A program made the position numbers and the translations under genes. Of a stretch of 44,219 nucleotides of DNA, positions 1 through 44,219 are shown one piece after another; position 1 is the stretch's first letter; every line of letters starts with the position of its first letter. The stretch lies in the NCBI GenBank assembly GCA_028821125.1, contig JAPPHD010000024.1, forward strand, positions 1 to 44,219. The letters run 5' to 3'. The stretch comes from Gammaproteobacteria bacterium (GTDB lineage: Bacteria; Pseudomonadota; Gammaproteobacteria; Pseudomonadales; Azotimanducaceae). The notes beneath the pieces were generated by a model. It saw nothing but the letters and a program-made list of their open reading frames with translations. It made no database searches and was not told the DNA's origin.

Positions 1-177
1 GCAACGGCATCGGGCCCCGGCATGGCGCCCCGCCGCGGAACGCGGCTCAGTTCAACTTAAGCAATCTACAATTGATGTCAAATAGAGAAAAAAATGCAAA
101 CTCAAAATCAAATGCGCCAATAAACGCCCGTTGCATAGCCCATTGGGTTCTGTTGGTGCGCGAGCAAGAAGGGGTCG

Positions 178-621
178 CTAACTGATGTGTTTCGAAACAA
201 TGTTGACGCACGCATTTAGATTATTGCGAATTTCGTGTTCCCAGAAACGCAGAACCGTAAATCCGCTCTTATGCAACTCGATCGTATTTCGAGTATCGCG
301 CTCTCTGTTTGCTTTTCGCTTTTCTGACCAGTACTCGGCATTATTGGAAGGAGCCTTATAGCATTGAGGGCAAGCATGCCAAAAACACCCATCTGCGAAT
401 ACGATCACCTTTTTCTCGGGGAAGAAAAAATCTGGTTTACCCTTGAGATCTACCGGATGGCAAACCCATCCGGAAAGCCTCGACCTAACAAACGCCATCC
501 GCAGCCTTATTTCTGTTGAACGATTTCCCCGTCCGCGAATTGCCCTCATCCTTCGAGACGTCATTGGAGTCACGTTTTCAAATTGTGCCTTGGCCAGTTT
601 ATTCTGTGAATGCCTTTCCAC
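178..621 (-). CDS. vsr: Very short patch repair (Vsr) endonuclease
   Basis: Vsr nicks DNA at T:G mismatches produced by deamination of 5-methylcytosine, starting very short patch repair. The 147-residue protein has the family layout: an N-terminal arginine-rich helix (SRRMRAIRGRGNRSTEIRLR, about 22-41), a core KGKPDFFFPEKK with the likely catalytic Asp64, then DGCFWHACPQC (77-87) with the His/Cys set used in catalysis and zinc binding, and EYWSEKRKANRERD, which is strongly diagnostic. Length is normal for Vsr (about 130-155). A dcm-type cytosine methylase, the usual partner, is not visible; positions 1-177, downstream of the gene, contain no recognisable coding sequence. The gene and its flanks are clearly AT-richer than the rest of the window, which suggests horizontal acquisition. 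Function call is strong; the partner methylase is unknown. Confidence 0.9.
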   Translation of the reverse strand: MERHSQNKLAKAQFENVTPMTSRRMRAIRGRGNRSTEIRLRMAFVRSRLSGWVCHPVDLKGKPDFFFPEKKVIVFADGCFWHACPQCYKAPSNNAEYWSEKRKANRERDTRNTIELHKSGFTVLRFWEHEIRNNLNACVNIVSKHIS

Positions 622-1069
622 GTCTCAGGCAGGTTTAGCGTAAGTCAGTCGCGCACTTGTAGAGTGCCAGTACATGTGAGCCTCTACTTGCACCGCCTCG
701 TTGACCTTGCGTCTCTGGCAAATCATATTTGTTCGCGAAGAGGCGCATCTGATTGTTGCGCACCGTCAGGCGCAGTAAAACAAACCTTAGCGTCGTCTTT
801 GATCAACACGTGACGATTCCCCGATCGTTACCGCTCCTCTGATGCGAGTTTCAGACCCTGTTGTTGCTTTTGCTCGCAATGTTGTCATCGTGTGTGGTTG
901 TTGTTGGCACAGCAAAGTGAACTTTCACCATGATCTTGCTCACGAGCTTGCAACATCTGCGCGGTGTCGGTCAAGTCGTCGAACCGGTGAAGGTCTACGC
1001 GCACATCTCTATGGCAGCAGTTGAGTGATTCGTAGGAGGCGGAGTCCATCGGTTCGAAGCGGATGGGGA
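622..1069. other. Gene-free spacer, AT-richer, no recognised feature
   Basis: This 448-base stretch lies upstream of vsr and downstream of the acyltransferase gene. Short open frames exist on both strands (for example a 62-codon TTG-start frame at 885-1073 on the minus strand), but none has a convincing start site or recognisable motif. Base composition is mixed and lower in GC than in the neighbouring genes. It may hold the vsr promoter, but no clear -35/-10 pair can be defended. It looks like a boundary between the vsr patch and the core LPS genes. Confidence 0.5.
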
Positions 1070-2011
1070 TCAACTGACATGATTAGTCCCTTGTTCGTAG
1101 AATTTTGGCTCTCCCAACGGACGGGTCTTGAACCGCCGATGCAGCCACAGGTACTGCTCCGGATGCTTCCGAATCTCCGCCTCCATCACCTGATTGATCC
1201 GGCACGCATCCTGCTGGTCATCACCGCTAGGAAACTCCTCGATCGGCGAACTGAACTCAATCGTCCAAGACCGCCCATCGTAATCCCGATGATGACTCAG
1301 CATCACCACCGGCGACCCCTTCAGCCCGGCAAACCGCGCAGTCGCCGTAATCGTAGCCGCCTCAACCCCAAAAAACGGCGCAAACACGGAATGCTTCGCC
1401 CCATAATCCTGATCCGCCGCATACCACACCGCCCGTCCCTCTTTCAGCGCCTGCAGCATCGCCCGCGTATCCTGCCGCTCGATCACTCCCCGGTAATAGT
1501 GCCGCCGCCCCCGCAACTGCACCCGCTCCAGCACCGGATTCTTGTTGTACCGGTACATCACATCGATCCGCCCGAGGTCCGCAAGCGCCTGTGAGACGAT
1601 GTCCAGGCACCCGAAATGCGCCCCGAGCAGCACCACCCCCCGTTCCTGTGCCATGGCGGCCCGAAAGTGCTCCGCGCCCACGATCTTCATCCGCCCACGC
1701 AGATCCCGCAGCGGATTCAACCAGGCCACACAGAACTCCAGCACCCCGAGGGTCACCGCCTCAAAAGACCGCCTGGCCAACGCCGTAACCTCCGGTGCAT
1801 CGAGTTCGGGAAAGCAAAGCCGCAGATTGATCTCGGCAATGCGCCGCCGCCGGCCCCAGAAGCGGAAGGCGATCCGCCCGAGGTGCTTGCCGAGCGGAAA
1901 GAGCATGCCCAGCGGCAGGCGCCCGATCACCCAGCCCACGCCCACCAGGCACCAACTGGGCCACATCCGAGGCGATGCCAGGTGCGGCGGCTCAGGTTTT
2001 TCGGAGCCCAT
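1070..2011 (-). CDS. Lipid A biosynthesis acyltransferase (LpxL/HtrB family)
   Basis: Members of this family transfer a fatty acyl chain from acyl-ACP onto the Kdo2-lipid A precursor at the inner membrane. The 313-residue product has an N-terminal hydrophobic segment (about 20-42), the catalytic HX4D motif in GAHFGCLDIVS (His132, Asp137), AVWYAADQDYG (family signature W.xxDQ..) and a C-terminal PEQYLWLHRRFKTRP block, which is the classic 'P..Y.W.H.RFK.RP' signature. Length matches LpxL, LpxM and LpxP (about 305-325). It lies divergently from hldE (206 bp to its chosen start), so two LPS genes share one intergenic region. The exact acyl position (LpxL or LpxM type) cannot be decided from sequence alone. 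The start at 2011 gives a normal-length N terminus. Confidence 0.9.
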   Translation of the reverse strand: MGSEKPEPPHLASPRMWPSWCLVGVGWVIGRLPLGMLFPLGKHLGRIAFRFWGRRRRIAEINLRLCFPELDAPEVTALARRSFEAVTLGVLEFCVAWLNPLRDLRGRMKIVGAEHFRAAMAQERGVVLLGAHFGCLDIVSQALADLGRIDVMYRYNKNPVLERVQLRGRRHYYRGVIERQDTRAMLQALKEGRAVWYAADQDYGAKHSVFAPFFGVEAATITATARFAGLKGSPVVMLSHHRDYDGRSWTIEFSSPIEEFPSGDDQQDACRINQVMEAEIRKHPEQYLWLHRRFKTRPLGEPKFYEQGTNHVS

Positions 2012-2217
2012 GGTTCACCGCCTCACACCATGCGGTTTCGTTACGCCGGTCGCCCGTTGCGGTGGCGAACCCGCGAAGCGTCTTCGGCACGGTGGGCAGG
2101 TGATTCGAAAGTGAGGCATCGGCGGTACAAGCGCTCAAACGCGGCGGTGAAGCCCCCGGATTTTAGCAACTCACCCCTGTGATACCATCCGGCCCGAGCC
2201 GCCAGGGGCCACCCGAA

Positions 2218-3654
2218 TTGAGGCATCTCCAACTCCCGTCGCTCAAGGACCTGTATCTGCTCGTCGTCGGCGATGTCATGCTCGACCGCTACTGGCACGG
2301 CGCCACCCGGCGGGTCTCCCCGGAAGCCCCCGTCCCCGTGGTCGATGTCGAGCATACCGAAGACTGCCCCGGCGGCGCCGCCAACGTGGCGGTCAATGTC
2401 AAGAGCCTGGGCGCCGGGAGCACCCTGCTGGGGTGCGTGGGCGACGATGCCCCGGGCGGCGCCCTGAAACGCAAGCTCGATGCATCCGGCGTCTGCGAAG
2501 ATTTCATCGTCAGCCCCGATGCCTCCACCACTCTCAAGCTGCGCGTGGTGAGCCGCCAGCAGCAACTGCTGCGCACTGACTTCGAGAAGCCCACATCACC
2601 CTATCTCGCTCGCAGACTGGCGATGCAGGTGCCGGGCCAGCTCGAGGACGCCAATGCCCTGATCATCGCGGACTACGACAAGGGTGCGGTCGGCGACCCG
2701 GCCGTACTCATCGAGGCAGCCCGGCGCGCCAACGTCCCCGTGGTGGTCGACCCCAAGGCGAAACCCTTCCGTGCCTACGCCGGCGCCACCGTGCTGAAGC
2801 CGAACGAGCGCGAGTTCGCCGCCGCTACGGGCAAGTGTCGGAACGAAAGCGAACTCGGCGAACGGGCCGTCGCGTTATGCGAGGAGCTGGATATCGGCGC
2901 CCTGGTAGTCACCCACGGCGCCGGCGGCATGAGCGTCGCCACCGGCGAGGGCTATCACCACCTGCCCGCGCGCCCCGTCGAAGTCTTCGACGTCACGGGC
3001 GCCGGCGACACGGCCGCCGCGGTGTTCGGCATCACCAGCGCCCTCGGCTGGCCGGCGCTGGATGGCGCGCGGTTTGCCAACATCGCCGCTTCCATCGCCG
3101 TCAGCAAGGCCGGCACCGCGGCCGTCAGCGGCCCGGAACTCGCGCTGGCGGCGAGCCAGGGCAGCCTGAGCGACCGCGGCATCCTCTCCCGGGAGCAGTT
3201 GGCGCTGGCCGCAAAGGCCGCCGCGGCCAACGGCGAGAAACTGGTATTCACCAACGGCTGTTTCGACATCCTGCACGCCGGCCACGTCCGGTACCTGGAG
3301 GAAGCCCGCGCGCTCGGCGACCGCCTGATCGTCGCGGTGAATGACGATGCCTCGGTGGCGCGCCTGAAAGGAGAAGGCCGGCCCGTGAACGGCCTGGACC
3401 GGAGGCTTCGCGTTCTGGCGGGCTTGGAATCCGTGGATTGGGTGGTCGCCTTCGACGAGGACACACCCGATTCGCTCTTGGAACTGCTTCGTCCCCACGT
3501 ACTGGCCAAGGGCGGCGACTACGAGCCCCATGAAGTCGTAGGCGCCGATCTCGTCCGCTCCTATGGCGGCAAGGTGCGGGTGCTCGGCCATGTCGAGGAC
3601 TGCTCGACGACGGCAATTCTTGAGCAGATGAAAAACAGCGGTACGACAGGCTGA
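2218..3654 (+). CDS. hldE: Bifunctional heptose 7-phosphate kinase / heptose 1-phosphate adenylyltransferase
   Basis: HldE makes ADP-heptose for the LPS inner core: the N-terminal ribokinase-like domain phosphorylates D-glycero-beta-D-manno-heptose 7-phosphate at C1, and the C-terminal domain adenylylates the 1,7-bisphosphate pathway product after dephosphorylation. Visible motifs are VVGDVMLDRYWHG near the start, PGGAANVA, the PfkB signature DVTGAGDT (about 258-265), and the cytidylyltransferase-like TNGCFDILHAGHVRYL with HxGH at about 353-356. The C terminus CSTTAILEQM matches the family. A TTG start at 2218 is chosen: it is preceded by AGGGG nine bases upstream, and it yields 478 residues with the same N-terminal spacing as E. 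coli HldE (477). A GTG at 2179 would add 13 residues and is the alternative. Confidence 0.95.
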   Translation: MRHLQLPSLKDLYLLVVGDVMLDRYWHGATRRVSPEAPVPVVDVEHTEDCPGGAANVAVNVKSLGAGSTLLGCVGDDAPGGALKRKLDASGVCEDFIVSPDASTTLKLRVVSRQQQLLRTDFEKPTSPYLARRLAMQVPGQLEDANALIIADYDKGAVGDPAVLIEAARRANVPVVVDPKAKPFRAYAGATVLKPNEREFAAATGKCRNESELGERAVALCEELDIGALVVTHGAGGMSVATGEGYHHLPARPVEVFDVTGAGDTAAAVFGITSALGWPALDGARFANIAASIAVSKAGTAAVSGPELALAASQGSLSDRGILSREQLALAAKAAAANGEKLVFTNGCFDILHAGHVRYLEEARALGDRLIVAVNDDASVARLKGEGRPVNGLDRRLRVLAGLESVDWVVAFDEDTPDSLLELLRPHVLAKGGDYEPHEVVGADLVRSYGGKVRVLGHVEDCSTTAILEQMKNSGTTG

Positions 3655-3679
3655 CTCCGGTCACGCCATTGATCACGCC

Positions 3680-4459
3680 ATGCGCATCTTGAGCTGGAAC
3701 GTCAACGGCTTGCGCGCCTGCGTCAGGAAAGGTTTCCACGACTTCCTGGCTGCCTGCGATGCCGACGTGATCGGCCTCCAGGAGGTGCGCGCGTTCGAGC
3801 ATCAGCTCGACGAGAAGACGCGCGCGCCGGCGGGCTGGCACACCAGCTTCTCGCCGGCGGAGCGCCCCGGCTACAGCGGCGTGGCCATCTATTCCTGCCG
3901 CCCGCCAGACCGGGTGGAAACCGCTCTGGGCGAGCACCGCTTCGATGCGGAAGGCCGCCTCATCATCGCCCGCTTCGGCAGGCTCTCGGTGGCCTCGGTG
4001 TACTTCCCCAAGGGCAGCGGCCGCGACCGCGACAACAGCCGGGTGCCGTACAAGCTCGAGTTCTACGCGGCGGCATTCGAGCGCTTCCAGGCGCTGCGGC
4101 GCCGGGGCCCGGTGTTTGTGGTGGGCGACTACAACACAGCTCACGAAGCCATCGACCTGGCGCGGCCGAAATCCAACAAGAAGACCAGCGGTTTTCTCGC
4201 GGAGGAGCGCGCGGAACTGACGCGATGGTTGGACGCCGGCTGGGTCGACACGTTCCGCGCCCGCCATCACGACGAGCCCGGCCACTACACCTGGTGGCGC
4301 CAGTGGGGCGGCATGCGCGAGAAGAACGTCGGCTGGCGCATCGACTACGTGCTGGCGTCTCCGGGAGCGGCGAAGCGGGTCAAGGATGCCTTTATCTTGC
4401 CTCAGGTGATGGGCTCGGATCACTGCCCCGTCGGGGTCGATGTTGACGTCAATGGATAG
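3680..4459 (+). CDS. xth: Exodeoxyribonuclease III
   Basis: This is an EEP-superfamily nuclease acting as AP endonuclease and 3'-5' exonuclease in base excision repair. The 259-residue product shows all family blocks in order: MRILSWNVNGLRA at the start (metal-binding Asn), IGLQEVRAFEHQL with the catalytic Glu near 35, VYFPKGSG, VVGDYNTAHEAIDLARPKSN with the catalytic Asp/Asn pair, and the terminal GSDHCPVGVDV with the Asp-His dyad. Length is close to that of E. coli Xth (268). It follows hldE by 25 bp on the same strand and may be co-transcribed with it; the aminotransferase gene follows after 48 bp. It could equally be called ExoA/XthA; the subtype was not resolved. Confidence 0.94.
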   Translation: MRILSWNVNGLRACVRKGFHDFLAACDADVIGLQEVRAFEHQLDEKTRAPAGWHTSFSPAERPGYSGVAIYSCRPPDRVETALGEHRFDAEGRLIIARFGRLSVASVYFPKGSGRDRDNSRVPYKLEFYAAAFERFQALRRRGPVFVVGDYNTAHEAIDLARPKSNKKTSGFLAEERAELTRWLDAGWVDTFRARHHDEPGHYTWWRQWGGMREKNVGWRIDYVLASPGAAKRVKDAFILPQVMGSDHCPVGVDVDVNG

Positions 4460-4507
4460 ATCGCCAACGGTTCACGATTCGGCGCGAAGGGAGCATCTGA
4501 CGAGCCC

Positions 4508-5647
4508 ATGAAAATCGAGGAGTTCGCACTGGAGCGCATCCAGTCGCTGTACGAGAACAGGGTGGAGTTGAACCTGTCCGACAGCGGCGTCCACCCCCTG
4601 TCGCTCGACGAGCTGCTTTCCGTGAAGGAGCTGGCGGAACTCCGGTCGCTGGAACTCGGTTACGGCTGGACGAACGGTGCGGTTTCCCTGCGCGAGACGG
4701 TCGCCGCGCTCTACGAAAACCGCGGCCCGGACGATGTGATCGTCACCAACGGTTCTTCGGAAGCCAACTTTCTCATGGTGATGTCGCTGCTCGACCCGGG
4801 CGACGAGATCGTGGTGTTCACGCCAAACTACCTGCAGATCTGGGGTTGGGCGCGCGCGCTCGGCGTCACGGTGAAGACCGTTGCGCACAAGGAGGAACTG
4901 GACTGGGCGCCCGATCTCGATGAACTGAAAAGCCTGGTGACGCCGAAAACCCGCCTGGTCACCATCTGCCATCCGAACAACCCGACGGGCATGGTGCTGG
5001 ACCCGGACGCCATGGCGGAACTCGTCGCCGTCGCGGCGGACAACGGCATCTACCTGCATGCCGACGAGATCTACAAGGGATCGGAACTCGTCGGGCCCGA
5101 ACCGCCGAGTTTTCTCGATCTCTACGACAGGGCGATCGTGACCAACGGCCTGTCGAAGGCCATGGCGTTGCCGGGCCTGCGCATCGGCTGGCTGGCCGGG
5201 CCCGCGCAGGACATTTACGCCGCCTGGCAGCGCAAGGACTACACCTCGATCACTACCTCCGCGCTGAGCGAATACGTCGCCGAACGCGTATTGAAACCCG
5301 GCCTGCGGCGCAGGATCCTCGACCGCAGCAAGCGCATATTGCGCGAGAACCTGTCGCTGCTTTCCGATTGGGTGAGCGGCAATTCCAACTATTTCGGTTT
5401 CGTTCCTCCGAAGGCGGGGGGCATGGCGTTCGTGCGCTATGCACAAGAGGTGAACTCGACGGAACTCGTGGACGCGTTGAGAGTCGAGAAGGGCCTGCTG
5501 CTGTTGCCCGGGGACGTATACGGTCTCGACGGTTACTTCCGGGTCGGCATCGGCGGACCCCGGCGGCAGCTCGAACAGGGCCTTGAGCGGATTTCAGATT
5601 ATTTCCTGGAAAACGCCCCTTCGACGGCGGCAAGCGAAAAGGACTGA
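4508..5647 (+). CDS. PLP-dependent aminotransferase, class I/II
   Basis: A fold-type I PLP enzyme of 379 residues. Visible signatures are NGSSEANF (about 81-88, phosphate-cup region), CHPNNPTGMVL (154-164), HADEIYKG with Asp186, NGLSKAMALPGLRIGW with the Schiff-base Lys217, and Arg225 as carboxylate/phosphate contact. The N terminus (MKIEEFALER... LNLSDSGVHPLSL) resembles enzymes annotated as aminotransferases or capreomycidine-synthase-like proteins, so the substrate is probably a small polar or basic amino acid, but this is inference. It sits one base before an ornithine cyclodeaminase-family gene (TGA at 5645-5647, next ATG at 5649), which indicates co-translation and a shared pathway. Substrate unknown; could be a lyase or cyclase rather than a true aminotransferase. 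Confidence 0.85.
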   Translation: MKIEEFALERIQSLYENRVELNLSDSGVHPLSLDELLSVKELAELRSLELGYGWTNGAVSLRETVAALYENRGPDDVIVTNGSSEANFLMVMSLLDPGDEIVVFTPNYLQIWGWARALGVTVKTVAHKEELDWAPDLDELKSLVTPKTRLVTICHPNNPTGMVLDPDAMAELVAVAADNGIYLHADEIYKGSELVGPEPPSFLDLYDRAIVTNGLSKAMALPGLRIGWLAGPAQDIYAAWQRKDYTSITTSALSEYVAERVLKPGLRRRILDRSKRILRENLSLLSDWVSGNSNYFGFVPPKAGGMAFVRYAQEVNSTELVDALRVEKGLLLLPGDVYGLDGYFRVGIGGPRRQLEQGLERISDYFLENAPSTAASEKD

Positions 5648-5648
5648 A

Positions 5649-6602
5649 ATGCGATCCGCCAACCTCGACGAGATCAAGTCCGCACTCGACGTTCCGGCGG
5701 CGATTGAGTCGATAGAAGCCGGCTTCGTGGCGCTGTCGAGCGGTGCGGCAACGGTTCCCCCGGTCGGCCATATCGGCTTCGAGGCGCCGCCGGGCGAGTG
5801 CCACATCAAGTACGGCCACATCCACGGCGATGCGGTCTTCGTCATCAAGATCGCCACCGGTTTCTACGAGAACCCCTCGCGCGGTCTTGCCACCGGCGGC
5901 GGCATGATGATCGTGATGTCGGCGGAAACCGGCGAGCCCCTGTCGTTGCTGGACGATTCGGGTTACCTGACGGATGTGCGCACCGCCATCGCCGGTTGTA
6001 TCGCCGCCCGCTACCTGGCGCCGGATGCCGTCGAATGCATCGGCATCGTCGGTGCGGGCATGCAGGCGCGCATGCAGTTGCAGTACCTGCGCCATGTGCG
6101 GGATTGCAATCGGGTCATTGTCTGGGCGCGGCGCGGCGAACGGTCGGCGGCATACCGGCGCGAAATGGCCGATGCCGGCTACGACGTGCGAGTGGCCGAT
6201 TCCCTGCGGGACCTCTGCGACTCCAGCAACCTGATCGTCACGGCCACGGCGTCGACCGCCCCTCTCGTACGCAGCGAGTGGGTTCGGCCGGGTACCCACA
6301 TCACCGCGATGGGCAGCGACACGCCCGGCAAACAGGAACTGGATCCCCTGTTGTTCGCACGGGCCGGTGTCTGCGCCGTCGATTCGCTACCGCAATGCCT
6401 CGACCACGGCGAATCCGGTTACGCCGTTGCAGGTGGGCACATCGCGGAGGCCAGTCTCGTCGAACTGGGCGATATCATTGCCGGAAAGGCCAAGGGCCGC
6501 TCGAACCCGCGGGAAATCACCATCGCGGACCTCACCGGAGTCGCCGTACAGGACATCCAGGTCGCCAAGGCGGTCTGGAGCGCGTTGAGGAATTGGGCTT
6601 GA
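5649..6602 (+). CDS. Ornithine cyclodeaminase / mu-crystallin family protein
   Basis: Members bind NAD(P) and act as ornithine cyclodeaminases, imine reductases, amino-acid dehydrogenases or EutC-like enzymes. The 317-residue protein has the substrate-side HIKYGHIHGD and VIKIATGFYENP (catalytic Lys region), YLTDVRTAIAG, the Rossmann motif GIVGAGMQARMQLQYL, MGSDTPGKQELDP with the conserved catalytic Asp, and ADLTGVAVQD near the end. The start at 5649 is chosen because it follows the aminotransferase stop by one base and gives the standard family N terminus; an in-frame upstream start at 5583 would overlap that gene. Coupling to a PLP enzyme suggests synthesis or breakdown of a cyclic or basic amino acid. 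The specific reaction is not determined. Confidence 0.88.
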   Translation: MRSANLDEIKSALDVPAAIESIEAGFVALSSGAATVPPVGHIGFEAPPGECHIKYGHIHGDAVFVIKIATGFYENPSRGLATGGGMMIVMSAETGEPLSLLDDSGYLTDVRTAIAGCIAARYLAPDAVECIGIVGAGMQARMQLQYLRHVRDCNRVIVWARRGERSAAYRREMADAGYDVRVADSLRDLCDSSNLIVTATASTAPLVRSEWVRPGTHITAMGSDTPGKQELDPLLFARAGVCAVDSLPQCLDHGESGYAVAGGHIAEASLVELGDIIAGKAKGRSNPREITIADLTGVAVQDIQVAKAVWSALRNWA

Positions 6603-6659
6603 CAAAATTGGGTGGAGTGACGACGATTCGAAGTGGAGGCTTTGGGGCGTTCCGGCGCT

Positions 6660-7436
6660 TCATTGCCTTTTTCTTTTCCCACCAGCGACCATTCCAGCGT
6701 TTGTTTCGAGATGCTCCGGGTTCAGCGTGCCTACGACAACGCTGCTAACGCCCGGATGCCGGACCGCGAAGCGCAGTGCCTGCGGCGTCTCTCGCCCACC
6801 TTCGAGCGCTTTCTTCACGAGTACGCCGCATCCTTGCTCTCTAGCTTGCATGATTACCTCGGCTTCCGATGTGTCTTTCGGGTTGAGCGTGGCCGTGATC
6901 ACATCCGCGCGCTGCGCCAGGGCCGCCCGCGCTCCATCAGGCGACTTGTGCGAAATGCCGGCTGCGCGGATCAGGCCCGAGTCTCTTAGTTGCTTCAGGC
7001 AGTCCAGAGTTCCCAATTCGTTGAGAATGGTTTCATCGTTACCGTCGGAATGAATCAGCACGGCATCGAGGTAGTCGGTTCCCAGCCGACGCAGTGAACG
7101 GTGCACGCTCATGGTCGTATGTTCGGGGCTGAAATCATGGCTTGACCGTGCGCCGTCGAATTCCTCGCCCACCTTGGTGACGATCACCCAGCGTTGCCGC
7201 TGGCCGGCGAGCAGTTCGCCGAGGCGTTCTTCGCTCGAGCCGTAGGCCGGGGCCGTATCGATGAGATTGATGCCGAGCGAGTGCGCCTTGTCGATCAAGT
7301 GCCGCGCTTCCCGCAAGGTAGGTAGTCGGAAAGGACGAGCGTAGTCGACGCCGCTGTCCCGACCCAGCTTCACGGTGCCGAGACCCAGCACGGAGACGTC
7401 GATTCCGGTGGCGCCGAGTGGCCGGTACTCCATCAC
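6660..7436 (-). CDS. Aldo/keto reductase
   Basis: A 258-residue NAD(P)H-dependent reductase of the AKR superfamily (TIM barrel). The catalytic tetrad is visible: Asp and Tyr in LIDTAPAYGSSEERLGELL, Lys in WVIVTKVGEE, and His in DAVLIHSDGND. The N terminus EYRPLGATGIDVSVLGLGTVKLG is typical, and the C-terminal SVVVGTLNPEHLETN is the usual cofactor-binding region. It is somewhat short for the family (typically 280-330). Its start overlaps the stop of the upstream FAD oxidoreductase gene by four bases (7433-7436), so the pair is an operon read on the minus strand, converging on the aminotransferase/cyclodeaminase pair. Physiological substrate unknown. Confidence 0.88.
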   Translation of the reverse strand: MMEYRPLGATGIDVSVLGLGTVKLGRDSGVDYARPFRLPTLREARHLIDKAHSLGINLIDTAPAYGSSEERLGELLAGQRQRWVIVTKVGEEFDGARSSHDFSPEHTTMSVHRSLRRLGTDYLDAVLIHSDGNDETILNELGTLDCLKQLRDSGLIRAAGISHKSPDGARAALAQRADVITATLNPKDTSEAEVIMQAREQGCGVLVKKALEGGRETPQALRFAVRHPGVSSVVVGTLNPEHLETNAGMVAGGKRKRQ

Positions 7437-8608
7437 GTACTCCAGGGAGCCCGCCCGGTGGTGGCGGATGGCAGGTTCAATGGGCCGGGAGAGAGGTGTT
7501 CCGGCGGCGGCAACAGGCTCAGAACCCGATCCCCTAGATCGGGCGCCAGGGTGAGCTTTGTTGGCCAGCAGACGATGCAGGGGCCCGAGGCTTCAGCGAA
7601 CGCGTGGTCGGGCCGAAGTCCCGTTCGCTGATGAGGCTCCGCCCGGTCGACCCGAAAGGTTTCGAACTTGGCGAGGCTCCAGTCCATCCAGGGAAAGCAG
7701 GCCTCGAGTTCCAGCCGTGCCTGGTCGCGCTGGGCCTGCGCGCTGCGTCCGGCGCCATCCGTGGCAAGCTGCCCGCCGAGGTACCAGAGTAGGCCGCCGG
7801 GACCCGAATTGCTGCCGGCGCCATGACTGGTGATCGTCAAGCGGGGTTCGGCTGCCTCGGCACCGGCCAGCCAGTGGCCATACAGGGGCGGCAGATTCGG
7901 GTGACGCACCATCACTTGGTGCAGCGGACGGCGCTGCATCGCGATGCCCGACAAGCCCAGCCCTTCGAGCACAGCTTCGTTTCCGGCGCCCGCCGCCAAG
8001 ATCAGCCGATTGGCCTTCAGAATGTAGTCAGCCAGCCGTACTCGTACGCCATCGTTCAGTATGCAGGCACTGGGCGTCAAAGAATGCCGGTAGATGTTGC
8101 CCGAGGCGAGCGCGCCGAGGCGTTCAACCAGCGCCGTGGTATCCAGCACAAAATCTTGCAGACGGTAGACCGGCCCGCGGAAGGCAACGTGGCGAAGCGC
8201 TTCCGGATAGTCGCACCGGTGGAGTTGCTCAACCCGGCCGCGAAGTGCCTTGCTCGCGAAGAAGGCCGCCAGCCTGCCGAGCGCGCCCGCGCCGGAAAAT
8301 AGATGAAAGCCGTCACTCAGGGGCACGAGCCCGCGAAGGTCGACCTCACCGTTTCCTTCGAGACATGCGCGCCAGCGGGCAGGGGCCTGGCTCATGACTT
8401 CGCTGGCGGCGGTAAGCGCACCCCCCAGCGCGTACTTGATGCCGCCGTGGACAATGCCCTGGGACGACAGCGTCTGCGCCCCGCCGAGGCCCTCCGCTTC
8501 GAGCAGCACGGCGCTGTACCCACGTGACCGAAGGACGTTTAACAGCCAGAGTCCCGCAATGCCGCCGCCGGCGATTACCGTGTCGATCTGTATGGTCGTG
8601 CTTGGCAT
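7433..8608 (-). CDS. FAD-dependent oxidoreductase (DAO/GlpD-like)
   Basis: A 391-residue flavoprotein. The N-terminal dinucleotide-binding fold is clear: TVIAGGGIAGLWLLNVLRSR followed by the acidic end of beta-2 (LLEAE). The segment SSQGIVHGGIKYAL resembles the glycerol-3-phosphate dehydrogenase and DAO family flavin-contact loop. A second Rossmann strand at ANRLILAAGAGNEAVL is the usual 'ATG' motif. The C-terminal third is less typical, and its last ~25 residues are proline-rich. It is translationally coupled to the downstream aldo/keto reductase (four-base overlap), so they probably act on the same metabolite. Could be an amino-acid or 2-hydroxy-acid oxidase; the substrate cannot be read from sequence. 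Confidence 0.8.
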   Translation of the reverse strand: MPSTTIQIDTVIAGGGIAGLWLLNVLRSRGYSAVLLEAEGLGGAQTLSSQGIVHGGIKYALGGALTAASEVMSQAPARWRACLEGNGEVDLRGLVPLSDGFHLFSGAGALGRLAAFFASKALRGRVEQLHRCDYPEALRHVAFRGPVYRLQDFVLDTTALVERLGALASGNIYRHSLTPSACILNDGVRVRLADYILKANRLILAAGAGNEAVLEGLGLSGIAMQRRPLHQVMVRHPNLPPLYGHWLAGAEAAEPRLTITSHGAGSNSGPGGLLWYLGGQLATDGAGRSAQAQRDQARLELEACFPWMDWSLAKFETFRVDRAEPHQRTGLRPDHAFAEASGPCIVCWPTKLTLAPDLGDRVLSLLPPPEHLSPGPLNLPSATTGRAPWST

Positions 8609-8840
8609 CAGTTGGAAATACCGGGGGAGAAACGGGGCTCGCTATTGCGCGACTCATTGTAACAATCGCATGTCGGAGGTAACGCATGCGGGACGGCGAA
8701 CGTGGGATGACGGAGTTGGTGATGGATCATGCCTCGATCCGGATTCATTTTTACCTGGATTCTGGAATGATAAAAAGAGAGCGAAACACCGGTTCGGGAT
8801 TTTGCCACCTTGGGCCAGGGCTCATTTGACGGGAAGCCAC

Positions 8841-9188
8841 ATGCCGACTTCACGACAATCGTCCGACAAAAACTGTCCGGATGGGGAACCGGTCAAGCGG
8901 CTGATTCTCGAGCTTTCGGAGAGCTTGCATGAACGCTTCGAGGCAGCCTGTGTCGCCACAAACCGCAATGTGCTGGAAGAGGTTCAGCGGCTCCTGGAAC
9001 ACCGTACCCGTGAACTTGAAGACCAGGCAGGTTTGACTCCGACCGACGGGGGCAGGCCGCGGACAAGCCGCTCCGCAGTGATTGAGCGCAGGCTTCGCGC
9101 GCTTGACCGGGCACTTGCCTGCAATCATCCGACTGCAGACATCGATCGGCTGCTGGCCGATGTAAAGCTCGGCCGTGAGCACCATTGA
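8841..9188 (+). CDS. Small ribbon-helix-helix-like protein, function unknown
   Basis: I do not recognise a named gene. The 115-residue frame starts at an ATG preceded by GGGAAG, and reads VKRLILELSESLHERFEAAC followed by helical VLEEVQRLLEHRTRELED. A short beta-strand with alternating residues followed by two helices is the pattern of Arc/MetJ-type ribbon-helix-helix DNA-binding proteins and antitoxins. The C-terminal half (RSAVIERRLRALDRAL... IDRLLADVKLGREHH) is helical and basic. No toxin gene is adjacent; waaA begins 48 bp downstream on the same strand. A longer frame extends upstream but crosses unlikely coding sequence. Role as regulator of the LPS gene or orphan antitoxin is speculative. 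Confidence 0.5.
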   Translation: MPTSRQSSDKNCPDGEPVKRLILELSESLHERFEAACVATNRNVLEEVQRLLEHRTRELEDQAGLTPTDGGRPRTSRSAVIERRLRALDRALACNHPTADIDRLLADVKLGREHH

Positions 9189-9236
9189 CTGCCGCGTGCA
9201 GATGTACCTGCTTTACGTTCAATCTGCCTCCCGCCC

Positions 9237-10574
9237 ATGATCGGGCTTCTCTACCAGGCGCTGCTCTGGCTGAGCCTCCCCGCCGTGCTGGTGCGCCTGG
9301 AGTGGCGCGCGCGCCGCGAGCCGGAATACGGAAAGCGCATCGGCGAGCGGATGGGGCGGGCGCCGACGGGGATACAGCCAAATTGCATCTGGTTTCACGC
9401 CGTCTCCGCTGGCGAGACCATCGCAGTGGCGCCGCTCATAGCGGAGCTTGCGCGCGAGTTCTCGAACGATGACCGCCTGCCTTTTCTGGTCACCGCCATG
9501 ACGCCGACCGGGTCCGCTCAGGTCACCGGCCGCCTTGGGAGCGCAGTGCACCACTGCTACGCACCCTACGACTTCCGGTTCGCGGTGCGGGCGTTTTTCG
9601 AAAGGGTCCGGCCTCGGATGCTGATTCTGGTGGAAACCGAACTCTGGCCGAACCTGATCGATGAGGCGCATCGCCGGGGTGTCCCCATATTGCTCGTCAA
9701 TGCGCGACTGTCCGCAGGGTCTGCGCGGGGCTATGGGCTGTTTCGGCGTTTCACGCGAAGGGTGCTGGGCCGGCTCAGTTTTGTCGCCTGCCAGTATGGA
9801 GACCACCTCGAACGCTTCGAGGCGCTGGGTCTACCGAGCGGGCGGGGGGATGTCTTCGGAAGCGTCAAGTTTGATGCCCGATTGCCGGAGGACCATCCCG
9901 GGCGGGTGTCGGCGTTGAGGAATGAGCTGGGGTTGGGTCAAGCCAGGGTGTGGGTCGCGGGCAGCACGCATCCGGGGGAGGACGAACTGGTGCTCGACGC
10001 CCACGCCCGGGTGTGCGGGAGTTTTCCCGACAGTTGCCTGCTGCTCGTGCCTCGGCATCCGGTCAGGGGAAAAGACGTTGCCGGTCTGGCGGTGCGCCGC
10101 GGGTTCACGGTGCGCCGGCTTGGCGCGACTGCACGCGCTGAAGCGAACGATTCCGAATCAACGCAGAACGACGATTCGGCGAACCGAGGCGAACCCGCAC
10201 AGGTCATCGTCTGCGACACAATGGGCCAGCTTCAAACCTTGTACGGCCTGTCTCATGTCGCTTTCCTCGGAGGAAGCCTCGTCCCCGTCGGCGGCCACAA
10301 CCCCATCGAGGCCGCCCTCTGCAGCCAGCCCCTGGTTGTCGGCCCCCACACGTTCAATTTCGAGGAGGTGGTCGCCGCCTTCGCGGCGGCGCAGTGCCTT
10401 TCCCGCGTGGAGACGCCGGCGCAACTCGCCGACACCGTGATTGCGGCGTTCGAGGACGCCGCGGCCCGCACTGCCGCCGGAGCGCGGGCGCTGCAGGCGG
10501 TAGAGCAGAATCGCGGCGCCACAGAGCGTCTGCTCGAACTGCTGCGAACCCGGATTGACGCTGCTTCTGCGTAG
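9237..10574 (+). CDS. waaA: 3-deoxy-D-manno-octulosonic acid (Kdo) transferase
   Basis: WaaA (KdtA) transfers Kdo from CMP-Kdo onto lipid IVA on the cytoplasmic face of the inner membrane. The 445-residue protein starts with a hydrophobic anchor (LLYQALLWLSLPAVLVRL) and continues with the GT30 blocks IWFHAVSAGET, FLVTAMTPTGSAQV, LVETELWPNLI, LLVNARLSAGSARGY and the nucleotide-sugar site FLGGSLVPVGGHNPIEAA. Length is close to family members (about 420-440). An unusual acidic/asparagine-rich stretch (about residues 302-320, beginning EANDSESTQNDDS) sits in the C-terminal domain and is probably a surface loop. Genes for heptose and acyl addition lie 5-7 kb upstream, so LPS core genes are loosely clustered. 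Confidence 0.94.
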   Translation: MIGLLYQALLWLSLPAVLVRLEWRARREPEYGKRIGERMGRAPTGIQPNCIWFHAVSAGETIAVAPLIAELAREFSNDDRLPFLVTAMTPTGSAQVTGRLGSAVHHCYAPYDFRFAVRAFFERVRPRMLILVETELWPNLIDEAHRRGVPILLVNARLSAGSARGYGLFRRFTRRVLGRLSFVACQYGDHLERFEALGLPSGRGDVFGSVKFDARLPEDHPGRVSALRNELGLGQARVWVAGSTHPGEDELVLDAHARVCGSFPDSCLLLVPRHPVRGKDVAGLAVRRGFTVRRLGATARAEANDSESTQNDDSANRGEPAQVIVCDTMGQLQTLYGLSHVAFLGGSLVPVGGHNPIEAALCSQPLVVGPHTFNFEEVVAAFAAAQCLSRVETPAQLADTVIAAFEDAAARTAAGARALQAVEQNRGATERLLELLRTRIDAASA

Positions 10575-10602
10575 CGAAGCTCGGGTGAAAAGCGTGTTGG
10601 AG

Positions 10603-10616
10603 GGGTTCGCGAACCC
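10603..10616. terminator. Palindrome between convergent waaA and tolC-like gene
   Basis: GGGTTCGCGAACCC is a perfect 14-base palindrome, followed on the + strand by GGTTTTGC. It lies 29 bases after the waaA stop and 81 bases before the end of the convergent outer-membrane factor gene, the right place for a terminator. The T-run is short, so it may be weak or factor-assisted. Confidence 0.45.
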
Positions 10617-10696
10617 GGTTTTGCTCTGCGATCAGGTGGAGAGTGATCCCGCCCAGTAAGCGAGGTTGACGGAATCGCCGCCCCGTCGTGCGCGGC

Positions 10697-12163
10697 CTAT
10701 CGCGATCCCGAACCCATGCCGCGATTGCGCAGCGAAGCCTCCCGCGTCACCGTATCGGCAGGGTCCGTGTACTGGTTCAGCTCCGTGAGGTGCATCTCTT
10801 CCAGGATTCCGGCCGTCTGCTGCAGCCGCATCAGGTCGATCACGTAGTTGTAGCGCGAGTCGGCGTAGTCGAACTGCGAGGAATACAGCCGCTGCTGGGC
10901 CAGCAGCACGTCGACTATGTTGCGGGTGCCCACTTCGTAGCCGGTCTCGGTGGCTTCCAGGGCCGATTCGCTCGATGCGATGGCTTTCATGCGCGCGCCC
11001 ACCCGCACCACGTCGGTGGCCACCATCTGGAACAGGTTGCGGGTATCGCGGCTTACCGTGAGTTGCTGGTTGAGCAGTTCCTCCCGGGCCTGCTCGGCCA
11101 GCGCCCGGGCCTCCTTGGTGCGCGAGTTGGTGAAGCCGCCCTGGTAGATCGGCAGGTTCACCGACAGCGCATAGGTGGTGGTGTTGATCTTGTTGGCCAG
11201 GAAGCTGGCGCCGCCGGTGTAGTAGTAGCTGCGCGAGATGGAGCCGTCCACCGTGGGCAGGTGCCCCGACCGGCGGGCGGCGATGGAGCGGTTGGCGGCC
11301 TCGAGCTGGGCTCGGGCGGCGGCGATGTTGTGGTTGGTTTCCAGTGCCGTCTGCACCCATTGCTCTTCGTTCTGCGGTTGCGGGTCGACGACCGGCAGGT
11401 TGTCGGAGATGCGGTCGAGGCTCTCGAAGGATTCGCCGATCAGGGCCTGCAGGGTCTCGAAGAAGATGTACCGGTCGCCGTCCGCCTGGATGCGGTCGAC
11501 CACGGTGCTGTCGTAGCCGGCCTGGGCCTCCAGCACATCGGTAATGGCTACCAGCCCGACATCGAAGCGCTGTTGAACCTGCTCGAGCTGCCGGTTGACG
11601 GCGGCTTCCCGGGCAAGGGTTGCGTCCAGGCGGTCCTGGGCCCGCAGTACGTTCAGGTAGGCTTGCACCACGCGCACGATCAGCGCCTGGCGGGCGTTCG
11701 CCAGGTTGAACTCGGCGCCTTCCACCGAGGCCTTGGCGCTGCGCCAGTCGAACCAGCCGCTCAGGTTGACGACCGGCTGTTGGAGGCGGGCCTGCCACTG
11801 GCGGTCGGTGAAGTTCTGGTCGGCCACCGGCGCTATCGTGCCGAAGGTGGGGCTGTCGGGGTTGAAATCGAGCCTGGGCGGCACGGGGAAACTCCGCTCG
11901 TTCCAACTGGTTGAGGCGTTGAAGCTCATTTTGGGGAGCAGGTTGGCCCGTGCCTGGGGAATGAGTTCCTTGCGCGCCTCGTAGCTCGCCTCGGCCGCGC
12001 CGAGTACCGGGTCGTTCTCCAGGGCGTCGCGATAGGCATCGGCGATATCGATCGCATGCGCCGGGACGGTGGCGAGGAGCAGCGCCACGGCAGCGGAACA
12101 GGCAGCGGAACAGGCCGCGGAACGCAAAAGAAGACTGCTGGATTTGCGAACTGACTCGTGCAT
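10697..12163 (-). CDS. tolC: TolC-family outer membrane efflux/secretion protein
   Basis: TolC trimers form the outer-membrane duct for type I secretion and tripartite efflux. The product, taken from ATG at 12163, is 488 residues with a cleavable signal peptide (hydrophobic run ending TVPAHA), followed by IDIADAYRDALENDP, the typical first helix of this family. Two OEP repeats follow, with VNLSGWFDWRSA, VVQAYLNVLRAQDRLD, VGLVAITDVLEAQ, LPIYQGGFTNS and VGTRNIVDVLLAQQRLY as recurring TolC blocks. Length matches TolC of the type I secretion class (about 450-500). An upstream in-frame start at 12334 would add 57 non-signal residues and is rejected. In E. coli tolC neighbours the yqiB-cpdA-parE genes; here the same group lies 2.8 kb away, separated by inserted genes. 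Confidence 0.9.
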   Translation of the reverse strand: MHESVRKSSSLLLRSAACSAACSAAVALLLATVPAHAIDIADAYRDALENDPVLGAAEASYEARKELIPQARANLLPKMSFNASTSWNERSFPVPPRLDFNPDSPTFGTIAPVADQNFTDRQWQARLQQPVVNLSGWFDWRSAKASVEGAEFNLANARQALIVRVVQAYLNVLRAQDRLDATLAREAAVNRQLEQVQQRFDVGLVAITDVLEAQAGYDSTVVDRIQADGDRYIFFETLQALIGESFESLDRISDNLPVVDPQPQNEEQWVQTALETNHNIAAARAQLEAANRSIAARRSGHLPTVDGSISRSYYYTGGASFLANKINTTTYALSVNLPIYQGGFTNSRTKEARALAEQAREELLNQQLTVSRDTRNLFQMVATDVVRVGARMKAIASSESALEATETGYEVGTRNIVDVLLAQQRLYSSQFDYADSRYNYVIDLMRLQQTAGILEEMHLTELNQYTDPADTVTREASLRNRGMGSGSR

Positions 12164-12443
12164 GACGGGGGGAGGATCTCCAGATTTCGAGAAGGCGGGA
12201 GTGTAGCAGAGCGGGAGTGGCAAAACCGTAGGCGGCTCGCCACGGCGGGCGTGCGATTTGTTGGTCGTCCGCCACGAATCCGGCGGATAACCGTTGCGAA
12301 CCCGCCGGGCGCCCGCCGCGCTCCTCGGGGGCAACCTGAAACCGCGAAACGCGACCCCGCAGGGAACGCTCCGAATGGCCGTGGGAGACCCGGTTGCCCA
12401 ATCGCATGAGCTTGTTCTACGGTGGCTTCATGTTCAAAGGGGT

Positions 12444-12477
12444 TAGTGTCCTGTCCCATAAGTTTCTTACATTTCAG
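12444..12477 (+). repeat. Left terminal inverted repeat of the MITE-like element
   Basis: This 34-base arm pairs with 12720-12753 with one mismatch (TTAC here against TTGC in the reverse complement of the other arm). Confidence 0.85.
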
Positions 12478-12719
12478 CGTGCCGCACGGGGCCTGTGGCA
12501 AGGCGCGGCCCGCCGGGAATGGCCCGCCCCATTGCCAAGGGTCGCAACACAGCCACAGGCCCCGTGCGGCGCGCCCTTCGGGAGCTCGCTTGGCGCGCCG
12601 GAGCCCTCAGCCGGGGTGCACGAGGGGCTTGCCCCTCGTATGCAAACGCGTTGCGACCCTTGCCAATATGCTCGATATTGGCTGCGGGCCGCGCCTTGCA
12701 TTGGCGCACCGAGCGAACT

Positions 12720-12753
12720 CTGAAATGCAAGAAACTTATGGGACAGGACACTA
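12720..12753 (-). repeat. Right terminal inverted repeat of the MITE-like element
   Basis: This arm is the reverse complement of 12444-12477 except for one base. The element ends 16 bases before the ATG at 12770. Confidence 0.85.
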
Positions 12754-12769
12754 GCTGACGCGCCTGGAT

Positions 12770-13981
12770 ATGTCGCGTGCGTTCACCATTCTGCTGGCGC
12801 TGCTGATCGCCGGCTTTTTCTTCGTAGGCGGGCAACACCAGCGCAACTGGCTTCTGTACGTCGCCGCCGCGGCGGCGCACGGCTTTCTGTTCGACAGGCG
12901 AACCCTGTGCAACGCCTTCGCGGGAAGGGCGGGGTGGACGGTGCCGGTGCTGCTCGCGATACCGCTGCTGTCGTTGACGTGGAGCGGGCCGATTGCGGGG
13001 GATGTCGCGGCAGACATGGTTCTGGCGGCCTATTGCATCCTCCTGGTCTACCTGGGTGTCGCGCACCTGGCGGGGAACGCGCCCTGGGCTTTCGAACGAT
13101 TTCAGCAGGCGCTGCTGCTCGGCGCCAACCTGGGTGCGCTGCTGTCGCTCGGGCACTGGGCGGCAACCTACAGCCCGGAGTGGCCGAGGCTCCCCGGATG
13201 GCTCGGCCTCGACAACCCGGTGCATGCCTCCGTTCTGCTGCTGGCCGCCACGCTGCCCGTCTGCACCGGCATTGCGCAAGGCAGGCTCCGGCTCCCCTGG
13301 ATGGGGGCTTGCGCGTTGCCCGTCGCCTTCGTGCTGCTCGCCGGGCCGCGCACGGCGCTGGTTGCCTACGTGATTGTGATTGCATTCGTTTTCAGGCCGC
13401 GATTGCGCCCCCGCACCATGCTGGCCGGCGCCGTGGTACTGGGCCTCGCCGGCGGCGCGGCGCTGTTCGGCAGCGATGCGCTCCGGGCCATCTGGATCGG
13501 CCGGGGTCTTTCCTTTCGGCCTGAGATCTGGTCGCAGGCCTGGTCGGCGTTCCTGTCCTGCAATCCGTTGATCGGCTGCGGCGTTGCCTCGCCGCTCGAA
13601 GTCGAATACCTGCCCGGAACCGTCACCGATCGCGCCCACAGCCTTTACGTCGCGGCGATCTATCATCAGGGGTTGCTGGGTGCGGCGGTATTCCTCGTTG
13701 CGATGGCGTGGCTGCTGTGGTGCGTGCGGGGCAGGGCGGTTGCCGCGCCTGCCGCATCCACCCGCAAGCCGCTCTCGGCCTGGCGGATTCCGCTACCCGG
13801 CCAGCGCCGCGACTGGGCCGTGGTGCTGGTGTATGTGCTGCTCGCCAGCACCACCAGCGGCGACCACATCCTGGTGCGAACCACCCTCTTCTGGTGCTAC
13901 TTCTGGCTGCCGGTCATGGTTCTTGCGGCGTCCACCACGGCACTCAGCGAAAGGGAAAACTCTCCAGCAGTTCCCGCTTGA
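12770..13981 (+). CDS. O-antigen ligase/polymerase-like membrane protein
   Basis: A polytopic inner-membrane protein of 403 residues with roughly ten hydrophobic segments, starting MSRAFTILLALLIAGFFFVGG. The topology and the large periplasmic loop containing RPEIWSQAWSAFLSCNPLIGCG and RAHSLYVAAIYHQGLLGA match the Wzy_C domain of O-antigen ligases (WaaL) and polymerases, including the conserved H-x-(L/N)xY..x..GllG pattern. It would act in the periplasm on undecaprenyl-linked glycans. The gene converges on and overlaps the next gene by 38 bases (13944-13981). Its start lies 16 bp from the MITE-like element. Ligase and polymerase functions cannot be separated from sequence. Confidence 0.8.
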   Translation: MSRAFTILLALLIAGFFFVGGQHQRNWLLYVAAAAAHGFLFDRRTLCNAFAGRAGWTVPVLLAIPLLSLTWSGPIAGDVAADMVLAAYCILLVYLGVAHLAGNAPWAFERFQQALLLGANLGALLSLGHWAATYSPEWPRLPGWLGLDNPVHASVLLLAATLPVCTGIAQGRLRLPWMGACALPVAFVLLAGPRTALVAYVIVIAFVFRPRLRPRTMLAGAVVLGLAGGAALFGSDALRAIWIGRGLSFRPEIWSQAWSAFLSCNPLIGCGVASPLEVEYLPGTVTDRAHSLYVAAIYHQGLLGAAVFLVAMAWLLWCVRGRAVAAPAASTRKPLSAWRIPLPGQRRDWAVVLVYVLLASTTSGDHILVRTTLFWCYFWLPVMVLAASTTALSERENSPAVPA

Positions 13982-14717
13982 TCGTTTCGATTCGGGGCCG
14001 GGCGTAGCCGTCGAAAGCCGCCTCCAGGTCCAGGCCGGGCAGGCGCACGGGTTCCTGGTGCAGGTCGAAGGCGCTGTAGTAGTCATCGAACTTGTGGCGG
14101 CCGCCGGTCAATGCCCCGGAGGCGGTGAACCAGCGGTTGGGAATGCCGAACGCATCCGCGAACACCAGGCCATGCAATCCGGAGGAGAGGATGCGCTCGC
14201 AGGAGGCAATGGCGGCGAGCAGGTCCCCTACCGGGGAGGTCAGGTCGAGCAGCCGTGCTTTGGCCGTTCGCGAAACGAACGAAACAACCTCCGTGTGTTC
14301 CCGGTCGGCCAGGTGCGGGATTACGCCGACTGAATGGCGCTTTTCGACCGGCCCATCGAGCAGCAGGCCGGCAAGCAATCCCGGGTCTCCCAAGCGGGGA
14401 GGCGTTTCCACGCGCTCGCAGCGGGCCAGCGTCAGTCGTCCGCGCAGGGCGTGCAGGCGATGGAGACCGGACAGCCGGTCCTCTTGACGCAGCGAGCCGG
14501 TGCCCCAGACGTGTAGCGAGCGCCGCAGCCCGGCTCGGTGCAGGGCGTGGGACTTGTTGAGTCGGGCCAGCAGGCTTCCCGCGGCCGCCAGGTCACAGCG
14601 CCGCGGGTCGGCGTACACGACGGCCCGCCCGCTCAGGCGCTCGCAGATCAACGGCGAAAACCAGTCGCCGGCATTGCGCTCATGTCCTCGCGACCAGAAG
14701 AGCTTCAGCGCCTTCAT
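13944..14717 (-). CDS. Polysaccharide pyruvyl transferase family protein
   Basis: Enzymes of this family add ketal-linked pyruvate from PEP to sugars in exopolysaccharides and cell-wall glycans. The 257-residue protein begins LKLFWSRGHERNAGDWFSP, a typical N terminus with the GD.. motif, has HVWGTGSL (the G.GS motif), GVIPHLADRE, and the signature CERILSSGLHGLVFADAFGIP near residues 175-195, where the His belongs to the conserved SxHG site. It is shorter than many members (about 300-400), lacking part of the C-terminal domain, but it ends naturally at IKRELLESFPFR, as other compact members do. It converges with, and overlaps, the O-antigen ligase-like gene. Together they suggest a decorated surface glycan. 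Confidence 0.8.
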   Translation of the reverse strand: MKALKLFWSRGHERNAGDWFSPLICERLSGRAVVYADPRRCDLAAAGSLLARLNKSHALHRAGLRRSLHVWGTGSLRQEDRLSGLHRLHALRGRLTLARCERVETPPRLGDPGLLAGLLLDGPVEKRHSVGVIPHLADREHTEVVSFVSRTAKARLLDLTSPVGDLLAAIASCERILSSGLHGLVFADAFGIPNRWFTASGALTGGRHKFDDYYSAFDLHQEPVRLPGLDLEAAFDGYARPRIETIKRELLESFPFR

Positions 14718-14907
14718 GTCACCTCGCCGCGGTTGGGGCTTTTACGGGTCATCGGGGTTGAATCGTACCGCCAACTCCGGATTCTGCGAAAACGCGCGAA
14801 GTGGCGAAGGCGCCCTGCCGGCCGCGGACGGCGGGTCATTACCCGGCCACGTGTCGGCATTCGGCCACGAAAGTCAGGGTGATTGCCTACATCGGCCGAC
14901 GAATGCT

Positions 14908-14937
14908 TTGTATATCGTGGATACCCCGGTATATATT
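14908..14937 (+). promoter_or_regulatory. Possible promoter of the DUF1249-cpdA pair
   Basis: TTGTAT at 14908-14913 and TATATT at 14932-14937 are spaced 18 bases apart in an otherwise GC-rich intergenic region (14718-14964). A start of transcription near 14944 would leave too short a leader for translation from 14947, favouring the ATG at 14965. Confidence 0.35.
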
Positions 14938-14964
14938 TGGGACAGGATGGAGTTCCAGATCTGC

Positions 14965-15414
14965 ATGAAGCGCACGGACAACCATTACAGCATTGATTTG
15001 CCTCGGCACATGGCGGAGTGCGACGCCAACTATCTGCGCCTCATGCGGCTGTTTCCCGAATTGCGCGAACGTGACGGCGATACGCTGGGCGTGAGCATGG
15101 CCGGTTGCCGTGCCGCAGTCAGTCTCGAGGTGCTGGAACGAAGCCCCTATACCACGCTGGTCCGCCTGGTACAGGGCCCGGAAGCGCCCTGGGGCCTGAA
15201 TCCCGGTTTCACGGTGCGCATCTACCACGATGCCCGCTGCGCCGAGGTGGTGGAGTATCAGCGGGAGCGCCACTTCAAGGCCGTCTACGACTATCCCAAC
15301 GACGCCATGCGGCAGCGGGACGAGAAAGTGCAGGTGAACCGCTTCCTCGGCGAGTTCCTGTCGTACTGCCTGCGCAACGGCGTGGCATTGCGGGAACCGG
15401 CCCCCGTCTCCTGA
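14965..15414 (+). CDS. yqiB: DUF1249 family protein (YqiB-like)
   Basis: This uncharacterised gammaproteobacterial family has no established activity. The product (149 residues from ATG 14965) shows the family's blocks: CDANYLRLMRLFPEL near the start, TPYTTLVRLVQ-like SPYTTLVRLVQGPEAPWGL, VRIYHDARCAEVVEYQRERH, and the diagnostic YDYPNDAMRQRDEKVQVNRF, then LSYCLRNG. In E. coli the gene sits between nudF and cpdA; here it overlaps cpdA by one base at TGATG (15412-15416), so the order is conserved but nudF is not visible. An alternative ATG at 14947 adds six residues; the downstream one is chosen because the family normally starts M-x-KR and GGAG lies at 14949-14952. Confidence 0.85.
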   Translation: MKRTDNHYSIDLPRHMAECDANYLRLMRLFPELRERDGDTLGVSMAGCRAAVSLEVLERSPYTTLVRLVQGPEAPWGLNPGFTVRIYHDARCAEVVEYQRERHFKAVYDYPNDAMRQRDEKVQVNRFLGEFLSYCLRNGVALREPAPVS

Positions 15415-16178
15415 TGGCGGCCGCCGGCACCGCGCCCGGTGTCCAGTCGGTTCTGCACATCACGGACCTGCACCTCCTCGACAGCGAAGAGAAACGCCTG
15501 CTCGACACCGACACCACCGGTACACTGAGATCGGTACTCGCGGCGGCCACCCGCGAACGCCAGCCGGCGGCGCTGCTGGCGACGGGCGACATTGCCCACG
15601 ATCCTGTCGTTGCGACCTATCGGCACTGCCTGGACATCCTGGGCGAATTTCATGGCGGCCCCCTGCTCTGCCTGCCAGGAAACCACGATCTGTTGCAGCC
15701 CATGGTGGACGCCGGCATGCCCATGGAACCCGTCCGCCTGGGACCCTGGCGCATCCTTCCCTGGGACACCCATGAAGACGACGGACCCGGCGCGGTCTGG
15801 CGCAGGGCGGACTGGGAGGAGCTGCTGGAGGCGATCGAAACCTCGGGCGATCACCTGGTGGTAGCCACCCATCACCCACTGGTGGATGTGGGCTGCCCCT
15901 GGCTCGACAAGGACCGCCTCAGGAACGCTCCGGAACTGGTAGAATGTCTGGCGCAAGCGACGTCTGTGAAATCGGTAGTGTTCGGCCATGCCCACCAGAC
16001 GGTCGAGAGCCGCCATGGCCACATGGCGCTTCTCGGTACGCCATCGACCTGTTTTCAGTTCGAGCCCCACTCGCTCGAATTCGGTCTCGACGGCTCCGCG
16101 CCCGGATACCGCTGGCTGCATTTGCACGACGACGGCAGTCTTCGCACCGAAGTGCGGCGAATCAAGGAGATTCACTGA
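15414..16178 (+). CDS. cpdA: 3',5'-cyclic-AMP phosphodiesterase
   Basis: CpdA hydrolyses cAMP and belongs to the calcineurin-like metallophosphatases. The 254-residue product carries all metal-binding blocks: HITDLHL (D-x-H), ATGDIAHD, PGNHDLL, ATHHPLVDVG and FGHAHQT. The N-terminal loop LLDSEEKRLLDTDTTGTL resembles the classic E. coli CpdA segment (GVNTYES) only loosely, but the length is normal (about 270). Its ATG overlaps the DUF1249 stop by one base. YqiA, which follows cpdA in E. coli, is absent here: a 247-bp spacer leads straight to parE. The presence of cpdA implies cAMP signalling in this organism. Confidence 0.9.
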   Translation: MAAAGTAPGVQSVLHITDLHLLDSEEKRLLDTDTTGTLRSVLAAATRERQPAALLATGDIAHDPVVATYRHCLDILGEFHGGPLLCLPGNHDLLQPMVDAGMPMEPVRLGPWRILPWDTHEDDGPGAVWRRADWEELLEAIETSGDHLVVATHHPLVDVGCPWLDKDRLRNAPELVECLAQATSVKSVVFGHAHQTVESRHGHMALLGTPSTCFQFEPHSLEFGLDGSAPGYRWLHLHDDGSLRTEVRRIKEIH

Positions 16179-16282
16179 CAGCATATTCATCTGAAACCAC
16201 GAACGGGGCGATGCCCCAGCCCGACGGGAAGACAGTGACCGGGTGCAAACTCGATTCATTCGACAACTTCGTCCGCGAATAA

Positions 16283-16304
16283 GGGTCCGGATGCACCCGG
16301 ACCC
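16283..16304 (+). terminator. Stem-loop after cpdA
   Basis: GGGTCCGG (16283-16290) pairs perfectly with CCGGACCC (16297-16304) across a six-base loop. It lies between cpdA and parE with no T-run after it, so it may be a factor-dependent terminator or an RNA-stabilising hairpin. No other feature is visible in 16179-16425. Confidence 0.35.
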
Positions 16305-16425
16305 CTCGGCAGCGGATGAATCATACGAACGCAACAGGTTCGTGACGGTCCCCCGCCCTCTTCCGGGTCTGCGTCATCCGCACGATCGACCGTTTACGCA
16401 GGTATAAGGAGCCATTCCCTCCCCC

Positions 16426-18318
16426 ATGGCCGTTCAATACTCTGCAGAGTCACTGCAAGTCCTTTCGGGGCTCGAGCCGGTGCGCCGCCGGCCGGGCATG
16501 TACACCGATGTCAGCCGCCCCAATCACCTCGTCCAGGAGGTGGTCGACAACAGTGTCGACGAGGCGCTCGCCGGCTACGCCCGGGAAATCGAAGTCACCC
16601 TCTACCGGGACGGCACCGTCGAGGTGATCGACGACGGCCGCGGCATGCCCGTGGACGACCATCCCGAACACGGCATTACCGGCGTGGAACTGATCCTCAC
16701 CCGCCTGCACGCCGGCGCCAAGTTCGACGATGTGAACTACACCTACGCGGGCGGCCTGCACGGTGTGGGCGTATCGGTGGTGAACGCCCTTTCCGAGTGG
16801 CTGGAGGTCGAGGTAAAGCGCGGCGGCAAGGTCTACCGGCAGCGATACGAATCCGGCGAGCCGGTCACCGCCCTGCAAGCGGTGGGATCGGTCGGGCGGC
16901 GCAACACCGGCACCCGCATCCACTTCAAGCCGGACCCGGCCTATTTCGACTCCCCCAACGTGGCGCCCGCCCGGCTCAGGCACCTGCTGCGCGCCAAGGC
17001 GGTGCTGGCCCCGGGGCTCGGGGTAAGCCTGACCATCGAAGGGAAAGAGGACGAGAGCAACTACTGGGTCTTCGAGGACGGCCTGGTGGGCTACCTCGAC
17101 CAGTCTCTCCAGAATGCGGAAACCGTGCCCGCCTCGGCGTTCACCCACAGCGCCGAAGGCAACCGGGAGGCGGTGGACTGGGCGGTCAAATGGGTCCTCG
17201 ACGGGGGCGACCTCATCACGGAGAGCTACGTCAACCTGATCCCCACCTCCCAGGGCGGCACCCACGTCAGCGGCCTGCGCAGCGGCCTCGTCCAGGCGCT
17301 GAAGGAGTTCTGCGAGTTCCGCGACCTGCTGCCGCGCGGCATCAAGCTCACCGGCGACGACCTCTGGGACCAGTGCGCCTACGTCCTCTCCGCCAAGCTC
17401 TCCGACCCGCAATTCTCCGGCCAGACGAAGGAGCGCCTCTCATCGCGCAACTCCGCCGTCTTCATCGGCGGCGTCGCCAAGGATGCCTTCAGCCTGTGGC
17501 TGAACGAAAACCCCAAGGACGGCGAACGCATCGCCGAACTCGCCATCGGCAACGCCCAGCGCCGCGCCAGCGCCGCGAAAAAGGTCGCGCGCAAGAAAAC
17601 CGTCGCCGGCCCCGCGCTCCCCGGCAAGCTCGCCGACTGCTCCGGCCAAGACACCTCGGCAGCGGAACTCTTCCTGGTGGAGGGAGACTCCGCCGGCGGC
17701 TCCGCCAAACAGGCCCGCGACCGCGAATTCCAGGCCGTAATGCCCCTGCGCGGCAAGATCCTCAACACCTGGGAGGTAGACGCAAGCCAGGTCCTCGGCT
17801 CCCAGGAAGTGCACGACATCGCAATAGCCGTGGGCGTGGACCCGGGCTCCTCCGACCTCTCCAGGCTCCGCTACGACAAGATCTGCGTCCTCGCCGACGC
17901 CGACTCCGACGGCGCCCACATAGCAACGCTCCTCTGCGCCCTGTTCCTCAAGCACTTCCGCCCCCTGGTGGAACAGGGCCACGTCTACGTCGCCATGCCC
18001 CCCCTCTTCCGCATCGATGTCGGCAAGGAAGTCTTCTACGCCCTCGACGAAGCGGAAAAGGAAGGCGTCCTCGACCGCATCGCCGCCGATAAGAAACGCG
18101 GCTCCGTCGTCGTCCAACGCTTCAAGGGCCTCGGCGAAATGAACCCCAAACAGCTCCGCGAAACCACCATGGACCCGGAAACCCGCCGCCTCGTCCGCCT
18201 GACCCTCGACTCCCCCATCCGCACCCAGGAAACCATGGACATGCTACTCGCCAGAAAGCGATCCCAGGACCGCCGCACCTGGCTCGAAAAGAAGGGCCAT
18301 GAAGCCAGCCTTGTCTAG
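16426..18318 (+). CDS. parE: DNA topoisomerase IV subunit B
   Basis: ParE is the ATPase subunit of the enzyme that decatenates replicated chromosomes. The 630-residue protein has the GHKL ATPase motifs (VVDNSVDEALAG, IDDGRGMPVD, YAGGLHGVGVSVVNAL), the transducer with the catalytic Lys region, and the TOPRIM blocks AELFLVEGDSAGGSAKQARD and DADSDGAHI. The lack of the ~170-residue insertion of gammaproteobacterial GyrB, the length, and the partner parC downstream favour ParE over GyrB. E. coli ParE is also 630 residues. The gene is followed, 212 bp downstream, by parC; the E. coli pair is similarly near but separated. The 3' half is strikingly rich in C-ending codons. Confidence 0.95.
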   Translation: MAVQYSAESLQVLSGLEPVRRRPGMYTDVSRPNHLVQEVVDNSVDEALAGYAREIEVTLYRDGTVEVIDDGRGMPVDDHPEHGITGVELILTRLHAGAKFDDVNYTYAGGLHGVGVSVVNALSEWLEVEVKRGGKVYRQRYESGEPVTALQAVGSVGRRNTGTRIHFKPDPAYFDSPNVAPARLRHLLRAKAVLAPGLGVSLTIEGKEDESNYWVFEDGLVGYLDQSLQNAETVPASAFTHSAEGNREAVDWAVKWVLDGGDLITESYVNLIPTSQGGTHVSGLRSGLVQALKEFCEFRDLLPRGIKLTGDDLWDQCAYVLSAKLSDPQFSGQTKERLSSRNSAVFIGGVAKDAFSLWLNENPKDGERIAELAIGNAQRRASAAKKVARKKTVAGPALPGKLADCSGQDTSAAELFLVEGDSAGGSAKQARDREFQAVMPLRGKILNTWEVDASQVLGSQEVHDIAIAVGVDPGSSDLSRLRYDKICVLADADSDGAHIATLLCALFLKHFRPLVEQGHVYVAMPPLFRIDVGKEVFYALDEAEKEGVLDRIAADKKRGSVVVQRFKGLGEMNPKQLRETTMDPETRRLVRLTLDSPIRTQETMDMLLARKRSQDRRTWLEKKGHEASLV

Positions 18319-18365
18319 TCCTGAACAAACTTTGGTTGTGGGAAGAAAGCATGGTTGTGGGATGA

Positions 18366-18477
18366 GAGCGGGTGTGAGGTGCGGGCCTCCGGCACCTTTA
18401 AAGCAGTTCAGGACGCCCGGAATCCACCAGCAACCCCTACGCTTGGCGTGCCGGAGGCCCGCACCTCATGCCCGCTC
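18366..18477. repeat. 30-bp imperfect inverted repeat in the parE-parC spacer
   Basis: Positions 18366-18395 and 18448-18477 are reverse complements except for two adjacent bases, both carrying a GC-rich core (GAGGTGCGGGCCTCCGGCAC and its complement). The 52-base loop has no coding content. The structure could be a REP-like palindromic element, or a transcription attenuation hairpin between the two topoisomerase genes. A direct repeat TGGTTGTGGGA lies just upstream. Confidence 0.7.
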
Positions 18478-18529
18478 GGTGCTTGGGAAACGAACTCCAC
18501 TGTAACTCGGCCCATGTGAGCTTAAGTAT

Positions 18530-20770
18530 ATGGAACTCACCGACATCGAAACGATTCCACTGCGCACCTATACCGAGCGCGCGTACCTGGATTACTCCAT
18601 GTACGTCATCAACGATCGTGCCTTGCCCCACATCGCCGACGGCCTGAAACCCGTCCAGCGCCGCATCGTCTACGCCATGGGCGAACTCGGCCTCAACAAC
18701 TCCGCCAAGTTCGCCAAGTCCGCCCGCACCGTCGGCGACGTCCTGGGCAAGTTCCACCCCCACGGCGACAGCGCCTGCTACGAAGCCATGGTGCTCATGG
18801 CCCAGCCTTTCTCCTTCCGCTACCCCCTGGTGGACGGCCAGGGCAACTGGGGCGCCCCCGACGACCCCAAGTCGTTCGCCGCCATGCGCTACACCGAGTC
18901 GCGCCTCTCCAGATACGCGGCCCTCCTGCTCGCCGAGACGCGCCAGGGCACCGTCGACTTTGCCGCCAACTTCGACGGCACCATCGACGAACCGGTGCTG
19001 CTGCCGGCCCGGGTGCCCATGCTGCTGCTGAACGGCGGCGCCGGCATCGCCGTGGGCATGGCCACCGACATCCCGCCGCACAACATCAACGAGGTGATCA
19101 GCGCCTGCATCCACCTGCTCGACCGCCCGTCTGCGTCACTCGAAGACATCATGACCCACATCAGGGGGCCGGACTTCCCCTCGGACGCCCTGATCGTCAC
19201 GCCCCCCGAAGACATCAGGGAGGTGTATGAAACCGGCAAGGGCAGCATCAAGGCGCGGGCGGTCTATACGCGGGAGAACGGCTCCATCGTGGTCACCGCC
19301 CTGCCGTACCAGGTTTCCCCGGCCAAGGTGCTGGAGCAGATCGCCCAGCAGATGCAGGCCAAGAAACTGCCGATGCTCACCGACATCCGCGACGAATCCG
19401 ATCACCGGAACCCCACCCGCCTGGTGCTGGTTCCCCGCTCGAACCGGGTCGACGGCGACCGCCTGATGAGCCACCTGTTCGCCTCCACCGACCTCGAGCG
19501 CAGCTACCGGGTGAACCTCAACGTCATCGGCCTCGACCAGAAGCCGCAGGTGAAGACCCTGGTGGGCATTCTCAAGGAGTGGCTGAAGTACCGCGAGGAG
19601 GTGGTCACCCGGCGCATCGCCTGGCGCCTGGAGAAGATCAACGAGCGGCTGCACGTGCTGGAAGGCCTGCTGGTCGCCTATGTCAATCTCGACGAGGTGA
19701 TCCGCATCGTCCGCGAGGAGGATGACCCCAAGGGCGAGCTGATGCGGCGATTCAGCCTCTCGGACGTTCAGGCGAGCGCGATCCTCGACATCCGTCTGCG
19801 GCAGTTGGCGCGGCTGGAAGAGGCGAAACTCGTCGACGAGAAGAACGGCCTCGGGGCGGAGAAGGAGGAATGCGAAAAGATCCTGAATTCCCGGGCGAGG
19901 CTCAGAACGCTGATCAAGAAAGAACTGCTCGAGGACGCGGAATCCTACGGCGACGCCCGCCGCTCACCGCTCGCAAGCGTCGAGGAAGCCACGGCGTACA
20001 GCGAGGAAGACCTGGTTTCCAACGACCCCATCACGGTCGTGCTCTCGGAAAAGGGTTGGGTGCGGGCCGCCAAGGGTCACGAACTCGACCCGGCCGAACT
20101 CGCCTACAAGACGGGCGACAGCTACGGGCACGCGGTGCGCGGCCGCACCAATGAACTGCTCGCCTTCCTCGACTCCACCGGGCGCTCATACAACGTCCAG
20201 GCGGCCAGCCTGCCGTCGGCGCGCGGCCAGGGCGAGCCGTTGACAGGGCGGCTCAACCCGCCGGAGGGCGCGCGATTCGTCGGCGCCTGCATGGGCCCGG
20301 CGGGTACCCGGGTGCTGCTCTGCTCCACCGCGGGCTACGGCTTCGTCGGCGGCTTGAGCGACATGGTCACCAAGAACAAGGCCGGCAAGGCGTGCGTGAG
20401 CGTGCCCGCGGGCGGCTCGGCGCTGCCCCCGGGAGAATTGGGGGCGGGCGACGGCCAGCGGGTCGCCGCAGTGACAAACCAGGGGCGCCTCCTGGTGTTT
20501 CCCCTGGCCAGCCTTCCGGAACTGGCGCGGGGCAAGGGCGTCAAGCTCATCAACATTCCGACCGCCGCATTCAAGGCCGGAGAAGAGCATCTCGTGGGCG
20601 CCGCCGTGCTGGGCCAGCGGGATGCACTGATGGTCTACGCCGGGCAACGCTACCTGCGGCTGAAGCCGAAGGACCTGGAGCACTACACGGGGGAACGCGC
20701 CCGCCGCGGCCTCAAGCTGCCGAGAGGCTTCCAGCGGGTAGACGCGGTCGCCGCGGAACGGCGCGGCTGA
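18530..20770 (+). CDS. parC: DNA topoisomerase IV subunit A
   Basis: ParC is the DNA-cleaving subunit of topoisomerase IV. The 746-residue protein starts [20 protein letters not shown] and shows [37 protein letters not shown] and the catalytic Tyr in [11 protein letters not shown]. The quinolone-resistance positions equivalent to E. coli Ser80 and Glu84 are Ser and Glu here, so they are wild-type. The C-terminal beta-pinwheel is short (E. coli ParC 752) and lacks the long GyrA tail and GyrA box, supporting ParC. It follows parE after a spacer with a large inverted repeat, and is followed by an integrase remnant. Confidence 0.95.
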
Positions 20771-21091
20771 AGCAGCGCCCGGGGTCAACGATAAGCCATT
20801 GAGGTCAGAGCAAACGCATCAATGGCAGAAAGACCACCCTCGGGCTCGGCACCTGCCCGGTGATCACTCTCGCCATGGCCCGCGAGCGGGCGCTCGAGAA
20901 CGCCCGTGCCATCGCTCAGGGGCGCGATCCCCGGCGCGCATCGAATGGTGTGCGGACCTTCGCGAGGGCCGCAGAAACGGTCCTGGCCATCCCCTTGAAA
21001 TGTCCGTTGGCCTCGCCTGCCCAGTCCTGATCGTCCACCTCACCCGGCAGACCCGCGATCGCGCTCTTCACTTTCGCCTCCGGCGATTTTC
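20771..21091. other. 321-bp spacer after parC, holding the integrase remnant
   Basis: Apart from the integrase fragment at 20803-21030 I see no gene, terminator or tRNA here. A small opposite-strand frame (20916-21104) overlaps the remnant and is treated as a shadow. Confidence 0.5.
20803..21030 (+). pseudogene. Truncated tyrosine-recombinase integrase (DUF4102 N-terminal fragment)
   Basis: In the frame from 20803 the reading is GQSKRINGRKTTLGLGTC, then VITLAMARERALENARAIAQ, then GRDPRRASNGVRTFARAAE, ending at TGA 21028-21030. The R-INGR..TLGLG, L--AR..A-..... and G-DPR...... blocks are the hallmark of the arm-binding domain of phage/island integrases. No start codon and no catalytic domain (R..HRH..Y) are present; similarity appears to fade after the AAETVLAI segment (about 20990). 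It is a dead remnant of an island or phage that once integrated after parC. It opens the 21-kb minus-strand block of signalling and surface genes. Confidence 0.75.
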
Positions 21092-22597
21092 TCATGGCCT
21101 CCATCCGTTCACGCGCCTGACGGTCACGCTCTCACCACCGCTGTCCGCCGGCGAGAACTTGGCCGTCAATCTAGTGAAATAGACTTCCGTGCGGCTCTCG
21201 AATCCCGAGTCGACACCGAACAACAGCCACGCGCGGCCGTTCGCGGACGCCGCCACAGTCGCCGGTATCGGCCGGGCCGGCAACGACTTCAGTTGCCATT
21301 GCCGAGGCTGTTCACAGCTTCGGGAGTTGGCCATGTCGCCGAGCACCGCGGCATGTTCGCCGCCGTTCGACTGGTTGCCGACGTCGATGTTCATCCGAAG
21401 GTAAGATCCCTCGAGAACCGCCAGCGGTTCCACTTCGCTCGCCCCACCCTTTATCCAGACGCTCTCCCCCGGCGCGCCACCAACGCCAACGCAACCCGCT
21501 GGCGTGTCTGTCGCGATCTCCGCGCTGACCGACACCTGATAGTTCGCACCCGGCACAAGCCCGCCGACGCGGCCCTTGTAGAACATGAAGAGATCGTCGC
21601 TGCGATTCACTCCGGAAAGGTAGAGGGCGGACGTCGGCCCCAACGCTGACGGAAGCGGCCGATAACCGGACGTCAGTTCGTAGATTTCTTCGTCAGCGGG
21701 CGGATAGTCGGCGAAGCCGGCCATGAATCCCTGTTCTCCGCGGCGAAAATCGAGCGAGCGCGTCGAGCCAACGCTTCCCCGGCTCGACAGGTTCGAAAGG
21801 TGACCCGTGGGACTCGAGAGCAGGCTGAGAACCACAATCGGCTGATCCGAATCCACTGCCAACTGCCATTTTCCCGCGCCATCGCCCAGCCACCCTGCCA
21901 GGCCGGTTACGCCACCCGATTCCAGGTCCGCCGCGGTGTAGGTCCTGGCCGCCCCAGCCGGCACTTTCGCCGTCACCACGTCGGCGCCGGGCGACCCCGA
22001 ATCGTCTGTGCCCACAATGGAAATCGTCGCGTCGGCATCGCCGATGTTCACCACTCGCAAGAGGCTCTGTTGCCTCCGATTGCTTCCCGGGTTGAAGAAC
22101 GCGACCCGGTACGCGCCGTTTTCCCATGCCGCGATGTCATGCATCGAGGTGACGAAGCCGTCGCTCGTGCGCAGGTAGGACAAAACACCGAGCTCGCGGT
22201 CACTGGAAAGCACAAGCCGCCAGGCACCCGCGCCCCGACCGGTGCTTCCAGTCAGCCCCTTGCCGACGTTGCCGTCTTCCAGGTCGACGGAATTGAAGTG
22301 CGCGGCACTGCCCGCATCGACGGCGAGCGTCAGCGGGCCGTACGCAACGCCGTCGTCATCGACGGCCTCGATGCGCACGTCACCCGCCTCGCTCGAGCGA
22401 TTGATTACCCGAACGAATCCCTGGCGGCCAAACGCGTCCGACGCCGACGGGAACAGTGGCACCATGTGAACCGATCCCGTGGCTAATGACACGACCGCGA
22501 TGCCGACTACGGCCCCGGCAAACGAGACCACGCCAAGCTGTTTCTCGATACCATTCACGATGCGGTGCACCCGTTGGCACTTGCTGGACGGCAACAC
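21092..22597 (-). CDS. Surface-exposed protein with two tandem repeats, function unknown
   Basis: I do not recognise an enzyme. The 501-residue protein has a hydrophobic N-terminal segment (about 22-40) that may be a signal anchor. It then has two related domains of ~100 residues: the first begins RQGFVRVINRSSEAGDVRIE and contains AHFNSVDLEDGNVGKGLTG and LSYLRTSDGFVTSMHD, the second begins RQQSLLRVVNIGDADATISI with TYTAADLESGGVTGL and LSLLSSPTGHLSNLS. The remaining C-terminal ~200 residues are different, with a beta-rich pattern (YQVSVSAEIATDTPAGCVGV) reminiscent of galactose-binding-like carbohydrate modules. Such repeats occur in secreted proteins of marine bacteria. It is the last gene of the minus-strand run and may be regulated with it. 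Confidence 0.65.
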   Translation of the reverse strand: MLPSSKCQRVHRIVNGIEKQLGVVSFAGAVVGIAVVSLATGSVHMVPLFPSASDAFGRQGFVRVINRSSEAGDVRIEAVDDDGVAYGPLTLAVDAGSAAHFNSVDLEDGNVGKGLTGSTGRGAGAWRLVLSSDRELGVLSYLRTSDGFVTSMHDIAAWENGAYRVAFFNPGSNRRQQSLLRVVNIGDADATISIVGTDDSGSPGADVVTAKVPAGAARTYTAADLESGGVTGLAGWLGDGAGKWQLAVDSDQPIVVLSLLSSPTGHLSNLSSRGSVGSTRSLDFRRGEQGFMAGFADYPPADEEIYELTSGYRPLPSALGPTSALYLSGVNRSDDLFMFYKGRVGGLVPGANYQVSVSAEIATDTPAGCVGVGGAPGESVWIKGGASEVEPLAVLEGSYLRMNIDVGNQSNGGEHAAVLGDMANSRSCEQPRQWQLKSLPARPIPATVAASANGRAWLLFGVDSGFESRTEVYFTRLTAKFSPADSGGESVTVRRVNGWRP

Positions 22598-22721
22598 CTG
22601 CTCCGCCCGCGACCTCCGCCTCCCCAGCGGGGTTGTCGGCGCGGTGCAGGGAATGTCGTATCAGGTTGAACTGTTGGGCGGTAACTCGCTGTTGGATCCC
22701 GAAACCTTGATCTGTATTGTC

Positions 22722-22748
22722 GGGATTGCCGGGATTGCCGGGATTGCT
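22722..22748 (+). repeat. Three tandem copies of GGGATTGCC
   Basis: Three 9-base units, the last with a terminal C-to-T change, lie in the 192-bp spacer (22598-22789) between the cytochrome and surface-protein genes. The spacer holds nothing else recognisable. Confidence 0.8.
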
Positions 22749-22789
22749 GCCAAGTTCAGTAAGTCGTGTTGAGTTCAAGCCCGTCGAAA

Positions 22790-23536
22790 TTATCGAGCTT
22801 CCGGACCGCCCCCCGTCAGACTGTGGCAACTGGCGCACAGAGACAGGAATTCGCCATATAGACCACTGCGCAGTTCCGTGGAAGCTGCCAGGCCACCCTG
22901 CTCACCCATTCCACTCGCACGGCTCAGCAGCTCACTCATCCGCGATTCGTTTTCCGCTGAACTTGCGCCTTCCGCGCTGGAGCCGGTGAAGTCGGAGATG
23001 TCCAGATGAATCTCCGAGAGGATGGCGGCGCCCCGGTTCCAGGCTGAATCGGACGGCCCGATCAAGCCCTCCCACATGCGATCCGCAGCCCACAGATGCC
23101 GTTGCATCTGGGTCATGAGACTCTGCTCCTCCTCGGGGGGACGCTCGTCGAACCCGAATGCGATCGATACACCGCTGGCGCGGTGACAATCCCCACAAGT
23201 CCGAGCGATTTCGCTGACCGCGCTGGCGGCGGCAACCAGGTCTGTGGCGTCGGCTGCGCGGCTCGCGTAGCGACGCATCTCCTGCACATACGGCATCCAG
23301 GGCAGTGACAGGCCCGGGGGTTCAGAAGCCGCGAGCCACCTGGCCGGTTCCCGCACGTCTGGCAAATTGCCAGCGATCACAGCGTCTTTAATCTCGCTGA
23401 TCTGCTCGAGGTGGCTGTGCATGTGCTCAAGGAAGGCGGTGTGGGTGTCCTCTGACGGTTCCTCGGCCAGCGCGGGAGCATTCAGGATCGGCAGCAGAAA
23501 CAGTACAAAACCAGAGCGTATTCGAAACGACGTCAT
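22790..23536 (-). CDS. Secreted dihaem c-type cytochrome
   Basis: A 248-residue protein with an N-terminal signal peptide (MTSFRIRSGFVLFLLPILNA ending PALA) and two haem-binding CXXCH motifs, CGDCH at 114-118 and CASCH at 234-238. It would be matured by the periplasmic cytochrome c system. The sequence between is helical, with several His and Met (for example HMHSHLEQ at 38-45) that could be axial ligands, similar to small stand-alone cytochromes or to sensor-type haem proteins. I cannot assign a partner. It lies 50 bp downstream of the ammonium transporter gene on the same strand, so it is probably in the same transcript. Alternative: an electron carrier unrelated to ammonium. Confidence 0.8.
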   Translation of the reverse strand: MTSFRIRSGFVLFLLPILNAPALAEEPSEDTHTAFLEHMHSHLEQISEIKDAVIAGNLPDVREPARWLAASEPPGLSLPWMPYVQEMRRYASRAADATDLVAAASAVSEIARTCGDCHRASGVSIAFGFDERPPEEEQSLMTQMQRHLWAADRMWEGLIGPSDSAWNRGAAILSEIHLDISDFTGSSAEGASSAENESRMSELLSRASGMGEQGGLAASTELRSGLYGEFLSLCASCHSLTGGGPEAR

Positions 23537-23586
23537 GACTATCCTTAGTTAAATATGCTGGATCCTCTTTCCACGCAAGCCTGCGC

Positions 23587-24975
23587 TCAGCGTTGCTGCT
23601 GCAGTTCGGCCGCGATATCCGGATCCGGCATGAGCACGAACTCGGGATAGGCTTCCAGACCCAGTTCCGCAGAATCCTGGCCGACTTCCTCGACGGCGCG
23701 GGAAACCCGTACGCCGATGGTCTTTTCAATCGCGAACCAGACCGCGTACGACACGCCGAACACGAAAGCGCCGATTGCGAGCACGCCGATGAGCTGCACC
23801 ATGAAGTCGCCGCCGCCGGCGATGCACACGGCGAGGGTTCCCCAGACGCCGGCGAACAGGTGAGCCGGAACCGCGCCGACCACGTCGTCGATCTTCAGGT
23901 CTTCGAGGAACTTGATGCCGGCGGTGCAGATCACCCCGCCGACCGCACCGATCGCCACCGCCCAGCGATGGTCGAGGATGTCCGGAGCCGCGGTGATGGA
24001 GACCAGGCCGGCGATGGCGCCGTTCAGCCCCGCCAGCAGGTCCACCCGGCCCAGGATGGGTCTCGAGACGCTGATGGCGGCCATGACGCCTGCCGCGGCA
24101 GCCAGATTGGTGTTGACCAGCACGTTGCTCATCGCCACCGCATCGACCGCACCGCCGAGGGCGAGTTGCGAACCGCCGTTGAAACCGAACCAGCCGAGCC
24201 AGAGGATGAACACCCCAAGGGTGACGATGGGAATGTTGGAAGGCACCGTGGGCCTGACGCTGCCGTCGGCGCGGAACTTGCCGAGCCTCGGCCCCACGAT
24301 CAGGGCCCCGGCCAGGGCCGCCCAGCCGCCGGTGGAGTGCACGATGGTGGACCCGGCGAAGTCCTTGAACCCCATCTCGCTGAGCCAGCCGCCGCCCCAG
24401 GTCCAGGCGCCGACCACCGGATAGATGAAGCCGGTGAGCAAGACGGTGAACAGGAAGAACGACCAGAGCCGCACCCGCTCCGCCAGGGTGCCGGAGATGA
24501 TCGACGCGGTGGTCGCCACGAACACCATCTGGAAAAACCAGTCCGACATGGTGGAATAGCCGTTCTCCACCACCGCGGCGGCGGCGCCCTCGTCACCGCC
24601 CAGGAGCGCCAGTTCGCTGTCGGATGGGCCGTAGAAGAAATTGAACGAGCCGATCCACCCGCCGACGTCCACGTACATCAGGTTGTACCCGACGAAGAAA
24701 TACATCAGCCCGGCAATGGAGTAGAGGCCGATGTTCTTCAGGCAGATCACGGAGGCGTTCTTGGTGCGCACCGACCCGGATTCGAGCATGGTGAACCCGG
24801 CGCACATCCACATCACCAGCGCGCCCCAGATCAGGAACGAGAACGTGTTGAAGACGAACTGCGTCTCGTCGGACACGGCGGCAGACGCCACCGGGGAAGC
24901 GGCGAGCAGAACGGCCGCTGCCAGCACACGCTTGAATGCCGCGCTGCCGATTGCTCTGGAACGGTGTTGTTTCAT
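23587..24975 (-). CDS. amt: Ammonium transporter
   Basis: An Amt/Mep/Rh family channel, 462 residues from ATG 24975, with a signal peptide (AAAVLLAASPVASA). Twin histidines of the pore appear in STIVHSTGGWAALAG and AVPAHLFAGVWGTLA. Other hallmarks are FTMLESGSVRTKN, WFFQMVFVATTASIISG and LFFVGYNL-like FFVGYNLMYVDVGG. The C-terminal tail (DSAELGLEAYPEF) is the conserved cytoplasmic tail that interacts with GlnK. An upstream ATG at 24987 or 25014 is less likely, as GGAAGGGA precedes 24975. No glnK gene is adjacent; instead it follows a sensor histidine kinase gene with a 103-bp gap. This raises the possibility that it acts as a sensor-linked transporter. Confidence 0.92.
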   Translation of the reverse strand: MKQHRSRAIGSAAFKRVLAAAVLLAASPVASAAVSDETQFVFNTFSFLIWGALVMWMCAGFTMLESGSVRTKNASVICLKNIGLYSIAGLMYFFVGYNLMYVDVGGWIGSFNFFYGPSDSELALLGGDEGAAAAVVENGYSTMSDWFFQMVFVATTASIISGTLAERVRLWSFFLFTVLLTGFIYPVVGAWTWGGGWLSEMGFKDFAGSTIVHSTGGWAALAGALIVGPRLGKFRADGSVRPTVPSNIPIVTLGVFILWLGWFGFNGGSQLALGGAVDAVAMSNVLVNTNLAAAAGVMAAISVSRPILGRVDLLAGLNGAIAGLVSITAAPDILDHRWAVAIGAVGGVICTAGIKFLEDLKIDDVVGAVPAHLFAGVWGTLAVCIAGGGDFMVQLIGVLAIGAFVFGVSYAVWFAIEKTIGVRVSRAVEEVGQDSAELGLEAYPEFVLMPDPDIAAELQQQR

Positions 24976-25078
24976 GGTCCCTTCCATCCTGTTTTTGAAA
25001 CAATTGAAAATCATACAACCGAACCGGACTCGACAGGAAGCGCTTCCGTTCGGTGGGGCGAACCCGTTCGGTCGTGCC

Positions 25079-27277
25079 TCAGCCGTCCGACTCGAGGTCC
25101 CGCAGTTCCGCCGGGTTCAGCGGCAGCCGTATGGAGAACCTGGTGAACGCGCCCACTTCCGACTCGACGTCGATCGAACCGCCGTGCCGGGTGACGATGT
25201 CCGCGGTCAGCGACAGCCCCAGCCCGGTGCCCTTGCCGGTGTCCTTGGTGGTCACGAAGGGTTCGAACATGCGCTGTTTCAGCTCCTCGGGGATGCCGGG
25301 CCCGTTGTCGCGCACCCAGAACTCGAAACCGTCGTCGAGCCGGCGGCTGCCGATCTCCAGCTCCGGCTTGTAATCGCCGTCGAGCGATTCGCGTTTCTCG
25401 TCGATCGCCTGGCAGGCGTTGGTGAGGATGTTCAGGAAAGCGCGGCTCAGGTCCTGGGGCACCACCTCGAGCATGCCGATGTTCTCGTCGAGGCTCTCCT
25501 GCATCTTCAGGTTGAAGTCGGTGTTCTCGGCGCGCATGGCGTGATAGGCGAGGTCCCGGTACTGCTTGAGCAGCGCGTTGAGGTCGGTTTCCCGCCAGTC
25601 GCCGCCCTCGGCCCGGGAATGCTCCAGCATGCTGTGCACGATGCCGTCGGCGCGGCTGCTGTGCTCGCGCACCTTGCCCAGGTTCGTGCGCAGGTCGCCG
25701 AGGATCTCGTTGATCTCTTCGACCATCTCGGCGTCCTGGTCTTCGGTTTCCTCCAGGATCTCGCCGATCTCGTCGATGAGTTCCACCGACACTTCGGTGA
25801 AGTTGTTGACGAAATTGAGAGGATTCTTGATCTCGTGGGCCACCCCGGCGGTCAACTGGCCGAGGGACGCCAGTTTCTCCTCGGCGACGATCTGTTCCTG
25901 GGCGCGGTGCAGGCGCTCCAGGGCGTTCTCGAGGTCCTTGTTCTTGCCGTCGAGTTCCTGGGCGAGCTTCTCGACGAGGTTCAGCCGCTGCACCTCCAGG
26001 GCATAGCGCCGGAAAACCTCCAGGGCGTTGGCCATGTCGGTGACCTCGTCGTTGCCGGAAACGTTGACCGGGGCTTCCAGGTCGCCGCTGGCCATGTCCC
26101 GCATGGAGACGGCCAGGCCCACCAGGCGCCGAATCAGGTAACGGCCGACGAACAGCCAGCCGATGAGCACGGCGCCGGCAACGCTCAGCATGGTCAGCAG
26201 CACCAGCACCAGGATGCCGGTGGCCGCGGCGGACTGGGACATGGCGTTGACGGTGACGGCGTCGGTGTTCACCTCTTCGACCAGCCGTTCCATGTCGCGC
26301 AGCAGTTCGGCGGATGCTTCGCGGCCGGCGGACAGCGCTTCCCGTTCCTGGCGCAGCCGCTCGAGTGTTTCCCGGCGCAGCGCGAACACCCCCTGGGGGG
26401 ACTCGCCGATTTCCACGAGGCGCACGACGTCCCGGGTGAGCGACTCCATGGGCATGTGCATCTCCAGCCGCCTGACCACCCGGCGCAGGTTGTAGGCGGC
26501 GCTCTGGAAACGCTCTTCCAGGGGCCCGAGCAGGTCGCGGTCGGTGAGCACCAGGGTCTCGCCCATGTGCAGCCCGGCCAGGTTCGCCTGCTGGCTGATC
26601 TCGATCAGGTCGCGGTAATAGGCGAGCTCTTCGCTCCAGTCGCGCTGGGCGAGGGGTTGCGCCGCATCGCCGAGATTGCGGATGCCCTCCACCAGGAAGA
26701 ACCCCTGATCGTCGATGGCGGCCACCACCTCGCGTTCGATGCCTCGGTTGACCTCGCCGAGTTCCTCGGACAGCCCCTCCAGGGAGCGTTCGATCTCCAG
26801 CCGCCGTCCGGAGGACTGGTACACCTCTTCGAGCAGGGCCCCGAAACTTCGCAGCCGCGACTGGAGCGCCTGTACCTGGCCGTCCAGGGAGGCTCCCGCA
26901 CTCAACTCCTCCACGACGTCGAGCAGCTCTTCCCGCTCCCACAGCACCTCTCCGGAAACCGCCTCGTGTTCGTCCAGGGAGGTCGCCGACACCATGCGCA
27001 CCGCGCCGTTCACCAGGGTGGCGCTCTGGCGGGCGACTTCCACGGTCCGGCTCAGGTTGGGGATGCTCTGCACGGCCAGGCGCGACTGGTAGTCGACGAT
27101 CTCGTCCAGGAAGTAGTAGGCAACGAAACTGGCGATGCTCACGAGCGCCACGCTGCCGAACAGCCCCATGTAGATCTGCGGGCCGATGCCGATCCGCTTC
27201 CTGATGGCCCGCACCTCCCTGGCATCGGGAGCCGGCGCTTTTCCGGTTACGGCACTGCTCTCCGGCGTGTCGCTCAT
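25079..27277 (-). CDS. Membrane sensor histidine kinase
   Basis: A 732-residue two-component kinase. It has transmembrane helices at about 33-57 and 352-376 flanking a long helical periplasmic sensor domain (~295 residues, TorS-like in predicted helicity), a HAMP region (377-430), a coiled coil (about 430-470), and HisKA with phospho-acceptor His481 in AGVAHEIKNPLNFV. The HATPase domain has the N box NILTNACQAI (616-625), DNGPGIP (657-663) and GKGTGLGLSL (681-690). It ends without a receiver domain. Its start overlaps the stop of the periplasmic binding-protein gene by four bases, which suggests that the binding protein is its ligand receptor, and a REC-phosphatase two genes upstream is the likely response partner. 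Confidence 0.93.
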   Translation of the reverse strand: MSDTPESSAVTGKAPAPDAREVRAIRKRIGIGPQIYMGLFGSVALVSIASFVAYYFLDEIVDYQSRLAVQSIPNLSRTVEVARQSATLVNGAVRMVSATSLDEHEAVSGEVLWEREELLDVVEELSAGASLDGQVQALQSRLRSFGALLEEVYQSSGRRLEIERSLEGLSEELGEVNRGIEREVVAAIDDQGFFLVEGIRNLGDAAQPLAQRDWSEELAYYRDLIEISQQANLAGLHMGETLVLTDRDLLGPLEERFQSAAYNLRRVVRRLEMHMPMESLTRDVVRLVEIGESPQGVFALRRETLERLRQEREALSAGREASAELLRDMERLVEEVNTDAVTVNAMSQSAAATGILVLVLLTMLSVAGAVLIGWLFVGRYLIRRLVGLAVSMRDMASGDLEAPVNVSGNDEVTDMANALEVFRRYALEVQRLNLVEKLAQELDGKNKDLENALERLHRAQEQIVAEEKLASLGQLTAGVAHEIKNPLNFVNNFTEVSVELIDEIGEILEETEDQDAEMVEEINEILGDLRTNLGKVREHSSRADGIVHSMLEHSRAEGGDWRETDLNALLKQYRDLAYHAMRAENTDFNLKMQESLDENIGMLEVVPQDLSRAFLNILTNACQAIDEKRESLDGDYKPELEIGSRRLDDGFEFWVRDNGPGIPEELKQRMFEPFVTTKDTGKGTGLGLSLTADIVTRHGGSIDVESEVGAFTRFSIRLPLNPAELRDLESDG

Positions 27278-28443
27278 CGCCTGGCCATCCTGGCGACCGG
27301 CCTGACCTCGCCGTTGCGGTCGATAACGGTCAGATACACGCGGTCGGAACCCTGATTGTCGTTGGGGCCGTATCCCAGTTCGAATCCGCCGAGGTCAATG
27401 CTGGGTGTCTGCCGCAACGTATCCAGAAACGATGCGGGCGATGCCTGTGGCCCCGCCCGGCGCAATCCCTCCGCGACCAGGCGGCCGGCCAGGTACCCCT
27501 CCAGGGAGACGAAGCCGGGTTCGTTGTCGGTGGCGACCGAGGAGAGGGCCCGCTGATAGCTGGCGACGACCGGAACGCTGCCGTCGCCCGGAAAGGGCAC
27601 CACCTGCGTAATGTAGACGCCTGCCCCGGCCGGACCGAGTTCCTCGGCCAGGGCGGAGGTGCCGACGAACGAGATGTTGACGAAAACGGGGTTGAAGTTG
27701 AGCCGCCTGGCCCACCGGATCAGGGTTGCCGCCGGCTGGTAGGCACCGATGATGATGACCGCCTCGGGGTTGAACCGGCGCAGGTCGAGCAACGGCACCT
27801 TGACGCTTACCGTATTGCGCGGATAGTCCACCTCGGCGGCGAGCGTCAGGCCGTGGGACTCGAGGCCCCGCCGCACGCCCTCGAGGCCGGCCCGGCCATA
27901 GGAGTCGTCCTGGTAGAAGATGCCGATGCGCCGGATGCCGAGATCGCCGGTCAGGCGCGCGACGATCTCGGCGGTTTCCTGGAAGTAGGAGGCCCGCACG
28001 TTGACCACGTTGGCCGGCTCGCCGGCGTCGCGCAGGAACTCCGCACCGGTGAAGGGGGCGATGTAGGGCACACCCGCGTCACTGGTCACCGGCTGTGCCG
28101 CCCTGGAAGTGGGTGTGCCGATGGCGCCGACCAGTGCGAACACATCGTGTTTCTCGATCAGCTCGCGGGTGTTGGCGATGGCCGCTTCGGGCTCGTAGGC
28201 ATCGTCCAGCGTGGTCAGCGCCAGGCGGCGCCCGTGGACGCCGCCGACCCGGTTGACTTCCTCGAATGCCGCGAGCAGTCCCAGTCGCATTCCCGTTCCC
28301 AGGGCACTCGCGGGGCCGCTCAGTGCCGCGGATTGGCCGAACAGGTATTCCGCGGGCTGGCCGAGGTTTGCGGGGTCTTCGCCCGCCGCGGGCAGGGCGG
28401 CGAGCGCGAGCAGTGCCGCTGCGGGCAGCAGCGAGTGCCGCAT
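27274..28443 (-). CDS. Periplasmic ligand-binding protein (Peripla_BP_6, LivK-like)
   Basis: A 389-residue, secreted binding protein (signal peptide LLPAAALLALAALPAAG). It has the Venus-flytrap pattern of branched-chain amino-acid/amide-binding proteins: FGQSAALSGPASALGTGMRL at the start, DDAYEPEAAIANTRELIE, FALVGAIGTPTSRA, VVNVRASYFQETAEIV, and GIFYQDDSYGRAGLEGV. No ABC permease or ATPase genes are nearby. It overlaps the histidine kinase downstream by four bases and the phosphatase upstream by one base. Hence it is most likely a sensory co-receptor for the kinase, not a transporter component. The ligand is not known; amides or amino acids are common for the family. Confidence 0.9.
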   Translation of the reverse strand: MRHSLLPAAALLALAALPAAGEDPANLGQPAEYLFGQSAALSGPASALGTGMRLGLLAAFEEVNRVGGVHGRRLALTTLDDAYEPEAAIANTRELIEKHDVFALVGAIGTPTSRAAQPVTSDAGVPYIAPFTGAEFLRDAGEPANVVNVRASYFQETAEIVARLTGDLGIRRIGIFYQDDSYGRAGLEGVRRGLESHGLTLAAEVDYPRNTVSVKVPLLDLRRFNPEAVIIIGAYQPAATLIRWARRLNFNPVFVNISFVGTSALAEELGPAGAGVYITQVVPFPGDGSVPVVASYQRALSSVATDNEPGFVSLEGYLAGRLVAEGLRRAGPQASPASFLDTLRQTPSIDLGGFELGYGPNDNQGSDRVYLTVIDRNGEVRPVARMARR

Positions 28444-29633
28444 CAGTGCGTTCCGGGCGCGGCGTCCGCCGGTTTGACGGCGTTCCAGCGCAGCGCCAGG
28501 CAGGTCATGTCGTCGAACTGCTCCATGCCGATGGCGAAATCCTCGACGGCCTTTACCACGACATCCACGAGGTCGCCCATGGCCGAATGGCGTTTTTCGC
28601 CCAGTTGAACGTCCAGGCGGTCTTCGCCGAATTCATCGTCGGTTGTGTTGCACGCCTCGGTAATGCCGTCCGTATAAAAAAACAGCGCATCGCCGATGTC
28701 GAGCTGGACTTCGTCCTGATTGAACTCGTGGCCGGGCACAATGCCAAGGGCCAGGTTGCCGGTTTGCGGAACGGCCTCGATGGCGCCGTTGCCTCCGCGC
28801 ACGATGCGCGGCGGGTTGTGCCCGCCGTTTGAGAACTGCAGCCTGCCGTCGCGCAGGTCCAGCACGCCGTAGAACAGGGTCACGAACATGCACGCATCGT
28901 TCTCCTGGCTGAGCAGCTCGTTGACCTCGCTCAGGCAGTAGGCGGGCGATTCGTGGTTGCGCGCCGCGGATTTCAGGAGGGCCCTTGTCACCATGGTAAA
29001 AAGCGCCGCCGGCACGCCCTTGCCGGAGACATCGGCGATCACCAGCCCCAGCCGGTGATCGTCCAGCCTGAAATAGTCGTAGAAGTCGCCGCCGATCTCC
29101 CGTGCTGGGGTCATCTGGGCATAGAGGTCGTAATACTCGCTGGGGGGCGGCACCGCGGGCAGCACCGACTCCTGCACGTTCTTGGCGACCGCAAGCTCCT
29201 GCTTCAGCGAGACCAGGCGGTCGCGGGAAGCGAGCGCCTGCTGGATCATCTCGATATGCGCCAGCGTCTTCTCGATGGTGATCTGCAGGTCGTTGAAGTC
29301 GATGGGCTTGGTGACGAAGTCGAACGCCCCCCGGTTCATGGCGGTGCGGATGTTTGCCATGTCGCCGTAGGCGGAAATGATGACGGCGCAAATCTCCGGA
29401 TTGGCGCTTTCGAGCTGGCTCAACAGGGTGAGCCCGTCCATTTCCGGCATGTTGATATCGGAGAGTACCAGGCGGATGTCAGGGTTATTCTCGAGGGTCT
29501 CCAGCGCTTCCACGCCGTTGTGGGCGAAGAGGAATTCGAATTCTCCCTTGCGGATGCGCCTGCGAAACCGCTGGCGTACCAGCAACTCGAGGTCAACCTC
29601 GTCGTCGACCATCAGGATTCGTGAATTAGCCAT
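28443..29633 (-). CDS. Response regulator with PP2C-type serine phosphatase output (RsbU-like)
   Basis: A 396-residue protein with an N-terminal receiver (acidic Asp10/Asp11, phospho-acceptor Asp59 in LVLSDINMPEMDG, Ser87 and Lys109), a coiled-coil linker (about 120-150), and a SpoIIE/PP2C domain with GGDFYDYF (181-188), VIADVSGKGVPAA (Asp201) and FYTDGITEA. It has the composition of partner-switch phosphatases that dephosphorylate a STAS protein to release the anti-sigma kinase. The stop overlaps the binding-protein start by one base and the STAS gene lies 27 bp upstream. The likely signal path is histidine kinase to this receiver, which then switches the phosphatase. Confidence 0.93.
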   Translation of the reverse strand: MANSRILMVDDEVDLELLVRQRFRRRIRKGEFEFLFAHNGVEALETLENNPDIRLVLSDINMPEMDGLTLLSQLESANPEICAVIISAYGDMANIRTAMNRGAFDFVTKPIDFNDLQITIEKTLAHIEMIQQALASRDRLVSLKQELAVAKNVQESVLPAVPPPSEYYDLYAQMTPAREIGGDFYDYFRLDDHRLGLVIADVSGKGVPAALFTMVTRALLKSAARNHESPAYCLSEVNELLSQENDACMFVTLFYGVLDLRDGRLQFSNGGHNPPRIVRGGNGAIEAVPQTGNLALGIVPGHEFNQDEVQLDIGDALFFYTDGITEACNTTDDEFGEDRLDVQLGEKRHSAMGDLVDVVVKAVEDFAIGMEQFDDMTCLALRWNAVKPADAAPGTH

Positions 29634-29660
29634 GGCGGCGGCCGGGCTGCCAGACCTTGC

Positions 29661-30011
29661 TCAGATGGCCCCGAGCGCCTCGTCGCGGCTGGAGTGAACG
29701 GCAAGGATCTTGTCGAACCCGCTAACCGCGAACACCTCGGCGATCTGTTTGGACAGGCCGCAGAACACCGACTTGCCGCCTCGTGACTGCGTATCCCGCG
29801 CCGCCACCAGCAGTACCCTCAAGCCGGCACTGCTTATGTAGTTCAGACCGCTGAAGTCGAATACCAGTACGGACTGGCCCCCTTCCAGTTGATCCCGGAT
29901 GACACCTTCCAACGTTCCCGCGTTGGTGCCGTCCACGCGCCCGCTGGGACACAGGATCACCCCCTTGTCGTGCTGTTCGGTTTCTACCGAAAGTTGAGTC
30001 TGATCGCTCAT
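29661..30011 (-). CDS. STAS-domain anti-sigma factor antagonist
   Basis: A 116-residue single STAS domain protein of the SpoIIAA/RsbV type. The core LVFDFSGLNYISSAGLRVLL (about 49-68) carries the Ser60/Ser61 pair where phosphorylation by the cognate kinase occurs, followed by VAARDTQSRGGKSVFCGL. Its stop is 27 bp before the phosphatase gene, and its start abuts the stop of the anti-sigma kinase gene (29661-30011 next to 30012-30464 with no gap). It should be phosphorylated by the kinase and dephosphorylated by the PP2C protein. Confidence 0.93.
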   Translation of the reverse strand: MSDQTQLSVETEQHDKGVILCPSGRVDGTNAGTLEGVIRDQLEGGQSVLVFDFSGLNYISSAGLRVLLVAARDTQSRGGKSVFCGLSKQIAEVFAVSGFDKILAVHSSRDEALGAI

Positions 30012-30464
30012 TCAATTCTCCGTTTTCATCCGCAAGGTAATCCGATTGACGTCACCCTCCCGCTCGTAGCTCGCGCTGTCGGCAAACTGCGTCACAAAAA
30101 AAACGCCCAACCCGCCTATGGGCCGCTCGTCCAGCTCCTGTGACGTATCCGGCTTCGGTGCATCCTGGAACGGGTCGAATGCGGCGCCATTATCCTCCAA
30201 TTGCGCGGTCACGCCATGCGGCGTGCGAGTGAGGCGCACGCGCAGCAGCGGTTCCGCTACCTCCGGCAGTGCGTAATTGACGCTGTTCGTGACGAGTTCG
30301 TCAAGAACCAGGTTCAATCGGAAAGGGATTTCCCCCTCGATTGAGTGACTGGCGGCAAACTGCTCGATGGTTTCCGCCAGTGCGCCCAGGGCCTGGGTGA
30401 GTTCCGGTGCCAGGCACACGTCGACGCTAGTCTCGATAGAGGCTGGTTTGCCGGTGTCAAGCAT
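30012..30464 (-). CDS. Anti-sigma regulatory factor (HATPase_c_2 serine kinase, RsbW-like)
   Basis: A 150-residue GHKL-fold protein. The ATP-binding motifs are LVLDELVTNSVNYA (N box), EDNGAAFDP (G1) and GGLGVFFVTQ (G2), typical of RsbW/SpoIIAB-type anti-sigma factors or their relatives such as BtrW/HsbR-like kinases. It overlaps the alpha-E gene upstream by eight bases and abuts the STAS gene downstream. No sigma factor or FlgM-like target gene is next to it, so the output is not encoded in this stretch. It could bind an unlinked sigma factor or a diguanylate cyclase, as in other partner switches. Confidence 0.92.
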   Translation of the reverse strand: MLDTGKPASIETSVDVCLAPELTQALGALAETIEQFAASHSIEGEIPFRLNLVLDELVTNSVNYALPEVAEPLLRVRLTRTPHGVTAQLEDNGAAFDPFQDAPKPDTSQELDERPIGGLGVFFVTQFADSASYEREGDVNRITLRMKTEN

Positions 30465-31428
30465 TCACCGGATAGTACACGTAACTCCGTTCAAGGGCAT
30501 CATGAAATTCCCGGAACTGAAGGCGTATCGGCCCGAGGCTTCGGGAATCCGGGGGTTCGTTGTCTGCAGACGATTCTGCGTACCTGTCGAAAAGGTCGTC
30601 GAGCCGGTGCAGAATTGCGAACGGAGGAGGCCGGGATTCGCCGGGCGGGGCGGGGTCAATGACGCTGAGGCCGGAGTGCAGCCGCTCCAGGCAGAAACGG
30701 AGCGAAAAAGGCAGCTCCGGTTCGTGCACCAGCAGTTGCAGGACATTGCCTTCCTCGAAGGCGCCGCCGTACTCGTGGCCGTATGCCTCGAACGCGTTGC
30801 AGGACCGAAGCAGAACCGGCCACTCGGCGTCGCCGTGCGCGTAAGCCGAACCTTCGCCGCAGTGCGCCGCGAGCAGCGAGCCTACCAACTGCGCCCGTTC
30901 GACGTACTTGCCGAGCTGCATGAAACACCACTCTTCGCCGTGGCGCATCGAGGTATCGCAGACGCCGTGAAAGCGCTCGATGCCCTCGGCGATGTCCCGG
31001 TAGAGCAGCTCCGGCTCACGCTTCCACACGTCGACCAGCCGTGTCCGGCGCAGCGCCAGGTATTCCCGGTTGAGGCTCGACCAGATGCGGGGACCGATGC
31101 TGCTGCGCACCTCGCGGGCGTTCTCCCGGGCGGCGGTCATGCAGTTCAGCATGGAAGCGGGGTTGCCGGTCTCGAAGGTCAACAGGTCGGTGAGCGTGTA
31201 TCCGTCCGCGAACAGATAGTCGTCGTCCTCCAGGCTGCCGGGCGGGACGAATTCCGACGGGTCGGCGCCGAGGCCGGCGAACAGCAGTTGCCAGCCTTTG
31301 GCGATTTCCGCGGCGGAACCCACCGGCAGCCGCTGCACCTGCAGGCTGACCAGGCGCGCGCTGAATTCAGTCCTTTCCAGGTAGCGGTTCATCCAGTAGA
31401 GGCTGTCGGCGACCCGCGCTAGCATCAA
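30457..31428 (-). CDS. Alpha-E domain-containing protein (DUF403)
   Basis: A 323-residue all-helical protein with the classic start MLARVADSLYWMNRYLERTE and the ARENAREVRSSIG block. Function is not well defined, though the family is tied genetically to circularly permuted ATP-grasp proteins and transglutaminase-like proteins, and is thought to act in small-peptide or glutamate-type ligation pathways. It follows the ATP-grasp gene by one base (stop at 31430, start at 31428). It overlaps the anti-sigma kinase gene downstream by eight bases, so a single mRNA may carry all of these genes. No transglutaminase gene follows, unlike the usual triad. Confidence 0.92.
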   Translation of the reverse strand: MMLARVADSLYWMNRYLERTEFSARLVSLQVQRLPVGSAAEIAKGWQLLFAGLGADPSEFVPPGSLEDDDYLFADGYTLTDLLTFETGNPASMLNCMTAARENAREVRSSIGPRIWSSLNREYLALRRTRLVDVWKREPELLYRDIAEGIERFHGVCDTSMRHGEEWCFMQLGKYVERAQLVGSLLAAHCGEGSAYAHGDAEWPVLLRSCNAFEAYGHEYGGAFEEGNVLQLLVHEPELPFSLRFCLERLHSGLSVIDPAPPGESRPPPFAILHRLDDLFDRYAESSADNEPPDSRSLGPIRLQFREFHDALERSYVYYPVNA

Positions 31429-31429
31429 C

Positions 31430-32944
31430 CTACCGTCCGGCCCACTCCCGGTCTTCGACGATCCAGGCGTCCTTGGCGCCGCCGCCCTGGCTGGAGTTCA
31501 CTACCAGGCTCCCCTTGCGCAGCGCCACGCGGCAGAGCCCGCCTGGAACCACGCGCGTCTCTGCGCCGTGCAGCACGAACGGCCTGAGGTCGACATGGCG
31601 TGACTCGACACGGCCGTCGACCAGGCAGGGGGCCCGGGACAGGTCCAGCGTCGGCTGTGCAATGTAGTTTGCGGGATTGGCGCGGATCCTCTCGGCGAAC
31701 GCCTTGCGCTCGGCGCGGCTGGCGTGCACGCCCACCAGCATGTCATAGCCGCCGGATTCCCCCACCGCCTTCACCACAACCTCGTCGAGGTTCTCGAGGG
31801 TGTAGGCGAGCCCTTCCGGTTCCCGGCAGAGATGGGTTTCCACGTTGAGCAGAACGGGTTCTTCGTCGAGGTAATAGCGAATGATGCGCGGCACGTAGGC
31901 GTAGACGGCCTTGTCGTCCGCCACGCCGGTTCCCGGGGCGTTGGCCATTGCCAGGTTGCCCTTCCTGTAGACCTCGAAGAGCCCGGGCACGCCGAGCACA
32001 GAGTCTCGGCGGAACGCCTCGGGATCGATGAAGTCGTCGTCGAGCCGCCGGTAGAGAACGTCCACGGGGCGCAGGCCCCGGGTGGTGCGCATGTACAGCC
32101 GGTCTCCCTCTACGGTCAGGTCGTCGCCCCGCACCAGTTCGATCCCCATCTCGGAGGCGAGGAAGGCGTGTTCGTAGTAGGCGGAGTTGAAGATGCCGGG
32201 GGTGAGCAGGGCGATGCTCGGAGACTCGCCGTTCGGCGACAGCGATTGCAGCACCCGCAGCAACTCGGCGCCGTATTGCTCGACCGGGCGTACCCGGTAG
32301 CCCCTGAACACCCGTGGCCAGGCCCGGCGGATCGCCTGGCGGCAGGCAAGCATGTAGGAGACGCCCGAAGGAACACGCAGATTGTCCTCCAGCACCATGA
32401 AGCCGTCGTGGGTACGGACGATGTCGCTGCCGCAGACCGACACATAGGCATCGAGGGGCACTTTCACGCCTTCCATTTCCGGACGGTAGTTGGGGCAGCC
32501 CCGCACCAGGTCCTCGGGCACCACGCCGTCCCGGAGGATGCTGGCCCGGCCGTAGACGTCGGCCAGAAACAGGTTCAGTGCCCGAACCCGCTGAACGAGC
32601 CCCCGCTCGATGTGTTCCCATTCGCTCGCGAGCAACAGCCGGGGTACGCAGTCGACGGGGAAGACCCGTTCGATGGACTCCTCGTCACCATAGACCGTAA
32701 AGGTGATTCCCTCGTGCAGCAGCGCGCGGTTCACCCGCTGCTGCAGGCTGCCGAGTTCGTCGGCGGGCAGTTCCGTGAGCGCGCCGATCAGCGCATGACA
32801 TTGTGGCCGCGGCTGCCCGGGAGCGGCGAACATCTCGTCGTGGTAGCGTTCTTCGAACTCGTATCCGCCGAAAAGGGGGGAAGAAGCAGGGCCCGGCTGG
32901 CCAAGCCCGGCATCGTTGGTGGCGCCAGTGGGATCGGCGTGCAA
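31430..32944 (-). CDS. Circularly permuted type 2 ATP-grasp protein (DUF404/DUF407)
   Basis: A 504-residue protein of the circularly permuted ATP-grasp class. Key blocks are HYD-like EERYHDEMF at the start, RALLHEGITFTVYGDEE, ERVFPVDCVPRLLLASEW, the ATP-site segment VLEDNLRVPSGVSYMLACRQ, VDVLYRRLDDDFIDPEAF, VKAVGESGGYDMLVG and the C-terminal VVPGGLCRVALRKGSLVVNS. Products of this family form peptide-like bonds, but the substrate here is unknown. It is the first gene of the long minus-strand run; the next gene, alpha-E, starts one base downstream of its stop. The gene opens a 518-bp spacer leading to the divergent TonB receptor. Confidence 0.93.
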   Translation of the reverse strand: MHADPTGATNDAGLGQPGPASSPLFGGYEFEERYHDEMFAAPGQPRPQCHALIGALTELPADELGSLQQRVNRALLHEGITFTVYGDEESIERVFPVDCVPRLLLASEWEHIERGLVQRVRALNLFLADVYGRASILRDGVVPEDLVRGCPNYRPEMEGVKVPLDAYVSVCGSDIVRTHDGFMVLEDNLRVPSGVSYMLACRQAIRRAWPRVFRGYRVRPVEQYGAELLRVLQSLSPNGESPSIALLTPGIFNSAYYEHAFLASEMGIELVRGDDLTVEGDRLYMRTTRGLRPVDVLYRRLDDDFIDPEAFRRDSVLGVPGLFEVYRKGNLAMANAPGTGVADDKAVYAYVPRIIRYYLDEEPVLLNVETHLCREPEGLAYTLENLDEVVVKAVGESGGYDMLVGVHASRAERKAFAERIRANPANYIAQPTLDLSRAPCLVDGRVESRHVDLRPFVLHGAETRVVPGGLCRVALRKGSLVVNSSQGGGAKDAWIVEDREWAGR

Positions 32945-33186
32945 AGCGGGTCAACCCTCCCGAGTGGCAATCACGTCATGATACCCGCCGGCGGGACCAT
33001 GATTTCCGGGTGGTGCGTCGCGTGGTGAGACAACCACCGGGACTGCCTTTGATTCTACGCTGGTACAGAGTGGTTTCAAGTGCGCTCGGGGAAGTGGGGA
33101 AGGTGCGCGGGGATGGCCGTTGCGACCGTATTCTTGAATCAATGCTAATTCTCGCAGCCCTTTTCAAGCCATTGCTTGTAGTTTTT

Positions 33187-33233
33187 TTATTATCATAAAA
33201 AGTATTAATAATCAGGTATTTAAATAATGATAA
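33187..33233 (+). promoter_or_regulatory. Candidate Fur-like operator region upstream of the TonB receptor
   Basis: AATAATGATAA at 33223-33233 matches ten bases of the consensus half-palindrome GATAATGATAATC. TTTATTATCATAAAAA at about 33187-33202 gives a second similar core on the other orientation. Both sit in the AT-rich part of the spacer, ~230 bases from the start codon. A Fur site would be logical for a TonB receptor, but the match is partial and not tested. Confidence 0.25.
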
Positions 33234-33376
33234 CGTTTGCATTTGTAACACATTTTTAATTTTGTTCTCTATACAACTATTGCGGAATCACTGCCAAACG
33301 ATGAGAATGCGCCGGTTGTGGCAGGTCGAACGGGATGCGCCCGGAAAGCGCCCGCTTCGTCCCGGAAATTTTAACG

Positions 33377-33419
33377 GCAACCGGCTGCCTGATGTGAACA
33401 CAGAAGCGCTTCCGGTTGC
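33377..33419 (+). promoter_or_regulatory. 5' leader stem-loop of the TonB receptor gene
   Basis: GCAACCGG at 33377-33384 pairs with CCGGTTGC at 33412-33419 over a 27-base loop, ending 43 bases before the ATG. GGCTGCC at 33383-33389 can also pair with GGCAGCC just downstream. This could be a leader structure; no known riboswitch class fits. Confidence 0.3.
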
Positions 33420-33462
33420 AGTTGGCAGCCACGTCGGCAGCCACTGAAGAAGGGGACAAGCA

Positions 33463-36054
33463 ATGAAATTCATCGCAACATCGAAGTTGTTCCGGGCCGG
33501 CGTGGTCCGTGCCGCAGTCGCGCTGCTGACGCTGTGCTCGGCAAACATTGCCCTTGCCGAAGACGCGGATGAAGCGCAGGTTGCGTCGGCATCCGGCGGC
33601 GAAATCGAGGAAGTCGTCGTGGTCGGCTCGCGGCGCCGGGACCGTTCCGCGGCCGACTCGCCCGTTCCGGTCGACGTGATCGGGGGCGATGAATTCTCCG
33701 CCCAGGGCGATTCGAACATGGATTCCCTGATCGCGAGCCTGGTGCCTTCCTACAACGTCAGCCAGGAACCGATCAGCGATGCGGCAACCTTCATTCGCCC
33801 GGCAACGCTAAGGGGCCTGGCGCCGGACGCCACGCTCGTGCTGGTCAACGGCAAGCGCCGCCACCGGGCCGCCGTCATCGCCTTGCTCGGAGCGGGCATT
33901 TCGGGCGGTTCGCAAGGTCCGGACGTATCCGTCATCCCCGCCATTGCGCTGGACCGGCTCGAAGTGCTGCGCGACGGCGCCTCCGCCCAGTACGGCTCCG
34001 ACGCCATCGCCGGCATCATGAATTTCGTGCTCAAGGAAGACAATTCCGGCATGGCCGTCGACGCCAAGTGGGGCAGCCACTACGAAGGCGACGGCGATGC
34101 GCTCACCCTGTCCACCAACGTCGGCCTGCCCCTGACGGAGTACGGCTTCGCCAACTTCAGTTTCGAATGGAAGGAATCCGACCCCACCAGCCGCAGCCGG
34201 CAGCGGGGCGATGCCCAGGGCCTGATCGACGCGGGCAACACTAACGTGCGCCAGCCCGCGGCGCAGATCTGGGGCGCGCCGGAATACTCCGATGACTTCA
34301 AGCTGTTCGGCAATTTCGGCATCGACCTCGGCAACGGCATGGAAGCCTATGCGTTCGGCAACTGGGCGGAACGCCAGGTGGAAGGCGGCTTCTATTTCCG
34401 TAATCCGCATACTCGCGGCGGCGTGTTCCGCGGGCCGATGGTGGACGGCGAGCCCACGGTCAAGGTCGCCAATCTTTCCGGCGACCTCTCCTACCAGTGC
34501 CCGACCATACCCATCCGCAACAACGTACCGGATGCCGCGGGCATGGCCGCCGTAGGGGCCGACCCGAACTGCTACACCCTCTACGAGAAGTTTCCGGGCG
34601 GTTTCACGCCCCAGTTCGGCGCCTTCATCGACGACTACTCGATGGCCGGGGGCGTCCGCGGGCAGCTCGGCGACTGGTACTTCGACCTCAGCGCGGTGGC
34701 TGGCCGCAGCAACGCCGAGTTCTACATCTACAACACGATCAATCCCCAGTTGCTGGGCCAGCGCAACGACATCGATGTCCACTACGAGGCGGGCGCCTAC
34801 ACGGAGACCGACCGGGTCGTGAACATCGACGTATCGAGGCCGATTGACTTCGCCAACTTCTACGGGCCGGTGAACGTGGCGGCCGGCTTCGAGTACCGGG
34901 ACGAGACCTTCAAGATCACCAACGGCGAACCCAACTCCTTCTACATCGACACCGAATACGGCCTGGCGGCGCAGGGCTTCGGCATCGGCTCCAACGGCTT
35001 CCCGGGTTTCCAGCCGGGCGATGCGGGCAGCCACAAGTCGAGCGCCATCGCCGCCTATCTCGACCTGGAGTCGAACGTGACGGAACGGCTGCTGGTGGGC
35101 GCGGCACTGCGCTACGAAGACTACAAGGAATTCGGCGACACGCTGGACGGCAAGATCGCGCTGCGCGTTCAGGTTACCGACGCCATGGCCCTGCGCGGCG
35201 CGGTCAGCACGGGTTTCCGCGTGCCCACGGCCGGTCAGGCCAACCTGCGTAACGTCACCACCGAGTTCAACATGGGGTTCCTGGCCGACATCGCCACCCT
35301 GCCGCCGACCAACCCCGTCGCCCAGCAGAAGGGCGCCCAGGCCCTGACCCCGGAAGAGTCGACGAACATCACCCTCGGCGCCGTGTTCGAGGCCGGCCCC
35401 GCCGATGTCACCATCGACTACTACAACATCAAGATCGAGGACCGCATCGCCTTCACCAGCCGCTTCAACCTGAACGAAAGCGATATCCAGTCGCTGCTTG
35501 CGGCCGGCGTCAGCGACGCCACGAGCTTCACATCGGTGCGTTACTTCTCGAACCAGCAGGATGTCAAGGTGCAGGGTGTCGACCTGGTGGTCACCCTGCC
35601 GTTCGACCTTGGCGGCGGCACCTCGACCCTGACGGCGGTCGCCAACTGGTCGGATATCGAACTCAGCAGGTTCAACCCGGATTTCACCAGCGACAACCGC
35701 CGGCTGCAGATCGAGAGGGGCCGCCCGGACACGCGCTTCGTGGTGACCTGGACGCACCTGCAGGGGCCCTGGCGTTTCATGGCCCGGGGGCGCTACTACG
35801 GCGACTACTACGATGCTCCGACCAACGACGCCTCGGTGTCCTACTACCCGGATCCGGACTTCCTGATGGACTTCGAGATCTCCTACGATATCGGCGATCA
35901 GGTGACGCTGCTGGCGGGCGCGCAGAACGCGTTCGATGCCTATCCGCAGGAGAATCCGGCGGGTGAGGTGGCCGGGCTGATCTACCCGGAAAGCTCTCCC
36001 TTCAGCTTCAACGGCGGGTTCTACTACCTGCGGGCGCGCTGGGAGAGGCAGTAA
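33463..36054 (+). CDS. TonB-dependent outer-membrane receptor
   Basis: A 863-residue beta-barrel transporter with N-terminal plug. It has a signal peptide (CSANIALA), a TonB box-like EEVVVVGSR, the plug sequence TLRGLAPDATLVLVNGKRRH, LDRLEVLRDGASAQYGSDAIAG, and many amphipathic beta-strands to a C-terminal aromatic-rich end (YYLRARWERQ). Two Cys residues in an extracellular loop (YQCP... DPNCY) may form a disulfide. AAGGGGACAAGC precedes the ATG. The ligand class is not evident; the neighbours suggest an organic-amine-type molecule rather than a classical siderophore, but this is speculation. A strong stem-loop follows the gene. Confidence 0.92.
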   Translation: MKFIATSKLFRAGVVRAAVALLTLCSANIALAEDADEAQVASASGGEIEEVVVVGSRRRDRSAADSPVPVDVIGGDEFSAQGDSNMDSLIASLVPSYNVSQEPISDAATFIRPATLRGLAPDATLVLVNGKRRHRAAVIALLGAGISGGSQGPDVSVIPAIALDRLEVLRDGASAQYGSDAIAGIMNFVLKEDNSGMAVDAKWGSHYEGDGDALTLSTNVGLPLTEYGFANFSFEWKESDPTSRSRQRGDAQGLIDAGNTNVRQPAAQIWGAPEYSDDFKLFGNFGIDLGNGMEAYAFGNWAERQVEGGFYFRNPHTRGGVFRGPMVDGEPTVKVANLSGDLSYQCPTIPIRNNVPDAAGMAAVGADPNCYTLYEKFPGGFTPQFGAFIDDYSMAGGVRGQLGDWYFDLSAVAGRSNAEFYIYNTINPQLLGQRNDIDVHYEAGAYTETDRVVNIDVSRPIDFANFYGPVNVAAGFEYRDETFKITNGEPNSFYIDTEYGLAAQGFGIGSNGFPGFQPGDAGSHKSSAIAAYLDLESNVTERLLVGAALRYEDYKEFGDTLDGKIALRVQVTDAMALRGAVSTGFRVPTAGQANLRNVTTEFNMGFLADIATLPPTNPVAQQKGAQALTPEESTNITLGAVFEAGPADVTIDYYNIKIEDRIAFTSRFNLNESDIQSLLAAGVSDATSFTSVRYFSNQQDVKVQGVDLVVTLPFDLGGGTSTLTAVANWSDIELSRFNPDFTSDNRRLQIERGRPDTRFVVTWTHLQGPWRFMARGRYYGDYYDAPTNDASVSYYPDPDFLMDFEISYDIGDQVTLLAGAQNAFDAYPQENPAGEVAGLIYPESSPFSFNGGFYYLRARWERQ

Positions 36055-36067
36055 CCGATTGGTTCAG

Positions 36068-36097
36068 GGCGGGGATTGTCGCCCGACAATCCCCGCC
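36068..36097 (+). terminator. Intrinsic-type stem-loop after the TonB receptor
   Basis: GGCGGGGATTGTCG (36068-36081) is perfectly complementary to CGACAATCCCCGCC (36084-36097) with a two-base loop, thirteen bases after the receptor stop. It is followed by GCCGGTTCTTTCC, a partial T-rich tail. It likely terminates the receptor transcript, so the next gene needs its own promoter in the remaining spacer (36098-36261). Confidence 0.75.
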
Positions 36098-36261
36098 GCC
36101 GGTTCTTTCCATGCGCGAAGCGGATGCAGTGGCGTCTCAGCGCACAGAGCTGACGTGCCTGCCGATTCTTTTCCTGTAATCTTGCAGACTGCGGAAGGCG
36201 TCGCGCGCTGCTGGCAAGCGAACGTCTGCGCGAATAACAAGGTTGTGCGCAGGCAGCCCAA

Positions 36262-38337
36262 TTGAGCCGGAACCCCCGCTACGACATTCTCTTCGAGCCC
36301 GTCAGGATCGGCCCGGTCACGGCGCCCAACCGGTTTTACTGCACGCCGCACGCGCTCGGCACCGGCAACGCGATGCCCCACACCCGGGCGGCCATGCGCT
36401 CCATTCGGGCAGAAGGCGGTTGGGGAGTGGTGAATACGGGCTATTGCTCGATTCATCCGAGTTCCGACGACGCACCGCTTCCCTTTGCCCGCCTCTGGGA
36501 TGACGAGGACATCCCCGTGCATGCCCTGATGGTCGACGCAGCCCATCGCCACGGCGCCCTGGCCGGCGTCGAACTCTGGCACGGCGGCGGTGGCGCCGGT
36601 AACCGCATGACACGCATGCCGATGATGTCGGCTTCCGGCATCGTGGGCGAATCGACCTATCCCGGCTGGATGAACCTGGCCGGGTCGCGGGCCATGGACA
36701 AGCGGGACATTCGCGAGTTCCGCCGCTGGCACGTCGATGCGGCCAAACGCGCAAGGTCGGCGGGCTTCGACATCGTCTACGTTTATACGGGCATGAGTTT
36801 CGGACCGTACCAGTTCCTGCTGCCGTGGATGAACAGGCGCACGGACGAGTATGGCGGCAGCCTGGAGAACCGCGCCAGGCTGACCCGGGAGATCCTGGAA
36901 GACCTCAAGGAGGCCGTCGGCGACCGATGTGCCGTCGCCCTGCGCTTCAGTACCGACGAACTGCTCGGGGTGCCCGGCGAACACATGGAATCGGAGGCGC
37001 ACGAGGTCGTCTCGATGCTCTCCGACCTGCCCGACCTCTGGGACCTGAAGTCGTCGAGCTGGGTGGTGGAAACCGCGTCGGCGCGATTCGCCGAGCAGGG
37101 CGCACAGGAGCCTTTTGTCGGCTTCGCGAAAGCGCTGACCTCGAAACCGGTGGTCGGCGTCGGCCGGTTCACCTCCCCGGACGCCATGGTGAGCCAGATC
37201 AGGCGCGGCATACTCGATCTCATCGGCGCCGCGCGGCCGTCCATCGCCGACCCGTTTCTGCCGACGAAGATCAACGAGGGGCGTGAGGACGAGATACGCG
37301 AGTGCATCGGCTGCAATATCTGTGTGTCGTCCTATCACGATGGGGTGCCGGTCCGCTGCACCCAGAATCCCACCATGGGCGAGGAATGGCGGCGGGGCTG
37401 GCATCCGGAACGGGTTCCGCCCGGTGACGGGGAAACCAGTGTTCTCGTGGTGGGCGCCGGGCCGGCCGGGCTGGAATGCGCGAGCATCCTCGGCAAGCGC
37501 GGATTCGAGGTCACGCTTGCGGAGGCGGGCAAGGACCTCGGCGGTCGTGTGACGATCGAGTCGAAGCTGCCGGGTCTGGCCACCTGGGCTCGCGTGCGCG
37601 ACTACAGAACTTACCTGATCGAGTCGATGGCCAATGTCGCGGTCTATCGCGACAGCCCGCTGACGGCCCGGGACGTCTTCGAATTCGGCAGCGACCACGT
37701 TGTTGTCGCAACGGGCGCTGAGTGGACTACCGACACTCTCGGCAGCAACGGATATCCCTGCGCGGGATTCGCAAGCGACGCGGTCTTCACGCCGGACGAT
37801 GTGCTCGCCGGGGCGAACCTGGAAGGCCCGGTCGTCATCTACGACTTCGACCACTATTACATGGGCGGCTGCCTGGCCGAGCTACTGCGGGGGCGCGGTC
37901 ACGAGGTGACGCTGGTAACCAACGCGAACGCCGTGTCCGCCTGGACGTTCATGAACAACGAAATGGCGGAGGTCCGCTCGCGAATGATCGAACTGGGAAT
38001 ACGCACCGAATTCGAGAATACCGTTACCGGGTTTGCGGACGGCGCTGTCGAACTGACGGGCGTTTTCCGCGATCGGACGGTCAGGTCGATCGATTGCGGC
38101 GCCCTGGTCATCGTTGGGGTCCGGCAGCCGAACGATCGCCTGTACCGGGAACTGGTTGCCGACGAAGACGGCTCGGCTCGAGCGGGCATCTCCAGCGTGC
38201 GAAGCATCGGCGACTGCCGGGCGCCGGGCGCGATCGTCCATGCGGTGTATTCGGGGCATGAGTGTGCCCGGACGATCGAAGGCGGGGAAGAGGTCGAACC
38301 GATTGCCTGGGAGCGCCCGAAGCTGTTCGACCGTTGA
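36262..38337 (+). CDS. Trimethylamine dehydrogenase-family FMN/4Fe-4S/NADH-type oxidoreductase
   Basis: A 691-residue multidomain flavoprotein: an old-yellow-enzyme-like FMN TIM barrel (1-345), a 4Fe-4S cluster motif (Cys348, 351, 354, 366; CIGCNICVSS), and a dinucleotide fold starting VLVVGAGPAGLE. The sequence is close to bacterial TMADH/DMADH, including YDILFEPVRIGP at the start, Tyr61 (TMADH Tyr60), RPSIADPFLP, and GEEWRRGWHPE. By my alignment from memory, Ala31 replaces Cys30 of TMADH, which binds FMN covalently; Met178 replaces His172, Glu270 replaces Asp267, and Tyr358 replaces Trp355. So substrate specificity is probably altered. TTG at 36262 is used: it gives the family-like N terminus. 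Substrate: perhaps another methylated amine. Confidence 0.88.
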   Translation: MSRNPRYDILFEPVRIGPVTAPNRFYCTPHALGTGNAMPHTRAAMRSIRAEGGWGVVNTGYCSIHPSSDDAPLPFARLWDDEDIPVHALMVDAAHRHGALAGVELWHGGGGAGNRMTRMPMMSASGIVGESTYPGWMNLAGSRAMDKRDIREFRRWHVDAAKRARSAGFDIVYVYTGMSFGPYQFLLPWMNRRTDEYGGSLENRARLTREILEDLKEAVGDRCAVALRFSTDELLGVPGEHMESEAHEVVSMLSDLPDLWDLKSSSWVVETASARFAEQGAQEPFVGFAKALTSKPVVGVGRFTSPDAMVSQIRRGILDLIGAARPSIADPFLPTKINEGREDEIRECIGCNICVSSYHDGVPVRCTQNPTMGEEWRRGWHPERVPPGDGETSVLVVGAGPAGLECASILGKRGFEVTLAEAGKDLGGRVTIESKLPGLATWARVRDYRTYLIESMANVAVYRDSPLTARDVFEFGSDHVVVATGAEWTTDTLGSNGYPCAGFASDAVFTPDDVLAGANLEGPVVIYDFDHYYMGGCLAELLRGRGHEVTLVTNANAVSAWTFMNNEMAEVRSRMIELGIRTEFENTVTGFADGAVELTGVFRDRTVRSIDCGALVIVGVRQPNDRLYRELVADEDGSARAGISSVRSIGDCRAPGAIVHAVYSGHECARTIEGGEEVEPIAWERPKLFDR

Positions 38338-38508
38338 AGCGGCGAGCGCCGGCCAGGCCACCACCAGGTTCGATTCTGCGAAAGCCGAGTGGGAATTCGC
38401 CGGCTCCCCGTCGAGCCGCCGACGCCGCCGGGCTGCCGGCTGTCACGAATGGAGGGTGTCTGCGCATGCGGCGGCGTCCCGGTCACCCGTCGTTCGCCCA
38501 TGGACCCT

Positions 38509-39801
38509 TCAGTCGGGTTTTCCGTAGTCTTCCGTGTTGTAGCACTCGAAGATCAGGTGAATCCGGTCTGTCGCGCCGTCGTTCCTGACGGCGTGGACGC
38601 GTTTGTTGTTCACCTCGTAGATCTCCCCGGCCGGCAGGTGCATTGCCTGGCGGCCGACGTGAAAGACGGCCTTTTCGTTCGTGATCAGCGGTACGTGAAT
38701 CTTGTGGACGTAGTGGCTGGCCTCGCCGTCGTAGTGGCCGGAAATGTCGCCGCCTGCGGGCACCTTCGCGAGCATGACGCGTGGAAAGCGGTAATCGCTG
38801 TAACCGAGTTTTTCCGCTGCCTGGTTCATGACCGGCAGCAGCGCGTTCTTCCACTCGTTCCAGAGCACGGGATGGTCGCTGTAGTCGAACACCCTTTCCG
38901 TGTCGGTGATGAAACGGAACATGATGTGGCGCGTTTCGTTGAGCTGCGCGATCTTGTTGGGCTTGGCTTCGTTTTGCGATTCCCACAGCGACTCGGGGAT
39001 CTCCCTCACCCGCCGAACCAGGGCGGTGATGTCGGCCGGCCCCAGGTGTCTGAAATAGTCGGTTTTCGGGTACTTGTGCGCTTCCGAGAATTCGTAGCCG
39101 AACCGGTCGATGATCGCGCGCTCTTTCTCGGCCACCAACTGTTCCAGTTCCGGGCCGTAGGCGCCCACGAAATGCTTCGGACGCGGGCTCGGATTGAGTG
39201 GGGGGGCAGCGTTGAGGTAGGCGGCAATGCGGTTCGTGATCGGCGTGCCGGTCTCTTCGAAAAGGCGATGCGTCTCGTGCCGCAGGTTCTCGAATCTTCC
39301 GATATGGATGGGATGGCCGCGATCGGAGCGGAACATGAGCTGGAACAACCAGCCGTAATAGCCGATGCCCTCGGGATAGTTGGCGAAATGATCCGAGCGG
39401 AGCCCCGGCAGGTGATTGCGGGCGGGCCGGCGGGCATTGATGGACCTCGGCGCGATCCTGGCCAGGTGCTTGAGGAGCCTCCGGCTCGCGGCGCTGCCGT
39501 CGCCGAGATTCAGAAACCGGGTAACCGTCGGCTCGAAATCCAGGGTGCCGCGGTCTGAGAGAACACCGAAGACAAACTGACCCTTGCGGCGGTAGTCGCT
39601 GAACATGGAGACGTACCAGTCCCAGGGGTTGCGCACGAATCCGATCACGGGGAGGTGTGAGCAGGCCTCGGGCAGGTCTTCCAGGTGGCCGTGATACTGG
39701 AGCATTCGCGCACCGGGAACCTGGTTCATGATGAGTTTGTTGAGGAAGGTCCCGCCGGTGCGCGAAACGTGGATATAGATGAAACGGTCAGTGACGATCA
39801 T
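38509..39801 (-). CDS. Fusion: sulfotransferase domain plus aspartyl/asparaginyl beta-hydroxylase-like domain
   Basis: A 430-residue single open frame. Residues 1-240 are a sulfotransferase: FIYIHVSRTGGTFLNKLI (PAPS 5'-phosphosulfate loop) and VIGFVRNPWDWYVSMFSD (3'-phosphate site, RNP...S). Residues ~290-420 are a cupin-fold dioxygenase-like domain of the AspH type: GHYDGEASHY with His356/Asp358, VHKIHVPLIT, VNNKRVHAVRN with His403, and DRIHLIFE with Arg413 for 2-oxoglutarate. Such a fusion is not a standard architecture that I know. The gene follows the DMGDH-like gene on the minus strand after 86 bp. Its role may be to hydroxylate and sulfate one product, or to modify a cell-surface component; neither is shown. 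Confidence 0.82.
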   Translation of the reverse strand: MIVTDRFIYIHVSRTGGTFLNKLIMNQVPGARMLQYHGHLEDLPEACSHLPVIGFVRNPWDWYVSMFSDYRRKGQFVFGVLSDRGTLDFEPTVTRFLNLGDGSAASRRLLKHLARIAPRSINARRPARNHLPGLRSDHFANYPEGIGYYGWLFQLMFRSDRGHPIHIGRFENLRHETHRLFEETGTPITNRIAAYLNAAPPLNPSPRPKHFVGAYGPELEQLVAEKERAIIDRFGYEFSEAHKYPKTDYFRHLGPADITALVRRVREIPESLWESQNEAKPNKIAQLNETRHIMFRFITDTERVFDYSDHPVLWNEWKNALLPVMNQAAEKLGYSDYRFPRVMLAKVPAGGDISGHYDGEASHYVHKIHVPLITNEKAVFHVGRQAMHLPAGEIYEVNNKRVHAVRNDGATDRIHLIFECYNTEDYGKPD

Positions 39802-39887
39802 CGCTCACCGGTAGCGCGACCAAGCGCTGGTCATTGGTGGAGCCGATTCGCGTTTCAAGCAGGAACTCATGCGGCAACTCATTTCTG

Positions 39888-42308
39888 TCAAGCACGCATT
39901 TTCGAGGCGGTGGGGTCGTACGGGGGCCTGGGCAACAGCCGGGCCTGCCTCTTGCCGTCGACGAGATGCACGGAGAACTCGCTGGAGGCCGACTCGAGAT
40001 ACGGCGACTTGATGTAGCCCAGCGCCAGGCTCTTGCCGACCCGGTGACCGTAGGCGCCGGACGTCACGAATCCGGCGTAGTCCCCGTCGAGCCAGATCGG
40101 CTCATAACCCCAGGCATCGGCTTCGCCGGCATCGATTTCGAGCGCGACCAGCCGGTGCTCGGGCTCCCCGTCGCGGTCGGCAAGCGCCGCCTCGCGGCCG
40201 ACGAAATCCGCCTTGGCGTAGTCGATCCACCGGTCCATGCCGCACATTGCCGGCGTGTAGTCCGGCGTGAATTCCCGGGACCAGACCCCGAAGCTCTTTT
40301 CCATGCCCATCGACACGAGCGCGCGGTTGCCGAACGGACGGATGTCGAACTGCCGTCCGGCTTCGAGCACCAGGTCGTAGACCGCGCCCGCGAACGTTGT
40401 CGGAACGTAGATCTCGTAGCCGAGTTCACCGGTGAACGACACCCGCGCCACCTGAGCCTCGGCCAGCCCCACGTCCATGGTGCGCACCGACATGAACGGC
40501 ATCGCGGCGGTGTCGAAATCCCCGTCGGCGACCGGCTGCATGAGCTCCCGGGATGCGGGGCCGGCAATCGAGATTGCGGTCAGTTCGTCGGAGCGGTTCC
40601 TGAGTTGTACATTGCAATCGCCCAGATGCTGCTCGAACCACAGCATGTGGTATTCCTGCAGGTAACCTGAGCCGATGATCCGGAAACGGTCGTCTGCCAG
40701 GCGCATCAGCGTCAGGTCGCCTTTCATGTGGCCGGAGGGCGAGAGCATGGGGCTCATGCGCATCCGGCCCACGGCGGGCAGGCGGCCGGCCAGCAACCGG
40801 TTCAGAAAGCCTGCGCTGTCCGGGCCCGACACGTCGTACTTCGCAAACGAGGTGCCGTCGATGATGCCGACGCCGCCGGCGACCGCCCGGCATTCGTCGC
40901 CGACCGGGCCGTGGGAGTTCGAGCGCCGGAAACTCGGCTGCTCGACCGGCTCGGTGCCCTCGGGCGCGAACCAGAGCGGTACTTCGAGGCCGAAGGAAGA
41001 GCCGAATACCGCGTTCGCCGCCTCGAGCCGGCCGTGCAGGGCCGATGTCTTGAGCGGTCGCGCGGCGGGCCACTCGTCGTTGGGACACAGGAGATAGAAG
41101 CGGTTCTCGTAGAATTCCTTCGCCTTCTCGACGGCGTAGGCGCTGGTCGCATAGGCGCCGAAGCGGTTCACGTCCATCGCGAACACGTCGCCTTCGGGCT
41201 CGCCGTCGATCATCCATTGGGAAAGGGCCAGCGCCACGCCGCTGCCCTGGCTGAATCCGGCCATGACGCCGCAACAGGACCAGTAGTTCCGGACGCCTCG
41301 TACCGGCCCCACGAGCGGATTGCCGTCGGGCGCGAACGTAAAGGGCCCGTTGACGATGCGCCGGATTCCGGCTTCGGCGACGGAGGGGAATCGCTCGAAT
41401 CCCTTGGTGAGCGCGTCGGCGACGTCGTCGAGCCGGGCTTCGAGCAGGTCGGTTTCGCCGAAGTCCCAGGACGTCCCGTTGACGGACCAGGGCGTCGAGT
41501 TCTGCTCGTAGACGCCGAGCAGCACGCCGTTCTGCTCCTGGCGCAGGTACATCTCCCCGTCGAGATCGAGAACCAGGGGCAGCTCGCTGTCCCATCCGGC
41601 CAGTTCATCGAGTTGTTCGGTCAGCAGGTAGTGGTGCTCCATCGGGACGATGGGAACGTGCACGCCGGCCATCGCACCCACTTCCCGGGCCCAGAGCCCC
41701 GCCGCGTTGACGATGTGTTCGCAATGGATGTTCCCCTGGTCCGTGACGACCGTCCAGGCGCCGTCCGGCCTGTGCACCAGGTCTTCGACCATCGTGTTCA
41801 GGTAAACCTCGGCGCCCCCCTGGCGGGCGGCCCTGGCCAGCGCCTGCGTCGAACCGTAGGGGTCGATGTGGCCTTCGTTGCCGTCGAACAGCCCGCCGAT
41901 CACGCCGGCGGTGTCCATGATCGGGCAGAGTTTCTTGATTTCGCCGGGTGTCAGCAGATGGCTGTCGATGCCGAGCACCCGGTGTTTCGCGTGCTCGTAG
42001 TTGATGTTCTCCCAACGCTCTTCGGTTGCGGCAACCTGGATGCCGCCGGTGACGTGCATGCCGACATCCTGGCCGCTGATCTCTTCCACCTCCCGGTATA
42101 CCGATATGCCGTAAGCCTGCAGCCGCGCCACGTTGGGGTCGCTGTTCATGGCGTGAAAGCCGCCGGCGGCGTGCCAGGTGGAGCCGGCGGTCAACTGCCT
42201 GCGCTCCACAAGCACCACGTCGGACCAGCCGAGCTTCGTGAGGTGATAGAGCACGGCGGCCCCGACGATGCCGCCGCCGATGACGACGACCCGGGCATGA
42301 TCCTTCAC
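39888..42308 (-). CDS. Dimethylglycine/sarcosine dehydrogenase-like FAD enzyme with GcvT domain
   Basis: An 806-residue protein of the DMGDH/SARDH/PDPR type. The N-terminal FAD domain starts VVVIGGGIVGAAVLYHLT, and GSTWHAAGGFH carries the His that usually bonds FAD covalently. The second half has the GcvT-like folate domain: SGHMKGDLTLMRL, GPASRELMQPV, FTGELGYEIYVP, and FGNRALVSMGMEKSFGVW, then the C-terminal beta-barrel LDGDYAGFVTSGAYGHRVGKSLALGY. This enzyme would oxidatively demethylate a methylated amine or glycine derivative, passing the one-carbon unit to tetrahydrofolate. It is transcribed between the propeller-like gene (47 bp upstream) and the sulfotransferase-hydroxylase. Substrate not certain. 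Confidence 0.92.
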   Translation of the reverse strand: MKDHARVVVIGGGIVGAAVLYHLTKLGWSDVVLVERRQLTAGSTWHAAGGFHAMNSDPNVARLQAYGISVYREVEEISGQDVGMHVTGGIQVAATEERWENINYEHAKHRVLGIDSHLLTPGEIKKLCPIMDTAGVIGGLFDGNEGHIDPYGSTQALARAARQGGAEVYLNTMVEDLVHRPDGAWTVVTDQGNIHCEHIVNAAGLWAREVGAMAGVHVPIVPMEHHYLLTEQLDELAGWDSELPLVLDLDGEMYLRQEQNGVLLGVYEQNSTPWSVNGTSWDFGETDLLEARLDDVADALTKGFERFPSVAEAGIRRIVNGPFTFAPDGNPLVGPVRGVRNYWSCCGVMAGFSQGSGVALALSQWMIDGEPEGDVFAMDVNRFGAYATSAYAVEKAKEFYENRFYLLCPNDEWPAARPLKTSALHGRLEAANAVFGSSFGLEVPLWFAPEGTEPVEQPSFRRSNSHGPVGDECRAVAGGVGIIDGTSFAKYDVSGPDSAGFLNRLLAGRLPAVGRMRMSPMLSPSGHMKGDLTLMRLADDRFRIIGSGYLQEYHMLWFEQHLGDCNVQLRNRSDELTAISIAGPASRELMQPVADGDFDTAAMPFMSVRTMDVGLAEAQVARVSFTGELGYEIYVPTTFAGAVYDLVLEAGRQFDIRPFGNRALVSMGMEKSFGVWSREFTPDYTPAMCGMDRWIDYAKADFVGREAALADRDGEPEHRLVALEIDAGEADAWGYEPIWLDGDYAGFVTSGAYGHRVGKSLALGYIKSPYLESASSEFSVHLVDGKRQARLLPRPPYDPTASKMRA

Positions 42309-42355
42309 GACGGTTGACCCTCGTTCATGGGGCAGCAGCTTATATCAGGCTCATA

Positions 42356-43294
42356 TCAGGCTTCGAACGGCCAGGGGGCGAGGCCACCAATGGCGTTGCG
42401 GATATCCATGGAAAGATTGACGGAGGCCACCCTCTGCCGGGACTGGAAGTCGTACAGGCTGATGGTCGACGGTGACGAACCGGCGGCCACGAACCTCTCG
42501 CCGATCACGCAGAGGCCGCGGGCGAATCCCTGCCGCAGGTCGCCGGTGTCTTCCTTGGCGCCGAATTCGATTTCAGACTCATCGAAGGATGCCGCCCTGA
42601 AAGCGAGGCTGGTCCCGTCGCGGCCGGCGTAACGCACGCAGCCGCTTTCCGTGTCGTTCAGCAGCACGCCGTCCCGGTACGGCCGGGCGTTGTGCGCCTC
42701 ACCGGGCAGCGAGCAGACCGCTGACACCTCCATTTCGTTGCCCAGGTGCAACAGCGCCTCGGTGCGCAGGCCGCTGAAGTAGATGCCGGTGCCGTCGACG
42801 TGAACCATGTTGATGTGGTAGTCGTTGACGGGCACCGGGCCCATGTTCGAACGCGGGTCGAAGGTATGGCCGGCCCATTGGCCGTGCTGCCGGATGAGGT
42901 GGTAGCCCCAGACGTACTCCCGGGTGCCCAGGTCGAAGGCGAGCAGGCTGTCGAAACCCGGCGAGGTCAGGAAGACCTTGTCCTTGTACCGGCAGATCTC
43001 GTGGCAGTCGTCGAGGTAGCGGTTGCGGCTGAAGGTCTTGATGCTGAAGTCGGGGCCGCAGCGGAACAGCAAGTCGCTCCCGGCGATCAGCACCTCCTCG
43101 TCGCAGGGGGCGATGCCCCGCAGGCCGCGGTCGCCGCTGGCGCCTTCGAAGTCCATGCCGCCCGTGTTCCAATCGAAGAGCTGCTCGGTGGTGCGCTCCT
43201 CGAAGTCGACCACGAAGACGCCGCCTTCGCTCTTGTCCCTGTGGGTGCCGCGTACGACCGATGTCGTGACGAGCCTGGGCAGTCGCAGCGTCAT
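42356..43294 (-). CDS. Conserved hypothetical, beta-propeller-like protein
   Basis: I do not recognise a named gene. The 312-residue product, taken from ATG 43294 (GGAG eleven bases upstream), shows several repeating strand patterns such as EICRYKDKVFLTSPGFDSLL, INMVHVDGTGIYFSGLRTEA, AHNARPYRDGVLLNDTESG and GLCVIGERFVAAGSSPST, which resemble blades of a beta-propeller. It has no signal peptide. A farther ATG at 43384 would add 30 non-typical residues. It starts the minus-strand trio, 47 bp upstream of the DMGDH-like gene, and its 5' end is divergent from the second hydroxylase gene. A binding or structural role in the same pathway is possible; no catalytic motif is seen. Confidence 0.6.
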   Translation of the reverse strand: MTLRLPRLVTTSVVRGTHRDKSEGGVFVVDFEERTTEQLFDWNTGGMDFEGASGDRGLRGIAPCDEEVLIAGSDLLFRCGPDFSIKTFSRNRYLDDCHEICRYKDKVFLTSPGFDSLLAFDLGTREYVWGYHLIRQHGQWAGHTFDPRSNMGPVPVNDYHINMVHVDGTGIYFSGLRTEALLHLGNEMEVSAVCSLPGEAHNARPYRDGVLLNDTESGCVRYAGRDGTSLAFRAASFDESEIEFGAKEDTGDLRQGFARGLCVIGERFVAAGSSPSTISLYDFQSRQRVASVNLSMDIRNAIGGLAPWPFEA

Positions 43295-43449
43295 GGCGCG
43301 GTCAACTCCGGCCGAAACGGGCCATGTCGTCAGCCGGCGCGTTACGTTGTTCGCCCGGAGCGGGAGCCTGGTGCCCGTTTGCATTCATGGGTGGCCGAAC
43401 TTAGGCTGGCATCGGAAAAGATTCAGCCTATCTTACATCGCCCGCCACC

Positions 43450-44103
43450 ATGGACATCGAGGTACCGTTGCGCGATCTCGGCGCCGTCGACGCCACTGCG
43501 TTGCGCGACGCCATCCTCGCCCAGGAAGAGGTCGCCTGGCACGAAGACCGGTCCCGCCAGGAGTCCTTCTACGTCCACGACCAGACCCGGTCGATCGTGA
43601 TGATCGCGGTGGACGACGATTCCTGGCCGGCGGGCGCGGTCAGCCGCGGCCCCGGTTGGAACCGCATCGCGGACGCCGCCTTGCCGGTCATGCAGAAAAT
43701 CGTCGCCGCCCACTACCCCGAAGGCGGCGAAGTCATCCGCGCCATCGCCGCGAACCTCGAGGCCGGCAGCAGAATCCGTGCCCACAGCGACATCCACCAG
43801 TCGTTCCATTGCGCACACCGCATCCACGTGCCCATCACCACCAACCCCAAGGTCTGGTACACCATTCACGGCCGCCCCTTCCAGCTCAAGCCCGGCCACG
43901 CCTTCGAGATCAACAACCAGGCCCAGCACAGCGTCACCAACCGGGGAACCAAAGACCGCATCACCTTCATCTTCGACTACATCCCCCCCGGCCCCCTGGC
44001 CTACGACCCCGGCCGCGGCAGGCAGAGACCCGAGAACCTGAGCATCCAACCCCCCGGCCTCGCATTCCGCGTTCCACGAGAAACTTCGGGTGCCGACAAT
44101 TGA
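43450..44103 (+). CDS. Aspartyl/asparaginyl beta-hydroxylase-like dioxygenase
   Basis: A 217-residue protein with the AspH cupin core. The metal-binding HxD motif is AHSDIHQS (His112, Asp114), followed by HRIHVPITTNPKVWYTIHG, the distal His160 in NNQAQHSVTN, and Arg170 (KDRITFIFDY) for 2-oxoglutarate. This core matches the C-terminal domain of the fusion protein at 38509-39801 block by block (for example HKIHVPLITN against HRIHVPITTN), so the two are paralogues. The gene is divergent from the propeller-like gene with 155 bp between starts. Substrate is unknown; small-molecule or peptide hydroxylation are both possible. The final 116 bases of the window (44104-44219) hold no complete gene. Confidence 0.85.
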   Translation: MDIEVPLRDLGAVDATALRDAILAQEEVAWHEDRSRQESFYVHDQTRSIVMIAVDDDSWPAGAVSRGPGWNRIADAALPVMQKIVAAHYPEGGEVIRAIAANLEAGSRIRAHSDIHQSFHCAHRIHVPITTNPKVWYTIHGRPFQLKPGHAFEINNQAQHSVTNRGTKDRITFIFDYIPPGPLAYDPGRGRQRPENLSIQPPGLAFRVPRETSGADN

Positions 44104-44219
44104 ACGTCAGGCGAGTCGGGAACCCGACGCGCCGGGACGTCGGCGTGGAAGGAACCATGTCGAGTCTCGGGAAAGAGTTCGTATGCGGCGCTTCCCTTTC
44201 GGCGCGTTAAGCTCGTCCG

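Follow-up and report, generated by a model that had tools for sequence, protein, structure and literature searches.

The window, i.e., the whole 44,219-nucleotide stretch of DNA that was analyzed, carries one gene that encodes an N-terminal sulfotransferase-superfamily domain and a C-terminal AspH-type Fe(II)/2-oxoglutarate (2OG) hydroxylase domain in a single 430-residue protein. We lean toward the view that this protein is a bifunctional tailoring enzyme, which would hydroxylate and sulfate one shared, probably peptidic, substrate. Briefly, the C-terminal domain would use Fe(II), O2, and 2OG to produce a hydroxylated residue, and the N-terminal domain would transfer sulfate from PAPS to a hydroxyl on the same, probably peptidic, molecule; hydroxylation would come first, perhaps giving the hydroxyl that gets sulfated. 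The fusion itself may be the joined form of genes that are neighbors in relatives, in the order sulfotransferase then AspH. The features of the gene are as follows.

38509..39801, minus strand: open reading frame of the sulfotransferase-AspH fusion, 430 aa, ATG start, stop included; orthologs are full length in G002, L039, and L040
39079..39801, minus strand: sulfotransferase-superfamily domain, residues 1-241 (hhalign, PHROG 3347)
39748..39771, minus strand: 5'-phosphosulfate-loop-type motif HVSRTGGT, residues 11-18 (alignments of 12 and of 15 sequences)
39607..39633, minus strand: 3'-phosphate-type motif RNPWDWYVS, residues 57-65 (the same alignments)
39055..39078, minus strand: inter-domain linker, residues 242-249; in L234, where the pair is split, the stop and start codons lie at the equivalent place
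38539..39054, minus strand: AspH-type Fe(II)/2OG hydroxylase domain, residues 250-421
38728..38736, minus strand: HxD metal-ligand motif H356-x-D358 (alignments)
38593..38595, minus strand: distal metal-ligand histidine H403 (alignments)
38563..38565, minus strand: R413, expected 2OG-binding arginine (alignments)

The first-pass annotation had described a single open frame holding a sulfotransferase and an AspH-type hydroxylase domain, each with recognizable motifs, and this description stands: the frame runs from ATG to stop without an internal stop in the ORF listing of the window, both domains were assigned, and the alignments recovered H356/D358/H403/R413 in one and HVSRTGGT/RNPWDWYVS in the other. 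The domain search proposed as a check succeeded directly for the hydroxylase and by another route for the sulfotransferase. In the Pfam profile search, PF05118 matched residues 320-421 with 40.3 bits (cut-off 22.6), while Sulfotransfer_1 (PF00685) reached 13.3 bits on the N-terminal half, under its cut-off of 22; this half was assigned by hhalign instead.

By its sequence, the C-terminal half belongs to the AspH-type Fe(II)/2OG hydroxylases, and hydroxylation is its predicted activity. H356, D358, and H403, which we take to be the metal ligands, and R413, presumably the 2OG-binding arginine, are invariant in all four known fusions and, at the same columns, in 14 of 14 aligned AspH domains. The half adopts the double-stranded beta-helix fold; in fold searches with the whole model, the displayed rows come from the AspH half, which fills them, and none is a sulfotransferase.

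The N-terminal half is placed in the PAPS-dependent sulfotransferase superfamily by profile homology only, and not as a member of PF00685, a model that 7 of the 12 family members match at E up to 0.1. The family profile aligned end to end with a Sulfotransfer_2 family, A5 (hhalign probability 98.0, E 1.5e-13, residues 1-243), both scanned members of which pass PF03567, and hhalign against A6, a Sulfotransfer_1-type family of lasso-type clusters, gave no match (probability 0.5). The half also matched PHROG 3347, Galactose-3-O-sulfotransferase, with E 6.8e-6. An APS kinase (206.5 bits) is encoded in the genome of the window.

Both halves are known superfamilies; their fusion is new. Titles and abstracts in the openly licensed literature describe no sulfotransferase-AspH fusion, a set that leaves most subscription papers outside and is not proof of absence. 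The full-length fusion was found in 2 of 58 genomes and in 2 of 206 of the family (the window's own genome and G002 in both), and only in the own genome in the order (1/390), class (1/369), and phylum (1/398) samples; it was found in none of 249 genomes from the order of G1247, which is taken to be Caulobacterales, going by an Asticcacaulis record. In all of these except the set of 58, the best few candidates per genome were scored, and the samples overlap one another. GTDB contigs yielded five loci, two of them full fusions. Searches by tblastn matched 17 of 72,556 plasmid records and 4 of 50,697 phage records, none of the matches covering 80% of the query, and viral scans returned 16, 0, 60, and 22 loci (some contigs twice) with no fusion among them. 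A viral origin of the fusion is thus rejected: the viral loci are without a fusion, and among those compared both halves were matched in L141 only, as separate genes. A candidate fifth fusion on G025 contig 94 is not counted as one, having a TAG between the halves and a sulfotransferase half split over two frames. Interrupted remnants of the sulfotransferase half were seen in two relatives of the same family (L047:8146-8382 and G899 contig 201:1546-1800).

The architecture had been called unusual, which is correct for the fusion, rare in all samples, but not for the pairing as such, since separate sulfotransferase and AspH genes, often adjacent, recur. All eight alphaproteobacterial-type loci examined have a sulfotransferase gene immediately upstream of AspH. 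The annotation of an Asticcacaulis plasmid (L044) gives, in this order, a TonB-dependent receptor, a family 2 sulfotransferase, an AspH-domain gene, and another sulfotransferase, with overlap between the family 2 sulfotransferase and AspH genes; G1247 (L135) has the same gene order plus a second AspH-type gene. From the order of G1247 we looked at the matches L234-L239 (E below 1e-47) and left out five weaker ones, L240-L244: the sulfotransferase is directly upstream of AspH on the same strand in 6/6, a TPR-sulfotransferase comes next in 5/6, and a TonB-like frame lies within the short flanks in 4/6. The two genes of L234 (wider view, L245) share one reading frame with a TAA and nine bases between them, which makes this pair a model of what a stop-loss fusion would start from; it is a model rather than an ancestor because its sulfotransferase is of a subfamily far removed from that of the fusion.

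A tree of 69 AspH domains puts the four fused ones in a single clade (99/95), nested in a 19-row clade (100/99) that also holds two AspHs of TonB operons, ten that are found in lasso-type loci or group with AspHs from them, and three encoded next to an OpgC-like gene (named by eye). Viral AspH rows L140, L141, and L158 adjoin this clade at a 22-row fork with support 93/82. We counted the neighborhoods of 16 non-fusion loci of the AspH clade (15 tree loci plus L223; 12-16 kb each) with custom HMMs, which were partly built from loci they scored, the loci having been chosen from best matches. A sulfotransferase was found near AspH in 11 of these 16 (L041, L044, L049, L097, L098, L099, L100, L101, L135, L223, and L224). 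L222, without a custom-HMM sulfotransferase, has two PF13469 matches in its stretch (E 2.4e-10 and 1.3e-9), and counting these brings the total to 12/16; the custom HMMs found no nearby sulfotransferase in L048, L102, L103, and L136 (4/16), whose genomes lie outside the PF13469 survey. The background for PF13469, and for this family only, is 193 matches in 16 genomes totaling about 69 Mb, so that roughly 0.04 would be expected in 14 kb. Each of the four other contigs of the own genome with a low-scoring AspH gene (C68, C88, C102, and C189) carries a PF13469 gene no more than about 5.3 kb away, and the high-scoring AspH contigs C33 and C120 have none among the matches listed (19 of 21). Such neighboring genes in relatives suggest that the two halves of the fusion act on the same molecule.

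Nine of the 16 clade loci contain an Asn synthase gene of lasso type. In L041, two sulfotransferase genes accompany Asn synthase, PqqD, two HprK-like genes, and AspH; the second of the two sulfotransferases is 70% identical to the fused half and is its closest stand-alone relative. L095, which falls outside the clade, has Pfam matches for Asn synthase, Transglut_core3, and PqqD, together with HprK-like, AspH, and two sulfotransferase genes. Several observations on these loci are recorded here in their own right. C runs occur in or near candidate lasso precursor genes of L041 (L041:4637-4654 and L041:3408-3419), where slippage or sequencing trouble is possible; three phage-tail-collar-like genes, named by eye, sit within the lasso-type cluster of L095 (L095:9109-10704); and in the lasso-type loci L099 (4584-6887) and L224 (7292-9538) a single frame matches both the Sulfotransfer_1-type and the HprK-like custom HMMs, perhaps a second kind of sulfotransferase fusion.

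The pairing also occurs on a phage-like contig. Within L141:3-2016, a sulfotransferase-type gene, an APS kinase gene, and, after two short frames, an AspH gene lie on one strand. The first of them, truncated by the contig end or by the limit of the stretch analyzed, scores 15.8 bits with PF00685, under cut-off, and 3e-29 with the custom HMM; the kinase scores 35.2 bits with PF01583 (cut-off 21.1), its best match in PHROGs being a family named 'kinase', and the AspH scores 51.7 bits. Of all single hints that the pair would depend on PAPS, the strongest is this kinase, which makes the donor and is encoded next to both tailoring enzymes. One could generalize from here to a two-step modification in which the AspH-type domain would install a hydroxyl and the partner sulfotransferase would sulfate that same hydroxyl, giving a sulfo-oxy side chain, e.g., on Asp or Asn of a peptide, in lasso peptides, TonB-receptor operons, and phages with their own APS kinase; in this breadth the idea is tentative, and we are more inclined to doubt than to accept it. 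The fusion ties together two otherwise loosely linked tailoring steps and draws attention to the pairing of sulfotransferase and AspH genes across lasso-type clusters, TonB operons, and a phage-like contig. A sequential action of the halves on one residue, if true, would be a new peptide modification and a directly testable single-protein catalyst.

The tree of the sulfotransferase half is more complicated. A single clean clade of fused sulfotransferase domains is rejected (p-AU 0.0066 with 17 rows, bootstrap not settled; 0.002 with 10 rows), and the L040 fusion pairs with L042, a stand-alone sulfotransferase (240-245 aa; support 97/91, bootstrap not settled, and 86/81 in a second tree). Two pieces lie past the stop of L042 within 91 bases (L042:6712-6802). 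The first, in frame, resembles the linker of the fusion (15 residues, 53% identity, E 0.089); the second, 19 residues long and in another frame, matches the window's AspH half (53%, E 0.004). When the L040 fusion served as query, only the linker piece was recovered (45%, E 6.5) and the AspH piece was not. No AspH or linker remnant was found directly past the sulfotransferase stop in L041, L043, and L096. From these remnants, L042 is a probable former fusion that lost the hydroxylase and kept the sulfotransferase half, and such retention would mean that the two halves can probably be uncoupled. A single origin with L042 as ex-fusion is not rejected by the 10-row tree (p-AU 0.093); please note that this group was named after the tree was seen.

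The nature of the substrate is where the neighborhood of the gene has to be weighed. The following genes of the window are relevant.

39888..42308, minus strand: DAO, FAO_M, and GCV_T flavin/folate demethylase-like gene, upstream of the fusion on the same strand with an 86-bp gap; a remnant lies beside the L039 fusion
42356..43384, minus strand: gene of a 342-aa protein that matches nothing in Pfam or NCBIfam at E up to 1 (working label only, 'propeller')
43450..44103, plus strand: stand-alone 217-aa AspH (PF05118, 42.9 bits), of another AspH group than the fused domain
33463..36054, plus strand: TonB-dependent-receptor-like gene, on the strand opposite to the fusion, named by eye; the custom HMM was partly built from it

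The stand-alone hydroxylase had been read as a paralog only 3.6 kb from the fusion. The gene exists, but it is no close paralog: it shares 28% identity with the fused AspH domain and falls in a separate 35-row group (95/84), so that the AspH tree rules out recent tandem duplication as its source. The 342-aa-type gene is conserved (about 36-45%) beside stand-alone AspH genes of other genomes. Among seven picked loci of this other AspH group (L225-L231), a TPR-sulfotransferase is present in five and the 342-aa-type gene in six, and the set of stand-alone AspH, 342-aa-type gene, and TPR-sulfotransferase recurs in five (L227-L231).

A small molecule or nutrient, e.g., an amine or an imported metabolite, is a serious rival to the peptide as substrate, given that convincing lasso machinery and a conserved small gene were not found and that the closest solved relative is an L-proline hydroxylase; the demethylase-like flavoprotein, an Old Yellow Enzyme (OYE)-like enzyme, and the TonB receptor would then be partners of the fusion. 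We rate this reading as possible, though on the unlikely side. The same-strand DAO/GCV_T gene immediately upstream, together with the TonB-like receptor and an OYE-type reductase in the neighborhood, fits it, and so do the structural relatives of the AspH half: L-proline cis-4-hydroxylase (4p7w, E 5.7e-7) is the nearest by sequence, and 7v4f, found by the fold search of the whole model, comes from a nucleoside-antibiotic pathway. Near the L044 pair, moreover, a TIGR03364 oxidase and a phosphonoacetaldehyde hydrolase are annotated, and L135 looks alike by eye. This setting is, however, not constant. Between the window and G002, blastn similarity is confined to the fusion gene itself (80.5% identity across its 1293 bases); the flanks show none, up to 4.5 kb (about 2.35 kb on the upstream side of G002). 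L039 has the whole fusion beside mere pieces of the window's neighbors (75-86% identical DNA), corresponding to the 217-aa AspH gene, the gene of the 342-aa protein, and the end of DAO/GCV_T, indicating that the fusion is retained while neighbors decay and that it has other surroundings in G002. The record of L039 is titled Candidatus Binatia, perhaps a misbinned contig or a transfer. The Asn-synthase (lasso-type) genes near 9 of 16 clade relatives also speak against a small molecule. We favor a peptide on two grounds: the nearest AspH relatives belong to lasso-type clusters, and, according to the available sections of the reports cited below, known lasso hydroxylases act on peptides and methanobactin sulfotransferases are thought to.

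Another possibility is that one half is non-catalytic, i.e., that the sulfotransferase-like half merely binds the substrate or PAP, leaving what is in effect a hydroxylase. We consider this improbable. The low Pfam score of the N-terminal half would agree with it, and so would R14, which occupies a loop position where the Sulfotransfer_2-type family has lysine. The motifs are well preserved, though. HVSRTGGT, which we take to be of the 5'-phosphosulfate loop type, and RNPWDWYVS, presumably of the 3'-phosphate type, have H11, G17, R57, P59, W60, Y63, and S65 invariant in both the 12- and the 15-sequence alignment; T15 and N58 are invariant in 15/15 of one and variable in the other (12 sequences), where T15 is His in L096. 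Selection has acted on both halves, with dN/dS near 0.13: for the three closest fusion pairs, the sulfotransferase half gives 0.13-0.14 and the AspH half 0.11-0.16, and the linker region (residues 236-256) gives 0.03-0.04 in two of these pairs, the third having saturated synonymous sites, as nearly all comparisons with L040 do. The sulfotransferase half is, in addition, the one apparently kept in L042. We therefore still prefer an enzyme with two active halves.

It is a slimmer prospect that the protein is a lasso-peptide (RiPP) tailoring enzyme whose precursor substrate has its gene at another place in the genome and is modified in trans. The 70% identical sulfotransferase of L041 and the ten lasso-associated rows of the AspH clade would be accounted for. 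The own genome offers little in return, and a lasso role there is rejected, nothing convincing having come from the Transglut_core3, Asn_synthase, and precursor-motif searches: in this 97.3%-complete genome, the best Transglut_core3 match reaches 24.8 bits (cut-off 26) in a 497-aa frame, and Asn_synthase has only four partial matches, which score 23.5-30.0 bits against a cut-off of 21 and align to 43-117 of its 354 positions. No lasso B1, B2, or C genes were seen in the window, and its sole precursor-motif match, 28 kb off and antisense to a predicted ORF, was judged spurious. Nor was a conserved small peptide gene found beside the four fusions within the available flanks, which are short on one side in L039 and L040; a comparison of 242 short ORFs gave two matching pairs only, both antisense ORFs within remnant genes.

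An assembly or annotation artefact is hardly credible: the window, G002, L039, and L040 copies are all on contigs of multi-contig assemblies, but intact fusions with an identical junction and a conserved linker in four assemblies, at 81% (G002), 79% (L039), and 64% (L040) identity to that of the window, make a chance or assembly joining very unlikely; the three further copies also weigh heavily against a hidden stop or frameshift between the domains.

Among known systems, human AspH (oxygenase domain, 5apa and 7e6j) differs from the fusion in that its entries carry TPRs; to our knowledge, its HxD aspartate is absent, and we know of no sulfotransferase domain in either human AspH or the L-proline cis-4-hydroxylase (4p7w). 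Lasso peptide biosynthesis provides a functional parallel to the hydroxylase half, to the extent that the available sections of the reports allow. CanE of the canucin pathway is an Fe(II)/2OG hydroxylase that beta-hydroxylates an Asp of the linear precursor peptide (PMC8498205); its likeness to the fused AspH domain, whose relatives sit in lasso-type clusters, is one of enzyme type. The accessible part of that report mentions no sulfotransferase domain (PMC8498205), and the genome of the window is without convincing lasso machinery. An AspH gene in a peptide cluster, moreover, does not always leave a visible mark: for a biarylitide cluster with such a gene, the part of the paper at hand reports that, unexpectedly, only the cross-linked peptide ion was found (PMC13417212).

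For the sulfotransferase half, the methanobactin enzyme MbnS offers a likeness by description: as portrayed in the sections available, it is a sulfotransferase of PF00685 whose presumed role is the sulfonation of a threonine in a ribosomal peptide, and its operon family often carries a TonB-dependent transporter, and no AspH hydroxylase partner or fusion is described there (PMC3621798). Clusters 1738-1748 of Pontixanthobacter/Allopontixanthobacter are similar in gene content, listing lasso B2, sulfotransferase, aspartyl beta-hydroxylase, sulfotransferase, PqqD, and Asn synthase (PMC10040529); these are separate genes in rows of a halotolerance table, and the pair is not discussed in the portion of the paper available (PMC10040529). 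The Asticcacaulis plasmid pair, WP_338736418 and WP_338736417, consists of two genes, and its sulfotransferase belongs to a distant subfamily (the A5 alignment given above is at family level); it has the order of the fusion, an annotated sulfotransferase family 2 gene overlapping an AspH-domain gene.
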